Origin: Neoarius graeffei
Lineage: Eukaryota; Chordata; Actinopteri; Siluriformes; Ariidae
Length of the DNA: 64,000 nucleotides
NCBI RefSeq assembly: GCF_027579695.1
Contig: NC_083577.1
Span: forward strand, 92,416,516 to 92,480,515
Direction of reading: 5' to 3'
In this document: one piece after another, positions 1 to 64,000 of the stretch
How the letters are laid out: the number at the start of each line of letters is the position of its first letter
Numbering within the stretch: position 1 is the stretch's first letter
Made by a program: the position numbers and the translations under genes
The notes under the pieces: model-generated
What the model was told of the DNA's origin: nothing
What the model saw: the letters and a program-made list of their open reading frames with translations, nothing else
Databases searched by the model: none

Positions 1-557
1 GATCACTTTCACCGGTGTCCGCCATTATCGACACCCTGTGGGATTAAGGGTCATTTACAACTGTTATGGATCGATCTTTGTGTAACATTGTTGAAGTAGA
101 TGAAGTACTTTAAAAAATAAAAGTGCAGTGATTTATAACAATTTTTTTTATTCATAGCATAATGGAATGTTTATAGAATATTTGGAATCCAATTGCAATA
201 AATAGAATTAGACCAGAATTAAATTCCGAGCATATAAAAAATTACATGCTTGAAATATTCAGATTTTTCTATTTCATTCAGATTTTTTTTTTACAGTTTG
301 TTGTAAATATCGACCACATATTACAATATCAGTAGACATTTTATATTTTGGCTCGAGGAAAGACATCTGACCTTTGACCTGGATTTTCATGCGGTTACAA
401 TGTCCGTTGCCTGTTGACGTTTATTGGTAAACTAAAAAACTAGATATTAATACAAACAACAATGAATGAATAATAAAATGTGATCTACGAAAATACTTAG
501 AAAGTGGAACAAAAAGATTTTCTGACACAGGTTCAACATTAACAGTTCATTTGTTTT
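1..557. other. AT-rich DNA without recognisable gene
   Basis: No coding frame, RNA gene or repeat unit that I can name. The stretch is AT-rich with short poly-T runs and reads as ordinary intergenic or intronic vertebrate DNA. Confidence 0.5.
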
Positions 558-1860
558 GGCCGAGTGCCGGGACGTCCTCCGGCCTCAAATTAATCTGCTA
601 GAGGTCTTGACGAATGACATCATTCCAACGGGTGTGCGGTCAGCCATGAGGGTGTCTCCATCCCACTGCTGCTAGATCAAACTCGTAAATGTCTCTTGTG
701 GGGTGGGCCGTCTGTGCAGCGCAGGACATGCCTGAGACAATGAACACGGCGCTGTGTGATAGTGTGAAGGCTATTTGGTTAGTTAGTCTTCTGGCAGAGC
801 TCCTCATTGGAGACATGGTTGTACCAATGCACCCTCTCAATGGTCCTGAGGGCACGGGTCTCAAAGCCGAGAACATGGGTGGCCAAGGTTTTGCTGAGAG
901 GTCAGGTCTCAGTGCCGTAGGGCAGCACAGACAAAACCGCAGCATTATAAACCCATAGCCTGGTGTGTTGGGAGATGTCATGTTGATGCCAGAGTGGTCT
1001 CCAAAGACTTCTCATGATGCCTGCCACCAGTCCACATCACCTATTGTTCTGAGTGAGGAGGTTGCCATTGTTGGAAACTTCTGATCCCAGGTAAACAAAT
1101 GATGTGATGAACTCGACATGATCAGTGCCAATGATGATGGGTGGTGGGTCAGGACCATCACCTATATGCATCAGCTTGGTCTTGGACCAGTTGGCACATA
1201 GCCCAAGCCTGGATGCCTCCTTATCGAAAACATGAAGTGCTCCCTTCAATTCTGCCAACGAGCAGCAGAACAACGCTGTGTTATCGGCATAATCCAAGTC
1301 CATCAAGTAGTAGTCTCCGAGCTGGACACCTAGGAAGTGGTTGCAGACAGCAGTAATCAGGTGGTCTATGATGCAGTTGAACAGGGCGGGGGCAGCAAAA
1401 CAGCCCTGACAAACTCTGGTAGCAATTGGGAACCAGTTGGAATCCTGACTGTTGATCCAAGCGCAGCTCTCAGTGCCATTGTAGAGCATTATGAGGAGTG
1501 TGATAAGCTTCGGTGGGAGGGCTGAGGTGTGGAGGATAATCCACATGGTAGGTCGGTCGATGGTATCAAAAGTGGCCTTGAAGTCAATAATGGTGATAAA
1601 AAGATGTTGAGCCTTGTGGAACTTCTCGATTAGGAGCCGTAAAGCAAAGATGTGGTCAGTAGTTGATCAGCCAGGCATGAATCCTGACTGTTGAGGGCAG
1701 CATCTGGATCTGATGGCAGGGAGGGCACAGTCAAGGAGGATTCGGGTGAAGAGTTTGACCGGTATGGAAAGTAAATTGATTCACTGGTGGTTGTTGATTA
1801 TAACATGGTCGCCTTTCCTCTTCCAGAACAGGAGGATAACACTATGCTGCTGGTCGTGAA
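558..1860 (-). pseudogene. Decayed non-LTR retrotransposon reverse transcriptase fragment
   Basis: Read on the minus strand, this block gives the thumb and C-terminal half of a LINE reverse transcriptase scattered over several frames. The best piece (about 1546-1037) carries the catalytic box as DYADNTALF, where DYADDTALF would be expected, followed by LCANWSKTKLM and FVYLGSEVSNNG, the usual order after the YADD box. Farther on (about 981-640) the carboxy end reads RDIYEFDLAAVGWRHPHG. Multiple frameshifts and stops, plus the D-to-N change in the active site, make it dead. The clade (RTE, I or Nimb-like) cannot be settled by eye. No target duplication was found. Confidence 0.75.
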
Positions 1861-1984
1861 CATTAGCAAACTAAAATATCTAGCTTGCTAAGTGCTAATG
1901 AATGAGCTAAAATTCATCACAGATGAACACAGGTGGAATTTAAGTCTGGATTTAAATTCTTATTTTTAATTCTTCTTTTTATTT

Positions 1985-2349
1985 TTCAAGAAGAAACCTT
2001 TATTTGTCACATGCACACTCAAGCACGGTGAAATTCATTCTCTGCATTTAACCCATCTGAAGCAGTGAACACGCACCCAGAGCAGTGGGCAGCCACACTA
2101 CAGCGCCCGGGGAGCAGTTAGGGGTTCGGTACCTCGCTCAAGGGCACCTCAGCCCAAGGCCGCCCCATGTTATCCTAACCTGCATGTCTTTAGACTGTGG
2201 GGGAAACTGGAGCACCCGGAGGAAACCCACGCAGACACGGGGAGAACATGCAAACTCCGCACAGAAAGGCCCTCACCGGCCCCGGGCCTCGAACCCAGAA
2301 CCTTCTTGCTGTGAGGCGACAGTGCTAACCACTACACCACCGTGCCGCA
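1985..2349 (-). repeat. tRNA-derived composite SINE, minus strand
   Basis: The right end holds the inverted tRNA-like head (GTGCTAACCACTACACCACCGTGCCGC) also seen in the six other Mermaid-like SINEs of this window. The middle shares the conserved TGTGGGGGAAAC-GGAGCACCCGGAGG core. The left part (about 1990-2150) differs from the other copies and carries a second tail with GCTCAAGGGCACCTCAGCC, which resembles the tail of the other SINE family here. This may be a composite or a separate subfamily. Any apparent protein in it is a by-product. Confidence 0.75.
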
Positions 2350-2756
2350 AGCAAAAACTTTAACAGCAGCAAAAACTGTTAACATATAATATGAAAACAA
2401 CCAAAATTTTGCTCATCGCTAATATTATCTCACAGCTAGCTAGTTGCAGGTACACTAGCTAGCATCTGTGACCATCTGACACGAGACAGGTTTGAGTCTC
2501 AGGATCTTGATTTGCATCATTATTTATTTAACTGGAGCCAAACCTGTGATTAGCTGGATTTCAGGATCAGTGCTGATTTAAACAGACATTTTCACAGCAA
2601 CAAAACCTGCTAAAATATGATGTTGCCATGACAACCACGATTTCATTTATTTCTAATACTACCAAACATAGTTAGATAGCTTATTAAACTGACTGTGAGT
2701 TAGCTAATGTTTATCACCAGTTATCTTTATTTATTAAAAATGAAGCAGACAAACCT
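2350..2756. other. Unannotated spacer
   Basis: AT-rich sequence between two SINEs. I see no gene or named repeat in it. Confidence 0.4.
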
Positions 2757-3137
2757 GGGGGCGGCACAGTGGTGTAGCGGTTAGCGCTGTCGCCTCACAG
2801 CAAGAAGGTCCTGGGTTCGAGCCCCGTGGCCGGCGAGGGCCTTTCTGTGTGGAGTTTGCATGTTCTCCCCGTGTCCGCGTGGGTTTCCTCCGGGTGCTCC
2901 GGTTTCCCCCACAGTCCAAAGACATGCAGGTTAGGTTAACTGGTGACTCTAAATTGAGCGTAGGTGTGAATGTGAGTGTGAATGGTTGTCTGTGTCTATG
3001 TGTCAGCCCTGTGATGACCTGGCGACTTGTCCAGGGTGAACCCCGCCTTTCGCCCGTGGTCAGCTGGGATAGGATCCAGCTTGCCTGCGACCCTGTAGAA
3101 CAGGATAAAGCGGCTACAGATAATGAGATGAGATCCA
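2757..3137 (+). repeat. Mermaid/DANA-like tRNA SINE, full length
   Basis: The 5' head GGCGGCACAGTGGTGTAGCG begins a tRNA-related region with an A-box-like TGGTGTAGCGGTTAGC and a B-box GGTTCGAGCCC. The shared core GTTTGCATGTTCTCCCCGTG and a long 3' part ending in GATAATGAGATGAGAT follow. Six related copies occur in the window. I recognise it as the fish DANA/Mermaid type; the exact family name is not certain. Confidence 0.85.
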
Positions 3138-3244
3138 GCTAGCTTGATTTAGCATGCACTTGAATTTCTGTGGCTAAATGTTTCAAGGTAGTATGTTGCC
3201 ATTGTTTAATAATTTGCATACTGGGTGTGTGTTTAGTGACATCA

Positions 3245-4262
3245 CTAATCAAGGCCATAAGTGGCCCTGCCCCCCCCCAAAAAAAAAAAAATCAGTCTTA
3301 TACTAACCGATAGAGCCGAAACACTCATCTGTGTATTTAAAATCATCACTCTGAAATATTTTAACTGTTTAGAAAATCATGTTCATGTTCATGGTAATGT
3401 CAAAGAGACAGAACACACACACACACTGTAGATACACTTCTATTCTATTTGCAACCATGTGTGTGTGTGTGTGTGTTTAATGTGCGTGGACACCTCTTTA
3501 CAGCAGGGTATTTTGGACTGTGGAAAACACACACTTCAGCTTGAGCAATTACAGGAGTGGCTGGGCCACACAGCCCTGGTCTAGGCCTGACAGCTTCTCT
3601 CTATACCCCCCCACCCCACCCCACACACACACACACACGCATACACACATACACATACACACATACACCACCCCGGCTGCGGAATTGAAGACGCCCACGC
3701 TTGTCCGCGCCCAGATCTCTCCATCTGACACAGCTGCCAGAGATGGAGCGCTATTCAGCAGCCAAGACCTCCCCCTCCCCGACACTACGCCCACACACAC
3801 ACACACACAGCTCAGTGCTCTCCTCCCGGCAGGGTGCAAGTGTGTACAAGTGTGGGAGAGAGAGAGAGAGAGAGAAATGAGGGTTGGTGAGAAGGAAGTG
3901 TGTATAAGAGCCTGAGACAGAAAAGTTTTATGCATGCAACTTTTATGACTGTGTGTGTGTTCAGGTTCAGCTACAAGAGGCAGAAAGAAGGCATAACCTG
4001 TAAAGGGATTACTGACATTTAGGCTTGAGCTGTGACTATGTGTTATTGCATGTGGAAATTTGTGTGTGCGTATGTGTGTGTGTGTGTGTGTGTGTGCTGA
4101 CTCGCAAGGGTGCGGGTGTACATGTCTTTTGTGTATCTACGCAAGAGTGTGTGGGCAGGTATTTACGCATTAAGTGTATTTCTGCGAGTGTGTGTTTAGG
4201 TGTGTGTGGGCGGTTGAGCTGCTCACATCTGTGTTTTTTTTTTCGTGCTCATTAAAGTGAGA

Positions 4263-4295
<33 letters not shown>

Positions 4296-4570
4296 CTGAG
4301 TTCTTGCGCCAGGGTGTGTTCATTCTCTCTCTCTCTCTCTGTGTATGTGTGTGTATGAAGGGAGGGTATCTGGCATCTAAAGATAGCTGATTTGGCTCAG
4401 TGTGTTTTTAGCTTTCCCAGCTTTCCTTCTCATGACTTCAGTGTAAAGGTTAAAAAGTTGCCCTGAAAACAAAAATGTAATATTTTTATAAATTGCTCAC
4501 TCCATTATGGATGGATGGATAATTCTGGATATACACTCTTCGAAAGAAAGAAAGAAAGAAAGAAAATGTT
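3245..4570. repeat. Microsatellite cluster
   Basis: Many simple repeats fall within 1.3 kb: CA tracts at about 3411-3427, 3622-3665 and 3791-3810, GT tracts at about 3458-3476, 4066-4097 and 4264-4294, GA at about 3853-3876, CT at about 4325-4341, and GAAA at about 4540-4564. There is also a C8A12-like homopolymer junction near 3271. The frames open through these tracts are low-complexity artefacts. Confidence 0.9.
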
Positions 4571-4603
4571 AAATCTAGAACCTCTATGCCGTAGGTGCTA
4601 AAG

Positions 4604-4720
4604 AAGGCAACTGGACTTGCTTGAAATTCTTGAAGATGTTTCACCTCTCATCTGAAAGGTTTCTTCAGTTCTGTCTGACTAGTGGGGAGTTCCAGGTATT
4701 TATCCTCTATTTATCCGCAA
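4604..4720 (-). repeat. Penelope-like element terminal repeat, inverted copy
   Basis: This segment (CTTGAAATTCTTGAAGATGT, then the motif around ATCTGAAAGG and the run to ATTTATCCTC) is the reverse complement of the block at about 6408-6530 and of 30537-30660. It flanks the GIY-YIG remnant on its left, so the element here is bounded by inverted terminal repeats. Penelope-like elements are known to carry terminal repeats in direct or inverted arrangement. Confidence 0.6.
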
Positions 4721-4748
4721 GAACATTGTCACTCCCTACATTTCTGGA

Positions 4749-5302
4749 CTATCTGAGAAACTCAGGAGGATCTTCTACAAACACAACGTCCCTGTACACA
4801 TCAGACCCAGTAACACTCTGAGGCAGAAACTGGTCCACCCTGAGGACAGAATACCCAGAGACAAACAGGACAACAGAGTGTACGCAATTCAGTGCAGTGA
4901 GGGATGCACGGACCTGTACATTGGGGAAACGAAACAACCGCTTCACAGGCACATGGCTCAACACAGGAGAGCCAGTCCCTCAGGCCAGGACTCTGCAGTC
5001 TATCTTCATCTCAATAACAAAGGACACTCATTTCAGGACTGTAGTGTATTCTAGCCAGAGAAGACTGGTGGTTTGAAAGAGGAGTAAAAGAAGCCATCTT
5101 CATCAACCTGAAACGACCACCACTGAACAGAAGAGGTGGTCTGAGACACCACTCATCAGCCACCTACAATGCAGTCCTTGGCACACTTCCCAGAAAACTG
5201 AATACACATCCACACCAAGACTCAGCCAACTTCAATGAGTCACATGATGGCAGAGAGAGCCAGCGACCCACAGATTACTCTAATGACCCTCTAGGCTGCT
5301 AA
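4749..5302 (+). pseudogene. Penelope-like retroelement, GIY-YIG endonuclease end
   Basis: The + strand frame from 4749 gives a conserved stretch with LRRIFYKHNVPV, then NRVYAIQCSEGCTDLYIGET and HRHMAQHRRA, the signature of the GIY-YIG endonuclease domain (here LYIG) at the C-terminus of Penelope/Neptune-type elements. The frame ends at TAG 5052-5054, and the rest of the domain (REDWWFERGVKEAIF, then RRGGLRHHSSATYNAVLG) continues in another frame from 5057 to a TAA at 5300-5302. The reverse transcriptase part is absent. The element is a 3' fragment broken by a frameshift, and its tail is separated by a MITE insertion at 5353-6352. Confidence 0.8.
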
Positions 5303-5352
5303 CACCGTTCACACCCGGCCTCCAGTGACCCTAACATCTACAGGATGACTGA

Positions 5353-5694
5353 GGCCCTGTCCACACGGCAACGGATTCAGGTGACTCCGATACAATTGCT
5401 TATCATTTAGGCCTGGCGTCCACACGGCACCGGCGTTTTGGGTGCCCAAAACGCAATCTTTTTGAGAACGGGTTCCAGAGTAGAAAGATCTGGCAACGTT
5501 GCTGTTGCGAAGTCGTCTGGATGAGTAGAACGGATTTGTTTACGATGACGTCACAACCACATGACTGTGAGTGCTTCACGCCGGGTAGAAGTGTAACGAA
5601 CTCGATGCGAGTTGTCAACAAATCCTATAACTTGGTTCATGAGACGCGCTTACAAAATATTTTCACTGTGAATATTTATTGTGTAATGGTGCAA

Positions 5695-5732
<38 letters not shown>

Positions 5733-6352
5733 GCCCTTAGGGCAGAGTCAATCCCGCCAGCAAAAATAGGGAAAGAAAGGAGCGATCTCACCTCTTCAGA
5801 TGTTGGTTTAAGTCCTACAATACATTCCTCAAAAAGGGCGTAGAACAACAAATTAATCCATCAACGTGTAGCATTCAATTTATTCCGGACCATTAAAGAC
5901 GCCGCCTTCCGCGTAGAATCATACGTCATCCTCACCGCCATATTGGATAGGTCAAAGCGGAGAATAAAGATTAGCTGCGTTTAACTTTACCAACAGGTTT
6001 ACCGTCCAAACGAGATCACATGGGATTACCTTTCACAGGTGAGACTGGAAAAATACTTTTCATTGTATTTGGTCATTATAATATAATTTTACGAACAGAT
6101 TTTTCTGACTTTGTGGCTAATATGAAGTCTCGCGCATAATAGTTTATGCGCATGCGTCCTTACTTCTTCTATTGTTCTGGTGTCTCCGAAGAGACCGTCT
6201 TACAGCGCCCCTAGAGGTGTGTCATGTGTATTGCATCGTTTTCAGCAAGCGTTGTGTTGCCATATGGACCTGATATTTTACTGATCGTTGCCCATTTGGA
6301 CGCGATATTTTTTTAAATAACATCTCGTTGCCGTTGTCGTGTGGATGTAGCC
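5353..6352. mobile_element. PIF/Harbinger-like MITE, copy 1
   Basis: The element starts GGCCCTGTCCACACGGCAACG and ends with the imperfect complement CGTTGCCGTTGTCGTGTGGA then TGTAGCC. A second copy at 51948-53148 has the same ends and is flanked by a 3-bp TTA duplication, the size expected of PIF/Harbinger. Copy 1 itself shows no clear duplication. It contains a (GA)n tract at about 5698-5730 and no transposase. It separates the two halves of the Penelope-like remnant, so it is younger than that element. Confidence 0.65.
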
Positions 6353-6407
6353 TATGTGGGTCAACGACCCATGTAACCTCAACGACTCCTTAGGGTTGCT
6401 TTTGATC

Positions 6408-6575
6408 CATGAGAGGATAAATACCTGGAACTCTGCATTAGTCAGACAGAACTGAAGAAGCTTTTCAGATGAGAGGTGAAATGTCTTCAAGAATTTCAAG
6501 CAAGTCCAGTTGCTCTCTTTAGCACTGACGGTTTATGATGACCTGGATGACTGAGAACCTTCACAGACATAGAAC
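6408..6575 (+). repeat. Penelope-like element terminal repeat
   Basis: ATGAGAGGATAAATACCTGG, then TCAGACAGAACTGAAGAAGC and TCAAGCAAGTCCAGTTGCTC, match the block at 30537-30706 in the same orientation and the reverse complement of 4604-4720. Together with 4604-5302 it forms one remnant with inverted terminal repeats. Confidence 0.6.
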
Positions 6576-7099
6576 AATAGACACAAACGTGCATTCTCTC
6601 ATAGGTTTGTCCCTTTGGAGAATATCCTAGAGCTATAATTCTACGTAACTTACTGCACTGACTCGTTATTGTAATAAGACAAAATGGTTGATAGAGATCA
6701 TGTCTATGACTCCGCCTTAATCGTGTGCTGTGATTGGTCAACATTCATTCAGGTGCACTTTCTTTCTGTGGTGGAACAAATGGGCTGGATGCTTGGAAAG
6801 TTCTGGAAAATCATGAGTCGGGCGTGGCACTGGTAAATCATATAAATTTGGGCACACTGTAAAAAAAAATAGTTGAGAATACTTGAAATTTCAAGGCAAC
6901 CGTCTGCATTAAGAATTTTATGTTTTGCCAATGATGTGCCCATGATAATCCAAACTATGATAAAACTGTTATCTTTATTAAGAATTCTTAATTAAGTCAA
7001 TTTTCAATTCCTCATTCTGCCAACATAGATTTCTCTTTTTGCTGAACAGTGGCATTCACAGTAGTGCAAAAAGGCAATTGAGGTTATCACAATTTTTTT

Positions 7100-7242
7100 T
7101 TAGATTTTTTTGGTGCTTTTTTTAACCTCTATTTGGACAGTGGAGAGACAGGGAGACATCGGGAAATGACCTCGGGTCGGAACCGAACCCGGGTCCCCGG
7201 ATTTATGGTATGGCGCCTTATCTACCTGAGCCACGACGCCCC
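7100..7242 (-). repeat. tRNA-derived SINE in the left palindrome arm
   Basis: On the minus strand it begins GGGGCGTCGTGGCTCAGGTA (A-box TGGCTCAGGTAG) and contains the B-box-like GGTTCGGTTCCGACC, then a short body with GACAGGGAGACATCGGG. It belongs to a different SINE family from the Mermaid-like copies. Confidence 0.65.
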
Positions 7243-7349
7243 TGAGGTTATCGCCATTTATGATTAAACTATACATGCCTTTTTTCATTGTTCTACACAA
7301 TTACAAAACTTCAATATTGAAATAAAGTTTTTAAAACCCATGTCATGGG

Positions 7350-7495
7350 TATGGCGTTGTGGCTCAGGTGGATAAGGCGCCATACCATAAACCCGGGGAC
7401 CTGGGTTCGATTCCGACCCGAGGTCATTTCCCGTCCCTCTCTCCTGCTCATTTCCTGTCTCTACACTGTCCTATCCAAATAAAGGTAAAAAAAGC
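7350..7495 (+). repeat. tRNA-derived SINE in the right palindrome arm
   Basis: TGGCGTTGTGGCTCAGGTGG, then GATAAGGCGCCATACC and the B-box GGTTCGATTCC, mirror the copy at 7100-7242. The two differ at several sites (for example GTCGTGG against GTTGTGG), so the palindrome is not freshly formed. Confidence 0.65.
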
Positions 7496-7745
7496 CCCCC
7501 AAAAAAGTCTGATAACCTCAATTGCCTTTTTGCACTACTGTGAATGCCACTGTTCAGCAAAAAGAGAAATCTATGTTGGCAGAATGAGGAATTGAAAATT
7601 GACTTAATTAAGAATTCTTAATAAAGATAACAGTTTTATCATAGTTTGGATTATCATGGGCACATCGTTGGCAAAACATAAAATTCTTAGTGCAGACTGT
7701 TGCCTTGAAATTTCAAGTATTCTCAACTATTCTTTTTTTACAGTG

Positions 7746-8499
7746 CATGGCACTGGTTAAATAAATAAACTAGCTGGAACACTGTCTATAGCGTGAAAAG
7801 TTTGTGATCAGAAGTTTTCACGAGATATTTTCAGGTTATTACGACACACAAACATCACGTTATAGCATGATGCTATTTAATCTTACACATACTTCTGAGA
7901 GTATCGTCCAGCGTGCTCGATAATCTCACCACATCTCAACCCAGGCATCAGCAGAACTTAATCAAATCATGTAAATGAGCCATAATTCCTCAGTTTATCC
8001 GTTTCACCTTATAGCCCAACAATATAAATTATCACTATGTCATAATCACGTTAGAACAAGAGATCACGGTACAATGGTTTCAACCACCACTATACACACA
8101 CACACACACACACACAGCTATGGAAAAAAATTAAGAGTCCACTTCAGTTGTTTCTTAAATCAGCATCTCTATGTCTGGCAGCCATTTCATTCCAGTGTCT
8201 GTGCTGGAATTCCAACACAAGCACACCTCACTTTACTTAATGAGGTACTGATGAGGTGATCACCTGGACCAGATCTTGTTTAATTAATGAAAAGTATAAA
8301 AACACTGCTGTGGTCATCACTATCCTCTTGCAATAGGACCAGTTTGGATGGCAAAACCAGTGCTAGTAGGACCTTAAATTTAATTGGAATACAAAAATAT
8401 CTATTCATCATCACAAAAGAGTTAAAAAGAAAAGTTTTGAGTGAGAAAAAAGGAGGGTTCAAGTCTGGCTTTACTGACAGACACAAGGTAAACCACCAC
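7746..8499. other. Unannotated DNA with a short CA tract
   Basis: Apart from (CA)n at about 8094-8116 I see no supported feature. Confidence 0.4.
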
Positions 8500-8634
8500 T
8501 CTTGCCAGAGCAGTTGGGGATTCAGTGCCTTGCTCAAGGGCACTTGAGCCAATCCTGCTGGCTCAGGGAATCAAACCAGTGACCTTTTGGTCCCAAAACT
8601 GCTTCTCTAACCATTTGGCCATGGCTTCCCCTAG
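8500..8634 (-). repeat. tRNA-SINE of the GGGGAAGCCATGGCC family, minus strand
   Basis: The right end is the reverse complement of a tRNA-like head (GGGGAAGCCATGGCCAAATG). A B-box-like GGTTTGATTCC and the tail CCCTTGAGCAAGGCACTGAA follow. Related copies lie at 15938-16115 and, split by a Tc1 element, at 24872-24919 plus 26536-26676. This copy is truncated at the tail end. Confidence 0.7.
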
Positions 8635-8639
8635 TTAAT

Positions 8640-10838
8640 CAGGGTTATTTCACCAAATATTGATTTCTGAACTCATCCTCAGTTCAAACATTAGTCTTGT
8701 GTTGTTTAAAATTGAATATGATCTTGATTTCTTATTCAAGGTCTGAAAACACTTGATCTTTTTTGCTATTTTGACCAGTTGTCATTTTCTGTAATTAAAT
8801 GCTCTAAGTGACTATTTTTATGTGGAATTTGGGGGAAATGTTGTCAGTAGTTTATGGAATAATAATAAAAAAAATTTCATGCTCCTCAAACACAAACCTA
8901 AAAATACTAAAACCAGAGAAACTGATCATTTTGCAGTGGTCTGTTCATTTTTTTTCCAGAGCTGTATAAAACTTCTTTGTGGGTGGGACTACCTATGAGC
9001 TCAGATTTTGATGTCACTAAACAGACACCACAGATTTCCACCAATCACCTGACTGCTAGGCTTGCTGGATCGCGCACTGACGTAATGACCTTCATATTAA
9101 TGATGAATGAAACCTGTGGTTGCTTTGGTGTTCAATGAGAAAATGACATCAAAAGTCAGATCCTTTTGAAATTTGCATATTCACAGGTAAAAGTTGTACA
9201 GGCACCAGTTTTTGTTGTTTCTTCAGCCTTACCAGCAATATTTTGGGCTCCTGAGTGGTGCGACAGAAATGTGTTCACTTCATCCTGAGATCGCGAGCTG
9301 GAATTCTGAGGATGCTGGAGCTCAGGAGAGCGTTCCTCTCTCTCCCTGTCAGTTACAGTGATCTTCACCAATCATGGCGTCTGTGAGCTCATGCATGTGG
9401 AAGTGGGCGGATAGCGCTTTCCTCCGAGTGTGTGCAGCACAGAGGAAGCATGCAACGACCTTCACCCTCCCTGATTGGGAACAGTCATGTGATAGGAGAC
9501 ATCTACCTCAGCCATGACTAAACTAGGGAGAAAAAATATTTTTTTGCTCAAAATCTTTTGATAAATTATTATATGAAACAATATACATTTTGTGTGTGTG
9601 TGTGTGCAATGGGTTGGTCAGTGCTGTTCTGTGGACTTTTGGAGGACATGTCCACAGAACGAGAACTCAAAAACGTAAACAGGACACTGACTTCCTGTAC
9701 TTGATGGTAAATGTTGAGAGAGAAAGAGAGAAAGAGAGAACTGGTCCAAGGCTTTTCTAAAAACTAAGGCTCGTGTGGGTGGTGGGGTGGAGAGACATGA
9801 CCCTAGGTCACCACACACACTACAAATGTTTAGCACAAATGTTCACACAGTGTACAGATGATGTGTGGTAATGACACACACACACCACAAACAGGAAATG
9901 CTCACACAACTCAAGAAAACACATTTTCTCCAGTTGTACAAAAAGCGGAATGAGATTGAACTTTCGCGTCCTGATACTCGCCGACCTATTTACGATAATC
10001 ACACCATAAACATGGCTGCTATGTTTCTCACTCATATTTGATGAACAGAATTATGGGAAATACACACATTTATCCTTCACCTAAACGTGGGTACAGGGAC
10101 AGAGTGACTGTACTGTCTGCTGAATATTGTGATATATCGAGTAACTGATTATTGTCACACACCTGAGCTTGAGGTTTGTGTTGAAGAAAATAAATCTAAA
10201 TCTAAAATAACGAGCAATGACTTGAATCCGTTGTGCCGTCATGTGCTGAAGATGAAATGCTAGCGTCATGGTGAATGGGGCGGAGCTAACAGTGTTGTTC
10301 GCTGGCGATTGGCTCCACACCTCACCTCACATAATGTGTAACACCATGGTCGAGTTGTAAAATAAAACCGGGGGGATGGTGAAATGTTTAGTCGCGTGTC
10401 GACCCATCGGTCGGTCCGTCGGTGGGAAACTGGTTTGCTTTTAGGAGGGTTTGCACACAACGTCGGTCTGTGGACCTTGTTCATTTACCAGACATACAGT
10501 ATTTTGTGCTGATAAAGTGTGTAGTACACACTGTGTACCCTTTTTATTGTTGTAAAAAACATAATACACTGGTATTTTACTGTAAAACATGCACAGTGTG
10601 GATGTCGTGTGTCATATTTAGTCAGTCTCCTGGCTGACATACCGGCCACATTCTCCATATTAGGGTGAAATGCAGATGACAAATTTGAAGTGTAACTTCA
10701 TAGTCATGGTAGGCTCCTTTTAAATCGTTTGGTAAATAATTTATTAAAACCTCAGCAGGCAATGTAAATGAACAACTGAATCTTTTCATATCAAGTCAAT
10801 AGAATTTTTATTCAAAGCTGAACATTGGGAACATTGAA
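8640..10838. other. Unannotated DNA
   Basis: I find no gene I can support. Short microsatellites occur (GT near 9590, GA near 9717). Short open frames here lack family motifs. Confidence 0.4.
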
Positions 10839-11003
10839 TTAAATACAGAGGTAGGCAGGGAACCAATAAGCTAAAACAAGCAAGAGTAAATTGTAAATCT
10901 TCAGCTCTTCAGCTGTTGGTTCTCCTGCTTGCTCCTGTATTGTCTCACACTCCGGGTCCTCCAGCTCCTGCCGCACTGTGCTGCAGTTGCTGCTGACTGT
11001 CAT
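10839..11003 (-). CDS. Possible terminal coding exon, unknown
   Basis: On the minus strand a good acceptor (CTCTTTATTCCAG) precedes an in-frame ATG. The 54-codon frame that follows starts MTVSSNCSTVRQELEDPEC, is rich in acidic residues, and ends in a hydrophobic stretch before TAA at 10839-10841. I do not recognise it. It could be the last exon of a decayed transposon gene whose start lies near 12030 (ATGGCCAAGCGGAGTGGATAG, interrupted at once by a stop), or chance. The call rests only on the acceptor and composition. Confidence 0.2.
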   Translation of the reverse strand: MTVSSNCSTVRQELEDPECETIQEQAGEPTAEELKIYNLLLLVLAYWFPAYLCI

Positions 11004-11410
11004 CTGGAATAAAGAGCAGTGGATAAGATAATTTAATTAAATATAATTATAATGTTATTTCTGATTTATTTATTATCTGAACGAGGATTTGAGCTCTGAA
11101 AAATGACCGGATTCTTTCTGTAACGTTGATTCCCGCTGTTATCTAGGTCACGTGACACTTTAACGTTGACGGTTACCAAGGAGCTGCCTTGGATACTTTG
11201 ATACTTTGCTTCGATACATAGCAGCACTTTGATACACACTGGATACAAGCTAGCAAAATGAGTTAAAAGCAGGCATGTTTGGAAAGAAAGAAAAAGAAAG
11301 CTGCATTTTAGCAGACACTTTGTCGAGTCCTACACCAATCCTGCTCTGCCTTACATGTTGTGACCGGCTCTCTAATGAGGCAATGAAGCCTTCAAAACTG
11401 CTAGTGTCGT

Positions 11411-11675
11411 TTATTTAATGCATTTATTTAAAAGCGCCTTTCAAAACACTCAAGGACACTATACAAACAGTAAAAACAAGAATAAAAACAACAGTAAAAA
11501 CAATAAAACAAAACACAATAAAAGCACAGAGAAAGTAAACAGTGAATATAAAGATGGTAAAAGTCATAGTGAAGATGCTAACTGAAACAAGTGAGTTTTC
11601 AGTCTGGATTTGAATAGAGGTAGAGAGTCGATATTACATATGTCGTGGGGGAGTGAATTCCAGAGTTGGTTTTAT
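11411..11675 (-). repeat. LINE 3'-end fragment
   Basis: On the minus strand this gives the typical end of an L2/Rex1-like LINE: an eroded coding end (TGGAATTCACTCCCCCACGA, then TCAAATCCAGACTGAAAACTC) followed by an A/T-rich untranslated tail. The polymerase is absent. Clade assignment is tentative. Confidence 0.4.
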
Positions 11676-12375
11676 TTTAATTTATTTTTTATTGGTATTT
11701 TAGCCTTCCTGTCTTGAATAACACTTTTTGTTGCCTGAAGAATAACAAACGAACGTCCAGGCTGATTAAATTAATGGCCTTGTACAAGAAATCAAAGCTA
11801 ACATGAACCTGAGTAAGCTATCGATAGCTGGCTAGACTCCAAACTAACATTCATTATGATAGCTGTGTTGTTATCCGCCGCCCACAAATTCAGCTCCATA
11901 TCGGTAACTTTACAGCATGATAGTGGGCTCACAGAAAGTGGGACTGATATTCGTAACTCTTGACTTACTGTACCTCCTGAAATGTTTTTTCTTGCGATCT
12001 TAAATCCGAACTTGCTTAGGTCTTGCTATCCACTCCGCTTGGCCATGATGCTGCAATCCGCTGCTGTCACTGACGCCGAATGAAATCAAAAATAACGGAA
12101 CCCCAACTGAATGTCCCCTCCTCAAACGCTTCGCTTGCGCGCGCCCTCTCTCGCGGTGGCTTATTGTAGCTCAGTTTCAGCAAAGCTACGTGGAATGGCA
12201 TTTCTAATTCCAATGTTAAATAGAAGTAATGGCCACATTTATTGATAAAATTGCTCAAGGGAAGGGAGGGGGATGCCCGTTTTAGAGGGGGGATGATTTT
12301 GACCATTTTTTATTCCAGTGGGGATGGCATCCCCCCATCCCCCCTCAACTCGAGTACAGGTGACACCATACATAC
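11676..12375. other. Unannotated DNA, possible degraded transposon part
   Basis: At 12264-12350 there is a G/C-run motif (GGGGATGGCATCCCCCCATC) of the kind common in fish dispersed repeats, but I cannot define its limits. Nothing else is supportable. Confidence 0.3.
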
Positions 12376-13256
12376 CAGTGGTGTAGTCGAGTCACTAAAC
12401 CTCAAGTCCGAGTCCAGTCTTGAGTCCCCAGTGTTCAAATCTGAGTTAAGTCCAAGTTATTAAAAAAAAACTTCGAGTTGAATCCACTATTGATCCAAAT
12501 CGAGTCTGAGAATGAGACTCTAACCGCACCATGTGACGGTGGCTGTTTTAGCCCCATTAACATTAGCTTGTTCCTGAACATGGCGTATGAACAGGTGAAT
12601 GTGCTTCTCTTTATCAGGGAGTGTGCAGTATTCTGTCAGAGATGGTTGGGAGACAGATGTAAGTGCAGAAGGTGTGTTTATTAATGCAAGTGAAGACGGT
12701 AAACAATCCAGAATGGCAGGTAAAATCGTAAAATGGTGAAACAGGCGATAGGTCGATTGAGGCACAAACAGGCTATCATAGACTCAGCAGAATCAAAGAC
12801 GAGAAACAGGAAATCAGGAAACCAAACAAGGAAATAAGGCTCAGTAATGTGTCAGCAACACAACTCAATACTTCGCAAAGTAAGTGCATTTTCACAGTTT
12901 TTATATCGGCACGCTGATTGCGCCTTAATCCTGTGTTTAATCCTTAATGGTGTGCGCATGAGTCCGCTTGGCATGCGCGTGCTGTCCGGCGCACCCGAGA
13001 GTCTATCTGATGCTCACGCCAAGGCGCACAGGTGTGACACACAAAATTAGTATAAAAATTAATGTAGATATAAATATCTTATGCCTAATAATTATGGCAT
13101 GTTACAAAAAATAAAGAAAAAATCAGAGTCCTTGTCTCCATTTTCCGAGTCCTAATGCAGTTAATGCACGAGTCCGAGTCATCAGTGCCCAAGTCCAGGT
13201 CGAGTCATGAGTCCTTAAAGTTAGGGCACGAGTCAGACTAGAGTACTACAAGCCTG
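12376..13256. mobile_element. hAT-type nonautonomous element, copy 1
   Basis: It begins CAGTGGTGTAGTCGAGTCAC and ends GAGTACTACAAGCCTG, whose complement CAGGCTTGTAGTACTC gives short imperfect inverted termini. The flanks are ATACATAC (12368-12375) and ATACGTAC (13257-13264), an 8-bp duplication with one mismatch, as expected of hAT. A second copy at 32976-33814 has the same ends. This copy has an LTR-like insert at 12633-13039. Confidence 0.75.
12633..13039 (-). mobile_element. Possible solo LTR inside the hAT copy
   Basis: This segment is absent from the sister hAT copy at 32976-33814. It begins TGTCAGAGATGG and ends CACAGGTGTGACA, so TGTCA/TGACA close it as in LTRs. The length of 407 bp is normal for an LTR. 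No clean 5-bp target duplication is visible (TATTC against CACAA), and no internal retroelement region is present. It could instead be another insertion type. Confidence 0.4.
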
Positions 13257-13671
13257 ATACGTACAGATTAAAAACTTTAACCTGACTGTTTCTGGTCAGA
13301 GGAAGTTGAAATGTTGAGCCAGAGTTTGTGTGATACATAAACACATGCAGATTAATCTACACATCTGGGTGCTCTGGTTTCCTCCCACAGCCCAAAGATT
13401 TTAGGGATTCTTTGTCAAAATTGTACTATTTATTTGCTAATTATGCAACAAAAACCCTCCAGATTTTTTATCCCTAGTTTTTATAGAGCACCATCAGTCC
13501 TCATCTCCTCTAATGAAACTCTACATGCCTCGTAAGATGCTTTCTAAACTCCTCATGAAATCAAAACAGTGTTTTAGAGCTTTATTTAAATTATTATTCA
13601 AGTCTCTTGGTGCTATAGATACAAATAAGGCATATATATATATATATATATGATTAAACATGTTTTGGAGA

Positions 13672-14033
13672 GGGCGGCACGGTGGTGTAGTGGTTAGCGC
13701 TGTCGCCTCACAGCAAGAAGGTCCTGGGTTCGAGCCTCGGGGCCGGCGAGGGCCTTTCTGTGCGGAGTTTGCATGTTTTCCCCGTGTCTGCGTGGGTTTC
13801 CTCCGGGTGCTCCGGTTTCCCCCACAGTCCAAAGACATGCAGGTTAGGTTAACTGGTGACTCTAAATTGAGCGTAGGTGTGAATGGTTGTCTGTGTCTAT
13901 GTGTCAGCCCTGTGATGACCTGGCGACTTGTCCAGGGTGAACCCCGCCTTTCGCCCGTAGTCAGCTGGGATAGGATCCAGCTCGCCTGTGACCCTGTAGA
14001 AGGATAAAGTGGCTAGAGATAATGAGAGATGAG
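13672..14033 (+). repeat. Mermaid/DANA-like SINE with target duplication
   Basis: A full-length copy from GGGCGGCACGGTGGTGTAGT to GATAATGAGAGATGAG. It is flanked by a perfect 12-bp duplication ATGTTTTGGAGA (13660-13671 and 14034-14045), which marks a LINE-type integration. The copy lacks the GTGAATGTGA repeat segment found in others. A short (TA)n lies just upstream at 13633-13651. Confidence 0.9.
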
Positions 14034-14045
14034 ATGTTTTGGAGA

Positions 14046-15482
14046 TGTTCTCATTCATTTCTATTTTAAAGTTTATAAATTACAGGAAAACTCTGGATTT
14101 CCTTTTGTTGATTCATCCTGTGCTCAGGTGCAACCAATCAAATGCTCTCGAAAACGCTGTGTTTAAGTGGGAGGGGCTAATCGCTCTACAGTCACAGCAA
14201 GTTAGCACCAAACATGGATTATTTGTGTAGCTGTGGTGTGTAAGAAGCTTCCTGAATGTTATTCTTCTTACAAACAAACTACAGTGTGTTGAAAAGATGG
14301 TTGTGTGCGTAAAGCCCATTTCCTGCAGCCTGTTCAAGGTGGGACTCTTCCTCGTTTCCTGCTCCTCGTGTTCTGTATGATGTACATGCTGCTATTTACA
14401 GTACTGTATACGACTAATATTGCTTGGTTTGGTGGTTGATTGACAGTTTGTTCTTAGCTCTGATTATCACTCCAGCCCAAGTGTTTATAGCACTCGGCCT
14501 TTTTGCACAAACGTTCTTTGTATTCGACAGCGATCTCACACTTCTGATTTGTGGTCATTTGGTGAAAAATTATGCAGCATTTGTATCACTTGTATGTTCT
14601 AATGCTTGTTTCAGGGCTTAGAATAAAACAGTAAATGAATAAATGCTAACGTTTGGATGATCTTTGATAAAACAATGCTCTGAATAAAGCTCTTCCATCA
14701 TTAGTGCTTCACAGTGAAGATCTTTTGGTTTGGACCACAGCCAAGATTTTATTTTCTTTTAAATGGATTTTTATTTCACTGACTGAGGCCCAAACGGCTG
14801 CTTTTCACCTCCAGCTGGTTTGAAAAAAAAACAGCACTGTTCAGTTCTGTGTATAATCAATATCTCACATCAGACAGGTTCACGGTTCACTTGACACTGA
14901 GTTCGGGATAATAACAGGAGAAGGAGGACGGTGTGGCACACGTAAACGCTCCTCAGCCCACGCCTAATCTTACCTGCTAATGCCTGGATATGAGGTTCTC
15001 GTAATCACAGCAATTCATTGCAACAACGCAATAAACACTCAAGACCTTGTCAAGCATGTCAAGAGGAGAAAATTCACACAGATTAGATTGAGCAATCAGA
15101 TTAAGGCTCAATCTGGCTGAGCGTGCTCATGTTCACCCCTGGCGTCTGTGTGAGTGAGTGTGGGGGGTGACGGCTGATTAAATTTCACCCTAATTCCCTT
15201 ATTTGCTATGGAGATTGAGCAGGAGTAATCCCTGCAGCACAGAGACGCTGGATTCAGAGCCACAGGGTGCTCATGTCACACGTCAAGATGGCTTTGCCGG
15301 TACTCTCTCTCTCTCTCTCTCTGAGAGCTAGTGAAGGAGATAGAATGCGTCTGACTGCACTGGTTCCTCTCTAACATCAGGATGAGATGAAGGAGCGCTA
15401 ACCAAAAGTGCTTTTTCCACCAGTTTTCCTGGAATTGACAGCAGCATGTCAAATGAATTTTAAAATAAATATTAAATGAAGC
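14046..15482. other. Unannotated DNA, possible conserved noncoding patch
   Basis: No gene seen. The stretch at about 14940-15260 is free of repeats and rich in ATTA/GATTA motifs and mixed-composition sequence, which could be regulatory. (CT)n lies at 15302-15322. Confidence 0.3.
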
Positions 15483-15855
15483 GGGCGGCACGGTGGTGTA
15501 GTGGTTAGCGCTGTCACCTCACAGCAAGAAGGTCCGGGTTCGAGCCCCGTGGCCGGCGAGGGCCTTTCTGTGTGGAGTTTGCATGTTCTCCCCGTGTCCG
15601 CGTGGGTTTCCTCCGGGTGCTCCGGTTTCCCCCACAGTCCAAAGACATGCAGGTTAGGTTAACTGGTGACTCTAAATTGAGCGTAGGTGTGAATGTGAGT
15701 GTGAATGGTTGTCTGTGTCTATGTGTCAGCCCTGTGATGACCTGGCGACTTGTCCAGGGTGAACCCCGCCTTTCGCCCGTAGTCAGCTGGGATAGGATCC
15801 AGCTCGCCTGCGACCCTGTAGAACAGGATAAAGCGGCTAGAGATAACGAGACGAA
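15483..15855 (+). repeat. Mermaid/DANA-like SINE
   Basis: Near full length, from GGGCGGCACGGTGGTGTAGT to AGATAACGAGACG. The B-box region reads GGTCCGGGTTCGAGCCC. No convincing flanking duplication is seen. Confidence 0.85.
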
Positions 15856-15937
15856 TGAACGAGACGAGAAAAAAAAACTGTCCAATAACCAATGGTCTTA
15901 ATTTATCATTTCCTTCCTCCAACTATATATTACATTC

Positions 15938-16115
15938 CAGGTGTTTAGCAGACGCTTTTATCCAGAGTGATGTACAGCACACCCAGAGGGAGCAGCCTGG
16001 GGTTCAGTGCCTTGCTCAAGGGCACTTCAACCATTCTTACTGATCCAGGGAATCAAACCAGTGACCTTTTTGTCCCAAAGCTGCTTCTATAACCATTAGG
16101 CCATGGCTTCCCCTA
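15938..16115 (-). repeat. tRNA-SINE of the GGGGAAGCCATGGCC family
   Basis: On the minus strand: head GGGGAAGCCATGGCCTAATG, B-box region GGTTTGATTCCC, then CCCTTGAGCAAGGCACTGAA and the tail GGATAAAAGCGTCTGCTAAA. This is the most complete copy of the family in the window. Confidence 0.75.
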
Positions 16116-16119
16116 GGAA

Positions 16120-17509
16120 AGAATAAAGAAATTTCAAATCTCCTAAACCCCGACTTCACCAAAACTCAATCCCTGTGCCAACACAAACAGCTTGTGGATT
16201 TAAGGCTTGCTCCTGCCAAACCCATGAGGGCTTGGAGCTGTCCCACTGTCAGATCATCAAGTGCATGAGTGCTCTCTCGCAGACATTTTGAACCCTTTAT
16301 GCAGACTTTCCCTGAGGGAATTACCCACAGTTCATATCACTGTGATGTAAAACACGGCGTTATCAGGGGAAGTCTGTAAGCGTAAAAAAAAAGGTAAACA
16401 TGAAATCAGATATGTTATACTGCATACGCTATATCACACAACCTAGTTTGCACAACGACAATTTCTTATCATTTTTGCTTAATGTTGCTGTTTTGACAAA
16501 AAACAGTACTTTAATTATTTGACAATTACCTCTCATCCTCTCGACAAGATAAGAGCCTGGAGTCCCAAACCCACAATAGTACACAACCTGTCTTAACATT
16601 GTCAAGATACCGTAATATGTTGAAAATTGTGAGCAGGGACCTGAAGAAACATTGATCTGAGAAATCATTTGAGCCAGCTGTTTGGATTCGGTGCTTCATT
16701 AAAGCATCATACCTAATTTGCATAGAATTGAGAAAATGGTTGTTTCAATGTTGTGAAAACAAACAGTCAGTTGGCGCTTTGTCAGAGAGTAGGATTAGTG
16801 ATATCATGTGATTAAGTTTGCAGTTACGTCTGTTGCTCTGCAGAATATGGAGGTGTGTTTCTGGGTCTAAATCTGGCAACCCTGCGGGAGTGAAAGCGAT
16901 TCCTGACAGGTTAGAGTGCTTATGCTGCAATTACAACAAGCTCGAGGAAAAGTAAGGTGCCTCTGTACGGAGCCCTAATGACGCTCTGCCAGCTCCCCCG
17001 AGTGGAGCTCGTATATGTTCCTCCTGGTGGACTTCAGCACAGGCGTACACACTTCCCACAGTTTCCTGTGTGTTTTCAGGGCACCGCCTACACGTGAGCA
17101 CTATAATGACCAGTGTCCCTCCCACCTCCTGCACACACACTACTGTAATGGGCTGTAATCACATCTCAGGGCCCCTGGTGGAGCTCAATGTGTGGGTGGG
17201 GCTCCCACCACTGCCACATTCTGATTACTGCCCACCCTCTGTTTCCTGCACAGCGAGGCTAATGAGGATCTGCTGGCCCAGTGATCAGCTCGGGTCCGAC
17301 GCTGGTTTGAAGGGATTAATTACGAGCACTGCACGTCTGAATCCTGCATCTCGCGCAACCTGAGACTTTCCATCATTACCACATGATTTACTACACTCAC
17401 TGCAGTGTCCTTCTGCTTCAATACACAAGAAAACCAATAGGAGCTGAAAACCTGCCAAATAAAAGCACGTGGCTACTTTATTTTCCAACATGTTATTTTC
17501 TGTGGAAAA

Positions 17510-17511
<2 letters not shown>
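16120..17511. other. Unannotated DNA
   Basis: Repeat-poor, mixed-composition sequence. Frames at about 17070-17363 are open but show no family motif. It may be a conserved noncoding stretch (see findings). Confidence 0.3.

Positions 17512-17567
<56 letters not shown>
17512..17567. repeat. (ATT)n microsatellite
   Basis: Eighteen or so uninterrupted ATT units follow TTTTATT. The poly-leucine frame across it is meaningless. Confidence 0.95.
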
Positions 17568-17570
<3 letters not shown>

Positions 17571-17639
17571 TTCCACAGGATTCTGTTGTGATTAAAAAGA
17601 CTTCAACCAAGAAAAGCGAAGAGAAAAAGCAGTGCTGAG

Positions 17640-18203
17640 TCTAATTTACATTACACCACTTTACATTACACTACCTTACACTACGCCACTTTACATTACA
17701 CTACACCACTTTATATTACACTACCTTACACTACGCCACTTTACATTACACAACTTTACACTACGCCACTTTACATTACACAACTTTACACTACACCACT
17801 TTACATTACACTACTTTACACTATACCACTTTACATCACAACTTTACATTACACCACTTTACACTACACCACTTTACATTACAAAAACTTTACACTACAC
17901 CACTTTACATTACACCATTTTACATTACACCACTTAACATTACAAAAACTTTACACTACACCACCTCACATAACACAACTTTACACTACACCACTTTACA
18001 TTACACCACTTTACATTACACCACTTTACATAAAAAAACTTTACACTACACCACCTCACATAACACAACTTTACACTACACCACTTTACAAAACTTTACA
18101 CTATGCCACTTTACACAACTTTACACCATGCCATTTTACATTACACTACTTTACATTACACTACTTCACACTACACCACTTTACATTACACAACTTTACA
18201 TTA
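17640..18203. repeat. TTTACATTACACCAC-type tandem array, part 1
   Basis: Degenerate repeats of about 13-17 bp with variants TTTACACTACACCAC, TTTACATTACACAAC and TTTACACTACGCCAC. The array continues at 20702-21286 and 22533-22812 after removal of two hAT insertions, so it was originally one block of about 1.4 kb. Long open frames through it follow from the composition. Confidence 0.95.
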
Positions 18204-18802
18204 CACCTCACCAGGACCGGCGCCAGGAACAGTTTACTAAGGGGGCAATTAGAAATCGCAAGGGGGCAAATATTTTTCATATAGTGTGTAGTAGTGATGG
18301 CGGTCTGACAACGTGTTTCAAACAATTAACTGCGCCAACCACAAAACCACGGCCCCGAAGATTGCTTTAGTCTGGGAAAATCATGTGACATATTACCAGG
18401 GCAGTTGCGCTTTATCAGCACCCGTGCCCACCTGTTAACCCTCCCCTCCAATTTTCTCACAGACACGCATTACAACCAGAAAGATGCCAAACATAAAACA
18501 ACACACACAAACCTACAGGCAAGTCCTTTACATTTAAAGTGCTGATGACACGTTTTTGACATCTTTGGCGATGTTTTATAACATAAAAAGTAATTCCCGA
18601 TGATCCATATACGGTATTAATTCACGAAGGCGCCTATTTTACAAGTTATGATAAAAAACGCGGCTATTTGGGCAAATTTGACAGGGCTGCAGCACCCAGG
18701 AGACGAAAGAGGAGGAGGAGCTATATGACGTCAGCGAAAGAACCTTCCTCCTCACTTACCAGTTTGTTGTTGATGCGACAGGTGTTCAGTTTGTCATTAT
18801 TA

Positions 18803-18803
18803 G

Positions 18804-18884
<81 letters not shown>
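18803..18884. repeat. (TA)n microsatellite
   Basis: Almost uninterrupted TA dinucleotides immediately upstream of the THAP start codon, inside the hAT element. Confidence 0.95.
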
Positions 18885-18887
<3 letters not shown>

Positions 18888-18892
18888 TTATT

Positions 18893-19460
18893 ATGCCTTC
18901 GCGTTGTGTTGCCGGCTTTTGCTCCAAAACCTACAAGGATGGGGTAAGTTTATTCAAGTTTCCCAGAGATCCCGAGCTGCATGCGAAGTGGGTGAAGCAA
19001 GTCAGGCGCACTCGTGACAAGTGGGAGCCCTCACCAACATCCATCCTGTGCTCTGAACACTTCGATTTGGATTGTTTTGACACCCTTCCCAGCTTAAAGG
19101 AATCTCTTTGGTGTTCAGTTCAGCACAAACGTGTGTTACTACCATCAGCAGTGCCTACACAGTGTTGCCAGATTGGGAGGTTTCCAACCCAGTTGCGTGG
19201 TTTCAAGTGCATTTTGGTGGGTTTTGAACATATTTTGGGCTGGAAAACATCAGCAGTATGTGTTGCCAGATACTGCTGAAGTTTTCCAGCCCAAAATATG
19301 TTCAAAACCCACCAAAATGCACTTGAAACCGCTCAACTGGGCGGGATTCCTCCCAATCTGGCAACACTGCCAGTATTCCAGAGGGGTCTACTAGTAGCTA
19401 TGCCGGATCCAAAGACAGTCCACCTGTCAGAACATGTGTTGTGAAACGACATAAGATAAA
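18893..19460 (+). pseudogene. THAP zinc-finger exon interrupted by a MITE
   Basis: ATG at 18893 opens MPSRCVAGFCSKTYKDG, then FPRDPELHAKWVKQV and SILCSEHF, the C2CH zinc finger of THAP domains (Cys5, Cys10, Cys54 and His57) with its conserved Pro and Trp. The domain runs to the typical AVPT end at about residue 89, where the 210-bp palindrome at 19160-19369 begins. Beyond it the same kind of sequence resumes and meets a good donor, AAGGTACGT, at 19459-19467. THAP domains bind DNA and are common in transposases. The exon start and donor suggest it was once spliced to transposase exons, which are missing here. Confidence 0.75.
19160..19369. mobile_element. 210-bp perfect-arm palindromic MITE
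   Basis: CAGTGTTGCCAGATTGGGAG at the left is mirrored by CTCCCAATCTGGCAACACTG at the right. The arms stay nearly complementary almost to the centre (CTGGAAAACATCAGCAGTAT versus ATACTGCTGAAGTTTTCCAG). It lies inside the THAP exon of the hAT element. No target duplication is clear. Its length is a multiple of three. Confidence 0.85.
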
Positions 19461-20701
19461 GGTACGTAGAGCTATAGATTCTACATGATAATCATAAATG
19501 TAATCATAAAGTCGGCGTGATATCAGTCATGTATTTGCTTGTGAAAGCTTGCGGCTTTCATGTAACTGCCGCCTAGCAACGAGAGGCAAAGGGTAAAGAG
19601 GGTAGGCTATCACAGATTCTATTCGGAAGAGATCAACACAATTCTAGACTCCCAGAAGAGGAAGAGCTAGCACTAGAGAGTTCACCGGCGTTTTCATGCG
19701 CCATTTCCATTGAGTAGAACCAGAGTAGAACAGCCAGTGAACCGCAGCGTGTTCTCCCGCTGACGTCACAACATGGCCGTGAGCCACGGACCCAGTTTTC
19801 TTGCGCTGTGCAATTAAAAGTTGGATATTCGCATAACAACAGCTTCTTTTCACGTAATTATAACAGAAATCTAACATGTTTGCCATGTTGTATCGTTTAT
19901 TTAAGAAATTGCATAGAGTCATGTTCGTGTCATCAGCCCTTTAAAATACATACAAATAGCTCCGCGGCATGAAAACAAAATGTCAATGCAAGTCTAAGGT
20001 CTTTGGCTCGGCGGCCAAAATCATAATTTAAAAAAAATCAACAGACCCCGCGGCTGCACCAGTAATAGCCTTCCTGACTCGCACCAAGTCAACGCTAACC
20101 ACTTAATCCACGATCCCAGTTTAGGCGTGTAGGGGACAAAACTCTGAAGTGATTAATTCTCACCCCCGCTGCATGGGGGGTGACGTCAGCGACACATATT
20201 CTTATGCTATTTGCGCACAAAGCGGACCATAAGAACACATACACCAACATAAACGGAGATAAACTTAGCCTAAAAAGAAAGAAAATGGATTCACAATATT
20301 GTGATTGAATTGGTTTAATTCGGAGGGGGAAAGACTACTCCCGTAAACTGACTGCATATTACAGGATATTGCAGAGACAGTGCACTTGTAAGTGTACATG
20401 TAAAACCCCCACCCGCACGACCCCTCCCCTTGTCCTTATCACAGGTCTGTGTGTGCGCGGCTGTGTCAGCATTACAAATCTATGTCTAAAACAGGTGATT
20501 TATGTGAAATGTATTTTGTGCAAAGCACAACCACTTAATATTTCGTATTTGAAAATACAAATTATTAATACGTCTATAATACATTATATTTTCATAAGAA
20601 AACAATTAAGTGATCTGAGTCTCCGTTGAGGGGGCGGGGCTGTAGCCATGAAGGGGCGACACCCCCTTTCGCCCCCCCACGGCGCCGGGCCTGCACCTCA
20701 C

Positions 20702-21286
20702 CACTTTACATCACACAACTTTACACTAGGACACTTTACATTACACCACTTTACATTCCACCACTTTACACTACGCCACTTTACACTACACTACTATACA
20801 CTACACTAATTTACATTACAATACTTTACATTACACTACACCACTTTACACTATGCCACTTTACATTACACTACTTCACACTACACCACTTTACATTACA
20901 ATACTTTACATTACACTACTTTACACTACACAGCTTTACATTAAAATACACCACTTTACACCACACCACTTTACATCACACAACTTTACACTAGGCCACT
21001 TTACATTACACCACTTTACATTCCACCACTTTACACTACGCCACTTTACACTACACTACTGTACACTACACTAATTTACATTACAAAACTTTACATTACA
21101 CTACACAACTTTACACTACACCACTTTACATCACAATACTTTACATTACACTACTTTACACTACACAACTTTACATTACAATACACCACTTTACACTACA
21201 CCACTTTACATCACAAACTTTACACTAGGCCACTTTACATTACACCACTTTACACTACACCACTTTACACTATGCTACTGTACACT
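20702..21286. repeat. TTTACATTACACCAC-type tandem array, part 2
   Basis: Same repeat family as 17640-18203, between the two hAT insertions. It contains an apparent internal duplication: the run with ACTAGGACACTTTACATTAC recurs about 255 bp later as ACTAGGCCACTTTACATTAC. Confidence 0.95.
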
Positions 21287-22342
21287 CAGTGGTGTAGTCT
21301 ACGTGATACGCAGGTATACGCCGTATGCCCACTGGAAAAGCTCAGCGATTTCCGTATACTCACTGAAGAGCTCAGTGATTTGCGTGTGCGCATACGCCTA
21401 CCGAAAAATATATTCGTTATTTGAACTGGCCAAACCAACGTCAACATTGTCAGATGAATGTTCCACAGTTCCATTCCTAGATGCCTGTGTCCACCAAACG
21501 CGCTTTAGCGCTACAAGCGCCTGTTCAATTCAAATCCTATGGGCTTCATTAAGAAGACGCTGACAGAGCCCGACTCAGCACTCAGGGCGTTGCGAGTTGA
21601 TCCAAGAGCACAGAATTGACCCTTCCGGGAGCTCCGCCCCCCATAGCAACTGTTGCTATGTCAGTCAAGCCAGCCGTCTGCACTTGCCGTGTATGTAGCC
21701 AGTCAAATGAGGTCAGAATAGAGAGGAAAGCATACAGGTCGTACGAAGCGACATAGTTTGATGCCTGTTGCCTTGATACGAAATCATGAAACGAAAACAA
21801 ACCAAGGAGGCAATGCAGACCTCAAATGCCAGAATATAAAAACACCTGTAAAGTCCTGTAGACCTTTTTCGCAGGGCTTGTGGACTAACACACTGAAGGG
21901 CATTGCGTATTTGTTAATTAAATTAATTCTTCTTTGAAGCAAACATTTGTTTTAGGACATCTAAGATGTTTTCTTGTTCATTTATGCTGATGTGCTGAAT
22001 AGATAAGAAATAAGAAATGCATTTAATATGTTAAAAATATATTGTGTGATGTGTGTTTAATTTACATGTCAATATGTCAAATTTTCTTGATACATGAAAA
22101 AAAAAAACAATGATGGAAAAGCCCACTTATCTTAAGTTGAACGGTGAATCAAAATTATAAATTTTGTACATTTAAACCACATTTGTTTTGCATACAGTAG
22201 ATCTGTACACAAAACCAGTTTCAAGATGCATATTACTATGGATTAGGCAGTGATGGTGCTCATGAGGTGTTGCTTTCAGGAGGTTATCGGACAGTTACAA
22301 GATGGATGAGTACAAGTATAACAGTATAGCCACAACACACAC

Positions 22343-22430
<88 letters not shown>

Positions 22431-22524
22431 GTGTGTGTGTGAGAGAGTATAAATTTTTTTCCCGGGGGGCGTTGCATGTCAAGCACTGAGTATACCCACT
22501 GCAAAAAAGTAGACTACACCACTG
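21287..22524. mobile_element. hAT-type nonautonomous element in the array
   Basis: Termini CAGTGGTGTAGTCTAC and GTAGACTACACCACTG are perfect inverted repeats of 16 bp. A perfect 8-bp duplication TGTACACT flanks it (21279-21286 and 22525-22532). The 1,238-bp interior has a long (TA)n-(GT)n tract and no recognisable transposase. The first 13 bases of the ends equal those of the element at 12376, so the two may be related subfamilies. Confidence 0.9.
22344..22445. repeat. (TA)n(GT)n compound microsatellite
   Basis: TA repeats pass directly into GT repeats within the hAT element. Histidine-threonine and tyrosine-isoleucine frames here are artefacts. Confidence 0.95.
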
Positions 22525-22532
22525 TGTACACT

Positions 22533-22812
22533 ACACTACTTTACATTACAATACTTTACATTACAATACTTTACACTACAATACACCACTTTACACTACA
22601 CCACTTTACACCACACTACTTTACACTAGGCAACTTTACATTACACCACATGTACACTACACTACTTTACATCACAATACTTTACATTACCATACTTTAC
22701 ATTACACTACACCACTTTACACTACACCACTTTACACTATGCTACTTTACATTACACTACTTTACACTACACTACACCACTTTACATTACACTACTATAC
22801 ACTACACTACTT
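22533..22812. repeat. TTTACATTACACCAC-type tandem array, part 3
   Basis: The last block of the array. It directly abuts the 3' end of a minus-strand LINE at 22813. Confidence 0.9.
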
Positions 22813-24871
22813 TAAGTCAAGTCAGTTTATTTGTATAGCACTTTTAGTAATAGACATTGTCACAAAGCAGCTTTACAGAAAATTAAAGACTTAAAACATG
22901 AGCTAATTTTATCCCTAATCTATCCCCAATGATGAAGCCTGTGGTGATGGTGGGAAGGAAAAACTCCTTCAGACGACATGAGGAAGAAACCTCGAGAGGA
23001 ACCAGACTCAAAAGGGAACCCATCCTTACCTGGATGATAACAGACAACATGATTAGAAATAACTCAGTTTTATAACTGTGTCCTATAGAGTCACAAAGTA
23101 TAACTGTGTAACCAGGAAATTCACTATAGTTTTAAGAGCAAGTCTGTTTTGTTGACATTATAAATTGTTCATTGATGGAGACTTGTGTAAAACTGTTCAT
23201 AACAACTGCAGTCCTAAAGTTAGCGAGACAACTGTAGTCCTCAGCCATAAAAGCATTACTGTAAGAGTCCAGAGTGTCTTCCAAGTGTGACTTTCGACTG
23301 TCCATATGAGGCCGTCTTCCACAGGAGTGATGTGATGAGACTCCATCCAGATGTAGGGCACCAGGATGGATCAGGCAGGTCCGAGGGGCAGAAGAGGTTC
23401 AGCATCTCTGGTGTTTCAGGATCAACATGTAATTCAACAGAGAGAGAGAAACAGAGGGAAAAGACAGGGGAGACACAGGTTGTTAGGTATGCCCAATGTC
23501 ACCCGATGAGTAAGAACAGTATACATTTTGTGCTGAGTACAAACAGGGACTCCGGCAACTAACTATGACAGCATAACTAAAAGGGGAGAGCCAGAAGGTA
23601 ACACAGGCATGAGGGGCCCCGGGACATAAAGCAGCAGCCACTACACCGTCAACAAACTCGAGTGAGCGAGCGAGTGGGGACTGACAGCATCCATACATCC
23701 CAGTTTACCAAAACACTCTATGTCTGAGGATCCTCCAGATCTACACCTTTACCTCATAAACACCATTAACACAAGGCTTGACTAAACAGATCTGTTTTCA
23801 GCCGAGACTTAAACACTGAGACTGTGTCTGATTCCCGAACACTACTTGGAAGGCTGTTCCATAACTGTGGGGCTTTGTAAGAAAAGGCTCCACCCCCTGA
23901 TGTAGCCTTCACTATACGAGGTACCAGCAGATAGCCTGCACCTTTTGATCTAAGTAGGCGTGGCGGGTCATAGAGGAGCAGAAGTTCACTCAGGTACTGT
24001 GGTGCGAGACCATTTAGTGCTTTAAAGGTCAATAGTAGTATTTTATAATCAATACGAAATTTGATTGGGAGCCAATGCAGTGTGGATAAGACAGGGGTGA
24101 TGGGGTCATATTTTCTAGTTCTAGTAAGGACTCTTGCTGCGGCATTTTGAACTAACTGGAGCTTGTTTATGCACTTATTGGAACATCCAGACAGTAAGGC
24201 ATTACAATAATCCAACCTGGAGGGAACGAAAGCATGAACTAGTTTTTCCACGTCATGTAGTGACATTAAATTTCTTATCTTAGCAATATTTCTGAGATGA
24301 AAGAAAGCTATCCGGGTAATGTTATCAATGTGAGTTTCGAATGAAAGACTGGGGTCAATAATCACTCCGAGGTCTTTTACTGCTGCACGTGAAGAAACAG
24401 AAAGGCCATCCAGAGTCACTGCGGAATCAGAAAACTTACTTCCAGCTGCATGTGGTCCGAGTACAAGTACTTCAGTCATGTCAGAGTTAAACAGAAGGAA
24501 ATTAATAAGCATCCAGTGTCCAATGTTCTTTACACATTCCTCAATTCTATTAAGCTGGTGTCTCTCATCAGGTTTTGCAGAAATATACAACTGTGTGTCA
24601 TCAGCATAACAGTGGAAACTAATACAATGTTTACGAATAATATCACCCAGAGGGAACATATATAAAGAAAAAAGCAGTGGACCCAAGACAGAACCTTGTG
24701 GAACACCAAACTTTACCTCAGTACGTTTAGAAATATCACCATTTACATCAACATACTGATAGCGATCAGTTAAATAAGAGCTGAGCCAGGAGAGGGCCGT
24801 TCCCTTAACTCCCACAACATTTTCTAGTCTATCCAGAAGAATGGAATGATCAATGGTATCAAATGCTGCAT
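22813..24871 (-). pseudogene. L2/CR1-like LINE, 5'-truncated, with long RT frame
   Basis: From about 24860 down to 23766 the minus strand gives a continuous reverse transcriptase C-half of about 350 codons. It has [19 protein letters not shown], the intact catalytic box YADDTQLYI, then [20 protein letters not shown] and [17 protein letters not shown], and a stop after [16 protein letters not shown] long 3' untranslated region runs to 22813. The 5' part (endonuclease and RT fingers) is missing, joining directly to a SINE at 24872, which is usual 5' truncation. A related but shorter copy lies at 31259-32217. The retained frame is open, so the copy may be fairly young, but it cannot act alone. 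Confidence 0.85.
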
Positions 24872-24919
24872 TTGATATATTACAGGCATTTAGCAGAAAC
24901 TCTTATCCCGAGCGATGTA
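24872..24919 (-). repeat. tRNA-SINE tail, left part split by Tc1
   Basis: TTACAGGCATTTAGCAGAAA, then TCTTATCCCGAGCGATGTA, matches the SINE tail at 15938-16000. The SINE resumes at 26536 after the Tc1 insertion. Confidence 0.75.
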
Positions 24920-26533
24920 CAGTGGTGCTTGAAAGTTTGTGAACCCTTTAGAATTTTCTATATTTCTGCATAAATATGACCTAAAACATCATCAGATTTT
25001 CACACAAGTCCTAAGAGTAGATAAAGAGAACCCAGTTAAACAAATGAGACAAAAATATTATATTTGGTCATTTATTTATTGAGGAAAATGATCCAATATT
25101 ACATATCTGTGAATGGCAAAACTACAGTATGTGAACCTCTAGGATTAGCAGTTAATCTGAAGGTGAAATTAGAGTCAGGTGTTTTCAATCAATGGGATGA
25201 CAATCAGGTGTGAGTGGGCACCCTGTTTTATTTAAAGAACAGGGATCTATCAAAGTCTGATCTTCACAACACATGTTTGTGGAAGTGTATCATGGCACAA
25301 ACAAAGGAGATTTCTGAGGACCTCAGAAAAAGCATTGTTGATGCTCATCAGGCTGGAAAAGGTTACAAAATCATCTCTAAAGAGTTTGGACTCCACCAAT
25401 CCACAGTCAGACAGATTGTGTGCAAATGGAGGAAATTCAAGACCATTGTTATCCTCCCCAGGAGTGGTCGACCAACAAAGATCACTCCAAGAGCAAGGCG
25501 TGTAATAGTCGGCAAGGTCACAAAGGACCCCAGGGTAACTTCTAAACGACTGAAGGCCTTGCTCACATTGGCTAATGTTAATGTTCATGAGTCCACCATC
25601 AGGAGAACACTGAACAACGATGGTGTGCATGGCAGGGCTGCAAGGAGAAAGCCACTGTTCTCCAAAAAGAACATTGCTGCTCATCTGCAGTTTGCTAAAG
25701 ATCATGTGGACAAGCCAGAAGGGTATTGGAAAAATGTTTTGTGGATGGATGAGACCAAAATAGAACTTCTTGTTTAAATGAGAAGTGTTATGTTTGGAGA
25801 AAGGAAAACGCTGCATTCCAGCATAAGAACCTTATCCCATCTGTGAAACATGGTGGTGGTAGTATCATGATTTGGGCCTGTTTTGCTGCATCTGGGCCAG
25901 GACGGCTTGCCATCATTGATGGAACAATGAATTCTGAATTATACCAGTGAATTCTAAAGGAAAATGTCAGGACATCTGTCCATGAACTGAATCTCAAGAG
26001 AAGGTGGGTCATGCAGCAAGACAACGACCCTAAGCACACAAGTCGTTCTACCAAAGAATGGTTAAAGAAGAATGAAGTGAATGTTTTGGAATGGCCAAGT
26101 CAAAGTCCTGACCTTAATCCAATGGAAATGTTGTGGAAGGACCTGAAGCGAGCAGTTCATGTGAGGAAACCCACCAACATCCCAGAGTTGAAGCTGTTCT
26201 GTACGGAGGAACGGGCTAAAATTCCTCCAAGCCGGTGTGCAGGACTGATCAACAGTTACCGCAAACGTTTAGTTGCAGTTATTGCTGCACAAGGGGGTCA
26301 CACCAGGTACTGAAAGCAAAGGTTCACATACTTTTGCCATTCACAGATATGTAATATTGGATGATTTTCCTCAATAAATAAATGACCAAGTATAATATTT
26401 TTGTCTCATTTGTTTAACTGGGTTCTCTTTATCTACTTTTAGGACTTGTGTGAAAATCTGATGATGTTTTAGGGCATATTTATGCAGAAATATAGAAAAT
26501 TCTAAAGGGTTCACAAACTTTCAAGCACCACTG
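24920..26533 (+). mobile_element. Tc1-like transposon, complete but inactivated
   Basis: The element begins CAGTGGTGCTTGAAAGTTTG and ends in the complement, inside TA dinucleotides at 24918-24919 and 26534-26535. Terminal inverted repeats extend about 200 bp. The length of 1,614 bp is normal for Tc1. It sits inside a tRNA-SINE, so it is younger than that SINE insertion. Confidence 0.95.
25292..26313 (+). pseudogene. Tc1 transposase, DD34E, frameshifted
   Basis: ATG 25292 opens MAQTKEISEDLRKSIVDAHQ, the paired-like DNA-binding domain, followed by a GRPTKI minor-groove hook. The first catalytic Asp is in WMDETKIE (about 25745). A one-base loss just after shifts the frame to a TAA at 25775. Downstream in the correct frame are a TGA in place of a sense codon near 25949, then QQDNDPKHTS (second Asp) and QSPDLNPMEMLW (Glu, 34 residues later), ending RY-TGA at 26313. 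All three catalytic residues survive, so only one frameshift and one nonsense codon were seen. Confidence 0.9.
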
Positions 26534-26535
26534 TA

Positions 26536-26676
26536 CAACACACTCAGAGCAGTCTGGGGAGCAGGTGAGGGTTCAGTATCTTGCTCAAGAGCACTTCAGC
26601 CGTTCCTGCTCATCCAGGGACTCAAACCAGCAACCTTTTGGTCCCAAAGCTGCTTCTCTAACCATGGCGTCCCGAT
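26536..26676 (-). repeat. tRNA-SINE, head part after Tc1 insertion
   Basis: Continues the SINE of 24872-24919: CACTCAGAGCAGTCTGGGG, then TTGCTCAAGAGCACTTC, ending at the inverted tRNA head GCTGCTTCTCTAACCATGGC. Confidence 0.75.
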
Positions 26677-29600
26677 TACATTACAGTTTCTTAAATAACT
26701 GATGATAATATTGAACTTTTTCATGATATTCTTGTTGTTTAAGATGCATGAGTAATTTACTGCCCTGACATACTGGGGTGCATTAACGAGCTCCAAATAT
26801 TTTCCTAAGCTCACTGAGAAATTATGTTGTATTTCTTCACCTGAATTTACGATCTTCTCCTGAGGGGTTTTTCTGTCACTAGGCCATTAGCTGAGCGTAG
26901 GAACAATTTATGAGTTCAAATATTTCAAGGATCTTGTGTGGAACCAGGATTAATTTTTCTTTACCACTGATTGTGATCATTGTAAAAGCATTTAACGTAC
27001 TAAAGACAAACTCCTATTATATCACTAAAAGCTTAAGGATGTCACTTGGTGGGAGTTATGAGCGGGCAGTAGAGCACATCCTCGCAAAGCGTACATCATG
27101 TTTTTCTCGGAAATGAAGCACACAAGTGATGCAGGAAGGCCCTTTTTTCCACTCCTTCTTCTTCTTGGGTTCAGCACCAGCTGTTTGTTGGAAAACCAGA
27201 GCATCATGATTGCTGTATGTGGAGAACGATGTAGTTTTAAATGGACATGCGGAGATATGGGACAGAGTGAGAAAGTCAGTTAAATGAGGGGGCGGGGCTA
27301 AAGACTAACTGAAGCTCGTAATTCAGAATTCCTGAAGAAGGAAAAGTGAACGAAACCGCCCTCTCAGGAATTTCTCCTCAATCTCTTCTTGACTTTTAAA
27401 TGGGCATGTTGTTGGTTCTTGAGTTTTTGTTTGAGGTATCCATGTTCACACAGCGTAAAAATACGACGTACAGGAATTCCGACGTTACTCTCACTTCCCA
27501 CTTCTGAGAAAAATCCAGTGCAGCGTTCTAAGGGTCGAAACCCTGAGTTAGAACAAAACTCTATTTGTTTATTTGAGTCCTATATATTTTTTCCTGTCAT
27601 GAATCCGAGCAACACCTGAACAGGTACTGAAGAACTCTCTGTCATGAACATAAGGTGGAATATAAAGTCGCATTTGGTTAGATTTATTTTTCACTCTGTA
27701 TCTTAAGAAAGATTCGAGCCTTTTCATGTTTGATGTTTCCCAGACGGCAATTATGAACAGGCTCTGCTGAGGATCGGTCTCCCCACTCATCCGCCTACAT
27801 ACATACTTTTTTTCAGCTCTCTGCTCATGTCAATCTCTCATTTCTCTCTCTCTCTCTCTATTTCTGTCTCTCTGAAACCCTCCTTTAGGAAACAAGAATG
27901 GAAAAAAAAACTTCATAAACAGCCATTTGAAACTAAGAAGTACTTCTGATACGTTGATGTAAACTTTAAAAAAGCTCAGGACAGATCCGGGATGTGTTCT
28001 GCAGAGCTGGAAGAGAAGACTCTATGAAACTGTGTGCATGTTGTGCATGTATTCGCGAGAATGTGGGCTGAGGTGGGGAACGGAGAAGCGATCTCCAGCC
28101 CACGCACGGGTCAGCGCCCAGCAGTGGGTCACTAAAAGACCCTTTAAAGCTTCCCTCTCCCCACCGAGCCTGTGGAAGTGTTTGTGTCTGTAGGATGGGC
28201 TTTAGAGGCCTGGCTGTGGCTGTGGGTGTCAGATTTGAGCCCACTGATCACACCGAGTACAAAAGTCCCTCTTTTCTGTGTGTGTTTGTGGAGAGGCGTC
28301 CATCCTCAGAGCCAGCTCTGCCGTCAGTGCTCCGAGTCCCACGTACGAAAGCTCGGCTTTGAATTACAGGGTTACAACAATGCAGCTGTGGAGCTCCAAA
28401 TGGAGGAAAGATTTGTGCAAAGAATTCCATGCACTGGAGTGTGTTTATTATTTTTTCATTACCATCCCCATCATACTGTTTACAGTTTTAAAAGGGGATA
28501 TTATATTATTAAAAACTCACTTTTTCAGTGCAACTCTGCTATAACAGACTCTTTTACACCGACCTTTCACATGTAACAAACTAAGTCCGTGGTCCCCGAT
28601 TTTAATGACACCGAGTCAGAGTTTTCAAAAAAATCATCACTGAGCCACACGCTCCTCTTCCCCCAGAGACTAACAATCAGTAATCAAGTCCTCAGTCAAG
28701 TTAATAATATGCATTAACGCTATAAAATAAAGACTTAACAAGCCTCGCTTAGGTGTCAATCGCTAACAGTTATCCAGAACAGTGATCATTGACTTCAAAA
28801 AAAATCCCTTACAAGGATTTAAAGGTAGACTGCCTTTCAGATTTTTCAAGTGTAGGTCATGAAAAGAATTTTCCCGACACCCAATTATTTTTGTTTAGTG
28901 ACCGAAAGCTACTGAATTTGAATCACAGACTTCCAATTTTATTAGTTTTTTTAAGATAGAACAATTAATGAATGTAGAACCATGAGTCCCTAAATTCTCT
29001 GCTGTTTTTTCCTGCTTCACCATGACCCAATTCAAGATACTACGTCATGCATCACGTGGTGGGCTTTCCCCGTTCACGCAAGGCATTGTGGGACACATAT
29101 TTGAAACAGGAGAGAAAAATGGAGGGCGTGAGTGTGCGAATGAAACGTGAAAGAGCAACTACAGTAACAGAAAGAAAGTGAGAAGAAAAGACGTTATGTT
29201 CTATACGAAGGAAAGGAAACGCAGGACCAAACTAATAAATATGGGCGCTCAGCGAGCACCTCGGTGCGATCAGCTGTTCGTTTAGCGACAGAATGATGGA
29301 ACTGTCAGTGCACGCTCAAAGGGAAACCTGTAGATGGCAGTAATGCAACACTGTGGATGCCAGCTGCCGTAAAACCCAAAAGAAGAAGAAGAAGGTAAAC
29401 CTGCGCATGCGCACACAGACTTCCTCTGTCTGCTTGACTGCGCCAAGCGAGCGATTTCATGCACATTATTTGCTTTAATCCCCTCAAATTAAATAACTTC
29501 CCAGCCACAGAATGGCCTGAGATTTTGTGAGATATTACAGAAATAAACAGATATCACAATCACCACATTTCAGACGGAACTAAATTTCACCGGTTTTATG

Positions 29601-29680
29601 AAATCGAAAGGCCGTACAGCTTTAATTTTATGAGCTAAAAACAGTTTTACTTGAGTCTTTACTCTGTAAGCACTGTTGTC
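26677..29680. other. Unannotated DNA
   Basis: Three kilobases without a named repeat or convincing exon. (CT)n lies at 27843-27860. Open frames up to 134 codons (28172-28576) have no family motif and I do not call them. Confidence 0.4.
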
Positions 29681-29905
29681 ATGGATACTCGTAAATGCAC
29701 AAAACTCTCTGTCGAAGACAAACTTCATATCCTGGAGCATCTAAAGTGTGGTGAGAACGCAATGAATTAGTCTAAAGAATATGGTAACCCAAGAAATTCA
29801 ATTTCAACTTTTAAAGTAAAAGAGTTCTGAAACTTCATCCATAACTGCGATCAACACGATGGGCTGAAAAGAAAGAAGATGCAGCAAGCAAATGATGGCA
29901 AGTGA
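29681..29905 (+). pseudogene. pogo/Tigger-like CENP-B helix-turn-helix remnant
   Basis: The frame from ATG 29681 reads MDTRKCTKLSVEDKLHILEH, then KEYGNPRNSISTFKVKEF and LKRKKMQQAND. The pattern (L-S-x-E-x-K-L-x-I-L, then a second helix with NSISTF) resembles the N-terminal CENP-B-type DNA-binding domain of pogo/Tigger transposases. Two stop codons interrupt it (TAG and TGA), and no DDE domain follows. This is a tentative family call. Confidence 0.5.
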
Positions 29906-30532
29906 CTTATTTCCTGTACTTTGTAAATATATAAGTGAATTAAGTGTAAATATAAATTAAGCACAGTTGGTCTTGTTCTATGTAAGAGTGAGGGTTGGGT
30001 GTGATGAGTGGCTCCACTTCAGCGTTACGAACTTTTCTGTATAACAAACTATTTGGACGTCCTCCAGGAGTTCACTATAGCGCACTTACAGTGTACATTT
30101 GGGCATCTAGAGTCGACCAACCCACAAACTCTGAAATAAGAGACGACCCGTAATAAGTTTCTTTTGTTCTGATTTCAGAAAACATGAGCTTCAACAAGCC
30201 GTTCAGATTCGGCTCCTCTCTCTATGTCACAAGAGGAGCTCATTAGAATAACTCCACCCCCTCATCTGAATATCTCCACTCATGGGTTGAGAAGTGCCTT
30301 TTTTTTGTGAATGAATATGAGTTAAGTGCTACCTGATTGGCTGTCTGAAGAGGGGCGGGGTGAGCAGTGGCTTGTTAACATTTAAAGGAGTACACGCTCA
30401 AATCAGGGCTGTTCAGACAGCGTGAGGAGGAGCCGTGGGGTTTTATACTTGTGGTATTTTGACTAAAGCATGTCACAGATATTTCATTAAGACCTCAGGG
30501 ATCTGGGGCAACTTGTGGAAAAGGGGTTTAAT
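29906..30532. other. Unannotated DNA
   Basis: Nothing supportable seen. Confidence 0.4.
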
Positions 30533-30706
30533 ACGTCATCCATGAGAGGATAAATACCTGATGCTCCCTATTAGTCAGACAGAACTGAAGAAGCCTTTCG
30601 GATGAGAGGCGAAACGTCTTCAAGAATCTTCAAGCAAGTCCAGTTGCTCTCTTTTACCACCCACAGTTTACTATGACCTGGATGACTGAGAATCTTCACA
30701 GACATG
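30533..30706 (+). repeat. Penelope-like terminal repeat, isolated
   Basis: CCATGAGAGGATAAATACCT through TCAAGCAAGTCCAGTTGCTC and GACCTGGATGACTGAGAA match 6408-6575 closely. No GIY-YIG or RT sequence lies nearby, so this is a solitary terminal piece. Confidence 0.6.
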
Positions 30707-31258
30707 TTTAATACGTCACCTTTAAGAAATCTGTCTGAATTTTGTATCATATTTTTCTAGATCATACAATAAACACACTCATGATCACACACACTCCCAC
30801 CTCTGTTAATCATGTATTCTTTTAAAAACACACCATGTGTCCTGTTTCTCTGTTTTAACACATACAGCACAGATGCAAAGAAACCAAATTCCGCCTGAAA
30901 ATCATTGCTGTTTTTGGTTAACGGGACTTTCTGTACCTTAAAAGAAACCACAAAACTTCCTCTAACTGTCTGTTTCTGACTGTTTTTCCTATTAATTTCC
31001 CCTTGTGGCTCAACACATCCTGCATCTTTGTCAAACAAAACAGTTCATGCAAACTCCTTTGCTAATCTCAGATGAAAAAGAGCCTAAATATGTTTTACTG
31101 ATGAAGCTTGTCAAAATACTTTGACAGACAACAACAGAAAGACATCTTTTTCTTCAGTCAGTGAAAATATTGAAATATCTTACCTTCTAGCCGAGATGTT
31201 TGTATTTTTAGGTGACACTAAACCTTACACCTCTTTCTGGACTCATTTTAAACTTGAA
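30707..31258. other. Unannotated DNA
   Basis: AT-rich. A minus-strand open frame of 93 codons (31038-30757) has no recognisable motif. Confidence 0.35.
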
Positions 31259-32217
31259 ATGTCAAGTCAAGTTTATTTGTACAGCGCTTTTAACAATAGA
31301 CATTGTCGCAAAGCAGCTTTACACAATTTGAACGACTTAAAACATGAGCTAATTTTATCCCTAATCTATCTCCAATGATGAAGCCTGTGGCGACGGTGGC
31401 AAGGAAAAACTCCCTCAGACGACATGAGGAAGAAACCTCGCGAGGAACCAGACTCAAAAGGGAACCCATCCTCATTTGGGCAGCAACAGACAACATGACT
31501 ATAATATTAACAGTTTTAACATGAAGTCAGTTTCGTTGATGTTATAAACTCTTCATTGATGGACAACTGCAGTCCTAAAGTTAGCAAGTCAACTGTAGTC
31601 CTCAGCCATAAAAGCATTACTGTAAGAGTCCAGAGCGTCTTCCAGGTGTAACTTTCAGCTGTCCTCATGGGGCCGTCCTCCACAGGAGCGATGTGGCAAG
31701 ACTCCAACCAGACGTAGGGCATCAGGATGGATCAGGCAGGTCCGAGGGGCAGAAGAGGGTCAGCATCTCGATCCCAGGACCAACATGTAACTCAGAGGGA
31801 CAGATTTTTTTTTTTTTGGGGGGGGAGAAGAGAGAGAAAACACAGGTTGTTAGGTATGCCCAATGTCACCTGAATAAGTAGGAACAGTATACATATTGCA
31901 CTGAGTACAAGCAGGGACTCCGGCAACTAACTATGACAGCATAACTAAAAGGAGAGAGCCAGAAGGTAACACAGGCATGAGGGGCCCCGGGACATAAAGC
32001 AGCAGCCACTGCACCATCAACAAACTCGAGTGAGCAAGCGAGTGGGGACTGACAGCATCCATACATCCCAGTTTACCAAAACACTCTGTCTGAGGATCCT
32101 CCAGATCTACTCCTTTACCTCATAAACACCATTAACACAAGGCTTGACTAAACAGATACGTTTTCAGCCGAGACTTAAACACTGAGACTGTGTCTGATTC
32201 CCGAACACTACTTGGAA
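31259..32217 (-). repeat. L2/CR1-like LINE 3' fragment
   Basis: Matches 22813-23865 with many substitutions and small deletions. It starts at GTCAAGTCAAGTTTATTTGT (3' end), keeps the untranslated region (CCTCGCGAGGAACCAGACTC), and stops just inside the coding end (the complement of GTGTCTGATTCCCGAACACT). It is 5'-truncated before the polymerase motifs. A T12G8 run near 31807 is an expansion specific to this copy. Confidence 0.8.
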
Positions 32218-32819
32218 ATGTCTAAAAGTATCTAAAGACAAGCTGAATCATCTTATATTTGATTTATAAAAATCAAGCAATAAGAAATATCTGATCCATT
32301 TCCCCATATTTAAGATATTTTCACTTGATAAAATATTGTTTTCCTGCTTTGCAGCTTGGCGTGAAGGCAGCCAATCATGTTTTTTTTCCCTCTTTTTAAG
32401 TGTTTTGTTGTTCATTCCTGTCTCACTCCTCTTTGCACGCTGCACACTCCAGTTTGTGTGACGTCACTGCATGATTTTTTTTTTTTTTACTTTCATCATA
32501 ATATACAGTTTGGGAAAGTAACTTGACTGACTCATGTGACATTTCCAATACAGCACTACGCAAATGTTCACATGTCGCTAACAGCTTCCTGTTCGAGACC
32601 CTCCGCTTCGTCACGGCTCCTGAGCGTGAACCCCTGAGTGATGTATGGACAGTGACACACACCTAGTTTTTTCTGCCTGGATACAAAACATTTAGCGTAA
32701 AGTTTAGTGTTTGGGTTTTTGAACATTATCTATCCCACAGCGTTGTTAGAATTCTGGATTCTGATTGGTTGGGAGGTGTTTATTCTTGAATTAAAGATAG
32801 GCCCATCAATCAGAGGATA
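32218..32819. other. Unannotated DNA
   Basis: Nothing supportable. A T-run lies at 32476-32489. Confidence 0.35.
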
Positions 32820-32975
32820 CGAAATCAAACTGTATCATATTGTAATGTATTGAAGCAGATTCAGTGATCATCAAATATCAATTTGCTGCGTGATGAATCG
32901 AAATCTAATCACACAGGATCAGAATGTATCAGGTTACACTGTGTTATGTCATATCATATTTTGCCATGTAATACC
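32820..32975. repeat. ATCATATTGTATC-type degenerate array, part 1
   Basis: Short AT-rich units (TCATATTGTA, GTATCAGG, TCATATCATATT). The same composition resumes at 33815-33985 after the hAT insertion and again at 34911-35165. Confidence 0.7.
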
Positions 32976-33814
32976 CAGTGCTGTAGTCGAGTCACTAAAC
33001 CTCGAGTCCGAATCCAGTCTCGACACCCCAGTGCTCAAGTCCGAGTCATTAAAGAAAATTTCGAGTCGAGTCCACTACTGATCCAAGTCGAGTCCGAGAA
33101 CAAGACTCCAATGGCACCATGTGACGGTGTCTGTTGCTGCCTTTCTGTGAAAGCGTCTCTGCTACTGTGTCGGACTAACGTTCCTGCTCCACTGCCTCAT
33201 TTTAATTAACAGGCCACAGATAAAAAGCTTGTTCATCACTCAGCAAGCCCCGCCCACTATCAACAGGGCAAATAACATGAGAGTGAGTTAACACTTGCTA
33301 GTTCATCGTTCAGCAAGCCCCACCCACTATCAACAGAGCAATGAACATAGCGTGTCACTTCTTTCTCTGGGTGGAGTCTTACCAAATGACGATTGAAGTT
33401 CGAGGTTGTCCCCGTCGTCTCCTCGATAGTTCTTCTGCATATGGAACACACAGCAGTGCATTTTTTCCCACTGCATGAGAAGTCTGTAGAAGCAAAGCGG
33501 ACAATCCTAGGGGCGTCTCTCCAGGCATTTTAGCGCCAAACGTTAGTTTGTTCTTGAACATGACGTATGAACAGGTGAATGTGTATTCTCTTGCACAAAA
33601 TTAGTATAAAACTAATGTAGATATAAATATCTTATGCTAAATTATTATGGCATGTTACAAAAAAAAAAAAAAAATCTGAGTCCTCGTCTCCAATTTACGA
33701 GTCCAAATGCAGTTAATGCACGAGTCCGAGTCCAAGTCATCAGTGCTCAAGTCCAAGTCAAGTCACGAGTCCTTAAAATTAGGGCACGAGTCGGACTTGA
33801 GTACTACAAGCCTG
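32976..33814. mobile_element. hAT-type element, copy 2, with BED-finger remnant
   Basis: It begins CAGTGCTGTAGTCGAGTCAC and ends GAGTACTACAAGCCTG, the same ends as 12376-13256. The flanks GTAATACC (32968-32975) and ATAATACC (33815-33822) match at seven of eight positions, an 8-bp hAT-type duplication inside an AT-rich array. An A-run lies at about 33659-33674. The length is 839 bp, too short for a transposase. Confidence 0.75.
33260..33561 (-). pseudogene. BED zinc-finger fragment of a hAT transposase
   Basis: The minus-strand frame 33451-33260 starts MCSICRRTIEETTGTTSNFN then RHLVRLHPEK, giving C-x2-C ... H-x4-H with the TSNFNRHL core of BED-type zinc fingers, which sit at the N-terminus of hAT transposases. 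An upstream minus-strand piece (33561-33379) reads into the same region in another frame. The rest of the transposase is gone, so this is an internal-deletion derivative retaining the start. Confidence 0.65.
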
Positions 33815-33985
33815 ATAATACCATATTGTATCATATCAAATCATATTGTAACATATCATCCTATCATATCGTATTTTATTGTATCATATCATATAATTTC
33901 ATACTGTATTGTGTGGTATTGTATTTTATCAGATTATGTCACATCATATCATATCATATATTGTATTGTATCATGTCACATTTAA
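33815..33985. repeat. ATCATATTGTATC-type degenerate array, part 2
   Basis: Units such as ATATTGTATCATATCAAATC repeat with variation. Long minus and plus open frames (ISYHI/YHIISY) reflect the repeat. Confidence 0.8.
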
Positions 33986-34043
33986 ATAATATTGGCTGGT
34001 TATCAGATATATTTCATTCCACTAGTCAAAGATGGAAAAAAGC

Positions 34044-34045
<2 letters not shown>

Positions 34046-34098
<53 letters not shown>
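34046..34098. repeat. (ATT)n microsatellite
   Basis: About seventeen uninterrupted ATT units. Confidence 0.95.
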
Positions 34099-34240
34099 AT
34101 ACCTACACATTCAATGGAATAATTATAGATTTTACAAAAAGTTAAGGGGGGGGGGAACTTACCAATATCCAATGCAGATTCTGATCCAATGTGATTTAAT
34201 GTTCTGTCAATCCAACGTACATGTACAAACTTAAAGTTCT

Positions 34241-34605
34241 CTCATCTCATCTCATTATCTGTAGCCGCTTTATCCTTCTACAGGGTCGCAGGCAAGCTGG
34301 ATCCTATCCCAGCTGACTACGGGCGAAAGGCGGGGTTCACCCTGGACAAGTCGCCAGGTCATCACAGGGCTGACACATAGACACAGACAACCATTCACAC
34401 TCACACTCACACCTACGCTCAATTTAGAGTCACCAGTTAACCTAACCTGCATGTCTTTGGACTGTGGGGGAAACCGGAGCACCCGGAGGAAACCCACGCG
34501 GACACGGGGAGAACATGCAAACTCCGCACAGAAAGGCCCTCGCCAGCCACGGGGCTCGAACCCGGAACCTTCTTGCTGTGAGGTGACAGTGCTAACCACT
34601 ACACC
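34241..34605 (-). repeat. Mermaid/DANA-like SINE, minus strand
   Basis: The inverted copy starts CTCATCTCATCTCATTATCT (tail) and ends at GTGCTAACCACTACACC, lacking the last 10-12 bases of the tRNA head. It is otherwise complete. No target duplication is evident. Confidence 0.85.
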
Positions 34606-34910
34606 TTTCAAATGTTCAGTGCATCTTTCTCTTTCCTGGTAAACAAAGAAATGCTTCGGCGCATGCACAGCGGAAAACTCTCTCACTGGATATTCACATC
34701 AGCTCCGACGTGTGACGTCATGTTGTCTTGACAACTGTGCAATATTGTAAACCATATTCAATGCTCATTCTCCATTGGGTAGAGTGATGTAATACACATA
34801 GGATAAGCGATATGCCAACATTATTGCATGCTATCAAACCAAATGAATGAAACCCGCTAGCAGGGAATAGAACACGTTTTTATTCCATGGAAAAAGTCTC
34901 CTGTATGGAT

Positions 34911-35165
34911 AATAATGTATGATATTGTATCATATCAAATCATATCGTTTTGTATTGTATCATATCGTATTGTGTGCCATATGGTATCTTACTGCATTGT
35001 ATTGTACCGTATCATATATTGTATAGATCACATCCTGTCGTATCGTGTTGTATCATATTGCAGCCTACGATGTCCTCATGTGTTCTACTGTATCATAACA
35101 TACTGTACTGTATTATATTGTATGTACAGTATCACATCATATCATTTTATAAATCGTATCTCAGA
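34911..35165. repeat. ATCATATTGTATC-type degenerate array, part 3
   Basis: GATATTGTATCATATCAAAT, then GTATCATATCGTATTG and related units. It has the same composition as 33815-33985 but is separated by about 0.9 kb that contains a SINE and a microsatellite. Confidence 0.75.
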
Positions 35166-35819
35166 TCACAGGCTTGAGGTTTACACCCCAACATGAAAGC
35201 CTAATTTATTTTTTTTGTAATGTACCGCATGTGGACCTCAAACTAAATCTTACATGTGCTAATCCATGAAAGAAATATTTGCCTGTAACTGTCTGGCTCT
35301 GTTTCGGTGATTATTTGCTCAAGTCTCTGTTCATTTATGTTTCTTGCTGACCCTCTAACTCTGTTAAAGATAACCATGTGCTCCAAAAAAAAATTAGAAA
35401 AAACCCCTGCAGAAAGTTGCAACTATAAAAATAACAGCGAGCATGAATATGAACACGAAACTGCTGAAATGTTAACCCCGTAGCGACGTGTGCCAGCGAA
35501 CGTTTCGAAGTGAAACAGCAGCATGTGCAGCAGTCTGAGGTGTGCAGCGTGTGAAGAGAGAGCAGCTGTGATGGTAGGCCTCAGCCTGGCGTGGGTGTGC
35601 CTGTCAGGAAAAGCCACTGTCGTCTCAGCATCCTAGAGAAATGAGAAAGCAGGCGCCTGCTGTGCATACGCCCACCACAAAAATCCCCCTTCCATTTCAA
35701 ACGCTGAGCGCCGCACTGAGATGACATTTTCATCAGGTCTTCACAAAGTTTTTTTTTTCTTTTTTTGGTTTTACATTTTCCCCATAACTTGACATGGTTT
35801 GTGACACAATGTGTTAAGG

Positions 35820-35863
<44 letters not shown>

Positions 35864-36689
35864 CATCATGGTTTCATGTGGAGATAAAAAAACATATATC
35901 ACGTATAAAGCTTTCTTTGATGTTTCACCACAGCACGCAGGACAAAAAACAAAAAGGACATTTTCATTTCCGGGGTATTGATTATAACTCTCTCATATCG
36001 ACACAGAAAGCCTTCATCTGGAAATGTTTTAAAGGCGTTTCACAGTAGACAGGATGATGGAAAGATCAACAGACTGACTGAATTTTCTCATCTACAGCTG
36101 AAGAAAGTGCAACTAATTTTGACAAGAGATGTTTGTTGCCTGTTACACTAAAGCACGGTCAAATTCTGGATTCTGATTGGTCAGAAACTAATAATACCCA
36201 GATAAAATGCATTATTATGTAACAAAGAAAAGCACGTATATTTAATGGTTATTCCACGAAATCGAGTCGTACATGAGCTGATAGCCGACGATTTTATTTT
36301 TATTTTTTGCAAATTCAATAAATAAAAACTTCATACAAAACGTCTGACAAAATCATTTCTGCATCGAATGTAAACAAACCAGCAAAAAGACAGGAGCAAT
36401 TTGTGAAAAATGTGATGATAATAATAATAATTCTTGAAAAGTAAAAAAAGATACGTTCTTACCATCAAATACTTTTATTCCACATTTTGTTGCTTTTTTG
36501 TATATTTGTGGTTTTGTTTTCAAGCAGAGTTTTTATTTCATCCTTGGTTGGTTCAGCAACACGCTCCACCATTTTGTTTTTCTCTACTCACAGTATGAGC
36601 TGATATCCCAGTAGTAGAGTAGCCAATCAGAGTGTGTGATTGCTCATATCCAGTGAATGTGGAGAGAATAATCCAACTTATTCTTACAG
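35166..36689. other. Unannotated DNA with (GA)n
   Basis: A (GA)n tract of about 19 units lies at 35823-35861. The motif ATTCTGGATTCTGATTGGT near 36173 also occurs near 32750, and its partial complement (CCAATCAGA) lies near 36632, hinting at a MITE I cannot delimit. Confidence 0.35.
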
Positions 36690-37190
36690 TGCAATGTGGC
36701 CGCTCCCGGTTAGGGGTCTCCACAGCGGATCTTTTGTCTCCATTGCTCCCTGTCTTCCACATCCTTCTCTACCACACCTGCCACTTTCATGTCCTCTCTC
36801 ACCACATCCATGTATCTCCTCTTTGGCCTTCCTCGTTTTCCTTTGCCTGGCAGCTCCATCCTCAACATTCTCCTTCCCACATGCTCTGCATCTTCTCAGG
36901 ATGTGCCCAGACCATCTCAGTCTCATCTCTCTTAGCTTCATTCCCAAGCTCTCCACACGTGCTGTTCCTCTGATGTGCTCGTTCCTTATCCTGTCCAACC
37001 TCCCATCGCAAACCTTAACATCCTCAACTCCGCCACCTCCAACTTTGCCTCCTGTCTCTTCGTTAAGGGTCCGGTCTCCAATCCATACATCACAGCTGGT
37101 CTCACTACTGTCTTATACATCTTACCTTTCACTTCTGCTGGGACTTTCCTATCACAAATGACTCCCCAAATCCTTCTCTTACAGTGAAAT
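36690..37190 (-). pseudogene. RTE-like LINE 3' coding fragment, copy 1
   Basis: The minus strand gives RRIWGVICDRKVPAEVKGKM, then YKTVVRPAVMYGLETGPLTK and AKLEVAELRMLRFAMG, and in a second frame RIRNEHIRGTARVESLGMKL and LRWSGHILRR. This is the C-terminal end of an RTE-type reverse transcriptase, shifted once near 36990. A second, longer copy lies at 55190-56006. The 5' end is missing. Confidence 0.75.
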
Positions 37191-37321
37191 ATATTTATAT
37201 ATATTCTGTATATTGTGAATATTCTGCAGAACACTCCATCATCACATTTTTATTTGTATTCTATTCATTACATTCTATTTTACTCTCTTTCCTTTTTAAC
37301 CCCCAAACAAACAAACAAACA

Positions 37322-37701
37322 AACTTCACGACTTATGACATATTGCATATAATTAATGAAAGAGACAAAGTTTTCAAGAAATTCTCTTGTACTAAGGACC
37401 TATTATTGTATGGTCGATACATTTTCCTCCGTAACAAAGTTATGTATTCTAAAAGACTGGCTAAGTCAGACTATATTAAATGTAAAGTTAATGAGTGTAA
37501 AGACCAACCGAGAAAAATGTGGAATGTGATCAAAAATATGTCTGCACCCTCTAAATGTAAAACTAGAATAGATAACATTGGTCTGACTATAGATGAGGAA
37601 GTGTGTTATGATAAACAAAAAGTATCAGCTTGTTTCAATTCATATTTTACATCTGTGACAGCTAAGCTGGTTGATAAATTACCTACTGTCATTGGTAAAT
37701 A
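37322..37701 (+). pseudogene. Jockey-superfamily LINE, 5' piece before Tc1
   Basis: The + frame gives YDILHIINERDKVFKKF, then RNKVMYSKRLAKSDYIKCKV and KMWNVIKNMSAPSK, the linker between endonuclease and RT in many LINEs. It stops at the Tc1 insertion (TA at 37700). The endonuclease is absent, so the copy is 5'-truncated. It continues at 39698. Confidence 0.75.
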
Positions 37702-38063
37702 CAACCCCGATTCCAAAAAAGTTGGGACAAAGTACAAATTGTAAATAAAAACAGAATGCAATAATTTACAAATCTCAAAAACTGATATTGTATTCACAAT
37801 AGAACATAGACAACATATCAAATGTCGAAAGTGAGACATTTTGAAATTTCATGCCAAATATTGGCTCATTTGAAATTTCATGACAGCAACACATCTCAAA
37901 AAAGTTGGGACAGGGGCAATAAGAGGCTGGAAAAGTTAAAGGTACAAAAAAGGAACAGCTGGAGGACCAAATTGCAACTCATTAGGTCAATTGGCAATAG
38001 GTCATTAACATGACTGGGTATAAAAAGAGCATCTTGGAGTGGCAGCGGCTCTCAGAAGTAAAG

Positions 38064-39529
38064 ATGGGAAGAGGATCACCAATCCCCCTAATTCTGCGCC
38101 GACAAATAGTGGAGCAATATCAGAAAGGAGTTCGACAGTGTAAAATTGCAAAGAGTTTGAACATATCATCATCTACAGTGCATAATATCATCAAAAGATT
38201 CAGAGAATCTGGAAGAATCTCTGTGCGTAAGGGTCAAGGCCGGAAAACCATACTGGGTGCCCGTGATCTTCGGGCCCTTAGACGGCACTGCATCACATAC
38301 AGGCATGCTTCTGTATTGGAAATCACAAAATGGGCTCAGGAATATTTCCAGAGAACATTATCTGTGAACACGGGGCGGCACGGTGGTGTAGTGGTTAGCG
38401 CTGTCGCCTCACAGCAAGAAGGTCCTGGGTTCGAGCCCCGGGGCCGGCGAGGGCCTTTCTGTGTGGAGTTTGCATGTTCTCCCCGTGTCCGCGTGGGTTT
38501 CCTCCGGGTGCTCCGGTTTCCCCCACAGTCCAAAGACATGCAGGTTAGGTTAACTGGTGACTCTAAATTGACCGTAGGTGTGAATGTGAGTGTGAATGGT
38601 TGTCTGTGTCTATGTGTCAGCCCTGTGATGACCTGGCGACTTGTCCAGGGTGTACCCCGCCTTTCGCCCGTAGTCAGCTGGGATAGGCTCCAGCTTGCCT
38701 GCGACCCTGTAGAAGGATAAAGCGGCTAGAGATAATGAGATGAGATGAGATTATCTGTGAACACAATTCACCGTGCCATCCGCCGTTGCCAGTTAAACTC
38801 TATAGTTCAAAGAAGAAGCCGTATCTAAACATGATCCAGAAGCGCAGACGTCTTCTCTGGGCCAAGGCTCATTTAAAATGGACTGTGGCAAAGTGGAAAA
38901 CTGTTCTGTGGTCAGACGAATCAAAATTTGAAGTTCTTTATGGAAATCAGGGACGCCGTGTCATTCGGACTAAAGAGGAGAAGGATGACCCAAGTTGTTA
39001 TCAGCGCTCAGTTCAGAAGCCTGCATCTCTGATGGTATGGGGTTGCATTAGTGCGTGTGGCATGGGCAGCTTACACATCTGGAAAGACACCATCAATGCT
39101 GAAAGGTATATCCAGGTTCTAGAGCAACATATGCTCCCATCCAGACGACGTCTCTTTCAGGGAAGACCTTGCATTTTCCAACATGACAATGCCAAACCAC
39201 ATACTGCATCAATTACAGCATCATGGCTGCGTAGAAGAAGGGTCCGGGTACTGAACTGGCCAGCCTGCAGTCCAGATCTTTCACCCATAGAAATCATTTG
39301 GCGCATCATAAAACGGAAGATACGACAAAAAAGACCTAAGACAGTTGAGCAACTAGAATCCTACATTAGACAAGAATGGGTTAACATTCCTATCCCTAAA
39401 CTTGAGCAACTTGTCTCCTCAGTCCCCAGACGTTTACAGACTGTTGTAAAGAGAAAAGGGGATGTCTCACAGTGGGAAACATGGCCTTGTCCCAACTTTT
39501 TTGAGATGTGTTGTTGTCATGAAATTTAA
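38064..39529 (+). pseudogene. Tc1 transposase, split by SINE and a frameshift
   Basis: ATG 38064 starts MGRGSPIPLILRRQIVEQYQ, with a helix-turn-helix continuing to SSSTVHNIIKRFRESGRISV. The SINE with its duplication interrupts after TLSVNT. A one-base shift follows near 38800, and the catalytic part is then open to TAA 39527-39529: [17 protein letters not shown] and [11 protein letters not shown], a DD34E triad with all residues present. Confidence 0.9.
38372..38749 (+). repeat. Mermaid/DANA-like SINE inside Tc1
   Basis: Full length from GGGGCGGCACGGTGGTGTAG to GATGAGATGAG. A perfect 15-bp duplication ATTATCTGTGAACAC flanks it (38357-38371 and 38750-38764). It is the youngest layer here: SINE in Tc1 in LINE. 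Confidence 0.95.
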
Positions 39530-39699
39530 AATCACCTAATTTTTCTCTTTAAATGATACATTTTCTCAGTTTAAACATTTGATATATCATCTATGTTCTA
39601 TTCTGAATAAAATATGGAATTTTGAAACTTCCACATCATTGCATTCCGTTTTTATTTACAATTTGCACTTTGTCCCAACTTTTTGGAATCAGGGTTGTA

Positions 39700-40345
39700 C
39701 GGTATCATTTTTGTTAAAGGTTTCTATTCATCTAAAGGTGTGCATTCGAACATGTTCTCATTTTCAGAGGTTTCTGTGGAAAAGGTGTACAAGATCTTGT
39801 CAACTTTAAATTTGAGCAAGGCTACCGGTTTAGATCAATTGTCCCCTAAGTTTGTTAAAGATGGAGCCAAGCTCATATTGTCACCCCTTGCACATATTCT
39901 AAATGTATCTATTGTTTCCGGTGAAATACCTGCAGATCTTAAAGTGGCAAGGGTGACGCCACTTTACAAGAAAGCAAGTAAACTGGATCCTGGTAACTAT
40001 AGACTGATTTCAATTCTCAGTACCATCTCTAAATTATTTGAGATAGTTGTGTTTGACCAACTGCAGAGATATCTCTCTGATAAGGATCTCCTTTACGAGT
40101 ATCAATCAGGTTTTCAGTCGAAATTTTCGACTGATACCTGTTTGGTTCACCTATTGGATTACATCAGGCATGAACAGGACAAGGGCAATTATATAGGGAT
40201 GGTGTTGCTGGACCTCCAGAAAGCCTTTGACATGGTGAACCATGATAGGCTTTTGATGAAGTTGGAAGCTATAGGGCTCCGACAATCTGCAGTTGACTGG
40301 TTTAGGTCATACCTGCAATCCCGCGCACAAATGGACTTTCCGCGC
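39700..40345 (+). pseudogene. Jockey-superfamily LINE, RT fingers and palm start
   Basis: Continues the LINE after the Tc1: VYKILSTLNLSKATGLDQLS, then KVARVTPLYKK, GNYRLISILSTISKLFEIVV, YEYQSGFQSKFSTDT and GMVLLDLQKAFDMVNHDRLL (RT blocks before the catalytic box). It ends at QSRAQ, where a partial SINE replaces the segment that would hold the YADD box. Confidence 0.85.
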
Positions 40346-40513
40346 ACAGTCTTTGGACTGTGGGGGAAACCGGAGCACCCGGAGGAAACCCACGCGGACA
40401 CGGGGAGAACATGCAAACTCCGCACAGAAAGGCCCTCACCGGCCCCGGGGCTCGAACCCAGGACCTTCTTGCTGTGAGGCGACAGCGCTAACCACTACAC
40501 CACCGTGCCGCCC
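40346..40513 (-). repeat. Truncated Mermaid/DANA-like SINE at a LINE deletion
   Basis: An inverted SINE head from GTCTTTGGACTGTGGGGG to CACCACCGTGCCGCCCC. The SINE tail is missing, there is no target duplication, and the LINE sequence on both sides is discontinuous (the RT active-site part is gone). Confidence 0.85.
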
Positions 40514-40515
40514 CG

Positions 40516-41123
40516 AATAGAGAGGCTATTGTGGACAATATAGTTACAAAGTCGAATGCAAAATTGAAGTTTCTGTATCGGCAGGCTAAACATATTAACC
40601 AGGAAACTAGCAGACTGTCAGTCTTGGTTCTTATACAGTGTCACTATGCCTGTACGTCATGGTACTCAGGGTTAACGAAGAAGTACAAAGATAGACTTCA
40701 AGTTTCCCAAAACAAAATCATACGATTTCTTTTGGATGCACCGGCCAGAACACATGTTGGTGCTGTAGAATTCAATCAGGTCAAAACGTTACCGGTCCAA
40801 ATGCGTGCTACCCAACTCAAGCTGAACCTCGTATTGAAAATTATTCATAATATGGCCCCTAATTATTTATCAGATCAGTTCAGCTTGGTTCAAAATTTAC
40901 ACTCAATGAACACAAGATCAAGTGCTACCTCTCTGCAGATACCTCGTGTCAAATCACTTGGTAAATCATCATTTGTTTATACATCCATTAAAGCATTCAA
41001 TAATCTGCCATTTGACATAAGATCATGTAGGACATTAACTAGTTTTAAATTTGCTGTCAAGCGTCATTTTTTTTTAGTGAGTTGTATCGCCAGGAATTTA
41101 ACACTTTTATGTATTTTTAGATA
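40516..41123 (+). pseudogene. Jockey-superfamily LINE, C-terminal part
   Basis: NAKLKFLYRQAKHINQETSR, then YACTSWYSGLTKKYKDRLQV, QNKIIRFLLDAPARTHVG and YTSIKAFNNLPFDIRSCRTL are the usual C-terminal end of such LINEs, closing with TAG at about 41121. An AT-rich untranslated region runs to about 41480 and ends in AATAAATAAATCAAAATCAA. Confidence 0.8.
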
Positions 41124-41584
41124 GGTGCTTTTTCCGTTTTCCCTGTCATTTTTTGTTATCTCACAGGTTTTTCTATCATTATTTAGGTCTCGTCTATATT
41201 CTAAGTATATTATTTTTTTATATTTTTGCTATTTTTTGTTTTATTATTTTTATGATTTATTATTACTATTATTAGTTACAGTATTATTTTTTTTCTTTTT
41301 CCCGTCAGTATTATTATTATTATATACAAACATTTTCACCTGTAATTATGATTGCCACGTGACCAATAGGACCACATTGGAAATAAGCAATTTTGCTTTC
41401 ATGTGTTATCCTGGTTTTTGTCATATTTACATGTATAGTGTTTGTATGATTATTATTTACTGAATAAATAAATCAAAATCAAAATGGAGCATTCCAATAA
41501 GCATTTCACTGCATGTTGTACTCTGTATGATTGTGTATGTGACAAATAAATTTGAATTCGATTTAAATTTGTGTTTTTTTTACA

Positions 41585-42120
41585 CCCCTGTGACCTGTAT
41601 GCTGCCTTGAATAGAATCCGGAAGTGGAGTTGTTATGAGACTCTTGAAAAAACTGTACAAAATCTCAGTTCCTCAACATCTGAATTGGACATTCTGCCCA
41701 CCAACTTTTTTAAGTCTGTTCTTCACCTCATAATTACAGATGTGCTTCAAATCATAAATACATCCCTAGAGACTGGCATTGTTCCTGTGTCCCTGAAAAA
41801 AGCCGTTGTAAAGCCCCTACTTAAAAAGAATAATCTGGATGCTTCAGTATTAAATAACTACAGGCCAATATCAAATCTACCATTCATCGGGAAAATCCTT
41901 GAAAAATTTGTCTTCAATCAATTAACTGCCTTCTTGATATCAAACAGCTGTTTTGATAACTTTCAGTCAGGATTTCGTGCCAATCACAGCACTGAAACAG
42001 CGCTGATTAAAGTTATAAATGACATACGTCTTAATACTGATGCAGGCAAAACATTGGTCCTGGTGTTACTGGACCTCAGTGCAGCTTTTGATACTGTTGA
42101 TCACAACATACTGCTATATC
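41585..42120 (+). pseudogene. L2-like LINE, part before the LTR element
   Basis: In the + frame: LPTNFFKSVLHLIITDVLQI, NTSLETGIVPVSLKKAVVKP, NNYRPISNLPFIGKILEKFV, FQSGFRANHSTETALIKV and VLVLLDLSAAFDTVDHNILL. These are RT blocks up to the first catalytic Asp (DLSAAFDTVDH). The LTR element interrupts at ATATC (42116-42120). The copy is 5'-truncated. Confidence 0.88.
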
Positions 42121-42679
42121 TGTTAGGGTTTTGCTGGGATTCGAACCTGGATCGCTGGTGTGATAATCCAGCAAACCCCCACTAGGCCACCAGGGGGATG
42201 ACTTAAGTACAGAGGCGTGAGGCGAAAGTAGAGTATCAAAAAAACAGTTTATTTACACTATATACAATATTTACAATCCGATGGAAAAAAACAAAAAGAA
42301 AATCCAAAAGCTCAGAAGATAACAAAAATAAAAATATCCAAAGGTGCAAAGTCCAAAAACAAAAGGAAAGGCAAAAATGCTGAACGCTCAAAAGATCAAA
42401 AAGTACAAAGTCCAAAGAAAGCAAAAATATCAAAAACACAAGGGCAAAGGCAAGAAACGTGGGACAGAGGAAACTAGTACTAGACAACATAAAGACTCCG
42501 TGACAAGGGAACAAACAGAGGGGTATTTATACACAAACTAATTAAGGAACAGGGCGGGGCAGGAAACAGGCAATCAAGACACACACAAAACACAGTGGCG
42601 GCCTCTAGAGGCCAAAACAAACATGACAAGATAAACATAACAGCGGCCTCTAGAGGCCAAAACAGTCCCAGTCCTAACA
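42121..42679 (-). repeat. 3' LTR (left end) of the chromovirus
   Basis: 559 bp. TGTTAGGGTTTTGCTGGG at its outer (U5) end in + coordinates, CCAGTCCTAACA at the inner end. It contains the same TATA, tRNA-like and poly(A)-like signals as the other LTR, and differs from it by about a dozen substitutions and a 5-bp ACAGC-type indel. Confidence 0.93.
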
Positions 42680-42693
42680 GGACCCCCCCCCCA
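42680..42693 (-). other. Polypurine tract of the chromovirus
   Basis: Directly inside the 3' LTR the minus strand reads CTGGGGGGGGGGTCC just before the LTR. A G-run at this position is where plus-strand DNA synthesis is primed in LTR elements. Confidence 0.65.
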
Positions 42694-42718
42694 GGAGCGT
42701 CTCCTGACGTTCCCAGGG

Positions 42719-42892
42719 CGATTCGGATGGGCCGAATGGAAGTCCCGACAAAGTCCTTTATCTAAAATGTCCCGGGCGGGGACCCAACAGCATTCCTCAG
42801 GGCCGTAGCCCTCCCAGTCTACCAGATATTGAAGCCCGCCACGGACCCGGCGGGAGTCAAGCAGGCGATGAACAGTGAACACAGGGCACCCC
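42719..42892 (-). pseudogene. Chromodomain trace of the integrase C-terminus
   Basis: The minus strand gives [13 protein letters not shown], then [20 protein letters not shown] and [16 protein letters not shown], a chromodomain (YLVDWEGY core) as found at the end of chromovirus integrase, where it reads histone marks. It lies in another frame from the integrase core, only about 30 bp from it; the usual integrase tail between them is missing. It is therefore joined to the core by an internal deletion. Confidence 0.8.
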
Positions 42893-42925
42893 CGCATCCT
42901 CCTCCTGGTCCGGGAACAGAGGTGG

Positions 42926-45646
42926 CTAGAACCCAAATTGGCACTGGAACGGCGACAGCTTGGTAGCCGATGACTGCAGGGCGTTGTGGGCGTACTCTGC
43001 CCATGGCAGCAAGGTGCTCCACGAAGTTGGGTTATCCATAGCCAGTCCTCGCAGGGTGGTTTCCAGGTCCTGGTTGAGCCTCTCCGTCTGGCCATTGGAC
43101 TGTGGGTGGAACCCAGAGGAGAGGCTGGCAGTAGCTCCGATGAGCTTGCAAAATCCGTGCCACACTCGGGAGGAGACCTGGGGCCCCCGGTCAGAGACGA
43201 TATCCTGTGGGAGACCAAAGACTCGGAAGACGTAATTGAACATAAGTTTAGCAGTTTCAAGGGCAGAAGGGAGCTTGCACAGTGGTATAAAGCGGCAGGC
43301 CTTGGAGAATCTGTCCACTATGACCAAAATGACAGTGTTACCTTGAGACTCAGGGAGACCCATGATGAAGTCGACTGCCACGTGGGACCAGGGACGCCGG
43401 GGAATGGGCAGAGGATGCAGGAGGCCCTGGGGATGCTGTCGTGGGTTCTTACTTCTGGTACACACCTTGCAGGAAAGGACGAATGACCTCACTTCCTTCT
43501 CCATGCTTGGCCACCAGAAGTGTCTTCTCAGGAAGTCCAGGGTCCTTCGAGCTCCCGGGTGGGCGGTGAGAGGGGACGAGTGACCCCACTGGAGAACCTT
43601 GGCCTGGGCTTGATGTGGGACGTACAAGAGGCCCGGTGGCCCCGTCCCAGGACCGGGGTCCTGACGTTGGGCTCGTCAGACAGCCTCCTCAATACCCCAG
43701 CGGACAGGGGCCACAATCCGGGACACAGGGATAATAGGCCCAACTTCGCTCTCCCTGTTGGTGGGAGTGAACAGCCTGGAAAGTGCGTCAGGTTTGGTGT
43801 TTTTGGAACCGGGGCGGTATGATAGGGTAAAGTCAAACCTACTGAAAAACAAGGCCCACCTAGCCTGTCGTGGATTGAGTCTCTTTGCTTGCTGGAGGTA
43901 CTCCAGGTTCTTGTGGTCAGTCCAGACCAAAAATGGATGTTGCACTTCCTCCAGCCAGTGCCTCCACTCCTCAAGGGCCAGTTTAACTGCTAGCAGTTCT
44001 TGATCCCCCACGTCATACCGGGACTCCGCAGAACTCAGGCGGTGGGAGAAGTATGCGCAGGGGTGCAACCTTCCTTCCAAGCGTTGAGAGAGGACCGCGC
44101 CGACACCGCTGTCCGAGGCGTCCACCTCGACAATGAAGGGTTGCGAAGGGTCCGGGAGGACCAGAATGGGTGCCGTGCAGAAGCGGTGCTTGAGGTCTTT
44201 GAATGCCTTTTCCACCTGAGGAGACCAGACATACGATCCACCTGTCCCTTTGGTGAGGTCCGATATGGGTGCTGCTACAGAACTGAAGTTCTTGATAAAC
44301 TTGCGGTAGAAGTTAGCAAATCCTAAGAACCGCTGAACCTCTTTGACGGACTTGGGGGTGGGCCAGTCCCGGATGGCCAGGGTCTTGGCTGGATCCATCT
44401 GGAGTTGGCCCGTCCGTACAATAAAACCCAGAAAGGAGACCTAGGGAACATGAAATTCACATTTCTGGGCCTTAGCGAACAGATTGTTCTGTAGCAGCCT
44501 CTGGAGAACCTGGCAGAAATGATGGCGGTGCTCCTGCACGGTCTTGGAGAAGATTAGGATGTCGTCGAGGTAGACAAAAACGTACTGATTAATCATGTCC
44601 CTCAAGACGTCGTTGATTAGGGCCTGAAAAACAGCTGGTGCGTTGGTGAGTCCGAAGGGCATCACCTGGTACTCGTAGTGCCCAGACAGGGTGTTAAAGG
44701 CAGTCTTCCACTCGTCTCCCTGTCGGATACGGATGAGGTGGTATGCGTTCCGTAAGTCCAATTTGGTGAAGACAGTGGCGCCTTGGAGCAGATCAAACAC
44801 TGTGGACATCAGTGGAAGGGGATAGCGGTTGCGTACAGTGATCTTGTTCAGACCCCTGTAATCAATACACGGCCGGAGCCCCCCATCCTTCTTGCTGACA
44901 AAGAAGAAGCCGGCACCAGCGGGTGAGGTGGAGGGTCGAATGAACCCAGAGGCCAAGGCGTCCTTGATGTACTCCTCCATGGCCTTGCATTCTGGCTGAG
45001 AGAGGGAAAACAGTCTGCCACGAGGAGGGGTAGTCCCAGGGAGCAAGTCGATGGCACAGTCGTAGGCACAGTGCGGAGGAAGAACAGCGGCCCTGCTCTT
45101 GCTGAAAACTTCCTTGAGATCCCAGTACTCTGTGGGAACTTGAGACAACTCGGTGAGATCAGGAGGCTCGGCAGGAGACACAGGAGAGCTAGAGAGCAGA
45201 CATGAGGCATAGCAAGCAGGACCCCACTCCACAACCTGGCTAGTGACCCAGTCTATACGAGGGTTGTGGCGGGTAAGCCAAGGAAGACCTAGAATAACTG
45301 GGAACTCTGGTGAAGGAATAAGGTGCAGGGATATTTCTTCCTTGTGACCTTGAAACTGGAGGAAGACTGGAGAAGTTACTTGGGTGACTCTTCTGTCACC
45401 CAAGGCTTGGCCATCCAGGGCAGACACGGACAGTGGGACTTCAAGAGGTGCAGTCAGGACATTGATACTTTGGGCGAAGTTGACATCCATAAAGTTTCCA
45501 GCCGCCCCGGAGTCTAACAAGGCCTGACAAGAGTGGACGGACTCACCCCAGGAGATGGAGACCGGGATGTAGACTCCTTGGCCAGGGAGTTCAGGAGAGA
45601 GGGTAGGCCCCGTCACAACCCTCCCTCGGCTGGACGGGGTGGTCCT
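42926..45646 (-). pseudogene. Chromovirus Pol: protease, RT, RNase H, integrase core
   Basis: One frame, minus strand, -1 relative to Gag. Protease is near 45520 ([13 protein letters not shown]). RT has [24 protein letters not shown] and the catalytic [10 protein letters not shown] at about 44590-44550. RNase H starts near 44130 ([16 protein letters not shown]). The integrase has a zinc-binding CKVC at about 43540, then [17 protein letters not shown] and [13 protein letters not shown]. Stops break the frame at TAG 44441-44443 (end of RT), TGA 43676-43678 (before integrase) and TAG 42926-42928. The domains and catalytic residues are otherwise preserved, so this is a recently decayed copy. Confidence 0.9.
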
Positions 45647-46620
45647 TTTCCCGAGAGCTCGGGACATGATGCTCGGAAATGGCCAGGCTTGCCACAGTAG
45701 ATGCAGCACTTGTCCCTCCTTCTGCGCCCTCTCTCAGCTGTGGAGAGACGAGTACGTCCAACTTGCATGGGCTCTGGACAGTCACTGGAGGAGGTAGACG
45801 GGCTCCAGGTCGAGGCAGTGAGGCCGGGGAAGCTCAGGACTCGGCGGCGCTCTCTAATCCTGTTGTCAAGACGAGTAGAATGTGAGATCAGAGTTTCGAG
45901 GTCACTTGGGCATCTGATAGAGGCCAGGCCATCTTTGATGGGGTCAGACAAACCATGGTGAAAGGCTGAAACCAGGGCTGTTTCGTTCCATCCGCTGACT
46001 GCTGCGAGCGTCCGGAACTCGATGGCGTAGTCCGCGACATTTACTTCTTGCCGGATGGACATGAGCTTTCTGGCTGCGTCTTTACTGATGTCAGCTTGAT
46101 TGAAGACACGAAGCATCTCCTCCGTAAACAGCTGGAAATCAGAGCACTTGGGTCCCTGTGTCTGCCAGATAGCTGTGGCCCAGGCTTGTGCCTTACCAGC
46201 TAACAAGGTTATCACAAAGGCAATCTTGCGGCGATCCATAGTGTAGGTGGTAGGCTGGAGCTCAAAGGTAAGTTGGCACTGGGTAAGGAACTCCCGGCAC
46301 TCACTGTGCTTGCCGTCATACCTCTGTGGTGCAGGAAGGCAGGGTTCGCGAGGTGAAGGAGGCAGCGTGGCCGGAGGCACTGGAGCGGATGGTAGAGCAG
46401 GAGCAGAATCAGGCGGAGGAGATGGGGGTAGAGAAGTCAGCTGTGCCAGGGTTTTCCCAATCTGCTGAAGCAGTACCTCGTGGCGAGTAAGGGTCTCACG
46501 TTGGCTTGCAAGAGTTCGTCCATGAGTGTCCATGGTAGCTCCGAAGCGTGTTAAAGCGGCCATAATTCCCTGAATATTAGCTGGGTAGACAGTTGAAGAA
46601 GCCTCTGCTGAGTCAGTCAT
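45613..46620 (-). CDS. Chromovirus Gag, intact frame
   Basis: 335 codons from ATG 46620, only 13 nt inside the LTR, to TGA 45613-45615. It starts [17 protein letters not shown], has an N-terminal coiled-coil-like stretch with heptad-spaced Leu ([19 protein letters not shown]), a proline-rich linker, a capsid-like middle ([17 protein letters not shown], then [17 protein letters not shown]), and a CCHC zinc knuckle [14 protein letters not shown] near residue 310. In such elements Gag forms the particle and the knuckle binds RNA. No stop was seen, so this is the only intact frame of the element. The Pol frame overlaps its end. Confidence 0.9.
45646..45652 (-). promoter_or_regulatory. -1 frameshift heptamer between gag and pol
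   Basis: The + strand TTTTCCC reads G GGA AAA on the minus strand, in the Gag frame (codons ..TCG GGA AAA). It is placed before the Gag stop and at the entry of the Pol frame, which lies in -1. X XXY YYZ sites of this type drive -1 frameshifting in retroelements; the Sushi-derived PEG10 uses G GGA AAC. Confidence 0.8.
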
Positions 46621-46621
46621 G

Positions 46622-46632
46622 ACAGAGTCTTT
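46622..46632 (-). other. Predicted self-primer binding site
   Basis: One or two bases inside the 5' LTR the minus strand reads AAAGACTCTGT. It is complementary over 11 positions (one G-U) to ACGGAGTCTTT at 47018-47008, the predicted RNA 5' end. No tRNA-type TGG primer site is present here. Tf1 uses an 11-nt self-primer in this position. Confidence 0.65.
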
Positions 46633-46633
46633 C

Positions 46634-47196
46634 TGTTAGGGTTTTGCTGGGATTCGAACCTGGATCGCTGGTGTGATAATCCAGCAAACCCCCACTAGGC
46701 AACCAGGGGGATGACTCAAGTGCAGAGGCGTGAGGCGAAAGTAGAGTATCAAAAAACAGTTTATTTACACTATATAAAATATTTACAATCTGATGGAAAA
46801 AAACAAAAAGAAAATCCAAAAGCTCAGAAGATAACAAAAATAAAAATATCCAAAGGTGCAAAGTCCAAAAACAAAATGAAAGGCAAAAATGCTGAATGCT
46901 CAAAAGATCAAAAAGTACAAAGTCCAAAGAAAGCAAAAATACCAAAAACACAAGGGCAAAGGCAAGAAACGTGGGACAGAGGAAACTAGCACTAGACAAC
47001 ACAGCATAAAGACTCCGTGACAAGGGAACAAACAGAGGGGTATTTATACACAAACTAATTAAGGAACAGGGCGGGGCAGGAAACAGGCAACCAAGACACA
47101 CACAAAACACAGTGGCAGCCTCTAGAGGCCAAAACAAACATGACAAGATAAACATAACAGCAGCCTCTAGAGGCCAAAACAGTCCCAGTCCTAACA
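46634..47196 (-). repeat. 5' LTR (right end) of the chromovirus
   Basis: 563 bp. TATA box TATAAATA at 47048-47041 (minus strand). Predicted RNA start near 47018. AATAAA-like poly(A) signal near 46762. A tRNA-like A-box (TTGCCTAGTGG, 46702-46692) and B-box (GGTTCGAATCC, 46660-46650) lie near the inner end. Confidence 0.93.
47041..47048 (-). promoter_or_regulatory. TATA box of the chromovirus LTR
   Basis: TATAAATA on the minus strand, 30 nt upstream of the ACGGAGTC start proposed for the genomic RNA. The same box is in the other LTR near 42525-42532. Confidence 0.7.
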
Positions 47197-48549
47197 ATAT
47201 CGACTTGAACACTGGGTTGGGTTGACTGGTAAAGTTATCAATTGGTTAAAATCATACTTAAAAGATAGAAGCTTCTTTGTTACCATGGGAAATTGTACCT
47301 CAACATCAATGTCCTTGACCTGTGGTGTCCCCCAGGGGTCGATCCTTGGACCATTACTATTCAACCTTTATATGCTCCCACTTAAACAAATTATCAAGAA
47401 CAACTCAATTTTGTATCACTGCTATGCAGATGACACCCAAATTTATTTTGCTCTATCACCTAATGATTATGCCCCCCTTGAATGTCTCTACCAGTGTATC
47501 GAACAAATCAACAACTGGATGTCACAAAATTTTCTCCAGCTGAACACAGATAAAACAGAAGTAATTCTATTTGGGAAAAAAGATGAAAGACTCAGGATTA
47601 CCACTATTCTTGACACAAAGGGGATTAAAACAAAAGATATGGTTAAAAATCTTGGTGTTTTCATTGACAGCGAGCTAAACTTCGACAGTCACATGAAAGC
47701 AATCACTAAATCGTCATTTTATCACCTAAAAAACATTTCCAAACTAAGAGGACTTATGTCAAAAAATGATCTGGAAAAACTTATACATGCCTTCATCTCA
47801 AGTAGGGTTGATTACTGCAATGGCCTTTTCACAGGCCTGCCAAAAAAGACCATCAAACGACTTCAGCTGGTTCAAAATGCAGCAGCGAGGGTTCTCACAC
47901 GAACAAAAAGAACAGAGCACATTACTCCAATTCTAAGGTCCCTTCACTGGCTTCCAGTAAGCTACAGAATTGACTTTAAAGCATTGCTGCTGGTGTACAA
48001 ATCTCTAAATGGTACAGGGCCCAATTACCTCTCTGATATGTTGCAGCGGCCTAACCCAATCAGATCTACCAGATCGCAGCAGCAAAATTGACTGGTAAAA
48101 CCTGTTGTTAAAACAAAGTGTGGCGAAGCAGCTTTTAGCTACTATGCAGTACAGCTATGGAACCAACTGCCAGAGGACATTAAAAATGCTCCTGCTGTTG
48201 GCAGCTTCAAATCTAGACTAAAGACCAAGCTGTTCTCAGATGCTTTCTGCTAACTGATAAATATCGTCATCTTTACATGTTTTAAACTTTACTTAACTTT
48301 TACAGTCTCTGCATGTTTTAAACTTTACTTAACTTTTATTCTATTTTATTCTGCTGTTTTTTAACTGAATTTTTACTTCATTTTATTTCTACTATTGTTT
48401 AATCCTTATATTATTTTTCTCTCTTCTTCCCCCTTTATTTTATGTAATTTTATTTTCTATTGTTTACTGTTTTGCTTTTACCTCTGTAAAGCACATTGAA
48501 CTGCCACTGGGTATGAAATGTGCTATATAAATAAACTTGCCTTGCCTTG
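47197..48549 (+). pseudogene. L2-like LINE, part after the LTR element
   Basis: Continues 41585-42120: GKVINWLKSYLKDRSFF, LTCGVPQGSILGPLLFNLYM, the intact box [46 protein letters not shown] and LHWLPVSYRIDFKALL. A TGA at 48089-48091 cuts the frame, then FSYYAVQLWNQLPEDIK and a stop after FKSRLKTKLFSDAFC (about 48250) complete the usual end. The untranslated region ends in ATGTGCTATATAAATAAAC then TTGCCTTGCCTTG, a tail typical of L2 LINEs. Confidence 0.88.
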
Positions 48550-48831
48550 TTTATTTTTAAAGCTCATAGGCAATGGTTTTAATTTTATGTACATTTGAAA
48601 CTTTAGATGTTAAAAAATCCTCTGTAATTTTCTTCTAGTCCCAAGAAGTATTGTTAATAAGTAGTAATTAAAATACGTTAGAATTTCTATTCGACTATTT
48701 TCGTGACCACTTGGCGCGTGACGTCATTTCAGCCAAACAAACCGCTTGAGTTGAGCCCATTTCCATTTACTTACATTGCCATTCGGCTTGAGTGCAGACG
48801 TGCGTTCAGGAATTTCCAAAGAAAAACCCCC

Positions 48832-48905
48832 ATGCATTATTGTTGTGCAGTGAACCGTAACAACAGGACCAGTTCAGGAAGAAGTTTTTACCTTTTTCCG
48901 AAAAA
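48832..48905 (+). pseudogene. THAP-like N-terminus feeding into a minisatellite
   Basis: ATG 48832 gives MHYCCAVNRNNRTSSGRSF, then YLFPKKGKRWSEWVG. The pattern (Cys-Cys, N-x-R, GRSFYxFP, K-R-x-x-E-W) follows THAP-domain starts, except that the second zinc Cys appears replaced (V-N-R). The last coding part is the founder-like unit of the 41-bp array at 48893-50034. Confidence 0.5.
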
Positions 48906-50034
48906 GGGGAAGAGGTGGAGCGAGTGGGTTGGCTTTTTCCGAAAAAGGAGAAGAGGTGGAGCAAGTAGGTTGGCTTTTTCCAAAAAAGGAGAAGAGGCGG
49001 AGCGAGTGGGTTGGCTTTTTCCAAAAAAGAAGAGGCGGAGCGAGTGGGTTGGCTTTTTCCGAAAAAGGAGAAGAGGCGGAGCGAGTGGGTTGGCTTTTTC
49101 CGAAAAAGGAGAAGAGGCAGAGCGAGTGGGTTGGCTTTGTCCAAAAAAGGAGAAGAGGCGGAGGGAGTGGGTTGGCTTTTTCCGAAAAAGGAGAAGAGGT
49201 GGAGCGAGTGGGTTGGCTTTTTCCAAAAAAGGAGAAGAGGCGGAGCGAGTGGGTTGGCTTTTTCCGAAAAAGGAGAAGAGGCGGAGCGAGTGGGTTGGCT
49301 TTTTCCGAAAAAGGAGAAGAGGCAGAGCGAGTGGGTTGGCTTTGTCCGAAAAAGGAGAAGAGGCGGAGCGAGTGGGTTGGCTTTTTCCGAAAAAGGAGAA
49401 GAGGCGGAGCGAGTGGGTTGGCTTTTTCTGAAAAAGGAGAAGAGGCGGAGTGAGTGGATTGGCTTTTTCCAAAAAAGGAGAAGAGGTGGAGTGAGTGGGT
49501 TGGCTTTTTCCAAAAAAGGAGAAGAGGTGGAGTGAGTGGGTTGGCTTTTTCCAAAAAAGAAGAGGCTGAGCGAGTGGGTTGGCTTTTTCCGAAAAAGGAG
49601 AAGAGGCGGAGCGAGTGGGTCGGCTTTTTCTGAAAAAGGAGAAGAGGCGGAGCGAGTGGGTTGACTTTTTCCAAAAAAGGAGAAGAGGCTGAGCAAGTGT
49701 GTTGGCTTTTTCCAAAAAAGGAGAAGAGGCGGAGCGAGAGGGTTGGCTTTTTCCCAAAAAGGAGAAGAGGCTGAGCAAGTGCGTTGGCTTTTTCCAAAAA
49801 AGGAGAAGAGGTGGAGCAAGTGGGTTGGCTTTTTCTGAAAAAGGAGAAGAGGCGGAGTGAGTGGGTTGGCTTTTTCCAAAGAAGGAGAAGAGGTGGAGTG
49901 AGTGCGTTGGCTTTTTCCAAAAAAGGAGAAGAGGTGGAGCGAGTGCGTTGGCTTTTTCCAAAAAAGGAGAAGAGGCGGAGCGAATGGGTTGGCTTTTTCC
50001 GAAAAAGGAGAAGAGGCGGAGTGAGTGGATTGTG
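48893..50034. repeat. 41-bp minisatellite, about 28 units
   Basis: The unit is GTTGGCTTTTTCCGAAAAAG followed by GAGAAGAGGCGGAGCGAGTGG, with variants (CCGAAAAAGG or CCAAAAAAGG, GGCGG or GGTGG) and two or more shorter units of 38 bp. As 41 is not a multiple of three, each frame repeats every 123 bp. This, with the absence of stops, leaves several frames of 170-390 codons open on both strands. I do not regard these as proteins. Confidence 0.95.
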
Positions 50035-50047
50035 TGTGTGAAACAAA

Positions 50048-50110
50048 ATTAGATTAGATAGAACTTTATTGATCCCTGTGGGAGGGTTCCCTCAGGGAAT
50101 TAAGCAGTCA
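50048..50110 (-). repeat. Rex1/CR1-like LINE 3' tail
   Basis: ATTAGATTAGATAGAACTTT then ATTGATCCCTGTGGGAGGGT and CCTCAGGGAATTAA are the reverse complement of the LINE 3' end at 62831-62881. Confidence 0.65.
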
Positions 50111-50417
50111 AAGAAGAAACAGAGCAGCAACGCTGAAGCAAAAGGGGAAGATTGGAGGTAAACATTTTTACTTTTGCTTACAATTGACAAGTCAAGAATC
50201 CTGAGGGATCCTGTACAATCATTGTGGAAATGAGACAAAGGGATATTTCCTCGCTTAGAGTCGGCTATAGATAGTATAATGCCGCGGATGGCAGGCTAAT
50301 GTGGCCGACCGGCGCGCTGTCCAGTAATCGTTCCCTATATCCACTAGGGAGGCGGTTTAATTATTCTTCAAAAGGGCTCTTATTTAGTATTACGATGAAA
50401 GTAGGAATTTATCATAA

Positions 50418-50648
50418 CTACCAGGATAAATCGTTTGGGTGCGAGTCTTGTTGAGGTCCGGGGTCGCCGCGATCAGAGTCGGCCGAGTCGCCGTCCGATT
50501 CCGAGGCCGCACGGTCAAACCAGTGAGCCACATTCACCGATTGCTCCGCAACGGCCATAGGGTCATACAGATACGGTTTCACCTCTTGATATTCAATTTG
50601 GAGAGTTCCTACTTCAAAATCATTCTCGCTTTCAGACATTTTACACAA
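50418..50648 (-). CDS. Hypothetical acidic 76-codon frame, possible first exon
   Basis: ATG 50648 starts MCKMSESENDFEVGTLQIEY, with YQEVKPYLYDP and an acidic end (SESDGDSADSDRGDPG). The P-Y-x-Y/F-x-P pattern after an acidic start resembles the N-terminal exon of P2X7-C-terminus-like proteins spread in fish genomes, but I cannot confirm this. A possible donor (CTGGTAGTTA on the minus strand) lies at its end. It could be a lone transposon-associated exon. Confidence 0.35.
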   Translation of the reverse strand: MCKMSESENDFEVGTLQIEYQEVKPYLYDPMAVAEQSVNVAHWFDRAASESDGDSADSDRGDPGPQQDSHPNDLSW

Positions 50649-50759
50649 CCTCTCACGACCAAAGTCCGTACACGTGTGCTCGGTTCGCAGGTAAACACGG
50701 AGCTGCTCCCGGTCTGTTTGGCTTAAATGACGTCACGGCGACGCCCCCTGGCGGTTAAA

Positions 50760-51278
50760 GTGCGCATAAGTGAGATGTAAACAAACCTTCGGAAATTGGG
50801 CAAAACAGAATATTTTAACCGTTTTATTCAAGTTCAGGGTGCAAATTAGACACCAGGAAGATTGAATTCGCTTTTTGGGTCGTTCTTCTAGACAATAAAG
50901 TTGATATTGTATGTTTCACCTCTGACCCTTGCCGATGACCTTTAAACTCCTTTATGAGCGCCATTGGTTAAACGGCTGGATCAGACCAAAGTAATAGAAC
51001 GCAAGCTTAATCCTGTTTGCTTCGAACATCTTCTAAAGCATATTTCTTGAAATAACTGTAAATATTACACTTATAAACCGAGAAAGGTCTTATTTTAGTA
51101 ATTAAACAAACAAACAAAAATGTAAAAACGGAGATATTTTGGCGCGACGACTCGCTCTGGCTCTGTTAGTCAGGCCTTTGCGCAGTGCACTGAATTTGAA
51201 AGTGAAGTCTTTGCTTCCGGTCTGCTTCCGGTCAGCTTCACTATTAGTTCAGAGCTGTTAATTACCACGTTAACCATA
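50760..51278. promoter_or_regulatory. Presumed upstream region of the NEMP-like gene
   Basis: Repeat-free sequence before exon 1. I see no TATA box close to 51279; the placement as promoter is inferred from position only. Confidence 0.3.
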
Positions 51279-51369
51279 ATGAAGGGGTTTATTATTATTA
51301 TTTTATATGCTGTGGGTTTAATTATTCTCATCTCACGCGCTGAAGGAAACAGAGGATATTCCTATGCAG
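51279..51369 (+). CDS. NEMP-like gene, exon 1 (signal peptide)
   Basis: ATG 51279 opens 30 codons starting MKGFIIIILYAVG, a hydrophobic core of about 14 residues followed by SRAEGNRGYSYA, a good signal peptide with a likely cleavage near A-E-G. A donor GTAAAT follows GCAG at 51369, leaving phase 1. It joins in phase to 57992. With exon 2 it resembles the N-terminus of NEMP1/NEMP2 (TMEM194), inner nuclear membrane proteins involved in nuclear envelope stiffness and fertility. A short signal exon alone carries little family signal; the call rests on exon 2. Confidence 0.5.
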
Positions 51370-51947
51370 GTAAATGCTAGCTCAGGGAGCTAACGGCTAA
51401 GCGTGTGCTGCTAACTAGCAGTGTGAGGAGTGAGTTCGAGTTTAGTTTAGTGAACTCACTCACAACTGGGCTTAACTATCATTAACTATTATTAACCATT
51501 ATTAACTATCATTAACTATCATTACCGAGCCGAGAATGAAACCTGTTAGCAGGATTAGCCACCTGGTAGCTGCATACAGATATAAATGAAACACAGATAA
51601 ATAAATCCTGATACAGTGTTTAGGCATTTACAGATTATTTAAAATGTAGAATATAAACTTAAACTCATCACTACACATGATGTACAGCGCCTTGCAAAAG
51701 TATTCACCCCCCTTGGTGTTTGTCCTGTTTTGTCGCATTACAAGCTGGAATTAAAATGGATTTTTGGAGGGTTAGCACCATTTGATTTACACAACAAGCT
51801 GAAAACTTTAAGGCTGCACATTGTTGTCTTATTGTGACACAAACAATAAGATGAAAAAACAGAAATCTGGAGTGTGCATAAGTATTCACCCCAAGTCAAT
51901 ACTTTGTAGAGCCACCTTTTGCTGCAATTACAGCTGCAAGTCTCTTA

Positions 51948-52289
51948 GGCCCTGTCCACACGGCAACAGATTCAGGTGACTCCGATACAATTGCTTATCG
52001 TTTAGGCCTGGCGTCCACACGGCGCCGGCGTTTTGGGTGCCCAAAATGCAATCTTTTTGAGAACGGGTTCCAGAGTGGAAAGATCTGGCAACGTTGCCGT
52101 TGTGAAGTCGTCTGGATGAGTAGAACGGATTTGTTTACGATGACGTCACAACCACATGACTGTGAGTGCTTCACGCCGGATAGAAGTGTAACGAACTCGA
52201 TGCGAGTTGTCAACAAATCCTATAACTTGGTTCATGAAACGCGCTTACAAAATATTTTCACTGTGAATATTTATTGTGTAATGGTGCAA

Positions 52290-52326
<37 letters not shown>

Positions 52327-53148
52327 CCCTTAGGGCAGAGTCAATCCCGCCAGCAAAAATAGGGAAAAAAAGGAGTGATCTCACCTCTTCAGATGTTGGT
52401 TTTAGTCCTACAATACATTCCTCAAAAAGGGCGTAGAAGAGCAAATGAATCCTTCAACGTGTAGCATTCAATTTATTCCGGACCATTAAAGACGCCGCCT
52501 TCCGCGTAGAATCATACGTCATCCTCACCGCCATATTGGATAGGTCAAAGCGGAGAATAAAGATTCATGTGCTGCGTTTAACTGTACCAACAGGTTTACC
52601 GTCCAAACGAGATCACATGGGATTACCTTTCACAGGTGAGAAACAACAAATTAATCCATCAACGTGGAGCATTCAATTTATTCCGGACCATTAAAGACGC
52701 CGCCTTCCGCGTAGAATCATACGTCATCCTCGCCGCCATATTGGATAGGTCAAAGCAGAGAATAAAGATTAGCTGCGTTTAACTGTACCAACAGGTTTGC
52801 CGTCCAAACGAGATCACATGGGATTACCTTTCACAGGTGAGACTGGAAAAATACTTTTCATTGTATTTGGTCATTATAATGTAATTTTACGAACAAATTT
52901 TCCTGACTTTGTGGCTAATATGAAGTCTCGCGCATAAGTTTATGCGCATGCGTCCTTACTTCTTCTATTGTTCTGGTGTCTCCGAAGGGACCGTCTTAAA
53001 GTGCCCCTAGAGGTGTGGCATGTGTATTGCATCGTTTTCAGCAAGCGTTGCGTTGCCATATGGACCTGATATTTTACTGATCGTTGCCCATTTGGACGCG
53101 ATATATTTTTAAATAACATCTCGTTGCCGTTGTCATGTGGATGTAGCC
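51948..53148. mobile_element. PIF/Harbinger-like MITE, copy 2, with internal duplication
   Basis: Same ends as 5353-6352 (GGCCCTGTCCACACGGCAAC ... ATGTAGCC), flanked by TTA at 51945-51947 and 53149-53151; the uninterrupted site is predictable from the Tc1 it entered. It is 1,201 bp long, about 200 bp longer than copy 1, because 52437-52640 is repeated at 52641-52842. (GA)n lies at 52295-52322. Confidence 0.85.
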
Positions 53149-53634
53149 TTAGGGTGTGTCTCTATTAGCTTAGCACATGTAGCCACTGGGATATTTGCCC
53201 ATTCCTCAAGGCAAAATTGCTCCAACTCCTTCCAGTTAGATGGGTTGCATTGGTGCACAGCAATCTTCAAGTTATGCCACAGATTCTCAATTGGATTGAG
53301 GTCTGGGCTTTGATTCGGCCATTCCAAGACATTTAAATGTTTCCCTTTAATCCACTCCAGTATGTTTAGGATCATTGTCCTGCTGGAACGTGAACCTTCG
53401 TCCCAGTCTCAAACCTCAGGCCAACTCAAACAGGTTTTCCTCCAGAATTGCCCTGTATTTAGTGCCATCCATCTTTCCTTCAGTCCTGACCAGCTTTGCT
53501 GTCCCTGCAGATGAAAAACATCCCCACAGCATGATGCTGCCACCACCATGCTTCACTGTAGGGATGGTGTTCTCAGGGTGTTGGGTTTGTGCCACACATG
53601 GCGTTTCCCATGATGGCCAAAATGATCAATTTAA

Positions 53635-54303
53635 AGTGCATATTCTGGACCAATTTTTTTTTTTTTATCTGAAAGTATGTCCCTTTACACACTCATCCAG
53701 AAGGGTAATTTTGCACAAGGCCATCTGTCTACAGCAGAAAAAAATAAAATAAAACGCGTCTGGAAAAATCCCAAGGGCGTCTGGAGCCAGATTCGTGACG
53801 TCACCTGCGGAAGCGCCAGCAGGCTGTACGAGTTTTGCACGGTTTCAGTGCACAGCCTGTGTAGACCAAGCGCTCCCGTTTCTCTCTCATTGTCCGGTCT
53901 TTTGGGAAACGATGAGTACTAATCCCATCAAGATTGGTGTTGCTACACCCTCCTACGATACATCTGTTAACCATTTTAATAATTACACGATAACGTTGAA
54001 GAAATTTGCAGAAAACCACCAGGTCGTTTTCTCATAAACAAACCAGTGCTGACGTAGGATTCAGAGGGAGGTGTCCCGCACGCGACGTCACGAAAATCAA
54101 TGTTTGCCAGGAAATCTAAATGCCGAGTTTTTTCAGAGGCGGACCAATTCGCCTCAAATGGTTTGATTTCAACTGAATTTTTCTGGTATTGCACAAGGTA
54201 AAAAAATTGCAGAGAATGCAGAATGTTATAGATATTTGACCAAAGTTTAATATAAAATAGAATTGCATTGATCTTGCTCCTGAATTTACCCGTGATATGT
54301 ACT
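53635..54303. mobile_element. TTAA-flanked element with THAP remnant (Kolobok-like)
   Basis: Ends AGTGCATATTCTGG and CCCGTGATATGTACT (complement AGTACATATCACGGG) are imperfect inverted repeats between TTAA at 53631-53634 and 54304-54307. A 4-bp TTAA duplication is used by piggyBac and Kolobok. The THAP fragment inside points to Kolobok, some of which encode THAP domains. The length of 669 bp means it is nonautonomous. Confidence 0.65.
53801..53974 (-). pseudogene. THAP-domain start within the TTAA element
   Basis: The minus-strand frame starts MVNRCIVGGCSNTNLDGIST, then HRFPKDRTMREKRERLVY, matching the C-x4-C and FPKD landmarks of THAP domains. The second half (Cys-x2-His) is replaced by unrelated sequence after about residue 40. 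Confidence 0.6.
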
Positions 54304-55189
54304 TTAAGTCTCATCTGACCAGAGAATCTTCTTCCATGTGTTGGGGGAGTCTGCCACATGCTGTTGGGCAAACTCTAAACATGATTTTTTTTCAGCAATG
54401 GCTTTTTTCTGGCCATTCTTCCATAAAGCCCCTCCTACTCTGTGGAGTGTACGGCTTAAAGTGGTCCTATGGACAGATACTCCCATCTCCTCTGTGGATC
54501 TTTGAAGCTCCTTCAGTGTTCTCTTTGGTGTCTTTGTTGCATCTCTGATTAATGCCCTCCTTGCCCGGTCTGTGAGTTTTGGTGGGCGGGGCCTTCTCTT
54601 GTCAGGTTTGTAGTGGTGCCATATTCTTTCCATTTTGCTATAATGGATTTAATGGAGCTCCGTGGGATATTCAAAGTTTGGGATATTTTTTATAACCCAA
54701 CCCTGATCTATACTTCTCCACAACTTTGTCTCTGACCTGCTTGGAGGCTCCTTGGTTTTCATGTTGCTTGCTTAGTCGTGTTGCAGAGTCAGGGTCCTTC
54801 AAGAACAGGTTGATTTATACAGACATCATGTGACAGATCATGTGACACTTTGATTGCACACAGGTGGATCTTAATCTACTAATTATGTGACTTATGAAGT
54901 GAATTGGTTGGATCAGCTGTTATTTAGGGGTTTCATACGAAAGGGGGTGAATACTTATGCACACTGCAGATTTCTGTTTTTTCATCTTCATTATTGTTTG
55001 TGTCACAATAAAACAATTTTCACCGTTAAAGTTTTCGGCTTGTTGTGTAAATCAAATGGTGCTAACTCTCCAAAAATCCATTTTAATTCCAGCTTGTAAT
55101 GCGACAAAACAGGACAAACACCAAGGGGGATGAATACTTTTGCAAGGCACTGTATGGGCAAAAAAAGCCAAATAAATCAACAATAATTT

Positions 55190-56006
55190 CGTCGTCTTCT
55201 TCTGGCTGCTCCCGATTAAGCGTCGCCACAGCGGATCTTCTGTCTCCATTGCTCCCTGTCTTCCGCATCCTTCTCTACCACACCTGCCACTTTCATGTCC
55301 TCTCTCACCACATCCATGTATCTCCTCTTTGGCCTTCCTCGTTTTCATTTGCCTGGCAGCTCCATCCTCAACATTCTCCTTCCCACATGCTCTGCATCTC
55401 TTCTCAGGATGTGCCCAGACCATCTCAGTCTCATCTCTCTTAGCTTCATTCCCAAGCTCTCCACATGTGCTGACTCCCGAAATCCTTCTCCACCTGCTCC
55501 ACCCTGCCTGCACTCTCTCTCTCACCTCACTATCGCAGCCCCCATTTTCCTGCACAGTTGACCCCAGGTACTTGAATTCACCAACTTTCTTTACATCGAC
55601 TCCTTGCATCTTCACTACACTCTCATCCCCATTCTCACTGATGCACATGTATTCTGTTTTGCTCCTGCTCACCTTCATTCCTCTTCGTTCCAATGCATCC
55701 CTCCATCTCTCCAAACCCAACTCAACCTCCTTTCTACTTTCACCACATATCACAATATCATCCGCAAACATCATGTTCCATGGTGACTCTCGCCTCACTT
55801 CGTCCGTCAAGCTATCCATCACTCTGGCAAACAAGAAAGCACACCTCACTGCTGTTTCACTGTTCTCATACATGTCCTGCACCACTCTGATATACTTCTC
55901 ATTCACTCCACTCTTTCTCATACAATACCATAACTCATCTCTCAGCACTCTATCGTATGCCTTCTCCAGGTCTACAAACACACAATGTAGCTTTCTATAC
56001 ATAATT
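55190..56006 (-). pseudogene. RTE-like LINE fragment, copy 2
   Basis: The minus strand reads VFVDLEKAYDRVLRDELWYC, VVQDMYENSETAVRCA, the catalytic box FADDIVICGES, then MKVSRSKTEYMCISENGDE, EFKYLGSTVQENGGCDSEVR and, after deletions, KRCRACGKENVEDGAA. The frame is open for 316 codons, but blocks are missing (for example between LTDEVRRESPW and MMFADD, and after the thumb), so it is not functional. It ends near a CTTCTTCTGGCTGCTCCCG tail. It shares its 3' part with 36690-37190. Confidence 0.85.
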
Positions 56007-57280
56007 TAATAGGAATAAAATGGAGACTCTTACTTTCTGGGAAAAAACAAACAAACCATGAACCTGTCAAATAAATTTCACACTGCATTATTTTAATCAA
56101 ACTATCAACTTAAGCTGTTATTTAAACATGATACTGTCTATATTTTTAATGAGAAGTGATAAATAAACTGAGTAAATCTACAGCAGTTAATAAATATTAT
56201 AAAGCGCTGTCAGAGCTCATTTAAAACAACCTTTTTAAAAATAAATTTCAGCTTTGATATACACAAGCTGTATTTGTAAAGAGCATAAACTTATCCTGTA
56301 AATATTAATATTTTTTCTATTAAAAAAAGAACCACAGTTCCGTATGAATTGTGAGAGAACGGAGATGATGTAGAATGTACAGGTGTAAATGAAGGTGAAG
56401 GGAGATGTTAATGGTTTGTTGCATACGGGGGGTTTGTGCAGATCTGGGAAATGTGTTGGGAATGTTTTAGGGAAAAGTGACTCCGGTTCTGACAATAAAA
56501 CTCTGTAAAAGGTAAATCACACAGTCAGGTGGGAGAATGAGACGAGCTCTCAGGGTAGAACACAAGCGGAGGTTAGTTTGACTCACTGCTACACCAATAA
56601 CAGTCTAATAATTCTGTAATAATGTACAACGTAGGCGAGCACTGAAGCACTAAACCCCCCACCTGCTGAGGAGTTTATTTACAGCTTGTGCTCATTTTTA
56701 TTCTCAAAATTAAATAATTAGTTTTATTTGTCTTAATTTATGGGTTTGTATTGGATTGCTTTATTTGCTTATTTATTTTTTGTCCTTTCCTTAAAGTCAG
56801 TGATATGACACATTTTCACCTCGGTCTTGTTCTCTGACTGACTGAACCAACACCAGGATGTGTTTTTGATTGAGACTGTAAAGCTCTAAACTTTAAACTC
56901 TACGCTGCTGTAGATAAGAGCGTCAGCTAAACGTAATAAAATCCACGGTTTAAACTCCGCAGTGTGTTCCAGACAGAACAGTGGAGTCATTCATGTAGAT
57001 TATACGAGTTAGTCACTCAAGTCAAGGTTTACATCCGTTAGTCCTGTAATGTTTAAATTTCCACCACAGTTGAGAGCATGAGTCGGACACGGATGTTTCT
57101 GGTTCAGAGGAGTTTTCACCTGAAAGCACATTTCCTGTGTAAAAGCTCGTACAAATGATTTGCGCAGAAATCCGTTGTATCCGTCTCGATAAACGAGGCC
57201 CAGTGTCAGGGTTTGTGTGAGAACAAGTTGTGTATCTGAAACACTGTCGGTTTGATTTCAGTAACTCAGGAGAATGGAGA

Positions 57281-57657
57281 GGCGGCACGGTGGTGTAGTG
57301 GTTAGCGCTGTCGCCTCACAGCAAGAAGGTCCGGGTTCGAGCCCCGTGGCCGGCGAGGGCCTTTCTGTGTGGAGTTTGCATGTTCTCCCCGTGTCCGCGT
57401 GGGTTTCCTCCGGGTGCTCCGGTTTCCCCCACAGTCCAAAGACATGCAGGTTAGGTTAACTGGTGACTCTAAATTGAGCGTAGGTGTGAATGTGAGTGTG
57501 AATGGTTGTCTGTGTCTATGTGTCAGCCCTGTGATGACCTGGTGACTTGTCCAGGGTGAACCCCGCCTTTCGCCCGTAGTCAGCTGGGATAGGATCCAGC
57601 TCGCCTGCGACCCTGTAGAACAGGATAAAGCGGCTACAGATAATGAGATGAGAATGA
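57281..57657 (+). repeat. Mermaid/DANA-like SINE with target duplication
   Basis: Full length from GGCGGCACGGTGGTGTAGTG, flanked by the perfect 12-bp duplication GGAGAATGGAGA (57269-57280 and 57658-57669). It lies in the NEMP-like intron in sense orientation. Confidence 0.92.
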
Positions 57658-57991
57658 GGAGAATGGAGATTAAATCAGACAAGGAAAGAAAATACGTTAA
57701 TCAAATAAACTAACGGTGTTCAAATCAAGAGCTTTAAATGCACTGTCTGAATGTGAAACCTGCTTCTCGTTCTGCGTACACGCTCGGAGGAAAGCGCTGC
57801 CTACCGTCTTACAGATACATTAGCTCACTGACGCATGCGATTGGCTCGTGTTGCTGTGATTGACGGGGAGACAGTAAGCCCCTCCCATCTGGTGGACAGT
57901 TTTCACACTCCTGCACTTTATTAACTGTTTCTAAGAGAACACACGACCAGAGGTCTGACGATAACATGGATGAATTTCTTCTCGTCTCCAG

Positions 57992-58098
57992 ATTGCACGT
58001 ACGTGAAACCAGGCTACGCCTCCACCTACTACGGGGGGCGGTGCTTCTGCTACACCAGTCCCTCGATCAAATGGAGAGACTACTGGTCCACTTTCCAG
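57992..58098 (+). CDS. NEMP-like gene, exon 2
   Basis: Acceptor CTCGTCTCCAG precedes 107 bp. With the phase-1 base of exon 1 it encodes D plus CTYVKPGYASTYYGG, then RCFCYTSPSIKWRDYWSTFQ, and is followed by a donor GTACGT at 58099. Cys-rich start, C-x-C-Y, K-W-x-x-x-W-S-T-x-Q is the pattern I recall for the lumenal N-terminal region of NEMP proteins (NEMP2 more than NEMP1). The phase match and good splice sites support a real exon. No following exon was found before 64000. An alternative is another secreted or membrane protein with a similar cysteine motif. Confidence 0.55.
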
Positions 58099-58867
58099 GT
58101 ACGTACTGCAGAGGTCAAAACACCAGCTATGTTGAAGCTAACACTAAAGCTCATGCTAATGTGCTAGTGTGTGTGTGTGTGTGTGTGTGTGTAAATCTGT
58201 AGGAGGACGAGTTGTGCTGCACCGTGATTTAATTTCATTTCCTGTATGAGTCTTTGATCAGAACAGAGCTGAGTTTCTGTTTTTTTCATAACACCGTTAT
58301 CAGTCACTGTATCGCTTTTAAACCTGAAACCGAATACCTTTAGCATTTCCTGGTGATGACATCATCATGTGCTTCCTGCGAGGGGAGTGAAATGGATCGC
58401 TGACACCATCACAAAGAAAACAGAGTCGGATACACTGATGGTAAACAAATAAATGATAGTGTGCTATAGTGGATTTATTATGGGGAAAAGGGGCATGGCT
58501 TGAGTGAAACGTGTAATAAAGTCAATTTATTGCTTATAACAGTCGTAGATGAAGGATGGAACAATATAGATATCATGATGTTAGCACTTTTATACCTCTG
58601 TCAGTTCTGTATCTTATACCTGATTGGACGAAAAATTATAAATCTGGATAATACGTATGGGCGCTGTGTGAGACGACTGCCTCTCCAGTAGCTCTGTAGT
58701 TTTTAGCTCTTTAAACCTCTTTTTTTTCCACCTTTTTTTACTTTTTTTCTCTTCTTACGAAGACATAGTGTGTTTAACTATATAACACGGATATATTTAA
58801 CTTTAACACGCAACCAGGAGCCAGTTTTCTCACTTATTCAAGAGAGGAGCTGCTGGCCCTGAAAACA
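58099..58867. other. Intron start, (GT)n and spacer
   Basis: (GT)n lies at 58167-58193. The remainder is unannotated up to the LINE. Confidence 0.4.
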
Positions 58868-59302
58868 ATGGGACGAGCCGGGATACGACACCCCATCCCG
58901 GCCGAGCTGAGGAGGAAACCCAGGGGCTGCAAAGCTGGAGCTAAGCCAAAGGCTAGGCTAGCAGACAACCGGCGGTGCTACAAACCATCCATTCCCTCTG
59001 TTATCATGGGGAATGTGAACTCGCTGCCGAATAAAGTCGACGAGCTTTCCGCTCTGAACAACCAGCGGATTTACCGGGAGAGCAGCTTATTTATCTTTAC
59101 GGAGACATGGCTAACACACCTTGTACCGGATGCTAACGTGGACCTGCGGGGATTCACTGCTGTGAGAGCCGACAGAGACACTAACACATGCGGGAAAAGC
59201 AAAGGTGGGGGACTCATCATTTATGTGAACAACCACTGGTGTAACCCGGGACATATCTCCGTAAAGACAGATTTATGTTGCCCGGACTTGGAGCTGCTAG
59301 CC

Positions 59303-59363
<61 letters not shown>

Positions 59364-61776
59364 TGCCTGCGGCCATATTATCTGCCAAGGGAGTTCAGTC
59401 ACGTGATCACCATCTGTGTTTACATCCCTCCGAAGGCAGATGCAGCTGCTGCATGTGAGAGGATTCACTCTGTCACAGCAAGGCTGCAGACACAGCACCC
59501 TGAGGCATTTATCATCATTTCTGGGGACTTTAATCACACTACTTTGGACTCTACTTTGGCTGCTTTTTACCAGGCTGTGGATTGTCCAACAAGGAACAAC
59601 AGGACAATTGACTTGCTGTATGCTAATGTGAGGGATGCATACAGAGTCACACCCCTCCCCCCACTAGGGAAGTCTGACCACAACCTGGTTCGTCTACAGC
59701 CGAAGTACACCCCCCGGTCCAAAGGCAGCCTGCAACAACTAGCTCCATCAGGAGATGGTCCCCTGAAATGGAAGATGCCCTCAGAGACTGCTATGACATC
59801 ACGGACTGGGATGTGCTGCTTGGCCCACACTGTGAGGACATAGAGGGGCTGACACACTGTCTGACAGATTACCTCAACTTCTGTGCAGACGTGGTCTCCC
59901 CCGCTAAGACTGTACGGTGTTACCCTAATAACAAGCCATGGGTAACACAGGAAGTCAAAACTGTCTTCAACAGGAAGAAGACCGCCTTCAGGAGCAGGGG
60001 TAGGGAGGCGATGAAAGCATCACAGCAGGAGGTGAAACGCTGCATGAGGGAAGCTAAGGACAGCTACAGGAGAAAGGTGGAGCAGCAGCTGAAGGAGAAC
60101 AGCATGAGGGAGGTCTGGGAAGGTGTGAAAACCATCACAGGCCACAATACAAAGACCAGAGTCGTTGAGGGGACAGTGGAGAGGGCGAATGAGTTGAATG
60201 ACTTCTTCAATCGGTTCAACCAGCCCATGTCCTCCCCACCCTCTCCCTCACTGCAGCCATCTCTCCTTCTTCCCTCAACACACCTCCCCCCAGTCATCAT
60301 AGCAGCCCCCTCCTCCCCCACCTCAACACAGACTCCTCTATGCATTACTGCAGACCAGGTCAGAGGTCAGCTGAGGAAGCTTCATCCCAGGAAAGCAGGA
60401 GGCCTGGACAAGGTGTGTCCATGACTATTGAAGACCTGCGCTGCTGAACTGGGTGAACCACTCCAACGCATCTTCAACCTTAGCCTGCAGCTGGGGAGAG
60501 TGCCAACCCTCTGGAAGACATCATGTATCGTTCCAGTTCCCAAAAAGAATCGGCCCAGCGAGCTGAACGACTTCCGACCGGTGGCGCTCACTTCACATCT
60601 GATGAAGACACTGAGGAGGCTCTTCCTCAGCCTCCTCAGACCCCAGGTACAACATGCCCAGGACTGTCTGCAGTTTGCGTACCGGGCAGGCGTTGGTGTG
60701 GAAGACGCCATCCTCTACCTGCTACACCAAGCCCACTTGCATCTGGATAAGGGAAATGGCACAGTGAGGATCCTCTTCTTGGACTTCTCAAGTGCCTTCA
60801 ACACCATCCATCCCCTACTGCTTCAGGACACACTGAACAGGATGCGAGTGGACCCCTGCCTGGTCACCTGGATCTCCAGCTACCTCACTGACAGGCCGCA
60901 GTACGTCAGGCTGAAGGACATCACGTCTGACCCTGTAATTAGCAGCACCGGAGCACCCCAGGGCATGGTGCTGGCCCCTCTTCTCTTCACCCTGTACACC
61001 GCGGACTTCTGCTACAACTCGGAGCTGTGTCACATTCAGAAGTTTGCCAATGATACAGCCATCGTTGGGTGTATCAGTTATGACAGAGAGGAGGAGTATA
61101 GGAGCCTGGTGAGGGACTTTGCTGTGCGGTGCAACAGGAACCATCTGCAGCTCAACACCTTGAAGACCAAGGAGCTGGTCATTGACTTTGGGAGGTTCAG
61201 ACCAGTTCTGATCGAGGGAGTCGAGGTGGAGGCTGTGGATTCCTACAAGTACCTCGGGCTGTGGCTGGACAGCAAGCTGGACTGGACTTGTAACACCAAG
61301 CACTTGTACAGGAAGGGACAGAGCAGTCTATACTTCCTGAGGAGGCTGCGATCCTTTAACATCTGCAGGAAACTCCTGTGGATGTTCTATCAGTCTGTGG
61401 TTGCCAGTGTCCTGTTTTACACCGTAGTGTGCTGGGGGGGGGCAGCACATCCAAGAAGGACACATCCAGGCTGGACAAACTGATCAGGCGGGCCGGCTCT
61501 GTGGTCGGCATGAAGCTGGACTCTCTGGTGACGGTGGCAGAGAAGAGGTCTATGGTCAAACTATTGAACATCATGGACGATGCCAGTCACCCTCTGCACA
61601 CCGTCATCAGCACCCAGAGGAGCCTGTTCAGTGACAGAATGCTCCTTCCCAAGTGCAGGACGAACAGACTCAAAAACTCCTTTGTCCCTCACGCCATCAG
61701 ACTGTACAACTCCTCTCTGGGGGGGAGGAGGGGGAACAGGAGGACAGAGGACGGGAAGGACAGGGCTTTCCACTAA
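58868..61776 (+). pseudogene. Rex1/CR1-like LINE: endonuclease and reverse transcriptase
   Basis: ATG 58868 (MGRAGIRHPIPAELRRK) leads to the endonuclease: MGNVNSLPNKVDELSAL, SLFIFTETWLTHLVPDANVD, then GGGLIIYVNN. A (TA)n expansion near 59310-59353 breaks the frame, and the domain goes on with YIPPKADAAAACERI, IIISGDFNHTT and GKSDHNLV. A second shift precedes the linker (59768-60424, TGA at 60422). RT from 60428: LNDFRPVALTSHLMK, LFLDFSSAFNTIHPLL, STGAPQGMVLAPLLFTLY, then FANDTAIVG where FADD is expected, and LYFLRRLRSFN. A G-run near 61434 shifts the frame again to LIRRAGSVVGMKLDSL and VPHAIRLYNSSL. It is nearly full length but dead. Confidence 0.88.
59310..59353. repeat. (TA)n microsatellite in the LINE endonuclease
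   Basis: About twenty-two TA units followed by T9, replacing a short part of the endonuclease coding sequence between ELLAV and the next conserved block. Confidence 0.95.
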
Positions 61777-62579
61777 GGCTCATACTAGCCAGTCATGACA
61801 AATAAGTAGCCAGCCAGGGGGGGGGGGAGTAAACACAAAATAAACTCCTGTGCACACAGTTCCCAGGGTTAAATGTATTTTCCACAGACCATTTATTTAT
61901 TCACTTTACTCAAATACAAAGTAAAATGGCAGTAAATCTTCTTTCTTTTCTTGCGTATTACATCATGAGGCGTTCCTGGCTTGTAAATCTCTTATTTTTG
62001 GTGCATCACACATTCACGCAACTGAGCATGCTATGAATTAACAACGACAACGGTCTGCAGTGGTGGCTACACAAACACTCAGCGAACATTTCTCCATTTG
62101 TGTATGAAAATACACTCCAACCACTCAGTTTGGTTTCATTTACAACCAACGGTGTCTTTTGATGCCAGCACGTAATTGAACGAGAGAAGACTGGTTTACC
62201 GGAGACAAAATAAGCGTTATCTCTGCTTCTGTTCCCTCCGATGTCGCCTCCGACGGCCCCGACACACTACTGCCTCCGCCGAGTGCGTGCGCACACACCG
62301 CATGTCGGGGCCGCGGATGAGTTACTCTCCCTTGATCAACGAAGTCTGCGGGGAATTTGTGGTTATTATCGGTACAAACAGCACGAATCGCAACTTAAAT
62401 GAGTGCGGTTCAGTTTGACATTATTGTCAGTCCGTTAGATAAACATTTAATTTTATTAAAATCGAAAATTAATATTTAGAGCCTGTAGGCTACAAAAATA
62501 ATAGTCATTAAAGTAGGCGGCTGGACTTAATTGTGTAGTCGGCTGTATGGCCGGCAGCCGGCGCTTGTGGAAAGCCCTG
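61761..62579. mobile_element. hAT-like element with 5-bp target duplication
   Basis: Ends CAGGGCTTTCCAC and GTGGAAAGCCCTG are 13-bp perfect inverted repeats. The flanks AAGGA (61756-61760 and 62580-62584) form a 5-bp duplication in the LINE's end. The TIR style is hAT; some hAT groups make 5-bp duplications. 819 bp long, no transposase seen; a G11 run lies near 61818. Confidence 0.75.
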
Positions 62580-62584
62580 AAGGA

Positions 62585-62884
62585 GCAGTAGCCTAGCCTG
62601 ACAAAAAGCAATACCGGACAATGTGCAATATAAACTGCAATATCTTTCCTGCTCCCCCCACCCCCCCACACACACACCCTAACCCCACTTCTCCACCCTT
62701 TCCCCCCTTCCTCTCTTCCCCATATCTTATTCTTCTATATTTGTATATGTAAATACTTTATTTTAATTTATCTAGAAGTTTTTCTCTATTTCTTTTCTCT
62801 GTTTATCTGTAATGATGCTGCTGGAATCTTAATTTCCCTGAGGGAACCCTCCCAAAGGGATCAATAAAGTTTTATCTAATCTAA
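62585..62884 (+). repeat. Rex1/CR1-like LINE 3' untranslated end
   Basis: Continues the LINE after the hAT-like insert: CCTGACAAAAAGCAATACCG and, at the end, TTTCCCTGAGGGAACCCTCC, GGGATCAATAAAG and TATCTAATCTAATC, a short tandem tail. Confidence 0.8.
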
Positions 62885-63118
62885 TCAATCGTTTAATCAA
62901 CACTGTTAAATATGTAAATGTTATGATTGTTCAGTAACATGGTTCCACTGTCTTTAGTTCTGCACTTTGTAACCCGATATAGCAATCTCACAGCGAACAC
63001 TCGAAGTCTGGATTCTGATCATGGCACTTGTTTGTTTGTTCGTTCTCCGTTGTTGTTGTTGTTGTTGTTGTTGTTTCTATAGCAACAGCGCATATTTATG
63101 ACACACAATTGATGACCA
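62885..63118. other. Spacer with (GTT)n
   Basis: A (GTT)n tract lies at about 63049-63076. Nothing else is supported. Confidence 0.5.
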
Positions 63119-63464
63119 GGGCCCTGTACTACGAAGCGGGTTTTCTGGTTTACCAGGGTAACTTCGAGAGTAACTTGACCACGTGCAGCGTAACTTCCCG
63201 ATTAACCCATACTACGAAAGTTGGCTATGTTCAAACCGAGGTCTGCTGCCATGGCAACTTGTGCTGCATCTCAAACCTGCTCGTCTCAGGTTATGTTCTT
63301 GGTTAACCCGAGGTTTCCAATTAACCACACCCTTTTTAAACACCACCTCTCCACCGACATTTCCTCTAGAGACAATGCCAGCGTACCTGGATGACCCGTG
63401 CGATATCGGAGCGCAGATTAGAGATGGGATTTATGGCTCTTTGATGGGATCCGCATCTTTGTGA
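63119..63464 (+). mobile_element. PIF/Harbinger 5' end with HARBI1-like start
   Basis: GGGCCCTGTACTACGAAGCG is a characteristic PIF/Harbinger terminal sequence. From ATG 63376 the frame reads MPAYLDDPCDIGAQIRDGIY, like the start of HARBI1-type transposases, and stops at TGA 63462-63464. The rest is missing, replaced by a different repeat (TTTGTGATCCGTTCTTTGAA, AGAGCCGTTCAAAAGACTGG). It is a truncated element. Confidence 0.55.
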
Positions 63465-64000
63465 TCCGTTCTTTGAAAAGAGCCGTTCAAAAGACTGGCT
63501 CATTTGGCTCTTTTTAAATATTTATTCAGTTTTAAGAAGACAGCGTCTAAAGAAGCCAGATCCCTCTGCTTAGACAGTGACAATATTTCTGGACATACCT
63601 TTTATATAAAGCAACCTAGACTTACATTATTGTAACCCCTAAATGCTCATAAATAACCATTAAAAAACAATGAGGGCTTCAATGAATGTCCATGCAGAAC
63701 GGCTTTTCTGTAAAAAAAAAAAAAGAACCCATTCAAGAACCTAGTTACCAAGAACGCAAGAATATTTTATAGAAAAACACTTGTTTTACAAAAATATTTA
63801 AGTCTGAGATACAAAATAGATACAAAAATATAACACAAGAACTAGTTATCACACAAGAACATTTTAATAGAAAAAAACTTTCTATATTAAAAATATTGAA
63901 ATTGTAATAAAAATAGATACAACTAAACAGTCAGATAAATAGATAAAGTTATAACAGAACACAAGATTATTTTAATAGGAAAAAACAAACTATTAATGCA
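63465..64000. repeat. Degenerate long-unit tandem repeat at window end
   Basis: From about 63740 to the end, sequence of the form ACACAAGAACATTTTAATAG then AAAAA and AAAATAGATACAA recurs about every 100 bp with many changes. The window ends inside it. Confidence 0.5.

Follow-up and report, generated by a model that had tools for sequence, protein, structure and literature searches.

How would an LTR retrotransposon that offers no TGG site to a tRNA primer start its reverse transcription? This question is raised by an element on the minus strand of the 64-kb stretch of Neoarius graeffei DNA that was analysed as a whole (the window; Table 1). The element contains gag, protease, reverse transcriptase (RT), RNase H and integrase in Ty3/gypsy order together with a chromodomain, distributed over five open stretches, and it is therefore a Ty3/gypsy chromovirus. 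It is flanked on both sides by the 5-bp target site duplication (TSD) GATAT (47201-47197 and 42120-42116), and a run of G ahead of the 3' LTR looks like a polypurine tract. Since pol is spread over several frames, the window copy looks broken. The best solved-structure matches of the RT were 4ol8, which we take to be the Ty3 RT, and 7q5b (Ty3), and that of the integrase was 7q5b. The organism-named entries among the 120 gag and 120 RT homologues listed came from fish or frogs, many entries being nameless. In an RT tree, whose set included neither Tf1 nor sushi-ichi, the element was placed among database homologues, several of them named fish; the labelled self-primed loci did not form one clade in this tree, most rows of which come without the leader DNA needed to judge them. 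No RT or gag relatives and no U5 DNA pattern were found in viral_contigs, and no integrase relatives were found in genome_contigs. As for the surroundings, an RT fragment (RVT_1) at 47222-48091 adjoins the element; it is perhaps a LINE piece, into which the element may have inserted. The window also holds a tandem array at 48892-50032 (41-bp unit, 28 copies, 92% matches) and a second RT ORF with an ALKBH8_N domain at 60428-61483.

Table 1. Features of the element and of its predicted self-priming apparatus in the Neoarius graeffei window
Feature	Position	Strand	Basis
LTR retrotransposon, whole	47196-42121	minus	Neoarius graeffei 64-kb window
5' LTR, TGTTAGG...CCCTAACA	46634..47196	minus	96.8% identical to 3' LTR; TSD adjoining
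TATA box TATAAATA	47041..47048	minus	read from sequence
Predicted self-primer ACGGAGTCTTT, RNA nucleotides 1-11	47008..47018	minus	read from sequence; chance test
AATAAA polyadenylation signal in LTR	46760..46765	minus	match to motif
U5 arm of U5-gag duplex (7 + 3-nt bulge + 7)	46712..46728	minus	fold, pattern search, covariation, energy
A-box-like TTGCCTAGTGGG (TGGCCTAGTGGG in 3' LTR)	46691..46702	minus	likeness to consensus; U5 alignment
Predicted U5 hairpin, U5-IR-like	46643..46688; arms 46688-46681, 46650-46643	minus	fold prediction
Box B consensus GGTTCGAATCC	46650..46660	minus	match to consensus; window scan, U5 alignment
PBS AAAGACTCTGT	46622..46632	minus	read from sequence; family comparison
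gag arm of U5-gag duplex, end of codon 2 to start of codon 7	46602..46615	minus	fold, pattern search, covariation
gag	45613..46620	minus	Pfam Retrotrans_gag, DUF4939, Ty3_capsid
Protease + RT	44441..45709	minus	Pfam RVP_2, RVT_1
RNase H	43676..44398	minus	Pfam RT_RNaseH
Integrase	42926..43627	minus	Pfam Integrase_H2C2, rve
Chromodomain end of integrase	42574..43260	minus	Pfam Chromo 3.4e-11
3' LTR, TATA + primer as in 5' LTR	42121..42679	minus	TSD adjoining

An earlier note on this DNA had claimed that a TATA box is followed 30 nt later by an 11-mer and that a second 11-mer, the primer-binding site (PBS), lies just inside the LTR. On direct reading, the coordinates of all three parts and the spacing, counted from the first T to the first A, were exact to the base. 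The LTR ends in CCCTAACA at 46634, a single G follows, and then comes the PBS (46632-46622), with the gag start codon (46620-46618) one base beyond it. The two 11-mers, which had been said to pair throughout with one G-U, do pair at 11 of 11 positions, the G·U being 47016-46624. The supposed lack of a tRNA-complementary site was likewise confirmed, in that TGG, and with it a tRNA PBS of that kind, is absent from the first 30 bases past the LTR. When lengths of 8-15 with at most one G·U were tried, the primer-PBS match was the longest complementarity between the LTR and the next 73 bases. Judging from the distance to the TATA box and from the other groups described below, we infer that the RNA would start at A47018. 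Folding of 46740-46600 favours a small PBS hairpin, and nested folding gave primer-PBS pairing a probability of 0, as would be expected of a pseudoknot.

The match was compared within the window's own family (F1) in 41 loci, of which 11 were reached through gag and 30 were taken from the 40 best among 3,298 candidates for a query spanning primer and PBS; since the query spans both, this sample favours intact copies. A PBS was readable in 32 of these loci, and 30 of them also had a primer where one was expected, recognised by its likeness to the window primer. Pairing at 11/11 was observed in 24 of the 30 copies when G·U was counted (the window's own copy, L019, is included in both numbers) and in 14 by Watson-Crick pairs alone; the copies not pairing at all 11 positions were L037, L041, L047, L065, L066 and L096. 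The PBS read AAAGACTCCGT in 17 of the 32 loci, AAAGACTCTGT in 9 (including L019), AAAGACTCCAT in 4 and otherwise in 2. Since the CpG of the F1 PBS is often altered, the G·U of the window copy is most simply explained by CpG decay, and T46624 is probably a decayed CpG. One F1 copy (L021) is altered on both sides (ATGGAG / CTCCAT), which could represent two separate CpG decays. Because two CpG sites can decay separately, covariation inside F1 was set aside as strong evidence.

Covariation of the two 11-mers across genomic relatives had been named as a test that could refute self-priming, and it was run on the host assembly (2.34 Gb in 38 contigs). Groups beyond F1 were reached via gag queries, the seven groups sampled (F1-F7) were drawn by gag and leader likeness, and self-primer pairs were present in all seven: the primers differ between groups, and each has its complementary PBS next to the end of the LTR. 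In F2 (primer/PBS, GCTGAGTTCT / AGAACTCAGC), 18 of 21 loci had a TATA-like box and at least 10 nt paired with at most one non-Watson-Crick position; of the other three, L050 and L059 lack a pair of this kind, and the scan misread L074. F3 (ACTGAGTCTTT / AAAGACTCAGT) and F6 (GCTCAGTCATG / CATGACTGAGC) are represented by one locus each (L076 and L085), both pairing at all 11 positions, and in F6 the gag ATG lies inside the PBS. In F4 (CTCTGATCGC / GCGATCAGAG), 6 of 9 loci pair at 10/10, L081 and L082 pair at 9, and L091 at 8 of 10. The last pair of F4 is changed from C-G to U-A on both sides in L080 and L093, and neither base is in a CpG. All 10 positions pair in both loci of F5 (GCCAGAACGT / ACGTTCTGGC) and in all five loci of F7 (GCCAGACTGT / ACAGTCTGGC), two of the latter with G·U. 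In F1, F2, F3, F5 and F6, the distance to an upstream TATA-like box is 30-31 nt; in place of such a box, F4 and F7 show a TTAAG-like sequence 27-28 nt upstream. At L095, no LTR was seen beside gag. A separate feature of F5 (L084, oriented 732-744 with 1165-1177; L099) is a 13-base stretch between TATA and primer that complements downstream gag codons; it would fall outside the RNA if transcription begins at the primer.

More distant loci came from MAG contigs, and all 18 of these are probably contaminants. Such a pair was found in five of them (L001, L002, L003, L005 and L007). Nothing credible was found in the other 13, several of which are without a 5' end: L006 has decayed, the matches in L010, L011 and L016 lie away from an LTR end, and the rest have none; a candidate 9-bp match was seen by eye in L008/L009, ca. 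44 nt past TATA. In L001 (1-50), L002 (660-715) and L003 (50-100), an inverted copy of the primer immediately precedes the predicted start of the RNA, and primer, PBS and this third copy differ together between the three loci. In a selection of nine groups, made up of three MAG loci and six host groups, pairing extends to 96 of 99 positions. When primer and PBS partners were swapped, a mean of 4.67 of 11 positions paired (maximum, 9), and none of the 362,879 other assignments reached 96 paired positions; the best alternative was as high as 93/99 because the F5 and F7 primers are similar. In 14 typed primer-PBS rows, 97.4% of the cells pair as compared to 49.4% in shuffles. Since most pairs were found via complementarity, these pairing counts are partly built in and overstate the agreement, and the independent support for the predicted pairing is that the match recurs at the right position each time. 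Geometry and between-group covariation together support the inference of the earlier note that this fish element self-primes.

A second duplex appears to connect U5 with the beginning of gag. The stretch 46740-46600 folds better than 200 of 200 shuffles (z -3.9, a value that belongs to the whole stretch and not to the U5 hairpin alone), and its outer stem pairs 46729-46712 of U5 with 46615-46601 in gag codons 2-7. Of 81 loci, a pattern search recovered both arms in 40; among the other 41 are 3' LTR pieces, the F2 loci and F6, and the pattern itself fixed some invariant letters. Covariation was evaluated in 15 distinct typed rows from F1, F3, F4, F5 and F7, with at least one further F1 variant, L041/L097, left out. 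In these rows, 94.3% of the cells pair as compared to 84.8% in shuffles, one of the end pairs is broken in 9 of the 15, and a one-base slide of the arms drops pairing to 38-42%. The covariation score was reached by 0 of 500 shuffles. Changes on both sides were observed in 18 cells (5.7 in shuffles); these changes come from F4, F5 and F7 rows (5-6 rows) and lie in letters outside the search pattern. The duplex energy was low in F1, F4, F5, F6 and F7 (z -2.0 to -3.0, 60 shuffles). The values for F2, for F3 and for all but one of five non-fish loci were not unusual, the exception being L001 (z -2.3), where the pairing is different. In wider windows, the mean energy was -30.3 as against -25.5 for swapped partners, and F1-F3 do not stand out. 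On the protein side, the motif [DENGPST][PSGTQVN]A[EDGN], which was chosen after viewing the sequences, occurs within the first nine residues of 66 of 115 gag homologues (those of the 120 listed with >250 aa and an M start) and in 1.3% of later windows. This N-terminal motif may be the coding side of the U5-gag stem.

It could be argued that U5 and gag pair merely because amino acids at the gag N-terminus are conserved and that no functional RNA stem exists. The gag arm is indeed coding, the motif recurs among gag homologues, part of the invariant letters was set by the search pattern, and two-sided changes affect 5 of 14 pairs, an unremarkable number that 66 of 500 shuffles equal. We nevertheless regard this explanation as unlikely, because the letters outside the pattern change together on both sides in F4, F5 and F7, and because U5 is non-coding, so that amino-acid constraint cannot account for its matching changes. 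A functional RNA stem within coding sequence, in turn, would account for the common first residues of otherwise diverged gag proteins. The primer-PBS and U5-gag duplexes cross and thus fit the Tf1-type pretzel as outlined in passages of PMC10085805; of the parts of such a pretzel, these two duplexes have support here from covariation, subject to the limits given above, and the U5 hairpin is predicted.

Based on the observed sequences, their positions and the covariation of the primer-PBS and U5-gag pairs, we consider it highly probable that the window contains a broken copy of a large self-primed chromovirus family of the Tf1/sushi kind, for which the start site, pseudoknot, cut and priming are proposed as described below. 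Pol II would start the RNA at A47018, and the first 11 nucleotides of this RNA would fold back onto the PBS, one base beyond the LTR end. The U5-gag duplex would frame the PBS, and a pseudoknotted 'pretzel' would be formed. By analogy with Tf1, cleavage by RNase H behind nucleotide 11 would free a 3' end that primes minus-strand DNA and is extended into U5. In LTR replication, the PBS of a new copy is copied from the primer; the PBS of the new copy would here be templated by the self-primer itself, and the two would therefore stay in step without selection.

Priming by an internal piece of a tRNA (a half-tRNA, as in some copia elements), with the match to the element's own 5' end being incidental, would also go with the absence of a TGG site, a feature of half-tRNA primers in passages of PMC6317226. 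This is very unlikely, however, since in each of seven groups the PBS, which differs between groups, matches the group's own R region at a near-constant distance from a TATA-like or TTAAG-like box, and since the chance of even one such match is ca. 7e-5 (when both segments were shuffled by mononucleotide, 14 of 200,000 shuffles did as well within a TATA distance of 26-36 and a spacer of 0-3). Chance complementarity of primer and PBS deserves next to no credence: although 11 nt is short, 64 kb gives many pairs and a scan for the TATA, primer, CA and PBS geometry yielded four overlapping matches in 529,694 plus-strand tests (each inside the same long palindrome, from 6841 on), the single site in 346,720 minus-strand tests is the element's own, few shuffles reproduced it, and the pairing is repeated in other groups with a between-group covariation that makes coincidence very unlikely.

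The U5 of the self-priming element additionally carries sequences resembling box A and box B, the tRNA-like Pol III boxes. The box B consensus has three matches in the window (0.05 expected), namely in U5, in its 3' LTR copy and at 7404, the last within a long imperfect palindrome at 6855-7745. In the 3' LTR, the A-box-like TGGCCTAGTGGG sits 42 bases upstream of box B, and the 5' LTR differs from it by one change. Conservation in 37 aligned F1 U5 rows was 98.6% for box A, 96.7% for box B, 93.4% between the boxes and 95.0% in the 40 bases upstream; these differences are small, L029 repeats the window 3' LTR, and some rows are the two LTRs of one element. F2 (L051 and L053) and F3 (L076) have different U5 sequences with GGTTCAATCCC at that place, and no such boxes were visible by eye in the U5 of F4-F7. 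A tRNA model scored 16.6 bits on the sibling L066, below the 29-bit cut-off, and the Rfam tRNA model gave no match in the window (E up to 5) or in the tested stretch of L076. A full tRNA gene in U5 was rejected, ARAGORN having found none in the window and none in 12 loci. Going by the boxes, tRNA descent of the U5 tail would be plausible.

A more far-reaching and doubtful proposal, which we offer tentatively, is that F1-F3 form an autonomous self-priming lineage with a tRNA-derived U5 segment, carrying boxes A and B, set against the PBS. If this were true, the segment could act in cis as a mimic of tRNA and fill the place in the priming complex that the tRNA primer has left empty, or it could serve TFIIIC/Pol III as a site within an LTR that Pol II drives. 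Given the U5-gag stem, conservation of the first gag codons would then owe more to RNA pairing than to the function of the protein. No report of boxes A and B in an autonomous self-primed element was found in a targeted search of open-licence papers. Separately, an antisense tRNA-like sequence was seen near the LTR start of self-primed elements on MAG contigs (L003, ca. 4980; L006, ca. 4908; L007, ca. 5180). Box B is present with one mismatch in this antisense stretch of L003 and L006 and is weaker, by eye, in L007; the Rfam tRNA model gave no match in the tested stretches of L003 and L007.

Experiments have demonstrated self-priming in Tf1 of fission yeast, and for vertebrates it is a proposal. 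Butler (2001) reportedly described vertebrate Tf1/sushi elements, including sushi-ichi, and proposed that they self-prime, and Levin is said to have found that Tf1 RNA starts at the primer, that RNase H cuts after nucleotide 11 and that the primer is extended; both are known to us from citing papers. In passages of PMC10085805 and PMC4600332, Tf1 and its kin are described as having an RNA 5' end complementary to a PBS just past an LTR ending in CA, a three-duplex pretzel structure and a chromodomain, and self-priming of vertebrate Tf1/sushi elements is cited there, and in a passage of PMC6317226, as an earlier proposal. The window element has in common with Tf1, Tf2, Tj1, Tosmo1-3 and Tcry1 the PBS complementary to its predicted RNA 5' end, the LTR ending in CA and the chromodomain. 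It differs from them in its letters, in having a duplex arm in the first gag codons and in the tRNA-like boxes in the U5 of F1-F3. With the vertebrate Tf1/sushi elements (sushi-ichi), to which it is likened by description, it shares the vertebrate host, the chromovirus type and the proposed self-priming; compared to sushi-ichi, it represents one more family, together with six other groups in the same genome.

In the Tcn1 clade of non-seed plants and fungi, self-priming is predicted for the majority of plant members according to passages of PMC6317226, and neither tRNA priming nor self-priming was found for one Tcn1 element described in part of PMC2864245. Some of L001-L007 may, at a guess, belong to this clade. 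Helenus and Ajax (TRIMp3) are presented in passages of PMC10886601 (Kojima 2024) as non-autonomous, tRNA-primed elements with tRNA-like or 5S-like Pol III boxes in their LTRs. The sequences resembling boxes A and B in the U5 of F1-F3 may correspond to these Pol III boxes. Unlike Helenus/TRIMp3, however, the window element is not a short non-autonomous one and has coding domains, self-priming parts and no TGG site. A single genome with at least seven groups of differing, co-varying primer/PBS pairs makes the vertebrate self-priming proposal directly testable by RNA 5'-end mapping. Seen against these systems, the self-priming core is known in kind and was already proposed for the Tf1/sushi group, and what would surprise a specialist is a stem that extends into coding sequence and a U5 tail that resembles a tRNA.
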